In this document: positions 1 to 35,966 of the stretch, piece by piece
Numbering within the stretch: position 1 is the first letter of the stretch
Layout of the letters: every line of letters starts with the position of its first letter
NCBI GenBank assembly: GCA_026988295.1
Contig: JALSLM010000220.1
Coordinates: forward strand, 1-35,966
Reading direction: 5' to 3'
DNA: 35,966 bases
Source of the DNA: Thiotrichaceae bacterium
GTDB lineage: Bacteria; Pseudomonadota; Gammaproteobacteria; Thiotrichales; Thiotrichaceae
The notes under the pieces: model-generated
What the model was told of the DNA's origin: nothing
The model's input: only the letters and a program-made list of their open reading frames with translations
The model's database searches: none
Program-made: the position numbers and the translations under genes

Positions 1-123
1 CATAAACATCATAATCTGAGCTTATCAAATTCGTTAAATAGAGCGACTATTCGCCTCTTTTGATAAGCCCACCTTATAATATTTCTGGAATTTTCGTTTC
101 AATCCTAGTTCTCGGACAACCTC
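1..123 (-). mobile_element. MITE copy, cut by window start
   Basis: This is the reverse complement of positions 33320-33442 with few mismatches, so it is a second copy of the MITE at 33320-33478, lying in the opposite orientation and losing one end before base 1. The visible end reads GTTCTCGGACAACCTC and is followed by CTAG at 124-127, the same four bases that flank the complete copy. It has no coding capacity and would need a transposase from elsewhere. Confidence 0.75.
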
Positions 124-468
124 CTAGCCAAGCAATTTCTCTCAAGCTTGGGTACAATTAAAAACTGTGTGGCTCTCTGTGTTATAAAAACCTAAATCCG
201 TGAGTCCACTACGGCACAGTGAATAAGCTATTGATTCATCACGGGTTTAAGAAATACCCACTTAACCTAAGGGTGAAGCTAAGATTTAGTGAGCTTCCCA
301 TTTGCGCTAGCAGATGGTGAACTCAATTATGCAGAGCTTTTTAAATCCCGTGCTAAACCAATATCTTATCCCCTACTATCCGCATTGGACTCGCGGATTC
401 AGGAAAAAATGCAAAAACAGGGGGGGATGGGTATCTACAAGATTATTAGACCATTTCAGTGCTAATCA
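124..468. other. Intergenic stretch downstream of dgt
   Basis: No convincing gene is visible. The stretch holds the CTAG flank of the truncated MITE, a segment at 131-155 resembling 26025-26045, an inverted pair ATCCGC/GCGGAT at 378-398 that could be a weak transcription end for dgt, and a G-run repeat at 404-435. A short open frame at about 312-464 has no recognisable features. Confidence 0.6.
404..435 (+). repeat. G-run repeat, copy 1
   Basis: A-run, TGC, A-run, seven G, then ATGGGTATC. This is one half-unit of the dispersed family described in the findings. It lies 34 bases beyond the stop codon of dgt and is oriented against that gene. Confidence 0.8.
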
Positions 469-1635
469 TTAGGAATAAAAAACACTTCCTTCAACTCCAA
501 ATAAGCGTGCATATTCGATGGTTGCATAGCGGTCGGTCATCCCTGCTATGTAGTCGGCAATAACTCTTGCTTGACCTGTTTCCCCGTTATCCAATAAGGA
601 TAGTTTTGCAAGCTCTTGATGTTCTGGTGGGAGTAGCCGAATATCATCAATGAAAATATTAAATAATGCTTTGATAACATGATGTGCTTTGCGCGTCATT
701 CGGTAAACTTTATGATGATAATAGAGGTTTTCTCGTAAGAATTTTTTTAATTCTTGGTTTTGTGTTCTCATTTTATCACTAAAACTTATGAGTTCTTCAT
801 GATGTTGTCGGATGTCATCAATACTATTTGGGTTTGCAGCTTTAAGACGATTTTGACTGGTTTCTATAAGGTCTATCACCTGTTCTCCAATCATGCGACG
901 TATGGTTTCATGTACGACTCGATGCCCTGTCAGCTTGGGATATTTCCACATAACTTTGTCATATTGTATGCTAAATAATTCAACGGCTTTCATTTGTTCG
1001 ATGGTGATTAACCCTGAGCGTAAACCGTCATCAATGTCATGATTATTGTAAGCCACTTGATCAGCAATATTGGTTAACTGTGCTTCTAAAGAAGATTGGG
1101 TTTTATTAAGAAAGCGTTCGCCGACATCGCCAAGTTCTGCGGCATGTTTTAATGAGCAGTGTTTGAGTATTCCTTCGCGTGTTTCAAAGCTTAAATTTAA
1201 GCCATCAAATTCTGCGTAGTTTTTTTCGAGTTGATCGATAATGCGCAAGGACTGTAAATTGTGTTCAAAGCCGCCATAGTCTTTCATGCAAGCATTTAAA
1301 GCATCCTGCCCTGCATGACCAAAAGGGGTGTGACCAAGGTCATGTGCTAATGCAATTGCTTCAGTTAAGTCTTCATCAAGTTTTAATGTGCGAGCAATTG
1401 AGCGGGCGATTTGCGCGACTTCGAGTGAGTGAGTGAGACGAGTTCGATATAAGTCGCCCTCATGATTGACAAAAACTTGTGTTTTGTATTCTAGGCGACG
1501 AAATCCTGTGGAATGAATGATACGGTCTCTATCTCGTTGAAATTCACTCCGATAAGTTGGAGATGGTTCTTTATGTAGCCTGCCTAGTGATTTTTTGGGG
1601 TTGGCGGCATAACTAGCAGTGGCTGTATTTTTCAT
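469..1635 (-). CDS. dgt: dGTPase-like HD-domain triphosphohydrolase
   Basis: Predicted deoxyguanosinetriphosphate triphosphohydrolase-like protein of 388 aa, which would hydrolyse dNTPs to deoxynucleoside and triphosphate and so affect dNTP pools. The HD metal-binding set is visible: H69 in [11 protein letters not shown]98-D99 in [12 protein letters not shown], then H102 and H107. The N-terminal [20 protein letters not shown] segment is typical of this family. The ATG at 1635 lies 5 bp after the aroB stop, so aroK-aroB-dgt is probably one transcription unit. Length and start fit the shorter dGTPase-like subfamily rather than the roughly 500-aa E. coli Dgt, so the preferred substrate is not certain. 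Confidence 0.9.
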
Positions 1636-1640
1636 TGGGT

Positions 1641-2708
1641 TTATCCCAAAACTCTTTGCAGTGCCTGTTTGTCAAAGTCACTACTGATGATGCTTTCTCC
1701 TAAAGATTTCATAAGTACTAGATGCAAGACACCATCCTGTACTTTTTTATCAATGGACATAAGTTGCTTAAATTGTGTGGCACTGATTTCACTTGGTGGA
1801 TCAACAGGCAAATTTGCTTTTTTTAGTAAAGCCTTTACGCTTTTCACATCATTATCACTAATCCAGCCATGCAATTTAGATAGCTCGGCTGCCATGACCA
1901 TGCCTGCTGAAATAGCTTCTCCATGCAACCATTGACCGTAGCCCATACCTGTTTCAATGGCATGTCCGAAAGTGTGACCTAGATTTAATAAAGCACGTTG
2001 ACCTGCTTCTTTTTCATCTGCGGCGACGATTTTTGCTTTATGCTCGCAAGATCGGTAGATTGCATAAGCAAGTGCCTCTGGATCACGCTTGAGTAATTTT
2101 TTCATATTTTCATCAAGCCAATGAATAAACTCAATATCATTTATATAGCCATATTTAATGACTTCGGCTATGCCAGCACTTAATTGACGATCATCCAGTG
2201 TATTTAATGTTTCGGTATCAATAATTACACATTGTGGCTGATGGAATGCACCAATCATGTTTTTACCTAGTGGGTGATTGATTCCAGTTTTACCACCAAC
2301 TGACGAATCTACCATAGAGAGTAGGGTGGTTGGTATTTGGATAAAGTTAATTCCACGTTGATAGCTGGCGGCAGCAAAACCAGACATATCACCAATCACA
2401 CCGCCACCTAAAGCTAATAGAGTCGTTTTTCTGTCACAGTGCGCTTCCAGCATTTCTGTATAGATTTGTTCAAGTACCTGTAAATTTTTATATTGTTCTC
2501 CATCGGGTAAAATAATATCTGTATTATTTTTTTCCGTGATAAGTTGATGGGCTTGTTTCAGATATAGAGGAGCAACGGTCGTATTGGAAACACTGGCGGT
2601 TGTTTTGCCTAGGATATAGGGCTTGATAATATCTGTCTGTTTTATAAGGCCTGCGCCGATGTGAATTGGATAGCTGCGAGTACCAAGATCAACTGTGAGA
2701 GTTTTCAT
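1641..2708 (-). CDS. aroB: 3-dehydroquinate synthase
   Basis: Second step of the shikimate pathway: converts DAHP to 3-dehydroquinate, using NAD and a divalent metal, in the cytoplasm. The protein has 355 aa, the usual length. Visible family blocks are the nucleotide-binding [14 protein letters not shown] near residue 100, the [16 protein letters not shown] block, the EVIKYG block, and the metal-ligand region [11 protein letters not shown] followed by [10 protein letters not shown]. The start ATG overlaps the end of aroK by 4 bp (ATGA type), which suggests translational coupling. The aroK-aroB pair downstream of pilQ is a widely conserved gammaproteobacterial order. Confidence 0.97.
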
Positions 2709-3226
2709 ATGTCCAGTTTCTCCTTTAGAATATTTTTAACCTTTTTGACGATAGTATTAATTTTTTGGTTGCCAGTCATAATTACACTATCTGCTACTTC
2801 AAGATAATAAGGTTCTCTATCATTGAGTAGTTTCCTTAATGTATTTATAGGGCTTTTGGTCTGCATCAAAGGACGACTTTTGTCATAGCGAATGCGAGAG
2901 TAAAGTAGCTCTGCATTTGTTCTGAGATAGATAACATGCCCTGCTTTTTGCATATTTTTGCGGGTTTGTTCGCGTAATACGCAGCCTCCACCCGTTGCTA
3001 GGACAATATCATTCATTTGGCATAGTTCCGCGATAACTTCCTCTTCTCGATCTCTAAATCCTTGTTCGCCTTCAATCTCAAAAATGGTTGATATATCAAC
3101 ACCTGTGCGCTCTTCGATAATTCGATCAGAGTCATAGAAGGTCATTGTGAGTTGTTTGGCGAGGTTTCTGCCAATGGTAGATTTTCCTGCTCCCATTAAG
3201 CCAACCAATATAATATTTTTTTTCAT
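2705..3226 (-). CDS. aroK: Shikimate kinase
   Basis: Phosphorylates shikimate with ATP to shikimate 3-phosphate in aromatic amino acid synthesis. The chosen ATG at 3226 gives MKKNIILVGLMGAGKSTIGR and 173 aa, the length of E. coli AroK. The frame can be extended to a TTG at 3253, but that adds nine residues with no family support. The Walker A loop GLMGAGKST is at residues 9-17. The DSDRIIEERTG, FRDREEEV and ATGGGCVLR blocks for shikimate binding follow, with RPLM in the lid region. Co-transcribed with aroB. The pilQ terminator lies just upstream, so the operon probably has its own promoter in 3227-3291. Confidence 0.96.
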   Translation of the reverse strand: MKKNIILVGLMGAGKSTIGRNLAKQLTMTFYDSDRIIEERTGVDISTIFEIEGEQGFRDREEEVIAELCQMNDIVLATGGGCVLREQTRKNMQKAGHVIYLRTNAELLYSRIRYDKSRPLMQTKSPINTLRKLLNDREPYYLEVADSVIMTGNQKINTIVKKVKNILKEKLDI

Positions 3227-3291
3227 GGTTGATTTATGCCAGTTGCTTGGCAAGGAATCAAGGTATTAGTTTGGATAAATATCTGTAAATT

Positions 3292-3320
3292 AAAAAAGGT
3301 CGGATAAACCGACCTTTTTA
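3292..3320 (-). terminator. Rho-independent terminator after pilQ
   Basis: Perfect inverted repeat AAAAAGGTCGG (3293-3303) and CCGACCTTTTT (3309-3319) with a five-base loop. It lies 47 bp past the pilQ stop. On the minus strand the stem ends in a T-run, and because the A-run is symmetrical it could also act on the plus strand. It separates the pil operon from aroKB. Confidence 0.85.
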
Positions 3321-3366
3321 GAGCTTAGGAATGTGCCTTACTGTAATATTTCTGGCACTTTAAATA

Positions 3367-5547
3367 TTATCTCAATATTTTAGGTGTCACAAAAATCAAT
3401 AGCTCTCTTTTTATTGATTTTTTTGCTGTCTTCTTAAATATATTACCGATAACAGGAAGGTCGCCAAGCATAGGAACTTTTCTTATATCATTACTTTTTG
3501 CTTCTTCATGGACTCCACCTAATACAACAGTTTGACCATTATCAACTAAGACTTGAGTAGTGACATTACGAGTATCAATAATAGGAATACTGTTTCCTCT
3601 TGAGCTTTGGTAGTACTTATTGATTTCATCTTGTCTTACGACTAGATCCATAATGATATGTTCATCTGGTGTAATTTGAGGCGTTACTTCAAGTCCTAGA
3701 ACTGCTTTTTTAAAGGCAATGGTTGTGCCGCCGCTTTGGCTTTCCGTTTCATAAGGAACTTCTACACCTTTTTCTATGACTGCTTTTCTCTTATCTGCTG
3801 TTACTACACGCGGTGATGATATAACCTCACCTTTATTTTCAGCTTGTAGAGCAGATAGCTCTAAATCAAGCAAGTAATCTTTACTTAGTAAGGAAAATGC
3901 AAGTCTTCCTGCTGCACCAACAACAGGCATATTGACACTTAGACGATCATTAAGACCAGGAACTCCAATAGAGCCTGAATTTCCACCGCTTAGGTCATTG
4001 ACCATAGAGTCAGTTGCACCAATGCCTCCAGAAAAAGCACCTTTTCCACCTACTTTAGTTGCTCCAAAACGAGCACCAAGTTCTTTACCAAATTCATCAG
4101 TTGCATAGACTATTCGAGATTCGATTGATACTTGTCGAACAGGTACGTCAAGCGTTTTTACTAAAGAGCGTATATCGTTTACTCGTGATGACATATCTTG
4201 CACAAGTAAGGTGTTAGTTCTAGCATCAACTGAAATGCTACCTCTTTTAGACATTAAAGAGGCATCTTTTTTACCTTTTCCTGCTGATCGGACTAGCTTT
4301 AATAAATCTTCAGCTTTTGCATAGTTTACAACAATATATTCAGTGATTAGAGGCTCTAAATCTTGTTTACGCTTTAAAGATTGTAATTCATGCTGTTCTT
4401 TTGCCATCAACTCAGTGGAAGGTGCGACCCAGATAACATTTCCGTTACTACGCATGGCCAAGCCTTTTGACTCCAACACAATATCTAGAGCCTGATCCCA
4501 AGGGACATCTTTTAAACGTAAAGTTATATTTCCTTCCACGCTGTCACTGACAACGATATTTTTATCGGTAAAATCTGCCAATAACTGCAATACTGATCGT
4601 ACTTCAATGTCTTGGAAGTTTAAGGATAGTTTCTTGCCTTTATAGTGTTTCTTTTTGTTGATAGGATTAACAGCAACCTTGCGTTTTACTTTTTTCATGG
4701 TAACAATAAATTGTTTACCATTGCGCTCTGTTGTATGAGTAAATCCAATATTGCCTATAATTCTAATTTGAGCATCTTTGCCTCTGCGGGCAATATCAAC
4801 AAAAGAGGCGGGTGTAGCAAAATCAAGTACATCTATACGTTTTTTAGGTTGTTTTACCTTGGTATTTTTGATATCAATAACAATGGCATTGCCAACTTTA
4901 TGAGTTTCTACAGTGGTTGCTGGTGAAGGCAAGTTAATGATAGTACGACCAGCACCATTCTGTGTTCTTCTAAAGTCAATTGATCCTAAAACTCCACCAT
5001 ATCTGTTAGCATTTGGTCGGTGGGCTGGTCTATATTTTGAAGCTTGAGACTGAGGGCGATGCACATAATTACTTGCTACAGCCTGGCGTTTTACACTTTT
5101 TTGGTGTTTTACGATTTTTGGACGAGTAGCAGAATTAATGTGGTCTTCAAATGTTAAAATAACATTGTTGCCCTGAATACGTGTTGTATATTTAGTAAGC
5201 TTTTTTAAAGAAACCATGACACGTAATTTTTTTGTACCACTAGCTATTTTTATATTTTTTACTGATCTGCTGTTGAGCTGTTTACTACGTTTATGCATAG
5301 CAGTAGCGGCATCAGAAAAGTCTAAAACAATGCTAGCAGGTTGTTTCATAATGAAACTTTTAGGCATACCAACCTTGCTATCAAAATGTAATCGTAATGA
5401 TGATTTTCCTGATGCTTGCATTGCAGAATCAACGCTCTGTAAACGAGCTGTTGCATAAGAGCTACCAGTTGCAAGCAATAAAGCTGGTAAGCTTAAACCC
5501 AATAATAATGTGCGTGAAGCTGAAAAGCTGCGTGAAGTAATCTTCAT
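3367..5547 (-). CDS. pilQ: Type IV pilus secretin PilQ
   Basis: Forms the outer-membrane ring through which the type IV pilus passes. The protein has 726 aa with a signal peptide at about 1-33 ending near YATA. Two AMIN-type regions follow (roughly 34-132 and 185-235), then an STN/N0 domain from LNFQDIEVRSVLQLLADFT. An N1-like block (EYIVVNYAKAEDLLKLVRSAG) comes next, then the secretin core with LEVTPQITPDEHIIMDLVV. The C-terminus has the family end VPMLGDLPVIGNIFKK and RELLIFVTPKIL. The region between the AMIN domains is basic and low in complexity. It is the last gene of pilMNOPQ, 71 bp after pilP, with TAGG at a usable distance from the ATG. Confidence 0.97.
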   Translation of the reverse strand: MKITSRSFSASRTLLLGLSLPALLLATGSSYATARLQSVDSAMQASGKSSLRLHFDSKVGMPKSFIMKQPASIVLDFSDAATAMHKRSKQLNSRSVKNIKIASGTKKLRVMVSLKKLTKYTTRIQGNNVILTFEDHINSATRPKIVKHQKSVKRQAVASNYVHRPQSQASKYRPAHRPNANRYGGVLGSIDFRRTQNGAGRTIINLPSPATTVETHKVGNAIVIDIKNTKVKQPKKRIDVLDFATPASFVDIARRGKDAQIRIIGNIGFTHTTERNGKQFIVTMKKVKRKVAVNPINKKKHYKGKKLSLNFQDIEVRSVLQLLADFTDKNIVVSDSVEGNITLRLKDVPWDQALDIVLESKGLAMRSNGNVIWVAPSTELMAKEQHELQSLKRKQDLEPLITEYIVVNYAKAEDLLKLVRSAGKGKKDASLMSKRGSISVDARTNTLLVQDMSSRVNDIRSLVKTLDVPVRQVSIESRIVYATDEFGKELGARFGATKVGGKGAFSGGIGATDSMVNDLSGGNSGSIGVPGLNDRLSVNMPVVGAAGRLAFSLLSKDYLLDLELSALQAENKGEVISSPRVVTADKRKAVIEKGVEVPYETESQSGGTTIAFKKAVLGLEVTPQITPDEHIIMDLVVRQDEINKYYQSSRGNSIPIIDTRNVTTQVLVDNGQTVVLGGVHEEAKSNDIRKVPMLGDLPVIGNIFKKTAKKSIKRELLIFVTPKILR

Positions 5548-5572
5548 GTTAATAACCTACTAAATATTATAA

Positions 5573-5598
5573 TTTTTATTTTTTATTTTTTATTTTTA
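5573..5598. repeat. Heptamer A/T microsatellite upstream of pilQ
   Basis: About four tandem units of TTTTTTA on the plus strand (TAAAAAA on the transcribed strand), in the only sizeable gap inside the pil operon and about 25 bp upstream of the pilQ start codon. Confidence 0.7.
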
Positions 5599-5618
5599 CT
5601 TTGTCTTGGCTTTAGATA

Positions 5619-6191
5619 TTATTCTTGGCTAAGTCCTATTGTAATATCTCTTTTTTTGTAGCCACCTAGACCATTTGGCACAGTCTCTTTCATTATCATG
5701 GTGGCATCAGTAATAGATACTATTTCACCATAGTTTTGACCCATATAGTTTCCAGTTTTAACACTTTGAACAGCTCCGTCGGGTATTTTAACAAGAGCCC
5801 ACAAAGTATTGTCTTTTTCTACAGTCCCTACCATTTTTAAACTATCAAGAGGGAATCCTTCAAGAAACTCAGGTACTCTTGTTGTGTCAATATCAATGCC
5901 ACTGTCTATGATCTGTTTAGTATCAGTTTCGGGGGCGAGCATAGCTATATCAAATGGATCTTTTTCATGCTCAGGGTAAACATATCTTAAATAAGGCTTA
6001 ACCTCAGGTATGGGGGATATGGGTGCTGCTTGCTTTGCTCTTTCAGATGCAAAGTATTCATCCAAATCATCAATAGAGGTACTATTACAGCCAGAAAGCA
6101 AAGATAGTGATCCTATTAAACAGATTGATAAACAAACTTTTTTGGATTTCTCAGCAGAAATATTATTTATTATTTGGCTATTGTTTTTCAC
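5619..6191 (-). CDS. pilP: Type IV pilus assembly lipoprotein PilP
   Basis: Inner-membrane-anchored lipoprotein that links the PilNO platform to the PilQ secretin. The 190-aa protein has a lipobox, LLSGC with C35 as the acylated cysteine, after an unusually long N-terminal extension of about 18 residues. The C-terminal domain carries the PilP signature: LEGFPLDSLKMVGTV, then ALVKIPDGAVQSVKTGNYMG, GEIVSITD and a final DITIGL. Its start overlaps the pilO stop by 4 bp. A later start would shorten the cytoplasmic tail, but the 4-bp overlap favours the one given. Confidence 0.93.
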   Translation of the reverse strand: MKNNSQIINNISAEKSKKVCLSICLIGSLSLLSGCNSTSIDDLDEYFASERAKQAAPISPIPEVKPYLRYVYPEHEKDPFDIAMLAPETDTKQIIDSGIDIDTTRVPEFLEGFPLDSLKMVGTVEKDNTLWALVKIPDGAVQSVKTGNYMGQNYGEIVSITDATMIMKETVPNGLGGYKKRDITIGLSQE

Positions 6192-6844
6192 CCTTGGCCT
6201 CCTGATGAGTCTTCTTCATTTAAATATCGATATGTTTTTATTATTGCATGAAGTGATATGCGTGAAACTCCAGTAGTGTTTCTGATATCATTATTAGACT
6301 TGTCTTTTTTGCCTTTTTCCTTTTTTATAGGTTCAAGTTGAATATTGTTGATAGTTACTATTCGTGGCAGGGCAGACAAATCACTAACAAAACCTGCTAA
6401 TTCTTCATAAGTACCTTTAGCTTTTAACTCAATAGGTTTTTCAGCAAAAAATTCTTTTTGTATTTCTGGTTTTGGTTTGAAGAGTTCAATCTCAAGACCA
6501 TTACTTAAACCTTTTTCAGATATATCTAGAATCAACCCAGGGATTTCTGTATCACTTGGTAGCTGATCTTTTAGAGCACCAAAAGATGCTTGCATTTCAG
6601 CTAGTTGAGCTTTGTATGCAGGTAGTTGATTAGCACGAGCTTGTTTCTTCTCATAAATACTGCGCTTTTCTAGCTCCTCAGACTGCACTTGCTTAAGCAT
6701 TTCTGTTTGGTCAACAATTACCAGTTTATATCCTGCAAACAATGTTAAGCCAAAAACAACTGCAATCGCACCAATTTTAATGGGCAGAGAGACGTTTGCG
6801 GGATCATTAAGTAAATTATTTAGTTCTTGTGTATCAATCGCCAT
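6188..6844 (-). CDS. pilO: Type IV pilus inner-membrane protein PilO
   Basis: Periplasmic alignment-complex subunit that pairs with PilN through coiled coils. The ATG at 6844 is chosen because AAGGAG lies 8 bp upstream and the codon follows the pilN stop by one base; an upstream in-frame ATG at 6862 would overlap pilN. This gives 218 aa: a short cytoplasmic N-terminus, a membrane segment at about 22-41, a coiled coil at about 45-95, then the PilO ferredoxin-like domain including LPSDTEIPGLILDISEKG and the YEELAGFVSDLSALPRIVTI block. The C-terminal region carries a lysine-rich loop (KKEKGKKDK). Confidence 0.94.
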   Translation of the reverse strand: MAIDTQELNNLLNDPANVSLPIKIGAIAVVFGLTLFAGYKLVIVDQTEMLKQVQSEELEKRSIYEKKQARANQLPAYKAQLAEMQASFGALKDQLPSDTEIPGLILDISEKGLSNGLEIELFKPKPEIQKEFFAEKPIELKAKGTYEELAGFVSDLSALPRIVTINNIQLEPIKKEKGKKDKSNNDIRNTTGVSRISLHAIIKTYRYLNEEDSSGGQG

Positions 6845-6845
6845 T

Positions 6846-7412
6846 TTAGTTCTCCTTATCACCGCCAGATTTTAATAGCTGGGTTACATTTAAGCTAAAG
6901 TAACGCAAGCGATTATTATTATTTTTAAAATCAACTTTTATTGTGTTGAGATCAGAAGAGCTAAGCCAAGGTGAAGCATTAAGTCTATTCATATAGCTTG
7001 ATACTCTAGCACTAGATTCAGCCTTACCTTCTAGTTTAATTTTATTTTCTTTTTGGCTCAACTTAGAAAGATACAATCCTTTTGGAAGTGCATTTACCAT
7101 CTCATCAAATAAGTGAACAATTGCTGGTCGTGTTGATTGAAGTCTTTCGATAACTGCAATTCTATCAAGTAGTGCTTTTCTATTTGCATCAAGAGTCTTG
7201 ATTTCTTTTAAGGCAATATCCAGTCGTTTTATTTCATTTTGAATATAGGTATTTCTTTGATTTTGATAAGAAATTCGACTTTCCATATAAGTGTAGCCTG
7301 CACCCACAACGAATACGCCAAAAGCAACAGCAGCAACAACGGACATAACAAATTGTTGTTGACTTTTCTTGCGGGCAGCCTCACGCCAGGGTAATAAATT
7401 AATTCCAGCCAT
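6846..7412 (-). CDS. pilN: Type IV pilus inner-membrane protein PilN
   Basis: Bitopic inner-membrane subunit. Its cytoplasmic N-terminus INLLPWRE binds PilM, and that motif is present intact at residues 4-11. A membrane segment follows at about 20-42, then a coiled-coil stretch and a periplasmic PilN domain with LPKGLYLSKLSQKENKIKLEGKAES, the usual core of the fold. The length of 188 aa is normal. Its start codon shares one base with the pilM stop (TAATG), indicating coupled translation. Confidence 0.95.
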   Translation of the reverse strand: MAGINLLPWREAARKKSQQQFVMSVVAAVAFGVFVVGAGYTYMESRISYQNQRNTYIQNEIKRLDIALKEIKTLDANRKALLDRIAVIERLQSTRPAIVHLFDEMVNALPKGLYLSKLSQKENKIKLEGKAESSARVSSYMNRLNASPWLSSSDLNTIKVDFKNNNNRLRYFSLNVTQLLKSGGDKEN

Positions 7413-8464
7413 TATTCAAATCCTCTTAATGCAAGACCAGCAGGAACAAGCATTGCTGGAATATCACTGCTAAAACGTGCTGGATTAACCTTTGAATGTA
7501 AAACTACATTTGCAAAAGGGTTAGCCAACGCGGTTGGAATGCCGATAACCTCCTGTATTTGCTCGTCAATTCCAGGTATGCTCGCACATCCTCCTGATAG
7601 CAAAACTTTATCAACTTTATCTTTTTGAGTAGATGCATAATAAAATTGTAAAAAGCGTTGTACCTGACGTACCATATTTTCTCTAAAAGGGTCTAAAACT
7701 TCAGGAATATAACCTTCTGGAAGATTGCCGTTTTTCTTTGCTAGTCCAGCTTCTGCATAAGAAAGCCCATAACGCTGAGAGATTTCTTGAGTAAGCTGTT
7801 TGCCACCAAATACCTGCTCTCGGGAGAAAACCACTTTGCCATTTTCAAATACATTGATACCTGTCATAGAAGCACCAAAATCAACAGCAGCAAGCACATC
7901 GTGCTTTTCCATATCATCGATCATCGTTCGGAATAACAACTCAACAGCATGTGATTCAAGATCGACAATTTCAACTTCCAGACCTGCCATTTCGGCTGCG
8001 GCTAAGCGTACTTCAACATTTTCTGTACGAGTGCCTGCAATTAATACATCAATCATTTCTGCTGATGTTTTAGAAGGACCTAATACTTCAAAATCAAAGT
8101 TTACTTCCTCCATGGGGTAAGGAATATATTGTTCTGCTTCTAGCTCAACTTGAGCTTCCATTTCGGAGGCAGGAATAGAGGCAGGAATGGTTATGATCTT
8201 GTTGATAGCCATTGAAGAAGGGATACCTAAAGCACAACGTCTACTTTTGGTTTTGCTATTTTTTACAGCTAAGCGTATTGCTTCACCAACTTTTTCAGCT
8301 TCATTAATATCTCGTTCAGTGGTGACACCTTCAGGAAGAGAGGACACTGCATAACTATCAACGCGATAGTCCTTTCCTTTTCTTGAAAGTTCAATTAATT
8401 TCACAGCCGAAGAGCTGATATCTATACCAAGAAGATCGCCTTTTTTCTTTGAGAGGGAAAACAC
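7412..8464 (-). CDS. pilM: Type IV pilus actin-like protein PilM
   Basis: Cytoplasmic actin-fold protein that binds ATP and the PilN N-terminus, and is the base of the alignment complex. The 350-aa protein starts with GTG. FtsA/PilM features are the first phosphate loop LLGIDISSSAVKLIELS near the N-terminus and the second AAVDFGASMTGINVFENG region. VFSREQVFGGKQLT and the nucleotide-binding VLLSGGCASIPGIDEQI follow. First gene of pilMNOPQ and divergent from mrcA, the standard gammaproteobacterial arrangement. The promoter must lie in the 222 bp up to mrcA, but no single match to consensus stands out. Confidence 0.95.
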   Translation of the reverse strand: MFSLSKKKGDLLGIDISSSAVKLIELSRKGKDYRVDSYAVSSLPEGVTTERDINEAEKVGEAIRLAVKNSKTKSRRCALGIPSSMAINKIITIPASIPASEMEAQVELEAEQYIPYPMEEVNFDFEVLGPSKTSAEMIDVLIAGTRTENVEVRLAAAEMAGLEVEIVDLESHAVELLFRTMIDDMEKHDVLAAVDFGASMTGINVFENGKVVFSREQVFGGKQLTQEISQRYGLSYAEAGLAKKNGNLPEGYIPEVLDPFRENMVRQVQRFLQFYYASTQKDKVDKVLLSGGCASIPGIDEQIQEVIGIPTALANPFANVVLHSKVNPARFSSDIPAMLVPAGLALRGFE

Positions 8465-8686
8465 AAGAATCAGTCCTATTTATTATTATTATTTAAGTTA
8501 TTTTTATTGAAGAAAACTCAGTGTGCTAGTGCTTCTTCATAATTTGTGTAGTAATAGTAGCTCTCCATAAAAAATTAGTCTAGTATCTTCCTCTCTGTGG
8601 CACATACTTTGGACGGACGGTTATTTGCACAGAAAATAATTACAATAAATGCCTATTTACTTTTAAAATTAAGTACAATTCCTAAC

Positions 8687-11293
8687 ATGTCTATAATTAA
8701 TAAAATATTGCGCTATATTTTTGCGCCTCTAGTTGTTCTCGGTGTATTAGGTGTGGTCGTAGTGACTGTGACCTATTTATATTATCTTCCGCAGATACCC
8801 TCTGTGAACCAGTTGAAAAATACACAACTACAATTGCCTCTTCGCGTTTATAGCCAAGAAAATAAACTAATTGCCGAATTTGGACAGTATCGTCGTCGTC
8901 CTGTTAGTTATGATAAAATCCCCAAAAATCTGCGTAATGCCTTTATTGCCATTGAAGATAAGCGATTTTATCAGCATAAAGGGGTAGATTATCGTGGTAT
9001 TGCACGAGCTGTTGTGGTTGCGATAAAAAAAGGTCGAGTAAGTCAGGGCGCAAGCACTATAACCATGCAAGTGGCACGAAACTTTTATCTAACAAATAAG
9101 AGAACGCTTGATAGAAAACTGCGTGAAGCTCTGTTGGCTATAAAAATCGAAGAAGAGCTAAGTAAGCAAGAAATACTTGGACTCTATCTAAATAAAATCT
9201 TTTTAGGTAAGCGTGCTTATGGTGTGGGTTCAGCAGCCGAAATCTACTATGGCAAAAAGGTAGAAAATCTAACACTTGCACAAAGTGCCATGATCGCAGG
9301 TTTGCCAAAAGCACCATCAAAATTTAATCCCGTTATAAATCCCAAACGTGCAAAGAAAAGACGCAATTATATTTTGCTAAAAATGCTAGAGCAAAAATAT
9401 ATTACAAATGATGAATATCAGATAGCTTTAAAGGAAAAGCTAAGCGCAAAAATTCATAGTGTTGAAAATCAAACTTATGCACCCTATATGGCAGAAATGG
9501 CACGTGCCGATGCCATACGTCGCTTTGGTGAAGAGAATATTTATAAACTAGGCTTAAAGATTTATACCACACTTGATAGTAAAGCTCAGGATAATGCAAT
9601 CAAGACATTAAGAAAGCACCTCGTAAAATATACTTTACGGCATGGTTTTCGTGGTGCAGAAGACAAGATTTCATTGGATAAGTATAAGTCATTTATTCAG
9701 CAGCAAAAGAAATTAAGAACCTATAAAGTTTATGCCGATTTATATCCAGCATTGGTAACTCAAGCTGATCAAAAAGAAGCAGAGCTTATTGTTTATCAGC
9801 AACATACCCCTATCAAATTAACACTTAAACAAATGAAGTGGGCAAGAGCCTATATTAATGAAAATAGACGTGGCAAGAATCTAAAAAGTGTCGCAGAAGT
9901 ATTAAATCCTGGTGATATTGTACGTGTTCAAAAAAATGATAAGGGTGTATGGTTATTATCTCAGCTCCCAAAAGTGACAGGCGCGTTGGTATCTATGGAT
10001 CCTAAAGATGGAGCTATCAGAGCCATTGCAGGAGGGTTTGACTTTACCTACAGCAAATTTAACCGAGCACTTCAGGCTAAACGCCAACCTGGTTCGAGTT
10101 TTAAACCTTTTGTGTATGCAGCAGCCTTAGCTAAAGGATATTCACCTGCAACAACGGTTGATGATAAACCACTAAACCTAGCTAACAGCTCTTGGAAGCC
10201 GCAAAACTATGGGCATAGTTTCAGTGGTCCAACCCGTTTACGTGTAGCCTTGGCAAAATCTAAAAACTTAGTATCTATTCGTCTTCTACAACAAATTGGT
10301 CTGGAATATACACTTAAGTACGCACAGCAATTTGGTTTTAAGCAGGGAACACTTTCACCCGATTTAACGCTCGCATTAGGAACAGGTTCTGCAACACCCG
10401 TTGAAATGGCGACGGCATATTCAAGCTTCGCAAATGGTGGTTATAAAGTAGATAGCTACTACATTCGTAAAATAGTTGACAGAAATAACAATGTGATTTT
10501 TGATGCAGATCCTCTGACGGTCTGCCCTAAATGTACTCCTGATGGCACTGATGATAATAAGGTCAATCATATCGCTAAGCGCATTATGAGACCTTATGTG
10601 CATTATCAAATAACCAGTATGTTGCAAAGTGTTGCTCAATCAGGGACAGCCGCTCGATCAAATAGATTAGGGCGACGAGACTTAGCAGGAAAAACAGGAA
10701 CAACAGATGATCAAAAAGACGCTTGGTTCTGTGGTTTTAACCCAGATGTAGTGACAACCGTATGGGTTGGTTTTGACAAAATAAGCCCCCTAGGAAGAAG
10801 AGAAACAGCCGCAGGAGCTGCACTTCCTATCTGGATTGATTTTATGAAAACCGCTTTAAAGGGAATAAAAGATAAAGGCTGGAAACGTCCTAGAGGTTTA
10901 ATCAATGTTGAACTCGATGCACAAACAGGTATGCCACCTGATGAATATACAACTTCAACAGTTGTAGAAGCATTAGTTCCAGAGCAAATACCGACAGAAG
11001 AAGAAATTATTGCATACTTTGAAGAGCATCAGGAAGATTTTCTGGAGAGGCAAGAAAGAAAACTAGCTGATGAACTGCTCAAACCCGATACAGCGACTCG
11101 TGCGCGACAAGAGGCAAGGTTAAGAGCCGAGCAAGCACAGCGAGAAGCCAATCAAAGAAGGCGAATACAAGCGCGTGAACGTGAAAATCAAAGATTACAA
11201 AGCCTCGGACTACCGACACTTCCGCCAATCCTTCCTATGAAAAGAGTCAAAGATAAACTGTGGGAAGGCGTTACAACAGAAGAGCTGTTTTAA
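8687..11293 (+). CDS. mrcA: Penicillin-binding protein 1A
   Basis: Bifunctional peptidoglycan synthase: glycan polymerisation and peptide cross-linking in the periplasm, anchored in the inner membrane. The ATG at 8687 is preferred over a GTG at 8597 because it puts MSIINKILRY directly before the membrane segment at about 8-33. The protein is then 868 aa. The GT51 domain shows AIEDKRFYQHKGVDYRG with the catalytic glutamate, then GASTITMQVARNFYL. The transpeptidase shows S470-x-x-K473 in PGSSFKPF, a later SKN box and K669-TGT. The C-terminal tail is charged and arginine/glutamine-rich, predicted helical. No clear ribosome-binding site precedes 8687, so the start is the least certain point. Confidence 0.95.
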   Translation: MSIINKILRYIFAPLVVLGVLGVVVVTVTYLYYLPQIPSVNQLKNTQLQLPLRVYSQENKLIAEFGQYRRRPVSYDKIPKNLRNAFIAIEDKRFYQHKGVDYRGIARAVVVAIKKGRVSQGASTITMQVARNFYLTNKRTLDRKLREALLAIKIEEELSKQEILGLYLNKIFLGKRAYGVGSAAEIYYGKKVENLTLAQSAMIAGLPKAPSKFNPVINPKRAKKRRNYILLKMLEQKYITNDEYQIALKEKLSAKIHSVENQTYAPYMAEMARADAIRRFGEENIYKLGLKIYTTLDSKAQDNAIKTLRKHLVKYTLRHGFRGAEDKISLDKYKSFIQQQKKLRTYKVYADLYPALVTQADQKEAELIVYQQHTPIKLTLKQMKWARAYINENRRGKNLKSVAEVLNPGDIVRVQKNDKGVWLLSQLPKVTGALVSMDPKDGAIRAIAGGFDFTYSKFNRALQAKRQPGSSFKPFVYAAALAKGYSPATTVDDKPLNLANSSWKPQNYGHSFSGPTRLRVALAKSKNLVSIRLLQQIGLEYTLKYAQQFGFKQGTLSPDLTLALGTGSATPVEMATAYSSFANGGYKVDSYYIRKIVDRNNNVIFDADPLTVCPKCTPDGTDDNKVNHIAKRIMRPYVHYQITSMLQSVAQSGTAARSNRLGRRDLAGKTGTTDDQKDAWFCGFNPDVVTTVWVGFDKISPLGRRETAAGAALPIWIDFMKTALKGIKDKGWKRPRGLINVELDAQTGMPPDEYTTSTVVEALVPEQIPTEEEIIAYFEEHQEDFLERQERKLADELLKPDTATRARQEARLRAEQAQREANQRRRIQARERENQRLQSLGLPTLPPILPMKRVKDKLWEGVTTEELF

Positions 11294-11323
11294 AATATGC
11301 AAAAAAAGGGGGGGGTGGGTATC
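11292..11323 (+). repeat. G-run repeat, copy 2
   Basis: A half-unit with an eight-base G-run followed by TGGGTATC, beginning within the mrcA stop codon. It lies in the mrcA transcript, where a terminator would be expected, but it has no hairpin partner nearby. Confidence 0.8.
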
Positions 11324-11380
11324 AGTAGAATCTAACGAGTAGGCTGATTTCCATGCTTATTTAATAGTTGATCTTGTATT

Positions 11381-11435
11381 CCAACAAAAGATAGAGTGTG
11401 ATTTTTGTTGGGCTTCGTACCTCAGCACAACCTAC
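11381..11435. repeat. Truncated REPIN
   Basis: Matches 24291-24345: the end of the left REP arm, the connecting AGATAGAGTGTGATTT segment, and a full inverted REP at 11406-11435 ending in CCTAC. One base differs inside the right arm (CAGCACAA instead of CAGCCCAA), weakening its stem. The left arm is lost. Confidence 0.7.
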
Positions 11436-11443
11436 AATTCCAC

Positions 11444-11547
11444 ATCGACATTCCCGCATGTTTTTAGCGGGAATCTTGCTATACATGCACGCAATTCATA
11501 TACAAAGATCAAACAGATCCCCGCTTAAAGCATGCGGGGATGACGGT
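11444..11547. repeat. Pair of inverted CCCGC palindromic repeats
   Basis: Two copies of one palindromic repeat in opposite orientation. The first, at 11444-11475, contains TTCCCGCATGTTTTTAGCGG. The second, at 11517-11547, contains ATCCCCGCTTAAAGCATGCG followed by GGGATGACGGT. The DNA between them (ATGCACGCAATTCATATACA) recurs before the copy at 33223, so this is part of a composite block rather than a chance palindrome. Confidence 0.7.
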
Positions 11548-11585
11548 AAATAAAACATGCGGACATGACAACTGGTAAAGGGTAG

Positions 11586-11603
11586 CTCTCGAACAGCCTC
11601 CTA
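11586..11603. repeat. MITE terminal-repeat remnant at cobQ stop
   Basis: CTCTCGAACAGCCTCCTA resembles the outer end of the MITE right terminal repeat and its CTAG flank. The last three bases are the cobQ stop codon read on the minus strand. It may be a solo end left by deletion, or a chance match. Confidence 0.4.
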
Positions 11604-13058
11604 AATAGCCATTATTTTTTCCATATCAAGATTTTCTTCTATTGCATCGGCTAGACGTTCTAGTTGCTCTTCGCGTCGTTGGTTAATATCAAAACTTTCT
11701 GTGGTTTTTGCGCCTGCCCATTTTAAGATTTCTTGCAACGCCTCGCTTGAGTCAAATAGTCCGTGTAGGTAGCAGGCGAAGATTTGATTGTCATTTGAGA
11801 TTGCTCCATCTGGTTTTCCATCTAAAAGTAGGGCAGGGCTTTTTAAGGCTTTGCCACTGGTTTTACCTGCATGAATTTCATAGCCTTTAACTTGAATCTT
11901 CGTGTCGGAAAGCATTAACATCCCTGTCTCGTTAGTTAGTTTCTTTTGTTTTTGTAATGTGGTTTCAAAGTCTAATAAGCATAAGCCTTTGTGATTTTTA
12001 GGGTCACCTTCTATGCCTAGAGGGTCATTGATTGTTGCTCCTAGCATTTGTAGACCGCCACAAATTCCAATGAGTTTTCCGCCATAGCGTAGGTGTTTAT
12101 TGATGGCTGTTTGCCAGTCTTGTGACTTTAACCATGATAAGTCATAAGCAACATTTTTAGAGCCAGGTAGAATGATAAGGTCAGCGGCTGGGATATTTTG
12201 TAAATGAGATACATATTGAAAAGAAATATCAGGATGTAATCGTAGTGGCTCAAAGTCGGTATGATTACTGATATGTGGCAAGCGCGGCACAATCACCTTG
12301 AATTTGTGCTGATCATCTTGAATATCTTTTGCTATAGGCGTTTGTGGAACGGCATCTTCAGCATCTAAATGTAAGCCATGCAAAAAAGGTAAGACACCTA
12401 GAACTGGCTTTCCTGTATAGTTTTCCAGCCAATCTAAGCCATCTTGAAGTAGCGCAATATCGCCACGAAAACGGTTAATCACAAAGCCTTTGACTAATGC
12501 TTGCTCCGCTTTAGAGAGTAGCTCAAGCGTTCCAACTAAATGTGCGAAAACCCCGCCCTTATCTATATCAGCAATGATAATCACGGGACAATTGGCGCGC
12601 AGAGCGAATCCCATATTGGCAATATCACCTTTACGGAGGTTGATTTCAGCAGGGCTGCCAGCACCCTCGACTAAAATATGCTGGTATTGCTGAGCTAATT
12701 TATTATAGGAGTCAAAAACAACGGCGGCAGCTTTGGGTTTGTACTCGTGATATGCCAGTGCTTCAATATTACCGATAGAATGCCCTTGCAGAATGACTTG
12801 AGCACCTGTGTCTGTATTGGGTTTGAGCAAGACAGGATTCATGTGAACACTGCTCGGAATACCCGCAGCCTGTGACTGTAGAGCTTGAGCGCGTCCGATT
12901 TCGCCTCCATCAGGGGTTACTGCGCTATTGAGAGCCATATTTTGTGGTTTAAATGGGGCTACAGATAAGCCACGACGCTTAAAAACACGGCATAAGCCTG
13001 CGACTAAAATGCTTTTTCCTGCATCTGATGTTGTGCCTTGCACCATTAAGGATGACAT
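11601..13058 (-). CDS. cobQ: Cobyric acid synthase
   Basis: ATP- and glutamine-dependent amidation of the side chains of adenosylcobyrinic acid a,c-diamide to give cobyric acid, in cobalamin synthesis. The start at 13058 gives [16 protein letters not shown], which fits family N-termini well; an in-frame ATG at 13064 lies inside a G-run repeat. From 13058 the protein has 485 aa. The N-terminal P-loop-like GTTSDAGKS leads into an amidotransferase-type ATPase domain. The C-terminal class I glutaminase-like domain has the nucleophile cysteine in [10 protein letters not shown] (about C333) and the histidine in [10 protein letters not shown]-run lies six bases before the preferred start. cobO lies upstream on the same strand. 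Confidence 0.95.
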
Positions 13059-13089
13059 ACCCATCCCCCCCTTTTTTTAGATATTTTTA
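13057..13089 (-). repeat. G-run repeat, copy 3, overlapping cobQ start
   Basis: On the minus strand it reads AAAAATATCTAAAAAAAG, a seven-base G-run, then ATGGGTAT. It overlaps the first codons of cobQ. Five consecutive G can pair with the CCUCC of 16S rRNA with one G-U wobble, so this copy may serve as a ribosome-binding site for the ATG at 13058. Confidence 0.85.
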
Positions 13090-13101
13090 TTGTTTGAAGC
13101 C

Positions 13102-13701
13102 TCAAAGGTCGATCCCAGATTGTGCTTTTATGCCAGCGTGGTAGGCATGTTTTATATCAGCAATTTCTGAAACCGTGTCTGCTTCATTACAAAGGGCATC
13201 ACTTGCGGCACGACCTGTTATAACAACATGCTGCATGTTAGGACGCTTGTTTATATCTGAAATAACGGCATCACTATCAAGATATTTATAGTTCAAAATA
13301 TAGGTTAGTTCATCAAAAATAATTAGATTATAGCTTGGGTCTGCAAGCATTCTTTGTGCTTCGGCCCAGCCTTTTTGTGCGGCTGCAATATCTTTTTCTC
13401 GGTTTTGAGTATCCCAAGTGAATCCTTCCCCCATGACTTGCCAATCAACATCAGCATGAGATGAGAAAAATGCTTCTTCACCTGTGTCAGTGCGACCTTT
13501 GATAAACTGCACTACACCAACTTTCATATTGTGACCTAATGAGCGGGCAATCATTCCAAAAGCTGAACTTGATTTTCCTTTGCCGTTTCCTGTGAGAATC
13601 AACAGCAAACCTTTTTCTTCTTTTGCGGCTGAAATATTCTTATCAATGAGTTCTTTTTTTCTTTTCATGCGTTTTTGGTGACGCTGATTTTTATCGGTCA
13701 T
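13102..13701 (-). CDS. cobO: Cob(I)yrinic acid a,c-diamide adenosyltransferase
   Basis: Transfers the adenosyl group of ATP to cob(I)yrinic acid diamide or related corrinoids (CobO/BtuR/CobA family). The 199-aa protein has the family P-loop GNGKGKSSSAFG at about 38-49 after a basic N-terminal helix. VGVVQFIKG and the EGFTWDTQ block follow, then LIIFDELTYILNY (Walker B-like) and VVITGRAA. AGGA lies before the ATG. It precedes cobQ on the same strand with a 43-bp gap that contains a G-run repeat, so the two are probably co-transcribed. The gene symbol btuR is also used for this family. Confidence 0.95.
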   Translation of the reverse strand: MTDKNQRHQKRMKRKKELIDKNISAAKEEKGLLLILTGNGKGKSSSAFGMIARSLGHNMKVGVVQFIKGRTDTGEEAFFSSHADVDWQVMGEGFTWDTQNREKDIAAAQKGWAEAQRMLADPSYNLIIFDELTYILNYKYLDSDAVISDINKRPNMQHVVITGRAASDALCNEADTVSEIADIKHAYHAGIKAQSGIDL

Positions 13702-13781
13702 TTATGCTGTCCTAAGTAAAATGGGAAGTATATTGTAATCAATGATTGGATACTGATATATTTCTCTTACTAAACTCATCT

Positions 13782-13811
13782 AAAATATGTAAAAAAGGGG
13801 GGGGTGGGTAT
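13782..13811 (+). repeat. G-run repeat, copy 4, upstream of cobU
   Basis: AAAATATGTAAAAAAG, continuing to an eight-base G-run, then TGGGTAT. As in the cobQ copy, the repeat runs into an ATG (13810). Here that opens only an 18-codon frame ending at about 13866, which overlaps the cobU start in another frame. Confidence 0.8.
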
Positions 13812-13844
13812 GTACCATTTTTTATATTGTATTTATTACTCAAA

Positions 13845-14402
13845 ATGTTATCTATGGATTCAATAACATCAAACTGTCACCTTATTCTTGGTGGTGCGCG
13901 TTCAGGCAAAAGCCGCTATGCTGAACAGCTTGCTAAAGACTCTGGTAAGGTGGTTATTTATTTGGCAACTGCAAAGGTGAAAGATGATGAAATTGCCAAG
14001 AGAGTGGCAAGGCATCAGCAAGACCGACCGAGTGACTGGCAGACAGTTGAAGAGGCTATTTATCTTGCCGATAAATTGCAGCAGTGGGCATCATCTGAGC
14101 GGATTATTTTGGTAGATTGCCTAACCATGTGGCTGATGAATTTATTATCAGATGACTCGGGTGCAGGAAATAATCAGCTTAAGACGGAGCAACAAAAACT
14201 GCTGAAAGTCTTATCACAGTTACAAGGTGAGGTAATTCTTGTTAGCAATGAAGTCGGCATGGGGATTATCCCTTTAGGTGAACTTACCCGAAAATATGTG
14301 GATGAGGCAGGTCGTTTGCATCAATCTATTGCGTCTATCGCTGAACGTGTGACTTTGATTACGGCAGGGCTTCCACTTTCGTTGAAAAAGCCCTATATTT
14401 AA
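13845..14402 (+). CDS. cobU: Adenosylcobinamide kinase / guanylyltransferase
   Basis: Bifunctional enzyme of the nucleotide-loop steps: phosphorylates adenosylcobinamide and attaches GMP to form adenosylcobinamide-GDP. The Walker A sequence GGARSGKSR follows the start by about 15 residues, then VIYLATAK, RHQQDRPSDW with the conserved histidine region, ILVDCLTMWLMNLL, and the C-terminal EVGMGIIPLGELTRKYVDEAG block. From 13845 it is 185 aa, normal for CobU/CobP. ATG 13854 is an equally possible start, and neither has a clear ribosome-binding site. The frame is open back to 13746, but that extension translates the G-run repeat and is not credible as protein. Divergent from cobO. Confidence 0.94.
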   Translation: MLSMDSITSNCHLILGGARSGKSRYAEQLAKDSGKVVIYLATAKVKDDEIAKRVARHQQDRPSDWQTVEEAIYLADKLQQWASSERIILVDCLTMWLMNLLSDDSGAGNNQLKTEQQKLLKVLSQLQGEVILVSNEVGMGIIPLGELTRKYVDEAGRLHQSIASIAERVTLITAGLPLSLKKPYI

Positions 14403-14421
14403 AATTCAAACCTTTTTTATA

Positions 14422-14430
14422 TGGTATAAT
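14422..14430 (+). promoter_or_regulatory. Candidate extended -10 promoter for ccm operon
   Basis: TGGTATAAT: a perfect TATAAT at 14425-14430 preceded by the TG of an extended -10 element. No good -35 box lies 16-18 bp upstream, which an extended -10 can tolerate. It lies about 85 bp before ccmC and just after cobU. Confidence 0.45.
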
Positions 14431-14515
14431 ATTGCTGAATATTAATAATATCCCACGAGAATAAAGGTATACTGCGCCTAACTGAGTGAGAGTTTTATAG
14501 AGATTGATCTATTAT

Positions 14516-15262
14516 ATGAAGATAAACTGGTTTAAATACGCTGCACCAATGACTTTTTATTCCTTAGCAGGAAGGTTAATCCCACTTTTTTGGATTGCAG
14601 CCATAGTTCTCACTACTGTTGGCTTATATTGGGGTTTTTTTAAAACGCCTGATACCATTGGCAATGGAATGAAAGAGTATTACCGTATTATTTTTGTGCA
14701 TGTGGCATCAGCTTGGATGGCAATGTGGCTTTATGGGGTAATGGTTTTCTGGGCATTAATCGGTGTTATTTTTAATACTCGGCTGTCTTATATGCTGGCA
14801 TCTGCAACATCAATTACTGGCACTGTTATGACTATTATTGCACTGATTTCAGGTGCAATATGGGGTAAAACGAGCTGGGGAACATGGTGGGATTGGGATC
14901 CAAAACTAACCACATTTTTAATTCTGTTATTTGTCTATGTTGGCTATATTGCATTGCAATCTGCAATTGATGATACTCGTCGTTCTGATAAGGCATCTGC
15001 CCTGTTAGCTTTGGTTGGGCTGGCGATAGTTCCCATTATATATTATGCGGTTAATTGTCCTGACCCAAATCAATGTGCTTCACTGCATCAAGAGTCATCC
15101 TTAAAGCGTGTCGAATCTAATATTTTGATTGCTATGCTGGTGACTACGCTAGGTTTCTGGATGTATAGTTTTGCAACAATATTGATGCGAACAAGAAATA
15201 TTATTTTAGAAAGAGAACGCAAGACGAGCTGGGTCTCTAACTTACCTGAGGTGAAATCATGA
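14516..15262 (+). CDS. ccmC: Haem exporter / chaperone-loading protein CcmC
   Basis: Multi-span inner-membrane protein that presents haem to the chaperone CcmE in System I cytochrome c maturation. It has the tryptophan-rich haem-handling signature WGTWWDWDPKLT at about 121-132 and about six hydrophobic segments. Histidines in FVHVASAWMA and later LHQESSL fit the external haem ligands. The ATG at 14516 gives 248 aa, close to E. coli CcmC; a TTG at 14504 is the alternative. This is the first ccm gene here: ccmA and ccmB, which normally precede it, are absent from the window. Confidence 0.96.
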   Translation: MKINWFKYAAPMTFYSLAGRLIPLFWIAAIVLTTVGLYWGFFKTPDTIGNGMKEYYRIIFVHVASAWMAMWLYGVMVFWALIGVIFNTRLSYMLASATSITGTVMTIIALISGAIWGKTSWGTWWDWDPKLTTFLILLFVYVGYIALQSAIDDTRRSDKASALLALVGLAIVPIIYYAVNCPDPNQCASLHQESSLKRVESNILIAMLVTTLGFWMYSFATILMRTRNIILERERKTSWVSNLPEVKS

Positions 15263-15435
15263 GCGAGTTTTTTTATATGGGTGGCTATGGTGCTTATATC
15301 TGGAGTTCAATGGCAGCGGCTGCAATTTTAATGTTGTTAGAACCTGCCTTGTTAATGCTAAAAAGACGCACTGTTTTACAAGAAGTGAAACGTAATATTC
15401 GTCTTGAAAAGCGACGCACAAGAAACAAAGGCTGA
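15259..15435 (+). CDS. ccmD: Haem exporter small subunit CcmD
   Basis: Small membrane protein of 58 aa that stabilises CcmC-CcmE-haem and helps release holo-CcmE. The ATG overlaps the ccmC stop in an ATGA. It begins MSEFFYMGGYGAYIWSS, the recognisable CcmD N-terminus (MGGYG followed by an aromatic-rich membrane entry). One membrane helix at about 14-34 follows, then a strongly basic cytoplasmic tail (KRRTVLQEVKRNIRLEKRR). Its size and position between ccmC and ccmE are decisive. Confidence 0.93.
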   Translation: MSEFFYMGGYGAYIWSSMAAAAILMLLEPALLMLKRRTVLQEVKRNIRLEKRRTRNKG

Positions 15436-15501
15436 TTCAGTCAAAGCAAATATTAAAGCATAAATACCAAAGAAAATATCAAAGCAAATAGAGGTAAACG
15501 A

Positions 15502-15957
15502 ATGAAACCAAGAAATAAAAGAATTATTTTTGTATTGTTGGCGCTGTTAAGCGTGGGCGGTGCTTCTGCTTTGATTGGTAAGGCCATGAAAGGGAATTTA
15601 AATTATCTTTACGCTCCCGAAGAAGTCTTAGCAGGAAAAGTCCCGAAAGATCAGGTTTTTCGTTTGGGTGGTTTGGTTAAAAAAGGTAGTTTACAGCGTA
15701 GCAAAACTTCGATGGAAGCACGTTTTATCGTGATGGATAATAGAGGTAATGAAATTACCGTTGTGACGGATAAAATATTACCTGATTTATTCCAAGAAGA
15801 AAAAAGTCAAGTTTCACGCGGTAAGATGAATGCAGAAGGGGTATTTGTTGCTGAAGAAGTTTTAGCAAAACACGATTCAGAGTATATGCCGAAAGAGTTA
15901 AAAGAAGTGTTGGCTAAAGAACATACGCCACCAACAAAAACTGGGGATAAACTGTAA
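15502..15957 (+). CDS. ccmE: Haem chaperone CcmE
   Basis: Periplasmic membrane-anchored chaperone that binds haem covalently through a histidine and passes it to CcmF/CcmH. It has 151 aa, an N-terminal anchor at about 8-26 and the OB-fold domain with VFRLGGLVKKGSL. The haem-binding motif is LAKHDSEYMP with H124 and Y128. AGAGG lies before the ATG. The 66-bp gap from ccmD contains two copies of TCAAAGCAAATA (15441 and 15479). The stop codon overlaps the ccmF start. Confidence 0.97.
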   Translation: MKPRNKRIIFVLLALLSVGGASALIGKAMKGNLNYLYAPEEVLAGKVPKDQVFRLGGLVKKGSLQRSKTSMEARFIVMDNRGNEITVVTDKILPDLFQEEKSQVSRGKMNAEGVFVAEEVLAKHDSEYMPKELKEVLAKEHTPPTKTGDKL

Positions 15958-17948
15958 TGATTCCTGAAATTGGTCACTTTGCTCTTATTCTCGCATTGTC
16001 TGTTGCTGTTGTTCAGGGTATTTTTCCACTCTGGGGCTCATTTAATGGCAAACTTGCATGGACTTCAATGGCTAAGCCAGGGGCTTATGCGCAACTTTTC
16101 TTCCTCTTTATTTCTTTTCTTTGTCTGCTTTATGCCTTTATAGTAAATGACTTCTCAGTCAAATATGTTGCTAATAACTCAAATTCACAAATGCCTGCTG
16201 CCTTTCGTGCATCAGCACTGTGGGGTGCGCATGAAGGCTCGTTACTTTTATGGGCATTAATTTTATCGGGCTGGGGGGCGGCTGTTGCTTTCTTTAGCAA
16301 GGGTATTCCATCTATCATGTTGGCAAGGGTTCTTAGTGTCATGGGCTTTATCGGCGTTGGTTTTATGCTGTTTTTGCTGATGACATCAAATCCATTTGAG
16401 CGTCTGCTACAAATACCTCTACAAGGTCGTCAGCTTAATCCACTATTGCAAGATATTGGTCTTATTATACATCCACCACTTTTATATATGGGTTATGTGG
16501 GTATGTCAGTTGCTTTTTCATTTTCAATGGCTGCCATGATAGGAGGTAAGCTTGATGCGGCATGGGCGCGCTGGGCAAGACCTTGGACAAACATTGCTTG
16601 GGTCTGTCTGACATTTGGTATCGCATTGGGTAGTTGGTGGGCTTATTATGAATTAGGCTGGGGCGGCTGGTGGTTTTGGGATCCTGTCGAGAATGCCTCA
16701 TTGATGCCTTGGATTATTGGTACAGCTCTTATTCATTCGCTTGCCGTTACAGAGAAGCGTTCATCTTTCAAAGTCTGGACAATTTTATTAGCCATTTTAG
16801 CTTTCTCTCTGAGTTTATTGGGTACGTTTCTAGTTCGTTCTGGGGTACTGACCTCTGTACATTCTTTTGCAAGTGATCCTGCTCGCGGTTTGTTTATATT
16901 GGTATTCTTATTAGTTGTCATTGGCTCTTCATTATTACTGTTTGCATTTCGTGCTCACAAATTACGTTCAACAGGTAGCTTTTCATTAGTCTCGCGTGAG
17001 TCAGGGCTTTTAGTTAATAACGTCATTTTGCTTGTTATGGCTGCAACGGTATTATTAGGAACATTGTATCCTTTAATTATTGATGCATTAAGTTTAGGTA
17101 AGATTTCAGTGGGTCCTCCCTATTTTAATGCCATTATGGTTCCTTTAGCACTGGTGCTATTTTCAGTGATGGGCTTTGGCTTCTTCGTTCGTTGGAAAAA
17201 AGATTCAATGTCTAGAGTATTAAAGAGAGTGTGGTTTCCCTTAACACTTAGTTTAGTCTCTGCATTTGTTTTACCAATGTTATTAGCTCAAGATCTTAAA
17301 ATCATGACCATATTGGGAGTTTTTGCGAGTAGCTGGATTGCACTGGCAGCACTCATGTGGGTACTAAGCTCAGGTCGCTCTCCCTTTAAATTACCATTAG
17401 CATCTTGGGGTTCTGTAGTGGCTCATATAGGTATGGCAATGACAGTGGCAGGTATTACAGTTGTATCGCTCTATGATTCTGAAAAGGATGTGCGCCTAGA
17501 AAAAGGGCAAAGCTATGAGCTTGCGGGTTACAAATATACTTTTAATGGTGTTGAAGCTATTCAAGGTGCAAACTATAAAGCTCACCGTGCAACTATGGAT
17601 GTTACCTACAATGGAAAAACTGTCACAACTGTTCACCCTGAAAAACGTGATTATGGGCCTGGCTCTATGCCGATGACCGAAGCGGGAATTGACGCAGGTT
17701 TTACTCGTGACTTATTTGTTGCCCTTGGTGAGCCACTCGGTGGAGATGCTTGGAGCTTTAGACTTTATCACAAACCATTTGTACGCTGGATTTGGTTAGG
17801 TGCTGTGCTAATGGGGCTAGGTGGTTTAATGGCCGCATTGGATAAGCGTTATCGCCGAGTACGTCGTAGATCATTAGAAGTAGCACAAGATGATGAAAAA
17901 CAAACTACAAATAAGCCAAATCCAAAACTTTCTGGTGCGATAGCATGA
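15957..17948 (+). CDS. ccmF: Cytochrome c haem lyase subunit CcmF
   Basis: Large polytopic inner-membrane protein that takes haem from CcmE and, with CcmH/CcmI, ligates it to apocytochrome CxxCH motifs. The 663-aa length is normal. The WWD haem-handling signature GWGGWWFWDPVENASLMPW is at about 233-252, and RALWGAHEGSLLLW-like sequence near residue 85 carries one of the conserved histidines. A series of hydrophobic segments ends in a periplasmic domain and a final helix (IWLGAVLMGLGGLMAAL) with a basic tail. Overlaps ccmE by one base and ccmG by four. Confidence 0.97.
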   Translation: MIPEIGHFALILALSVAVVQGIFPLWGSFNGKLAWTSMAKPGAYAQLFFLFISFLCLLYAFIVNDFSVKYVANNSNSQMPAAFRASALWGAHEGSLLLWALILSGWGAAVAFFSKGIPSIMLARVLSVMGFIGVGFMLFLLMTSNPFERLLQIPLQGRQLNPLLQDIGLIIHPPLLYMGYVGMSVAFSFSMAAMIGGKLDAAWARWARPWTNIAWVCLTFGIALGSWWAYYELGWGGWWFWDPVENASLMPWIIGTALIHSLAVTEKRSSFKVWTILLAILAFSLSLLGTFLVRSGVLTSVHSFASDPARGLFILVFLLVVIGSSLLLFAFRAHKLRSTGSFSLVSRESGLLVNNVILLVMAATVLLGTLYPLIIDALSLGKISVGPPYFNAIMVPLALVLFSVMGFGFFVRWKKDSMSRVLKRVWFPLTLSLVSAFVLPMLLAQDLKIMTILGVFASSWIALAALMWVLSSGRSPFKLPLASWGSVVAHIGMAMTVAGITVVSLYDSEKDVRLEKGQSYELAGYKYTFNGVEAIQGANYKAHRATMDVTYNGKTVTTVHPEKRDYGPGSMPMTEAGIDAGFTRDLFVALGEPLGGDAWSFRLYHKPFVRWIWLGAVLMGLGGLMAALDKRYRRVRRRSLEVAQDDEKQTTNKPNPKLSGAIA

Positions 17949-18496
17949 ATATGAAGTTTACTATTCCCTTGATTGTGTTTGCTGCTTTAGCGGGTTTAAT
18001 GTTATTTGGTTTGACCAATGATCCAAAGCTTATTCCCTCTCCTTTTGTTGGTAAACCAGCCCCCCAATTTACCTTGCCTAGACTGTATAAACCAGAGGAA
18101 ACTGTCTCAGTTAGTGATATGAAAGGCAAGGTCTGGATGTTTAATTTATGGGCCTCATGGTGTGTTTCTTGTCGTGCAGAGCATAAAGTTGTCACTCGAC
18201 TCAGCAAAAAAGAAAAAATTCCAGTTATTGGTCTTAATTACAAAGACTTTGGCACGGAAGAGTATGGCAATGAAGCACTTAAATGGCTTGAAGTGCTTGG
18301 TAATCCTTATTATGCCGTTGTTGTTGATAAAGATGGTATGGCTGGTATCGACTGGGGTGTGGTTGGCGTGCCTGAAACTTTCGTAATGGATAAAAAAGGC
18401 ATCGTTCGTTATAAATTTACAGGTCCTATTTATCAAAAAGCAGCTGATGAGATACTTTCTCCTTTGATTGAAAAGCTGCGCAAGGAGGAAGGATGA
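17945..18496 (+). CDS. ccmG: Thiol:disulfide interchange protein CcmG/DsbE
   Basis: Membrane-anchored periplasmic thioredoxin-fold reductant that keeps the cysteines of apocytochrome c, or of CcmH, reduced for haem attachment. The protein has 183 aa with an anchor at about 5-22. The active site is WASWCVSCRAEH with C73 and C76. The later GVPETFVMDKKGIVRYK contains the conserved cis-proline and the GVPE signature of CcmG. Start and stop overlap ccmF and ccmH by four bases each. Confidence 0.96.
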   Translation: MNMKFTIPLIVFAALAGLMLFGLTNDPKLIPSPFVGKPAPQFTLPRLYKPEETVSVSDMKGKVWMFNLWASWCVSCRAEHKVVTRLSKKEKIPVIGLNYKDFGTEEYGNEALKWLEVLGNPYYAVVVDKDGMAGIDWGVVGVPETFVMDKKGIVRYKFTGPIYQKAADEILSPLIEKLRKEEG

Positions 18497-18966
18497 AGTT
18501 TTTAGCTACTCGTCTTTTATTAATTTTGGGTTTTTGTTTTTTCACTCTTCAAGCTAATGCCGTAAAAATCGAGTTTCATACTTTTGAGAATAAGCAACAA
18601 GAACAACTGTATTTACAATTAATTGCAGAGCTTCGCTGTGTTAAGTGTCAAAACCAAAACCTAGCAGAATCAAATGCAGAACTTGCTAAGGATATGCGTG
18701 AAAAAGCCTATGACATGATTATCAAAGGTGGCTCACGCCAAGATGTTGTTAAATATATGACAGATCGCTATGGCAACTTTGTTTTATATAAGCCACCTTT
18801 TATTGCTAAAACATTATTGCTTTGGGTTGGTCCTGCTGTATTTCTTATTTTAAGTCTATTTTTCCTGATTAAACTCATCAAAAAACAGCAGAAAGAGCCC
18901 ATTGAAATGCTCAGTGATACTGACCGCGATTCTGTTCGCGAACTTCTAAATTCAAAAAAAGATTAG
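18493..18966 (+). CDS. ccmH: Cytochrome c maturation protein CcmH
   Basis: Thiol-active subunit of the haem ligation complex. The 157-aa protein has a signal or anchor helix at 6-23 ending QANA. The redox motif LRCVKCQNQ has C49 and C52, a second membrane helix is at about 104-124, and the cytoplasmic tail is short. The block YDMIIKGGSRQDVVKYMTDR and the following YGNFVLYKPP are diagnostic of CcmH/CycL. The separate CcmI-like gene downstream shows the split arrangement, unlike the fused CcmH of E. coli. Confidence 0.96.
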   Translation: MKFLATRLLLILGFCFFTLQANAVKIEFHTFENKQQEQLYLQLIAELRCVKCQNQNLAESNAELAKDMREKAYDMIIKGGSRQDVVKYMTDRYGNFVLYKPPFIAKTLLLWVGPAVFLILSLFFLIKLIKKQQKEPIEMLSDTDRDSVRELLNSKKD

Positions 18967-18975
18967 GAATTCCTC

Positions 18976-20283
18976 ATGATGTTCTGGATTATTAGTGCGC
19001 TACTGATATTGGTTGCGTTTGCCTTTTTTCTGCCTTCTATGTTGCGAAAACAGCACTCAGATGGTGATGCGCGTCGTTCACAAAATATCTTGATTGCAAA
19101 TGAGCAATTAGCTGAACTTAAAAAGAGCTTTGAAAGAAATGAGCTCAGTCAGGAGGAATATCAAAATACTCGTGATGAACTTGAATTAACCTTATTTTCT
19201 GATGTTGCAGATGAAGATATAAATTCTGTAGATAATACAAGAAAAGCCCCAGTATTAAGCATTATTATCATTGTGCTTTTTATACCCGCCCTTTCTGTTT
19301 TACTTTATCAAAAACTAGGTAGCCCTGTTTATACCACTGGCTTTGACTCAAAAGCAATCGCTGCTGAACTTAATAAGCGAAATGCCATTCCTAGAAATGC
19401 AGATGGTACACCCGACATTGATACAATGGTGTTAGGGCTACAAAAGAAACTAGAATCTGATCCTGATAACCCTAAAGGTTGGTATATGCTAGGGCGCTCT
19501 TATATGGTATTGAAGCGTTATCCTGAAGCAGTAAAAGCCTATGAGAGAGCTTATAAATTAATGCCTGATTCTGTTGAAGTGATGTTATCTTTAGCTGATT
19601 CACTGGCGATGGAAAATAAAGGAGATATTTCTGGTCGTCCTGTAGAGTTAATCAATCAAGCACTAGAAAAAGATCCTAATAATCTTACAGCACTGTGGCT
19701 TGGTGGCATGGCAGCGCGTCAAAAGAAAGAATATGTAAATGCTATTCAACGCTGGACAAAAGTTCTGAATATTATTAAAGACCCAGGTGAGCGACAAGAA
19801 GTAATTAGTTTGATTAAAGAGGCTGAGCAGCAACTTAGCCCTGAACAGCGTCAACTGGTAAAAGCAGATTTAGAATCAATAGCTACTACTACAACTGCTC
19901 TTCCCGCTAAAACCAATGGAGAAATAAAAACTGCTACAAGTGGCAAAGAATCCATAACTGTGACTGTTTCATTATCAGATGACTTTAAGGATAAAGTAAA
20001 GCCAACAGATATAGTCTTTGTTTATGCAAAAGCCATGAGTGGTCCTCCTATGCCATTAGCGGCTGCAAAAATTCAAGTGAAAGACCTACCCGTTGAGATC
20101 GTTTTAAATGATTCAATGGCGATGATACCTACCATGAAGCTATCGGCTCATACCGAAGTTGTGGTAGGTGCAAGAGTTTCTAAAAGTGGGCAGCCTGTTT
20201 CTCAGAGTGGTGATTTATACACTGAAAAAAGGTCTATAAAGTTGAGTAGTAAAGTAAGTTTGCTAATTGATCAAATTAAGTAG
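18976..20283 (+). CDS. ccmI: Cytochrome c maturation TPR protein CcmI
   Basis: Apocytochrome-binding chaperone of the System I ligation complex. The 435-aa protein has a first membrane helix at about 2-20, a cytoplasmic coiled-coil-prone loop (EQLAELKKSFERNELSQEEY, the CcmI signature) and a second helix at about 90-110. A periplasmic TPR array then contains NPKGWYMLGRSYMVLKRYPE and AVKAYERAYKLMPDSVEV. The C-terminal immunoglobulin-like domain has DDFKDKVKPTDIVFVYAKA and GPPMPLAA, as in CcmI/CycH. Last gene of the ccm operon, 9 bp after ccmH. Confidence 0.94.
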   Translation: MMFWIISALLILVAFAFFLPSMLRKQHSDGDARRSQNILIANEQLAELKKSFERNELSQEEYQNTRDELELTLFSDVADEDINSVDNTRKAPVLSIIIIVLFIPALSVLLYQKLGSPVYTTGFDSKAIAAELNKRNAIPRNADGTPDIDTMVLGLQKKLESDPDNPKGWYMLGRSYMVLKRYPEAVKAYERAYKLMPDSVEVMLSLADSLAMENKGDISGRPVELINQALEKDPNNLTALWLGGMAARQKKEYVNAIQRWTKVLNIIKDPGERQEVISLIKEAEQQLSPEQRQLVKADLESIATTTTALPAKTNGEIKTATSGKESITVTVSLSDDFKDKVKPTDIVFVYAKAMSGPPMPLAAAKIQVKDLPVEIVLNDSMAMIPTMKLSAHTEVVVGARVSKSGQPVSQSGDLYTEKRSIKLSSKVSLLIDQIK

Positions 20284-20295
20284 CAAAGAGCCTAT

Positions 20296-20326
20296 TACCC
20301 ATCCCCCCCCTTTTTTTGCACTTTTT
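20296..20326 (-). repeat. G-run repeat, copy 5
   Basis: Complement form: TACCCAT, an eight-base C-run, seven T, GCACTTTTT. It begins 12 bp after the ccmI stop. Confidence 0.8.
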
Positions 20327-20338
20327 ATAACACAGAGA

Positions 20339-20375
20339 GCAGAGGAGTTGCAGAGTTTTTAATCGTTCCTCTGCT
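20339..20375 (+). terminator. Possible hairpin end of ccm operon
   Basis: Inverted arms GCAGAGGAG and TTCCTCTGC with a long loop of roughly 20 bases, 55 bp after ccmI. The following T-run is poor, so this is a weak candidate. No better terminator is visible in the gap. Confidence 0.3.
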
Positions 20376-20399
20376 TGAGAGAGCTTGTTTGGTAGTAGA

Positions 20400-20461
20400 T
20401 TAAATCTGTATTTTTGTAGGTCGGATTAGCGATAGCGTAATCCGACAAAGTACGATAGTTA
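20400..20461 (+). repeat. REP element with conserved flanks
   Basis: The REP core at 20416-20447 starts with GTAG and folds on TCGGATTA/TAATCCGA. The whole 62-bp segment, flanks included, recurs as an exact reverse complement at 26193-26254. The GTAG-headed palindrome is the hallmark of REPs mobilised by RAYT (TnpA-REP) enzymes; no such gene is in the window. Confidence 0.85.
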
Positions 20462-20470
20462 GTACTCTAT

Positions 20471-20500
20471 TACCCATCCCCCCCTGTTTTTTGCATTTTT
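20471..20500 (-). repeat. G-run repeat, copy 6
   Basis: TACCCATCCCCCCCTGTTTT then TTGCATTTTT, with one G interrupting the T-run. Same orientation as copy 5, 175 bp away, beyond the 3' end of def. Confidence 0.78.
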
Positions 20501-20559
20501 TAGCAAGCGAATCCTTTTACAGTCTCTCCATGTGTGAATGTAAGGTTATTGTGCGACCC

Positions 20560-21069
20560 TTATATTTTCTCATTTTGTTTAGCTTGTTTAAGTATCTTCT
20601 TGCGTAGGCGTTTTTGCTTTAGAGGGGAAAGGTAATCAATAAAAAGTTTGCCTTTTAGGTGATCTAGCTCATGTTGAATACAAACAGCTAATAAGCCTTC
20701 AGCTTCAAGTGTGAATTTATTACCATCACGATCTAAAGCTTCTACAGTAACCGTATCTGCACGTTTAACTTCGGCATAATATTCTGGTACTGATAAACAT
20801 CCTTCCTCACTGATTTCTTCCCCATCTTGTTTTGTGATAACTGGGTTTATGAAGCAGTATGGCTGATTTTTTTCTTCTGATATGTCGATCACAACAAGCT
20901 GTTGATGAACATTAACCTGAGTTGCCGCCAAACCAATGCCAGGTGCTGCATACATGGTTTCTAGCATATCATCAAGAAAGCTACGTATTTCGTCTGTAAC
21001 CTCGGAAACGGGCGCAGCTTTTGTCCGCAAGCGTTCATCAGGAAATCGAATAATTTTTAGTATTGCCAT
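20560..21069 (-). CDS. def: Peptide deformylase
   Basis: Removes the N-formyl group from nascent proteins in the cytoplasm. All three metal-site motifs are present in the 169-aa protein: GIGLAATQV at 44-52, EEGCLSVPE with ligand C91, and QHELDHL with H133, E134 and H137. Length and start match E. coli Def. It diverges from the LysM lipoprotein gene, a common gammaproteobacterial arrangement. The methionyl-tRNA formyltransferase gene (fmt) that often follows def is not here; the downstream side instead holds repeats. Confidence 0.97.
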
Positions 21070-21192
21070 TTTAGGATACCGTAAGTCAGAAAATCATGCG
21101 CCTTAATCTAGGCTTGCGTTATTATATCAAGTGAAGGTTCTTCTCCAAATAACCATACCATATTGGTGCAACACTAAAAACCGTGTGGCACT

Positions 21193-21198
21193 TATAAT
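21193..21198 (+). promoter_or_regulatory. Possible -10 box for LysM-dprA unit
   Basis: Perfect TATAAT about 80 bp before the LysM gene. The -35 region is poor (TTGGTG lies too far away), so this is only a candidate. Confidence 0.3.
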
Positions 21199-21276
21199 AT
21201 TGAAAAAAATATAAGCAATGGTGGGTAATGTAGATAGAACATATAAAAACAAAAATAATAGAGAAAAGGGGTTTCC

Positions 21277-22536
21277 ATGTTTTTTAATTTTCCACGCTTG
21301 GCAAATACTTCAGCATCTGTGCTAGTAATTGCTGTTCTTGGTGGGTGTAGCAATAATACATTTTCCGATCTAACTTCACCAAAATTGTCGTCACAAAATG
21401 CTTCTTCACAAAATGTTACTTCAAATACGGATAATCAGTATGATAGTTACTATGGAAGCCCAAGTAGCGGTGCTCAAAATACAAAATATCAGCCAAAAAT
21501 TAAACGTACTGTTATTAGATCAGGAGCAAGTAAATCGGGAGCAAGTTTTAAAGCCAATGCTCCTAAACGTTATGTAGTAAAAAAGGGTGATACTCTTTGG
21601 GCTATCGCTAATATGTTTTTAAATAATCCAGCCTATTGGCCAGAGATTTGGGATAAGAACCAAAAATTAGCAAACCCACATCGTATTTATCCTGGTGATG
21701 TATTGTATATTTATCGAGGAGGAAAAACCGCTAGGCGTTCAAACTCAACAGTTTCTATCACTGATAAAATGGTTCCACAGATGCGAATCGAAAGAAGTGG
21801 GTTGGGTGGAAGTCCAATTTCAACACTTGCTCCTTTTCTCGTTTGGGCACATGCTTTAGATAATGACACGATTAAAAACTCACCTTATATTGCTGGGGCT
21901 GATGGTGGCTCGCTACTTTTTGAAAAAGGTCAAACTGTTTATGTTAAGAACTTATCTGATCGTCATTCAGGTGGTCGTTATGCAATCTATCATACAGACA
22001 AAAAACTAATAGACCCTGAAACAAACAATGATCTTGGCTATGAGGTTATTTATACGGGCTTTCTTGAAGTTCAAAGACCAGCTTTAAATGCTGAGGTTGC
22101 CACTGCAACGATTGAAGAATCAATTCGTGAAATCAAACCTGGTGACAGGCTTTTATTTGAAAAAGATGAGACTCAGAATTTAACTGCACCAATCCAACGA
22201 CCTAGAACAAAAGTTCGAGGCTCAATTGTTTCATTATTTAATGCTAATCTTATTTCTGCTGAAACAATGGTTATAACAATTAACAGAGGTGCAAGACATG
22301 GTATGAAAGCAGGCTATACCTTAGGTGTTTATTCACCAGTTAGGCATATTAATGACCCTGTCAATATGGCAAAGAGAAAGTATAAATTTCAACCTGTTCA
22401 ACCTGCAAAGATTACATTACCACCTAAACGTGTTGCTACAGCCATTGTTTATAAAGTTTTAAATAATATTAGTTATGCTGTTATTACAGGTTCTCTGAAT
22501 ACAGTTAAAAAAGGGTATAAGATAGGCAACCCTTAA
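21277..22536 (+). CDS. LysM-domain lipoprotein
   Basis: Predicted peptidoglycan-binding envelope lipoprotein of 419 aa. The lipobox VLGGC has C24 as the likely acylated residue. A Ser/Asn/Gln-rich linker follows at about 25-90, then one LysM domain at about 98-146 with YVVKKGDTLWAIANMF and NPHRIYPGDVLYIY. The long C-terminal region has no motif I can name but has the repeating RPRTKVRGSIVSLFNANLI and RGARHGMKAGYTLGVYS style of this family. A gene of this type between def and dprA is conserved in gammaproteobacteria. AAAAGGGG precedes the ATG. Exact role unknown. Confidence 0.88.
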   Translation: MFFNFPRLANTSASVLVIAVLGGCSNNTFSDLTSPKLSSQNASSQNVTSNTDNQYDSYYGSPSSGAQNTKYQPKIKRTVIRSGASKSGASFKANAPKRYVVKKGDTLWAIANMFLNNPAYWPEIWDKNQKLANPHRIYPGDVLYIYRGGKTARRSNSTVSITDKMVPQMRIERSGLGGSPISTLAPFLVWAHALDNDTIKNSPYIAGADGGSLLFEKGQTVYVKNLSDRHSGGRYAIYHTDKKLIDPETNNDLGYEVIYTGFLEVQRPALNAEVATATIEESIREIKPGDRLLFEKDETQNLTAPIQRPRTKVRGSIVSLFNANLISAETMVITINRGARHGMKAGYTLGVYSPVRHINDPVNMAKRKYKFQPVQPAKITLPPKRVATAIVYKVLNNISYAVITGSLNTVKKGYKIGNP

Positions 22537-22553
22537 ATTATCAATTATATTCC

Positions 22554-23690
22554 ATGAAAAAAACTGAAGTGCTTGAATCCTGGATCTCGTTATGGCGAGT
22601 TCCAGGAGTTGGTTCTGTAACATTTAAAAAGTTGCTGGATAAATTTGATACGCCTGCAAATGTTTTTTCTACAACAGCAAGTTCTTTAAAACAAGCTGGT
22701 TTTTCTGAAAAACTGGTTTCCAGCATCAAAGAAAATCAATCTGCAAATTGCGCCAAAGATGATATAGATTGGCTCAATTCTAGTCAAAATCATCACCTCA
22801 TCACAATTTATTGCTCTGAATATCCTGCTCTGCTAAAGCAAATTAGCAATCCTCCACCATTGCTTTATGTGCATGGTAAGTTATCCCTTTTAAATGATCC
22901 TCAGATAGCAATTATCGGAAGCCGTAATCCAACCCAAGGAGGTTTATCCAATACCTATGATTTTTCAAAATTCTTAGGTAGTTCAGGGCTTTGTATTACC
23001 AGTGGTCTAGCACTTGGAATTGATGGCGCAGCCCATCAGGGAGCTTTAGATGTCAATAGCCCTACAATTGCAGTGATTGCGACAGGAGTAGACCGAGTAT
23101 ATCCCGCTAGGCATCGTAAACTAGCGCATAAAATTGTTGAAACTGGGGCAATTATTAGTGAATTTCCAATTGGCACGCAGCCTAAAGCTGAAAACTTTCC
23201 TAGGCGTAACCGTATAATTAGTGGTCTCTCACAGGGAACACTTGTCATTGAAGCCGCCAAAAAGAGTGGTTCACTCATCACTGCACGTTTGGCGAGTGAG
23301 CAAAATCGAGAAGTATTTGCTATTCCAGGCTCTATTCATAACCCGCTTTCAAAAGGATGTCATCAGCTAATACGAGAAGGCGCAAAATTAGTTGAAACAG
23401 CTCAAGATATTCTTGAAGAAATGTCTAAAGTAATTGATATGAATACAGTTGTTATTAATTCAAAATCCAACGATACAGAGCCTGAAACAATTGATTCATC
23501 ACCTTTGGAAGAGGGCGGTGAACAATCTGATCTGCTCGAAAAAATGGCTTATGATCCTGTATCTATAGATGAACTTGTAATCAGAACAGGGCAAAGCCCC
23601 GAATCAATTGCCGCTATGCTATTAATCCTTGAGTTGCAAAATAAAGTTTCATCAAATGGTGGTGGAACATATACACGAATTAGCTCGTAG
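22554..23690 (+). CDS. dprA: DNA-processing protein DprA
   Basis: Binds incoming single-stranded DNA and loads RecA during natural transformation; cytoplasmic. The 378-aa protein has an N-terminal helix-hairpin-like region (LWRVPGVGSVTFKKLLDKF). The Rossmann-like core has IAIIGSRNPTQGG, TSGLALGIDGAAHQGAL, GVDRVYPARH, SEFPIGTQPKAENFPRRNRI and EAAKKSGSLITARLA. A C-terminal winged-helix DprA domain (DPVSIDELVIRTGQSPESIA) is present. It lies 17 bp after the LysM gene and is probably co-transcribed. With pilMNOPQ it is compatible with competence, but no ComEA, ComEC or ComF is in this window. Confidence 0.96.
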   Translation: MKKTEVLESWISLWRVPGVGSVTFKKLLDKFDTPANVFSTTASSLKQAGFSEKLVSSIKENQSANCAKDDIDWLNSSQNHHLITIYCSEYPALLKQISNPPPLLYVHGKLSLLNDPQIAIIGSRNPTQGGLSNTYDFSKFLGSSGLCITSGLALGIDGAAHQGALDVNSPTIAVIATGVDRVYPARHRKLAHKIVETGAIISEFPIGTQPKAENFPRRNRIISGLSQGTLVIEAAKKSGSLITARLASEQNREVFAIPGSIHNPLSKGCHQLIREGAKLVETAQDILEEMSKVIDMNTVVINSKSNDTEPETIDSSPLEEGGEQSDLLEKMAYDPVSIDELVIRTGQSPESIAAMLLILELQNKVSSNGGGTYTRISS

Positions 23691-23832
23691 AGGGTTAAAT
23701 CTGTACTTTTGTTGGATTGGTCTCCGCTCACTAATCTACGAGGATGATACATACGGCAATAAGCGGCAATAAGGGACAGCCATAATTTTATTCGTCATAA
23801 TCTACCGTTTGTCGCTGTTTTTATACAGTATT

Positions 23833-23932
23833 TTATGGATGTCCTTTTAATTTGACAAACTCAAACAACTCGCCGAGCAAACCTCAAGACGTTGGATTAA
23901 AGGAATGGGACAAGCATTTAGTCCAATATCCA
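23833..23932 (+). pseudogene. Possible small-gene remnant
   Basis: An ATG opens MDVLLI and stops. Shifting one frame at that point gives DKLKQLAEQTSRRWIKGMGQ plus about eight further residues before a stop. The helical, charged composition looks like coding sequence with a frameshift, but I recognise no family and the stretch is short. It could equally be chance. Confidence 0.25.
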
Positions 23933-24136
23933 CCTAACAAGAAATACCACTAACTAATTATAAAAAGCATTGTAAAGTGAGGCTTCGCTGTGTCTGCGAT
24001 TATTTAAATAGTGAGATAATGCCACCTTTTTGAAAGCCATGAGGCACACGACTCCTATTTTTACCTTTTCAGGAGACCCAAATACATTGAGCTGAAAATT
24101 TGTAAACATGTATTTTTTACTGATAATTAGATGGAT

Positions 24137-24174
24137 GTCCGATTTTCTTTGTCCGATTTTCTTTGATTTTCTTT
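24137..24174. repeat. 14-bp tandem repeat
   Basis: GTCCGATTTTCTTT occurs twice in tandem (24137-24150 and 24151-24164), followed by a partial third unit GATTTTCTTT. Confidence 0.8.
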
Positions 24175-24181
24175 CAAACAG

Positions 24182-24239
24182 ATCCCCGCTTAAAACATGC
24201 GGGGATGACGGTGGGGTGGTACATACGGGGATGACGGCG
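24182..24239. repeat. CCCGC palindromic repeat plus partial copy
   Basis: ATCCCCGCTTAAAACATGCG leading into GGGATGACGGT at 24182-24212, then a degenerate right half ACATACGGGGATGACGGCG at 24221-24239. Same family as 11517-11547 and 33223-33253. Confidence 0.75.
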
Positions 24240-24265
24240 TGTTATATTTTTGCATCACGAATACG

Positions 24266-24345
24266 GTAGGTTGGGCTGACGTTAGGAAGCCCAACAAAAG
24301 ATAGAGTGTGATTTTTGTTGGGCTTCGTACCTCAGCCCAACCTAC
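24266..24345. repeat. Complete REPIN
   Basis: Two REPs in inverted orientation. The left begins GTAGGTTGGGCTGACG (24266-24296) and the right ends CAGCCCAACCTAC (24316-24345), joined by a short spacer. Each arm also folds on itself through TTGGGC/GCCCAA. The GTAG ends and the inverted pairing define a REPIN. A second near-copy is at 33065-33144 and a truncated one at 11381-11435. Confidence 0.85.
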
Positions 24346-24379
24346 AATTTTGCATATCCATACATAGCGAGCCTATGAT

Positions 24380-24410
24380 AAAAAATGCAAAAAAGAGGGG
24401 GGATGGGTTG
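24380..24410 (+). repeat. G-run repeat, copy 7
   Basis: AAAAAATGCAAAAAAGAG, continuing as a G-run and ATGGGTT. It ends 9 bp before the allA stop codon, so on the minus strand it follows the allA 3' end immediately as a C-run and T-run. Confidence 0.8.
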
Positions 24411-24418
24411 TATAGGTT

Positions 24419-24913
24419 TTAGATACTGAGAATAATCTCACTTTTTAAATCAACTTGGACACAGTTTTTATCGCTTGCTTTGCGATCTATTATTAAAAAC
24501 TCGCTATCATTTTCAAGTGGCATCAGGTAGTGATGCCAGACATTTTTATAGAAATTAATACCTTGTTTACCATTGCTGATAAATAGCTCTACCTTTGATT
24601 CATCTAATGTTTGTGCTGGCTTTGCAACGAGTATTAAAAATGGTGTTTGGCAAAGTGGATAAAATATTTGGCTACCATGTGGGTGATACTCCATTAAATG
24701 AGCTTTAAAAGGCACTTCAATGGCTCTTGATTTGACTAAGCTGATACAAGGTTTGCCACCTTTGTCACTGATATCTATTTCTGCAAGATCACTATAACGA
24801 GTAGCTAGACCAAAATTCATTGGAAAGATTTCCTTGGCAGATTCAAAGTCAATAACGTCACCATAGGGAGAAAACCCCTCTGCTGTTAGTTTTTTTGCAG
24901 TTAACTTTAGCAT
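24419..24913 (-). CDS. allA: Ureidoglycolate lyase
   Basis: Splits ureidoglycolate into glyoxylate and urea, the last step of allantoate breakdown by the allantoicase route; cytoplasmic cupin-fold enzyme. The 164-aa protein shows the AllA pattern: LTAEGFSPYGDVID at the N-terminus, a central MEYHPHGSQIFYPL with likely active-site histidines, PFLILVAKP, and GKQGINFYKNVWHHYLMPL near the C-terminus. Its ATG overlaps the end of alc by 7 bp, so the two are translated from one mRNA. Confidence 0.95.
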   Translation of the reverse strand: MLKLTAKKLTAEGFSPYGDVIDFESAKEIFPMNFGLATRYSDLAEIDISDKGGKPCISLVKSRAIEVPFKAHLMEYHPHGSQIFYPLCQTPFLILVAKPAQTLDESKVELFISNGKQGINFYKNVWHHYLMPLENDSEFLIIDRKASDKNCVQVDLKSEIILSI

Positions 24914-25929
24914 TTTGCAATCACCCCATTTAGTCTTAATCGGCTCACCCCACCATCAGGAAAAATATTTAATCGAATATGACTAACCGCGCCAATATCT
25001 TTAATTTGATCCTCAAAGTGATGCTCTTTATCCATTTCAAGTTTTTGCTCGGCTAATAATTCTGGCCAGTTTGCACTTTGAGTTTCAATATCATTGTTGC
25101 CATCATTATTACCATTATCATCACCATTAATATTAGTTAAACATGCCGCTTGTATTGAGCAACGGTCAGGGTAGTTGCCTTTAAAAAAAGCAGTATCAAC
25201 AGTAATTTTTTGTAGAATTCCAGGGTGTCCCAAAGCGATTATTACCCAATCATGTCCAGGGCCTCGGCGGCGTGCTGTTTCCCAGCCATCTCCCATATTT
25301 ATTCCCTTATCAGGTAATAGTAGATTACTCATCTGTCCAAAATGCTCATCACTACAGGCAATGGCTCTGCCGCCATTCAAAGCCTCTGCTAAATCTTTAA
25401 CTTCATTTGCTCCGACCTGATCCCAATTGCACTGAGGTTCGCCATAAATTTTTAGCCGAGCGACACCGCCATCGGGATAAATATGTAAACGCACATGGGT
25501 GACCAGCTCAGGAAAATCAACCTCAAAGCCTTTTACTTCATCGCCATTGATGGTGGTTTTTTCTATAACAGTTTGCCAAACCGTGTTTTCATCAGAATAG
25601 GAATCATCAGGAATATAACAAGCTTCCAATGAAAATTCGGGGGGGAAGTTGCCAGTAAAGTGAGAGGTATCAATGACAATGCCTTTAATATACCCAGAGC
25701 GTGCTAAACGAATCTCACAAAAATCATGCCCAGCCACACGTTTACGTCGAGATTCCCAGCCATCCATCCACTTGCCATGATCATCAAACTTATCGGTGAT
25801 AAAAACAGGGTTAGTGTCTAATATTAAACGCTCTTTTGCTGCAAAAAAATCATCAGTTGCAAAGGTAGCTTGCGCTCCTAAACGAGCTGAAGCGAGGTTG
25901 ATATATTGTTTTTTAAATTTTTCAATCAT
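24907..25929 (-). CDS. alc: Allantoicase
   Basis: Hydrolyses allantoate to ureidoglycolate and urea. The 340-aa protein consists of two homologous allantoicase repeats, each with a jelly-roll fold. The first repeat has DDFFAAKERLI, WMDGWESRRKR and HDFCEIRLARSGYIKGI; the second has DEHFGQMSNLLLP, GDGWETARRRGPGHDW and IIALGHPGILQKITV. Both repeats end in HIYPDGGVARLKIYG or NIFPDGGVSRLRLNG, which makes the internal duplication plain. An Asn/Asp-rich insert in repeat 2 (NINGDDNGNNDGNNDIE) is low-complexity and unusual. Coupled to allA downstream; puuE is upstream across a 354-bp repeat-bearing gap. Confidence 0.96.
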   Translation of the reverse strand: MIEKFKKQYINLASARLGAQATFATDDFFAAKERLILDTNPVFITDKFDDHGKWMDGWESRRKRVAGHDFCEIRLARSGYIKGIVIDTSHFTGNFPPEFSLEACYIPDDSYSDENTVWQTVIEKTTINGDEVKGFEVDFPELVTHVRLHIYPDGGVARLKIYGEPQCNWDQVGANEVKDLAEALNGGRAIACSDEHFGQMSNLLLPDKGINMGDGWETARRRGPGHDWVIIALGHPGILQKITVDTAFFKGNYPDRCSIQAACLTNINGDDNGNNDGNNDIETQSANWPELLAEQKLEMDKEHHFEDQIKDIGAVSHIRLNIFPDGGVSRLRLNGVIAKC

Positions 25930-25969
25930 TTGTTTTTACTCGAAATAGTTGAGTTAAATAGATTTGTGC

Positions 25970-25992
25970 AAAAAGGGAGTACTGCTACTCCC
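25970..25992 (-). terminator. Hairpin with T-run upstream of alc
   Basis: GGGAGTA-CTGC-TACTCCC forms a seven-pair stem at 25975-25992. On the minus strand it is followed by TTTTTG. It lies about 40 bp upstream of the alc start and 290 bp after puuE, so it could end puuE transcription or act as a leader attenuator for alc-allA. Confidence 0.5.
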
Positions 25993-26072
25993 ACAAAGTT
26001 TATTCTGCACCGTCAAACAATTTCTCTAAAGCTTGGCTACGATAAAAAGCTCTAAGTTATGCTCTAAGTTAT

Positions 26073-26104
26073 AAAAAGTGTAAAAAAAGGGGGGGATGGG
26101 TATC
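26073..26104 (+). repeat. G-run repeat, copy 8
   Basis: AAAAAGTGTAAAAAAAG, then a G-run and ATGGGTATCTATA. The right border TATCTA matches the loop side of the hairpin copies at 32421 and 33485. Confidence 0.8.
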
Positions 26105-26192
26105 TATAAGCTTGTTCTGAACCCATCAAACCAATGGTCGTGGCTTAAATCTGTGATTTATAATTTGATGCATTAGTGTAGATTAAGCCAAT

Positions 26193-26254
26193 TAACTATC
26201 GTACTTTGTCGGATTACGCTATCGCTAATCCGACCTACAAAAATACAGATTTAA
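26193..26254 (-). repeat. REP element, inverted copy
   Basis: Exact reverse complement of 20400-20461 over 62 bp, with the REP core at 26207-26238. Identity outside the palindrome implies recent duplication of a unit larger than the REP itself. Confidence 0.85.
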
Positions 26255-26283
26255 CCCACTATCAAACCAATATTATTGGAGTG

Positions 26284-27207
26284 CTAATTCTCTGACAGTT
26301 TTTTAGAATCGCAAGCAAAATTCTCCTTCCAGTGTTCAGCAATAGCAATCCGTGTTGTAATCCAAACATTTTGCCTGCTTTGAATATAGTCTAAAAAGCG
26401 TGCTAATGATGCGGCACGTCCAGGGCGACCAGCGAGACGACAATGTAAACCAATCGATAACATTTTTGGCTGTGTTTTGCCTTCATCATATAAATAATCA
26501 AAGCTGTCTTTTAAATATGTGAAAAATTGATCACCGCAATTAAAGCCCTGTGCTGTGGCAAAGCGCATATCATTGGAATCAAGGGTGTATGGCACGATTA
26601 ATTGATTATGATTTTCAATACTCGTCCAATAGGGAAGATCATCTGCATAACTATCAGCGTGATAAACAAAGCTACCATTTTCAGCAACTAACTTTGCTGT
26701 GTTTGGGCTACTTCGTCCTAAGTAAAAACCGAGTGGCTTAGAGCCTGTAACGGTTTGATGAATTTCTATGGCTTTTTCTAAGTGCTTTTTTTCAAGCTCC
26801 ATCGGCACATACTGATAATCAATCCAACGATAACCATGACTGGCAATTTCCCAATTTGCCTTTAGCATGGCTTCAACGACTTCAGGGTTTCGCTCCAATG
26901 CCATCGCTACAGCAAATACGGTTATCGGTAGATTACGCTGGGTAAACATTCGATACAAGCGCCAAAAACCAGCTCGTGAACCATATTCATAAATCGACTC
27001 CATATTAGCATGGCGTACTCCTTGGCAGGGATCTGCCCCAACAATTTCTGATAAAAATCGTTCCGATGTATCATCACCATGAAGTACACAATTCTCAGCA
27101 CCTTCTTCATAATTAATAACAAACTGTACGGCAATATTTGCATTGTTAGGCCACTGTGGGTGCGGTGGATTTTCACCATAACCGATCATATCGCGTGGGT
27201 ATTTCAT
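26284..27207 (-). CDS. puuE: Allantoinase PuuE (deacetylase-fold)
   Basis: Metal-independent allantoinase of the polysaccharide deacetylase superfamily, which opens allantoin to allantoate. The 307-aa protein has the PuuE hallmarks: MKYPRDMIGYGENPPHPQWP at the N-terminus, VQFVINYEEGAENCVLHGD, YGSRAGFWRLYRMF, ASHGYRWIDYQ and GFYLGRSSPNTAKLV. AGGTG precedes the ATG at a good distance. With alc and allA it completes allantoin to glyoxylate plus two urea. Genes for the earlier steps (urate oxidase, HIU hydrolase, OHCU decarboxylase) are not in the window. Confidence 0.94.
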   Translation of the reverse strand: MKYPRDMIGYGENPPHPQWPNNANIAVQFVINYEEGAENCVLHGDDTSERFLSEIVGADPCQGVRHANMESIYEYGSRAGFWRLYRMFTQRNLPITVFAVAMALERNPEVVEAMLKANWEIASHGYRWIDYQYVPMELEKKHLEKAIEIHQTVTGSKPLGFYLGRSSPNTAKLVAENGSFVYHADSYADDLPYWTSIENHNQLIVPYTLDSNDMRFATAQGFNCGDQFFTYLKDSFDYLYDEGKTQPKMLSIGLHCRLAGRPGRAASLARFLDYIQSRQNVWITTRIAIAEHWKENFACDSKKLSEN

Positions 27208-27242
27208 TTTTTCACCTAAGCTAAATTCTAATTGACTTGATT

Positions 27243-27274
27243 AAAAATATGTAAAAAAGTGGGGGGATGGGTTT
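27243..27274 (+). repeat. G-run repeat, copy 9
   Basis: AAAAATATGTAAAAAAGT, then six G and ATGGGTTTAT. It lies between puuE and the cytochrome gene at 27413, in the divergent promoter region. Confidence 0.78.
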
Positions 27275-27412
27275 ATATGTTTTAATACTCTTTTTATATT
27301 CACCTCATGGACTCAGGTTCAATGAATAATTTTAATAAAGATATTTTCAGTTTCATTTCAGCTAGAACCTTTAGTATTCAATAACCGCTAATAATATAGG
27401 AGTTACAACACT

Positions 27413-28285
27413 ATGAATATGATAAAACCGCTATTAATTTTAACAGCTATTTTGCTATCCACATCTTCTTTTGCGAATAGCAATAAACACGAAGAAGGCG
27501 AGAAACTATTTAAGTCTGTCTGTGCCGCATGTCATGGTTTAGGAAATGGCAGCATGGATATGAATAAACGCATTGCCCCACCCATTGCAGCAGTAAGAAA
27601 ACATTATCTGGATGTCTACCCTGATGAAGCTTCTTTTATCAGTGCAATTACTGGTTGGCTTGAAAAACAAGATGAAAGCAAAAGTTTAATGCGAGGAGCA
27701 ATTCGACATTTCAAAATAATGCCACCTATCTCTGTTGCAAAAGAAGATGCTGTAAAAATTGCTGCTTATATTTATTCAGGAGATGTAAAAAAGCCAGAAG
27801 GTCTTGATCAGCATATAAACGAAATGCACAAAAAAAAGGAAAAGACGGGTCAGACTATGCAAATGCAAAAAGGTCAAATGGATCACGCCAACCCTATGAA
27901 AATGCAACATGAAAAAATGATGGGTCAGATGAAAAAAGCTATGCAAGGCAAGCTAAGAAAGAATGCCATGCTGATGCAAAAACTTAATTTATCCCCTCAG
28001 CAGAAACAGAAAATGCAGTTGTTAATTGAACAGAAAAATACAATTGTAAAGCCATTAAAAAAAGATTTACAGCAGATTAATCAGCAGATTCGCCTTTTAG
28101 ATACGACCAACCCTGATTACAAAAAGATGATTTTTTCATTAGCTGATCAAAAAGCTAAACTTATATATCGTATGGTAATTGAAAAAGGAGAAAAACGTAT
28201 GGAAATTGAATCTATACTTAACCCTGAGCAACGTGCCCAGTTTTTGAAAAATAGACAACAGCACTTTGGAAATAAAATAAAATAA
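27413..28285 (+). CDS. Cytochrome c fused to Spy/CpxP-like domain
   Basis: Predicted periplasmic protein of 290 aa with an unusual composite structure. A signal peptide lies at about 1-21 (SSFA/N). The class I cytochrome c domain at about 25-125 has haem site C37-A-A-C40-H41 and probable axial M103 in KIMPPI. The segment 134-188 is rich in Met (12) and His (4), typical of metal-binding regions. A helical domain at about 190-285 carries the two LTxxQ-type motifs of Spy/CpxP/CnrX-like proteins, LSPQQKQKM near 193 and LNPEQRAQF near 269. TAGGAG lies before the ATG. A metal-sensing, metal-binding or redox role is plausible, but none is shown. Confidence 0.85.
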   Translation: MNMIKPLLILTAILLSTSSFANSNKHEEGEKLFKSVCAACHGLGNGSMDMNKRIAPPIAAVRKHYLDVYPDEASFISAITGWLEKQDESKSLMRGAIRHFKIMPPISVAKEDAVKIAAYIYSGDVKKPEGLDQHINEMHKKKEKTGQTMQMQKGQMDHANPMKMQHEKMMGQMKKAMQGKLRKNAMLMQKLNLSPQQKQKMQLLIEQKNTIVKPLKKDLQQINQQIRLLDTTNPDYKKMIFSLADQKAKLIYRMVIEKGEKRMEIESILNPEQRAQFLKNRQQHFGNKIK

Positions 28286-28302
28286 AATAAAATAAAATAA
28301 AA
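28271..28302. repeat. Pentanucleotide AAAAT microsatellite
   Basis: About six units of AAAAT run across the stop codon of the cytochrome-Spy gene and end just before the AAGGA ribosome-binding site of the next gene. Slippage would leave the upstream protein nearly unchanged, because every frame meets TAA, but would alter the spacing before the downstream gene. Confidence 0.85.
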
Positions 28303-28317
28303 GGAAAATTAATATCA

Positions 28318-28782
28318 ATGAAAAATATAAAAGTACTTTGGACAGTAATTATTTTATTACTCTTAATCCTAGGAGCTTTGGGATTTATTATGACAAAAGG
28401 CAGTGTCGGTGAAGTTGTTGATGGTCGCACCTCTGTCGTTTTGACCCAAGATGAGCGTAATTTAGTCTTAAGTGAAATGCGTGCATTTTTAGTGAGTGTG
28501 CAGGGCGTAAGTCAGGCAATTACTGAAAAAGATTTAGATAAAGTTGCTAAGCTTGCACATGAAGCGGGGATGGCAGCAGAGCTGAATACACCAGGAGAAT
28601 TATTGCGCAAAATCCCAGCTGCCATGAAATCTCTCGGCTTTGGAACACGCGGATTATTCGATGATATTTCAGCAGCAGCTAAAGCGGGCAAAGACCCAAT
28701 AGAACTACGCAAGCAGCTTGATTCTCTTATGAATAACTGTATCGCCTGTCACACTGCATTTAGGTTGCCAGAGCCTTTATAG
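28318..28782 (+). CDS. Membrane-anchored cytochrome c'-like protein
   Basis: 154 aa. A single N-terminal hydrophobic helix at about 8-26 has no clear cleavage site, so the protein is probably anchored in the inner membrane with a periplasmic domain. The rest is a predicted helical bundle ending in C141-I-A-C144-H145 followed by TAFR. The haem motif at the C-terminus of a four-helix bundle is the class II (cytochrome c' / c-556) layout. Function is not settled: such proteins bind NO or transfer electrons. It follows the cytochrome c-Spy gene by 32 bp and is probably co-transcribed. AAGGA precedes the ATG. Confidence 0.82.
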   Translation: MKNIKVLWTVIILLLLILGALGFIMTKGSVGEVVDGRTSVVLTQDERNLVLSEMRAFLVSVQGVSQAITEKDLDKVAKLAHEAGMAAELNTPGELLRKIPAAMKSLGFGTRGLFDDISAAAKAGKDPIELRKQLDSLMNNCIACHTAFRLPEPL

Positions 28783-28802
28783 ACTCATTTAGATTCAAAA
28801 TC

Positions 28803-28843
28803 AGGTAACCCAATAATTCAACTTGAATTCTGTTGGGTTACCT
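28803..28843. terminator. Hairpin between convergent genes
   Basis: AGGTAACCCAA at 28803-28813 pairs perfectly with TTGGGTTACCT at 28833-28843 across a 19-base loop that itself has TTCAA/TTGAA complementarity. It lies between the stop codons of the cytochrome c'-like gene and prlC and could serve both. There is no long T-run, so efficiency is uncertain. Confidence 0.55.
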
Positions 28844-28872
28844 TGTCTTGCCTTATCTTATCTTGGCTTAGC

Positions 28873-30930
28873 TTAATTATGAGCAATGTTTAGCCCAGAA
28901 TGCCTTAATAAGGCATCGACGTTTGGCTCTCTGCCACGAAATGCCTTGAAAGATTCCATAGCAGTGCGTGAGCCTCCCACTTCAAGTATTTCTGTGAGGA
29001 ATTCTTTGCCTACTTGTTGATTAAACAAACCTTCTTCTTCAAAGCGTGCAAAGGCATCAGAGGATAAAACTTCTGCCCATTTGTAGCTGTAGTATCCTGC
29101 TGCGTAGCCACCTGCAAAGATGTGTGAGAAGCCATGCTGAAAACGATTAAATTCAGGTGGAATAACTACCGCAATATGCTCGCGAGTTTTATCCAGAATG
29201 GCTTTAATTTGTTCTGCGCTAGTGACGCTGGGGTCTTCGTGAATTCGCATATCAAAAATAGAGAACTCTAGTTGGCGCACCATGCCCATTGCCGATTGAA
29301 AGTGTCTAGCCGCCTGCATTTTATCGAAGAGTTCAGTGGGTAGTTTTTCACCTGTTTGATAGTGTGCGGCAAACATATCTAAGGCTTCACGTTGCCAGCA
29401 CCAATTTTCCATAAACTGGCTGGGCAGTTCGACAGCATCCCATTCTACGCCACTAATTCCAGATATATCGAGATAATCTACCTGTGTCATCATGTGGTGT
29501 AAGCCGTGTCCAAACTCATGGAAAAGTGTGATAACTTCATCGTGAGTAAATAAGGCGGGTTTGTCGCCTGCGGGTGGAGCTGAATTGCAAGTCATAAAAG
29601 CGACAGGAGTTTGTAAGCCGTTTTCTTGTTCAGAGCCTGTTTTAAAGCGGCTACAGAAATCTGCCATCCATGCACCACCACGCTTGTGTTGACGAGCATA
29701 GAGGTCGAGGTAGAAACGTGCTTTTAACTGTTTATTTTCATCATAAATTTCATAAAAGCGCACATCTTCATGCCAAGTATCTACATCTTGATTTTGCTTA
29801 ATGCTAATTTTATATAAGTTCTCAACAAGCTTGAAAAGCCCATTAAGAACACTATCAACAGGAAAATAAGGTTTTAAATCTTCATCGCTAATGGCATAGC
29901 GTTGTTGTTTTAATTTTTCACTGACATAGCCAGCATCCCAAGCCTGTAGGTCTGAAATGTTTAATTCTTTTTCAGCAAATTCACACAGTTCCTTGTATTC
30001 TTTTTTAGCAAAAGGAAGTGATTTCTCGGCAAGCTCATCCATAAATTCTAAAACTTGCTTGGGTGATTCAGCCATTTTGCTATCAAGAGATAAATCAGCA
30101 TAACTACTAAAGCCAAGCAAAGCTGCTTTTTCTTGTCGAAGTTGCAAGATTCTGCCCATATTTTCACTATTATCTAGCTCAGGATTATCACCTTGATCAG
30201 ATGCCCTAGTAGTGTAAGCTCGATAGACTTCTTGGCGCAATTCACGATTATCGGCATAGCTCATAACCGCATAGTAAGATGGAAATTCCAGTGTGAGTAA
30301 CCAGCCCGATAAGTCACGTTGAGCTGCGGCTTGTTTTGCCTGCTCTAATGCGCTATCTGGCAAACCTGCGAGCTGTTTTATGTCACTAATCTCTTTGCTC
30401 CAAGCATTAGTGGCATCTAGCACATTGTCTGAATATTTTGAGGTGAGTGTTGATAACTCTTTACTGATCTCTGCAAAACGCTGTTTTTTATCTTCTGCTA
30501 AATCTACCCCTGATAAGCGAAAGCTTTTCAGTGAATCTTCAAGGCTTTTTTGCTGAGCACTATCTAGGTTTAATGCTTCTTGATTATCTTGAATTTGCTG
30601 CAATGCTAAAAATAATACTTTATTCTGTCCAATTTCAGTGCTGTATTCACTCAGTTTGGGTAAACAGGCAGTGTAAGCATCACGCAATTCGGCTGTATTC
30701 AACACGCCATTAAGGTGGCTCACTGGCGACCACATACGCTCTAGCTGATTATCCATCAACTCCAGTGGGTGAATTAAATTATCCCAGCTATATTGTGTAT
30801 TTTTTTCTAGCAGTGTTTTGGTTAGCTTGCGCCCCTGTGCTAATAATTCATCTAGTGCAGGTTCAATTTGCTTGGCTTTGATTTTGCTAAATTCTGGTAA
30901 GTCTTTGATATTTAATAGAGGTGATTTCAT
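28873..30930 (-). CDS. prlC: Oligopeptidase A
   Basis: Cytoplasmic zinc metallopeptidase of family M3 that degrades short peptides, including released signal peptides. The 685-aa length matches E. coli PrlC/OpdA. The zinc motif HEFGHGLHH is at H471-E472-H475, with the third ligand in the following ISGVEWDAVELPSQFMENW. The C-terminal block FSHIFAGGYAAGYYSYKWAEV is typical. It lies 44 bp downstream of rnd on the same strand. The annotated ATG has no obvious ribosome-binding site. Confidence 0.96.
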   Translation of the reverse strand: MKSPLLNIKDLPEFSKIKAKQIEPALDELLAQGRKLTKTLLEKNTQYSWDNLIHPLELMDNQLERMWSPVSHLNGVLNTAELRDAYTACLPKLSEYSTEIGQNKVLFLALQQIQDNQEALNLDSAQQKSLEDSLKSFRLSGVDLAEDKKQRFAEISKELSTLTSKYSDNVLDATNAWSKEISDIKQLAGLPDSALEQAKQAAAQRDLSGWLLTLEFPSYYAVMSYADNRELRQEVYRAYTTRASDQGDNPELDNSENMGRILQLRQEKAALLGFSSYADLSLDSKMAESPKQVLEFMDELAEKSLPFAKKEYKELCEFAEKELNISDLQAWDAGYVSEKLKQQRYAISDEDLKPYFPVDSVLNGLFKLVENLYKISIKQNQDVDTWHEDVRFYEIYDENKQLKARFYLDLYARQHKRGGAWMADFCSRFKTGSEQENGLQTPVAFMTCNSAPPAGDKPALFTHDEVITLFHEFGHGLHHMMTQVDYLDISGISGVEWDAVELPSQFMENWCWQREALDMFAAHYQTGEKLPTELFDKMQAARHFQSAMGMVRQLEFSIFDMRIHEDPSVTSAEQIKAILDKTREHIAVVIPPEFNRFQHGFSHIFAGGYAAGYYSYKWAEVLSSDAFARFEEEGLFNQQVGKEFLTEILEVGGSRTAMESFKAFRGREPNVDALLRHSGLNIAHN

Positions 30931-30974
30931 AGTTTATTTTTTTGTAGTAGGTTAAATCTATTTTTTTAGATAGC

Positions 30975-32132
30975 TTATTTGTTTTTAATGAGTGTCAGTT
31001 TATCATTTTCAAGACCTAATACCATTTCACCTGAAATAATCTGGGCAAATTCATTATTGACCAGTTCACCGCGCCAATCATCTGATAAGCGATTCTTATG
31101 CGCTTGTACCATTGTCGCAACCTGCTTTCTGGTTGCAATTGCGGCAGCGGTCAATCCATGTTTTTTCGCCTGTAGCTGAATCACTAACATAAGCAAATCA
31201 ATAAGTAGATTTTGATTTGCAGTTGGTTTTTTACTTCTCGGAGGTATTGGCCATTCTGATTCAGGCAAGCTTTGAGCCTTTTTAATTAAAGAAAGCCATT
31301 GTTTATGATGCTTTTTGATTTGCGCAGGATTTATCCCCCGTATATCTCCAATAGCCTCAGGTGAAGAGGGTTGCTGTCGTGCAAAATCAAGCAATATGTC
31401 ATCACTTATTATCCATTTTCTAGGAACATCTGACTTTTCAGCTTTTTCTTCTCGCCAGCTCGCAAACTCCCTTAAAACAGCAAGCTGTTGACTATTTAAT
31501 ACCTGATTACCTCGAACCTTTTTCCAGCGTTCTCTGGGGTTAAGAGCGTAAGTCTTAGGATCAACCGCCCGCGAAAAATCTTTATTAAGCCAGTTGAGGC
31601 GATTTCTTGAAGTAAGTGTTTCAAGCATTTTTGGATATATCTGTGCCAGATAGCGAACATCATCAATAGCGTATTCAAGTTGTATCTTTTTGAGTGGTCT
31701 GCGAGTCCAGTCAGTACGTGATTGAGTTTTGCTAAGCTTCACATTAAGCATTTGCTCAACTAATCGCGCATAACCCATTTGATCACCATAGCCTAAAACT
31801 GATGCCGCTACTTGTGTATCAAATATAGGAGCAGGCATAACTCCTGTGACCTGAGAGAGAATTTCAATATCTTGATGAGCAGCATGAAAGACTTTCGTGA
31901 TGTCAGGATTGCCCAACAGATTATTTAAAGGCGTTAAGTCATCAATCAATAAAGGATCAATACAGGCACGTTTACCTTCCGCCTCTATTTGTATTAAACA
32001 CAGCTTAGCGTAATAAGTTTTCTCGCGTAAAAACTCAGTATCAAGCGCGACCCATGAGCTATTGCTTATTTTTATAGCAAATTCCCTTAGCTTTTCTGTG
32101 GTATCTATATATTCAAACAAACTGACCTCCAT
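30975..32132 (-). CDS. rnd: Ribonuclease D
   Basis: 3'-5' exoribonuclease involved in tRNA 3'-end maturation. The ATG at 32132 gives MEVSLFEYIDTTEKLREF and 385 aa; the frame extends to a TTG at 32141 with no added support. The DEDD exonuclease motifs are ALDTEFLREKTYY (D31, E33), FHAAHQDIEIL and YAIDDVRYL. Two HRDC-type regions follow: one from about RGNQVLNSQQLAVLREFASWREE, then a second C-terminal helical domain. Length is normal (E. coli Rnd 375 aa). Confidence 0.96.
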   Translation of the reverse strand: MEVSLFEYIDTTEKLREFAIKISNSSWVALDTEFLREKTYYAKLCLIQIEAEGKRACIDPLLIDDLTPLNNLLGNPDITKVFHAAHQDIEILSQVTGVMPAPIFDTQVAASVLGYGDQMGYARLVEQMLNVKLSKTQSRTDWTRRPLKKIQLEYAIDDVRYLAQIYPKMLETLTSRNRLNWLNKDFSRAVDPKTYALNPRERWKKVRGNQVLNSQQLAVLREFASWREEKAEKSDVPRKWIISDDILLDFARQQPSSPEAIGDIRGINPAQIKKHHKQWLSLIKKAQSLPESEWPIPPRSKKPTANQNLLIDLLMLVIQLQAKKHGLTAAAIATRKQVATMVQAHKNRLSDDWRGELVNNEFAQIISGEMVLGLENDKLTLIKNK

Positions 32133-32238
32133 GCGGCGCAATAATATAACACGAGCATAAACTACTGTTTTTAAATAAGGAACTGTTTTATTTTACTAAA
32201 GATAAGTATTTAATAATATTACGATATTTTTCCCTTTG

Positions 32239-32244
32239 TTGACA
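32239..32244 (+). promoter_or_regulatory. Candidate -35 box for small RNA
   Basis: Perfect TTGACA. At 17-18 bp spacing the -10 position reads CATTCT or ATTCTT, a weak match, so initiation near 32274-32278 is an inference. Confidence 0.4.
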
Positions 32245-32275
32245 TTAGTTAAAAATCAGCCCATTCTTAATTTGT

Positions 32276-32381
32276 TCACAGAATTCCTCCAACCGCTAGG
32301 AGGAATATGGTCGGCACAAGGAGGATGCTCCCCCATAAACCGACAACAAAAGACCCATTCTAACGAGTGGGTCTTTTTTTA
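32276..32381 (+). ncRNA. Candidate structured small RNA
   Basis: About 105 nt between a TTGACA box and a strong terminator. Predicted elements in order: hairpin ATTCCTCC/GGAGGAAT (32283-32290 with 32299-32306, loop AACCGCTA); a long-range stem GTCGG/CCGAC (32310-32314 with 32340-32344) enclosing GGAG/CTCC with loop GATG; then the terminator. Two AGGAGGA-type sequences resemble GGA motifs bound by CsrA/RsmA, or could mimic ribosome-binding sites. I do not recognise an RNA family. The 5' end is inferred. Confidence 0.5.
32348..32381 (+). terminator. Rho-independent terminator of small RNA
   Basis: AAAAGACCCATTC pairs with GAGTGGGTCTTTT (32348-32360 with 32365-32377) around a TAAC loop, with one G-U pair, followed by a T-run to 32380. 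There is no plus-strand protein gene upstream for it to terminate. Confidence 0.88.
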
Positions 32382-32420
32382 TGCCTATCATTCATATTCG
32401 TCATTCCCAAATGTACCACT

Positions 32421-32488
32421 CACAAAGAGGGGGGATGGGCAGCATAGATAATAGATACCCATCCCCCCCCTTTTTTTAGACTTTTTTT
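32421..32488. repeat. G-run repeat, inverted pair (hairpin copy A)
   Basis: A left half-unit (shortened A-run, G-run, ATGGGC) at 32421-32440, the spacer GCATAGATAATAGATACCC at 32442-32460, and a right half-unit in complement form ending AGACTTTTTT at about 32488. The same spacer is in the pair at 33485-33556. Confidence 0.82.
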
Positions 32489-32512
32489 TAACACAGAGAA
32501 CCGCAGAGGTTC

Positions 32513-32540
32513 GTAGAGACGCAATGCATTGCGTCTCTAC
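32513..32540. repeat. Perfect 28-bp palindrome
   Basis: GTAGAGACGCAATG followed by its exact complement CATTGCGTCTCTAC. It starts with GTAG and ends with CTAC like REP arms but has no loop. It is preceded by ACACAGAGAACCGCAGAGG, similar to 20331-20349. It lies just after the 3' end of the LprI-like gene. Confidence 0.85.
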
Positions 32541-32553
32541 TGTGTTTTAAATG

Positions 32554-32925
32554 CTATAACTTGCTAGGTTGGCAACCTGTTGCTTTACATTCTCTAATAC
32601 GGTTTTGAAGCTCGTTTGTTCGCTCTATGGTAAGTTTTGTTGTGCAGCTTAAGCTAACAAAAAACATGCCGTTTCTTCTGAAGCTACAGTTATTATTGCG
32701 TTTTTTTATCCATTGATGCTGAGCTGATCTGAGTTTTCTTCGTCCATTTTTTCTAAGGGCTTTTTTTAGTTTTTTATAAGATGAATTTAAGTCTTTGTCT
32801 GCTTGTTGATAGATTTTATTTAAACAATATAAGCTATCAAAGTCATCTCTAGGGTTATTACAGTTGTCTGCTATTGCTGTGTTTGTTAAAAACATTAAAG
32901 AGATTAAAATTATATATTTGTTCAT
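32554..32925 (-). CDS. LprI-like (DUF1311) secreted protein
   Basis: Small periplasmic protein of 123 aa with a signal peptide at about 1-19 (TAIA/DN). The mature part shows the LprI/DUF1311 pattern: an early cysteine pair (NCNNPRDDFDSLYC), a helix with LNSSYKKLKKALR, and the signature RSAQHQWIKKRNNNC. Further cysteines follow, suggesting disulfides. The family is named after a mycobacterial lysozyme inhibitor, but most members are uncharacterised and inhibition cannot be assumed. AGGAAAA precedes the ATG. It stands alone between repeat blocks. Confidence 0.82.
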   Translation of the reverse strand: MNKYIILISLMFLTNTAIADNCNNPRDDFDSLYCLNKIYQQADKDLNSSYKKLKKALRKNGRRKLRSAQHQWIKKRNNNCSFRRNGMFFVSLSCTTKLTIERTNELQNRIRECKATGCQPSKL

Positions 32926-33064
32926 TTGGGGATTTTCCTGTAGTGGTTAATAATTAATCATAAGAGTGTAGATTATCAAAGATAATGTTGGAATTATACA
33001 AATTTATACTAGAAATAATTGTGGTGAAAAATAATTGGATTTGATCAGGGTTTCCTTGAGTATG

Positions 33065-33144
33065 GTAGGTTAGGCTGACGTTAGGAGGCTCAATAAAAGA
33101 TACGGTGTGATTTTTGTTGAGCTTCGTACCTCAGCCCAACCTAC
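33065..33144. repeat. Complete REPIN, second copy
   Basis: Same layout as 24266-24345, from GTAGGTTAGGCTGACG to CAGCCCAACCTAC, with several substitutions (GGAGGCTCAATA against GGAAGCCCAACA). Some of the changes weaken the stem of the left arm, implying an older or decaying copy. Confidence 0.82.
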
Positions 33145-33222
33145 AATTTTGCATCGTCATCCCTAAATGTACCATCCACATCGTCATTACATGCACGTAA
33201 TTTATACACCAAGTTCAAACAG

Positions 33223-33280
33223 ATCCCCGCTTAAAACATGCGGGGATGACGGTGTGGGTAGCACATGCGGGAATGACGGT
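33223..33280. repeat. CCCGC palindromic repeat plus partial copy
   Basis: ATCCCCGCTTAAAACATGCG continuing GGGATGACGGT at 33223-33253, then a degenerate right half ACATGCGGGAATGACGGT to 33280. The order full copy then right half is the same as at 24182-24239. Confidence 0.75.
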
Positions 33281-33319
33281 GTGTTATATTTTTGTGTCAC
33301 GAGTAGCACAGCCTCCTAG

Positions 33320-33478
33320 GAGGCTGTCTGAGAACTAGGATTGAAACGAAAATGCCAGAAATATTATAAGGTGGGCTTATCAAAAGAGGCGAATAGTTAT
33401 TCTATTTAACGAATTTGATAAGCTCAGATTATGATGTTTATGGGATTTGCAGTCAATTCTTAGTTCTCAGACAGCCTC
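33320..33478 (+). mobile_element. Complete 159-bp MITE with CTAG duplication
   Basis: Terminal inverted repeats of 18 identical bases, GAGGCTGTCTGAGAACTA at the left and its complement at the right, flanked on both sides by CTAG (33316-33319, 33479-33482). An internal inverted repeat CTTATCAAA (33376) and TTTGATAAG (33415) adds further fold-back. It has no coding capacity. The ends and a YTAR-type four-base duplication are reminiscent of IS5-related elements; the parent IS is not in the window. Confidence 0.85.
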
Positions 33479-33484
33479 CTAGAT

Positions 33485-33556
33485 AAAAAGTGTAAAAAAG
33501 GGGGGGATGGGTTGCATAGATAATAGATACCCACCCCCCCTTTTTTTACATTTTTT
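33485..33556. repeat. G-run repeat, inverted pair (hairpin copy B)
   Basis: Left half-unit AAAAGTGTAAAAAAG plus G-run and ATGGGT, spacer TGCATAGATAATAGAT, right half-unit ACCCA, seven C, seven T, ACATTTTTT. The arms pair over about 27 positions with one bulge and one or two mismatches. It lies about 100 bp before the dipeptidase gene. Confidence 0.85.
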
Positions 33557-33653
33557 ATGCTTATATCATAGATATCAGCTATTCTTGCTGTAGTACTAAA
33601 TTAATCAGTTTTCAATAATCCCTATTAACCCCAATAAACAGCAGTCTGTTTCT

Positions 33654-34730
33654 ATGCCAAATAACCAGCTTCCGCTAATTTTCGATGGTCATAATGACCT
33701 GTTATCACATCTTGTCGCTTTTAAAGGTAAAGATTTAGAATCACTATTTTTAGAGGGATATGATCGCGGTCATCTTGATTTGCCACGTATGATAAAGGGT
33801 GGTTTCGGTGGTGGGATGTTTGTTCTCTGGGTTCCTTCGCCTATTAATAGGGGGGTGAGTGATGAGCCTCAGGATATGGTGGGTGATGAATATGAGTTAC
33901 CGCTTGCTGCTGAAATTTCGGTTGATATTGCCTTGCCTAAAGTGCTTGAGCAGCTTGCTTTATTGGCTCGTATTGAGCGACGCTCTCAGGGTAAATTAAA
34001 AATCTGTACCACAGCAAGTGATATTCAAGATTGTATTAATACTGGTGTGATTGCGGCTGTACTTCACATGGAGGGCGCGGAAGCTATTGATGATAAGTTA
34101 AATAATTTAGAGGTTTTGTATCGGGCAGGTGTGCGTTCTATTGGACCTGTATGGAGTCGTCCAACAATATTTGGCTCTGGCGTTCCTTTTAAGTTTCCAT
34201 CATCACCTGATACGGGTTCTGGTTTGACAGATTTAGGCAAAGAGTTGGTGAGTACTTGTAATCAAATGGGGATGGTGGTGGATGTTTCTCATATTACCGA
34301 GAAAGGCTTTTGGGATATAGCTAAACTCAGTGATGCACCATTGGTAGCGACACATTCTAATGTGCATGTTATTAGTCAGCAAGCGCGTAATCTTACTGAT
34401 AAACAGCTTGCTGCTATTAAAGAAAGCGAAGGCATCGTAGGGGTTAATTTTGTTACTGCTTTTCTTCGCCCTGATGGAAAAATGTCTGCTGAAACAGGGC
34501 TTGATGTTATATTAAAGCATTTGGATTATTTGATTGAACGGATAGGCGTTGATCATATTGGTTTTGGCTCTGACTTTGATGGCGCATTAATTCCTACAAA
34601 AATGAAAGATGTGACAGGGCTTGTTGATTTACGCAAAATAATGCAAAATCATGGTTATGATGAGGCAACAATGCTTAAGCTATGTCATAAAAATTGGTTA
34701 AGGGTGCTAGAAAAAACATTAAAAAACTGA
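33654..34730 (+). CDS. Membrane dipeptidase (M19)
   Basis: Zinc dipeptidase of the renal dipeptidase family, hydrolysing dipeptides including those with D-residues at the C-terminus. The 358-aa protein has the family zinc ligands H13 and D15 in FDGHNDLLSHL, bridging E140 in HMEGAEAI, and the later histidines in VVDVSHITEKGF and VATHSNVHVI. RNLTDKQL and GFGSDFDGA also match. It lacks an obvious signal peptide, so a cytoplasmic location is likely, as for many bacterial members. The next gene, 73 bp downstream, encodes a peptide-binding protein, suggesting joint uptake and cleavage. Confidence 0.93.
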   Translation: MPNNQLPLIFDGHNDLLSHLVAFKGKDLESLFLEGYDRGHLDLPRMIKGGFGGGMFVLWVPSPINRGVSDEPQDMVGDEYELPLAAEISVDIALPKVLEQLALLARIERRSQGKLKICTTASDIQDCINTGVIAAVLHMEGAEAIDDKLNNLEVLYRAGVRSIGPVWSRPTIFGSGVPFKFPSSPDTGSGLTDLGKELVSTCNQMGMVVDVSHITEKGFWDIAKLSDAPLVATHSNVHVISQQARNLTDKQLAAIKESEGIVGVNFVTAFLRPDGKMSAETGLDVILKHLDYLIERIGVDHIGFGSDFDGALIPTKMKDVTGLVDLRKIMQNHGYDEATMLKLCHKNWLRVLEKTLKN

Positions 34731-34803
34731 TGAAATTTATAATTTCTGCTACATTTAAAAGGCTGTTTGGATTTTAGTTTTATACAAAGGAGAAATAAGA
34801 AAT

Positions 34804-35966
34804 AATGAAGATTTTTAATAAACTACTTTTAGGTGTTGTCACCTTAGCCTTTTTGCTTATGGCAAATATTGGCTACTCAAAAACACCAAGCAATATGCTG
34901 GTGATTGCAACCAGAATTGATGATATTACAACGCTTGACCCTGCACAGTCATTTGAAATAGCTGGCTCAGATTTGTTGCGTAATGTCTATGGCAGATTAG
35001 TTAATTTTGACCCTGCCGACCTGAATAAAGGCTATCAACCCGATTTAGCAGAGAGCTGGACGGTTTCAGAAGATGGTAAAACCATTACTTTTAAAATGCG
35101 TTCAGGTATTAAGTTTCATTCTGGCAATCCAGTGACTGCAAAAGATGCAGTATTTTCACTGCAAAGAGCCATCAAGCTTAATAAAACACCTGCCTTTATT
35201 CTTACTCAGTTTGGTTTTAACGCCGAAAATGTTGAGCAAACCATTAAGCTGATTGATGATATGAGTTTTTCAATCACAACTGATAATAAATATGCAACAT
35301 CATTTGTATTAAACTGCTTTACCGCAACCATTGGTGCGATTCTTGATCAAAAAGTTGTCATGAGTCATGAGAAAGATGGTGATATGGGCAATGATTGGCT
35401 GAAAACAAATTCAGCAGGTTCTGGTGCTTATTCCGTGGTTAATTGGAAGCCTAATGAATCCTACACATTAAAATCTAACCCTGATTTTTATCTCGGTGCG
35501 CCAGCAATGAAGCGTGTGATTGTGCGTCATATAACAGAGTCTGCAACACAGCGTTTATTACTTGAAAAAGGTGATATTGATATTGCTCGAAAACTTAACC
35601 CTGATGATATTGCAGCGGTAACAGGTAAAGACGGCATTGCAGTTGATAGCGAAATGCGTGGTCGTATCATGTATATTGCATTTAATCAAAAAGACCGCGT
35701 ATTATCTAATCCAAAAGTTGTTGAGGCTTTGAAGTACCTTATTGATTATAAAGGTATGCAGGATTCATTTTTGAAAGGTCAATACATAATTCATCAGGCT
35801 TTCTTGCCTAAAACTTACCTAGGTTCAATAGATGACAAACCTTTTAGCTATGATGTTGATAAAGCCAAAGCCTTGCTCAAAGAAGCAGGAGTTGCTGATG
35901 GAACTAAGCTAAAAATTAATGTGCGAAATGCTCAAGAGCGTATTGAAATCTCTCAGTCTATTCAAA
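34804..35966 (+). CDS. Peptide ABC transporter substrate-binding protein, partial
   Basis: N-terminal 387 codons of a family 5 (DppA/OppA-like) periplasmic binding protein; the gene runs off the window and its stop is not seen. AAAGGAGA lies before the ATG. A signal peptide at about 1-24 is followed by family motifs: TTLDPAQSFEIAGSDLLRNV, YQPDLAESWTVSEDGKTITF, SGIKFHSGNPVTAKDAVFSL, NSAGSGAYSVVNWKPNES and YIAFNQKDRVLSNPKVVEAL. It is probably co-transcribed with the dipeptidase. Substrate cannot be assigned from sequence, though dipeptides are suggested by the neighbour. Permease and ATPase genes would be expected just beyond the window. Confidence 0.93.

Follow-up and report, generated by a model that had tools for sequence, protein, structure and literature searches.

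The stretch of DNA analysed here (the window; 35,966 nucleotides) carries an RNA gene, RNA A, which we read as a probable free-standing sponge for a second small RNA, RNA B (probability about 0.68). The retained part of RNA A, AACCGCUAGGAGG, consists of the loop and the 3' arm of its first hairpin and is the exact reverse complement of the linker CCUCCUAGCGGUU of RNA B. By computation, RNAs A and B are conserved structured units, and the complementarity between them is restricted to the Thiotrichaceae. RNA B is built like anti-Shine-Dalgarno siblings that block ribosome-binding sites, and RNA A would therefore relieve repression by RNA B. From the sequences we infer transcription, duplex formation, its direction (A antagonizing B), mRNA targets and FNR control.

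The window comes from an assembly of 2.77 Mb (89.9% complete), of which it forms one contig, and the RNA A unit occupies the plus strand between rnd and an LprI-like gene (Table 1). Folding of positions 32239-32380 (+) resulted in a minimum free energy of -43 kcal/mol and a z-score of -6.58, and none of 200 shuffles was equally stable; sequence inspection and folding confirmed the TTGACA box, the two hairpins and the terminator of the preliminary description. A simple promoter and terminator scan listed neither the promoter of RNA A, because its -10 box is weak, nor its terminator, because the stem, on inspection, extends into the T tail. The minus strand of the unit was also stable on folding (z-score -4.86), and an RNA from this strand was rejected as the promoter and the T tail belong to the plus strand. 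No conserved reading frame was found in RNA A. A small peptide starting at the AUG after GGAGGAAU was rejected since this start codon is missing from most same-genus relatives, in agreement with the earlier view that the unit is non-coding. It had also been described as unassigned, and the window contained no Rfam match at the gathering score; near RNA A all matches, among them Yfr10, FinP and BTnc231, were below the threshold. Promoter-like elements, a terminator and conservation are present at the sequence level, and RNA A is very probably a real small RNA gene.

Table 1. Features of the RNA A locus in the window.
Feature	Position	Strand	Remarks
rnd	30975-32141	-	
LprI-like gene	32554-32925	-	label from the preliminary description
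FNR-type palindrome TTGACATTAGTTAA	32239..32252	+	overlaps the -35 box; matches TTGAYNNNNRTCAA at 9/10 positions
-35 box TTGACA	32239..32244	+	TTGAC at equal distance in same-genus copies
-10 box CATTCT	32262..32267	+	17-nt spacer; weak match to TATAAT
RNA A, predicted transcript	32274..32380	+	start estimated from the -10 box
Hairpin 1	32283..32306	+	AUUCCUCC, loop AACCGCUA, GGAGGAAU
AACCGCUAGGAGG	32291..32303	+	exact complement of the RNA B linker; RNA B lies outside the window
Hairpin 2	32310..32344	+	GUCGG/CCGAC; inner stem around GGAUGCUCCCCC
Intrinsic terminator	32348..32380	+	13-pair stem; tail of seven T

Similarity of rnd placed the window in a Cocleimonas-like genus of the Thiotrichaceae (g1; the genus name is presumptive), and the named relatives in the family sample are Cocleimonas, Leucothrix, Thiothrix and Thiofilum. 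The preliminary description had called for an alignment of homologues and for compensatory base changes, and both were obtained. RNA A was found by blastn in 6 of the 11 other g1 genomes, and three pairs of the terminator stem are changed on both sides among the g1 copies, while all 13 pairs of this stem are kept in 7/7. All five pairs of the outer stem of hairpin 2 are likewise kept in g1, and there is hardly any variation in hairpin 1 and GGAUGCUCCCCC. A covariance model (R1), built from the seven g1 copies, scored all of them at 98 bits or more and gave such strong matches nowhere else in the family; its matches below 38 bits include terminators. The other genera contain a diverged homologue, divergently oriented from rnd, with a recognizable promoter and YCGCUAG in its 5' segment; a clear terminator follows in most, and a less distinct one in g8. 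In total, RNA A was counted in 37 of the 63 family genomes: 7/12 in g1, 7/9 in g8, 7/9 in g5, 14/16 in Thiothrix (g2), 1/1 in g4 (by eye) and 1/3 in g6 (G027, weak, by eye), with 0/6 in g3 and 0/7 in Leucothrix (g7). Named Thiothrix strains are among the carriers, and genomes of Thiothrix also carry RNA B. A pattern search of the class sample matched 50 of 369 genomes, three of them family members; the matches outside the family look like chance, and the plasmids searched gave no match.

A birA-like gene adjoins rnd in three g1 genomes that have neither RNA A nor RNA B. Leucothrix-type genomes (L044, L045, L047 and L048), also without A or B, have a different element upstream of rnd and on the rnd strand, made up of a stretch rich in C (GUGCCCCCC) and a hairpin with a T tail that resembles a terminator; this element had no Rfam match.

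RNA A usually adjoins rnd in divergent orientation, a position that could be taken to mean that it is a cis-acting leader or attenuator for a neighbouring gene, an option raised in the preliminary description. However, RNA A is directed away from rnd, converges with the LprI-like gene and terminates before any gene, and in G001 and G005 an sseB-like gene (named by eye) replaces rnd as its neighbour. As RNA A lies away from rnd in these two genomes and has no constant downstream gene, it is a free-standing RNA gene, and a leader function is highly improbable.

The resemblance to CsrA/RsmA-titrating RNAs that had been pointed out earlier was not supported either. RNAs of the CsrB/RsmY/RsmZ type are small and structured, and their GGA motifs titrate a regulator. 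RNA A is likewise a small structured RNA with GGA motifs and a presumed titrator, and AGGAGGA-like sites accompany both hairpins in the window copy. In the same-genus copies examined, however, all of the hairpin 1 AGGAGG is engaged in pairs (unpaired probability ∼0). None of 16 copies of RNA A has more than one A-N-GGA, and three of the five Thiothrix copies tested lack any GGA, although the segment AACCGCUAG is retained. Several conserved GGA motifs in hairpin loops, as in CsrB/RsmY/RsmZ-type RNAs, were not found in RNA A; its GGA is paired and not conserved, and the partner that it would titrate is an RNA. We consider a CsrA/RsmA titrator hardly credible.

The second RNA lies at a separate locus, at which short blastn matches to CCAACCGCTAGGAGGA recur in Thiothrix and relatives. 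The opposite strand of these matches consists of a hairpin, the linker CCUCCUAGCGGUU, a terminator hairpin and a T tail. The exact 13-mer CCTCCTAGCGGTT was present in 46/63 family genomes (0/63 for the reversed-pattern control) and in 8/369 genomes of the class sample, three of which are within the family, leaving 5/366 outside. The window's own genome is one of the 46 and has the 13-mer only inside RNA A; if G021 with one mismatch is counted, 46 genomes have the 13-mer outside RNA A. A terminator begins no more than 3 nt after the 13-mer in 52 of the 61 distinct family contexts and in none of the five outside the family; five of the remaining nine family contexts are RNA A itself, and the other four are without assignment. 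RNA B is a second conserved small-RNA family with an anti-Shine-Dalgarno linker and a predicted transcript. The linker shows no variation across six genera and is partly closed in the predicted folds. Within g1, 7 of the 9 pairs of the 5' stem are changed on both sides, 94.6% of the cells in the tested structure are paired, and the covariation score was reached by none of 500 shuffles. The loop AUGGGUAU is complementary to AUACCC ahead of the linker, which makes a pseudoknot possible; as AUGGGUAU is invariant, covariation is uninformative on this point. Eight g1 genomes have RNA B: in six of them it and rnfA (named by eye) are direct divergent neighbours, in G006 it is near rnfA and in G002 elsewhere. 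Several Thiothrix genomes have two RNA B types. An Rfam scan of 14 RNA B-bearing loci gave no match at the gathering score. A model search of the window's own assembly found no RNA B; the contig with rnfA ends 235 bases upstream of this gene, approximately where RNA B starts in relatives, and the missing RNA B is therefore uninformative.

Sequence comparison revealed a conserved complementarity of RNA A to the regulatory seed of another small RNA. The complement to the linker is exact over 13 nt in five of the seven g1 copies and over 11 nt (CCGCUAGGAGG) in the other two, and in the g1 copies with the loop AACCGCUA this loop is open, with an unpaired probability of at least 0.97. Most g8 copies have AAUCGCUAGGAG, in which U replaces C; a G-C pair with RNA B thereby becomes G-U, and pairing is preserved. 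In Thiothrix, RNA A reads AACCGCUAG(U/A)GAGG, so that a one-base bulge is needed for pairing, and this first B-complementary segment is largely paired within RNA A in the predicted fold. A second GCUAGG is present in the next hairpin of 14/14 Thiothrix copies and, by inspection, fits CCUAGCGG of RNA B. The earlier suggestion of an RNA antisense to ribosome-binding sites came close but had the strands inverted: RNA A carries the strand that resembles a ribosome-binding site, and RNA B the antisense strand.

As the same DNA word is found in the A and B units, in opposite orientation relative to transcription, it could act at the level of DNA, as a protein-binding site or part of a terminator, with no RNA pairing between A and B. 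Against this, the 13-mer always lies within a predicted transcript, either as the linker before the terminator (the 52/61 contexts) or in a hairpin loop, and the g8 change leaves RNA pairing intact but would alter a DNA site. A DNA-level element is unlikely.

To assess pairing between A and B, the two RNAs of one genome were cofolded, with pseudoknots ignored, for 14 of the 33 genomes that have both. The real pair was better than all 100 shuffles of RNA A in 10/14 genomes; in the others, 2 (G032), 4 (G015), 18 (G026) and 32 (G019) of the 100 shuffles were as good. In a table compiled by hand, the 63 genomes comprised 33 with A and B, 4 with A only, 13 with B only and 13 with neither (Fisher p 0.0011, a value inflated by kinship); within g1 alone, co-occurrence was not significant (p 0.22). 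Completeness ranges from 58 to 90% in the four assemblies with A only. Among the g1 genomes with B only, rnd is truncated in G006 and none was found in G010. The six g3 genomes have RNA B, and RNA A was searched for in them and not found; a strict A-B pair model must account for these genomes.

According to the sponge reading, the open loop AACCGCUA of RNA A would be the first part to pair with the CCUCCUAGCGGUU linker of RNA B, and from there the duplex would extend into the GGAGG arm of RNA A. By analogy with the alphaR8 siblings, RNA B would cover ribosome-binding sites; RNA A, by mimicking such a site, would remove RNA B and so lift its repression. The roles could also be reversed, with RNA A acting on mRNAs, for instance by way of the C-rich segment GGAUGCUCCCCC in hairpin 2, and RNA B neutralizing it. 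This segment is invariant in 7/7 same-genus copies, and the 13/63 genomes with B and no A mean that B can do without A, but genomes with A alone exist too (4/63). Hairpin 2, however, is not kept outside the genus, and the linker of RNA B, unchanged in all six genera, has an anti-Shine-Dalgarno build. Such a reversal is unlikely, and a sponge function of RNA A is preferred; the invariant C-rich hairpin 2 of g1 may confer an additional activity.

Of 36 RNA A promoters, 25 agree with the FNR consensus, TTGAYNNNNRTCAA, at nine or all ten positions (1.2 expected from dinucleotide shuffles), and 16 agree perfectly (0.05 expected), G027 being excluded from this count. As the -35 box was free to vary in the shuffles and the copies share ancestry, the significance is overstated. 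The other 11 promoters match at fewer than 9 positions, and in the same genus the box is missing in G003 and G008. None of 24 RNA B promoters had a match at 9-10 positions. In g1 and g8 the FNR-type box lies over the -35 box; many Thiothrix copies have it close to the -10 box or the start. A protein bound at these positions would be expected to repress RNA A. The presence of the palindrome over the A promoter in most relatives suggests that a CRP/FNR-family regulator may switch RNA A, most simply through repression, and we give such control about even odds. FnrS is an FNR-controlled small RNA of enterobacteria. RNA A is likewise small and, in most copies, its promoter carries an FNR-type box, but the box of RNA A covers the -35 box, the -10 box or the start, where repression is expected, and RNA A has no sequence match in Rfam. 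In Cocleimonas, RNA B and the rnf electron-transport operon mostly diverge from each other. Tentatively, a two-RNA circuit may extend through the Thiotrichaceae, in which sibling RNAs B are countered by the sponge A under an oxygen- or redox-switched CRP/FNR-type regulator, and these sulfur bacteria would retune translation at the oxic/anoxic boundary.

The closest known case is that of Caulobacter crescentus, in which CrfA was shown to be a sponge for the SisA-D (alphaR8) sibling small RNAs (PMC12559287). A G/A-rich stem loop of CrfA is described there as complementary to the anti-Shine-Dalgarno stretch UUUCCUCCCU of the siblings, which is single-stranded between a hairpin and the terminator; the siblings are encoded at scattered loci, and CrfA is induced by carbon starvation (PMC12559287). 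RNA A resembles the CrfA stem loop and RNA B the siblings, with the alphaR8-like order of hairpin, anti-Shine-Dalgarno stretch and terminator, a likeness of architecture only. No sequence relation was found; no Rfam family matches A or B at the gathering score, a result that speaks only for the families contained in Rfam. The Thiotrichaceae linker CCUCCUAGCGGUU reaches past the anti-Shine-Dalgarno core, the A promoter has an FNR-type box where CrfA has induction by carbon starvation, and the roles of A and B are predictions from sequence. To work like CrfA/SisA does not make A and B members of that family. In Bacillus subtilis, RosA is a sponge for RoxS and FsrA, and its G-rich regions are described as pairing with C-rich regulatory regions of other small RNAs; RosA differs from RNA A in being longer, in having several G-rich regions and in belonging to another phylum than the host of RNA A (PMC8216469).

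The functional kind, a sponge for siblings, is already known; both RNA families are without a match in Rfam 15. A search of the open-access literature returned no description of A or B, which does not imply absence in print, and a search with the motif letters returned only a plant paper. If the sponge reading is true, control of anti-Shine-Dalgarno siblings by a sponge, shown in an alphaproteobacterium, would also operate in a gammaproteobacterial family with unrelated sequences, which would point to repeated invention or great age of such control. Two RNA families would then have to be annotated in Thiothrix and Cocleimonas, with a sharply testable pairing. As A and B are both found in Thiothrix, including named strains that bear A, this pairing can be tested without an uncultured organism.

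mRNAs with a site for RNA B were sought in the examined loci only, and no target was established. In one Thiothrix gene (L324, G082) the 13-mer lies 8 nt ahead of the AUG; this gene was not counted as a target because one of the five matches outside the family (L327) looks similar. The gene that follows RNA A in G008 and G003 has the 10-nt B site CGCTAGGAGG within its early codons (L007 about 1987, +; L008 about 2014, -). The leader at L241 (G062:C229, about 6612-6674) contains an FNR-like TTGACTTGTATCAA together with AATCGCTAGGAGG a short distance ahead of potential start codons; it might be an mRNA target of RNA B.

Several other repeats were observed near the RNA A locus. Just downstream of RNA A, at 32513-32540 of the window, a short T run follows the perfect palindrome GTAGAGACGCAATGCATTGCGTCTCTAC. 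An inverted repeat at about 33311-33485, with CTAGGAGGCTGTCTGAGAACTA.. and ..TTAGTTCTCAGACAGCCTCCTAG ∼120 bases apart, is like a miniature transposable element. Two near-identical G-rich/C-rich inverted repeats with T-run ends, at about 32425-32477 and 33496-33549, read GGGGGATGGG..GCATAGATAATAGATACCCA..CCCCCC and are perhaps a repeated terminator or a mobile element; a similar piece is present at the end of contig G000:C216 (L348).
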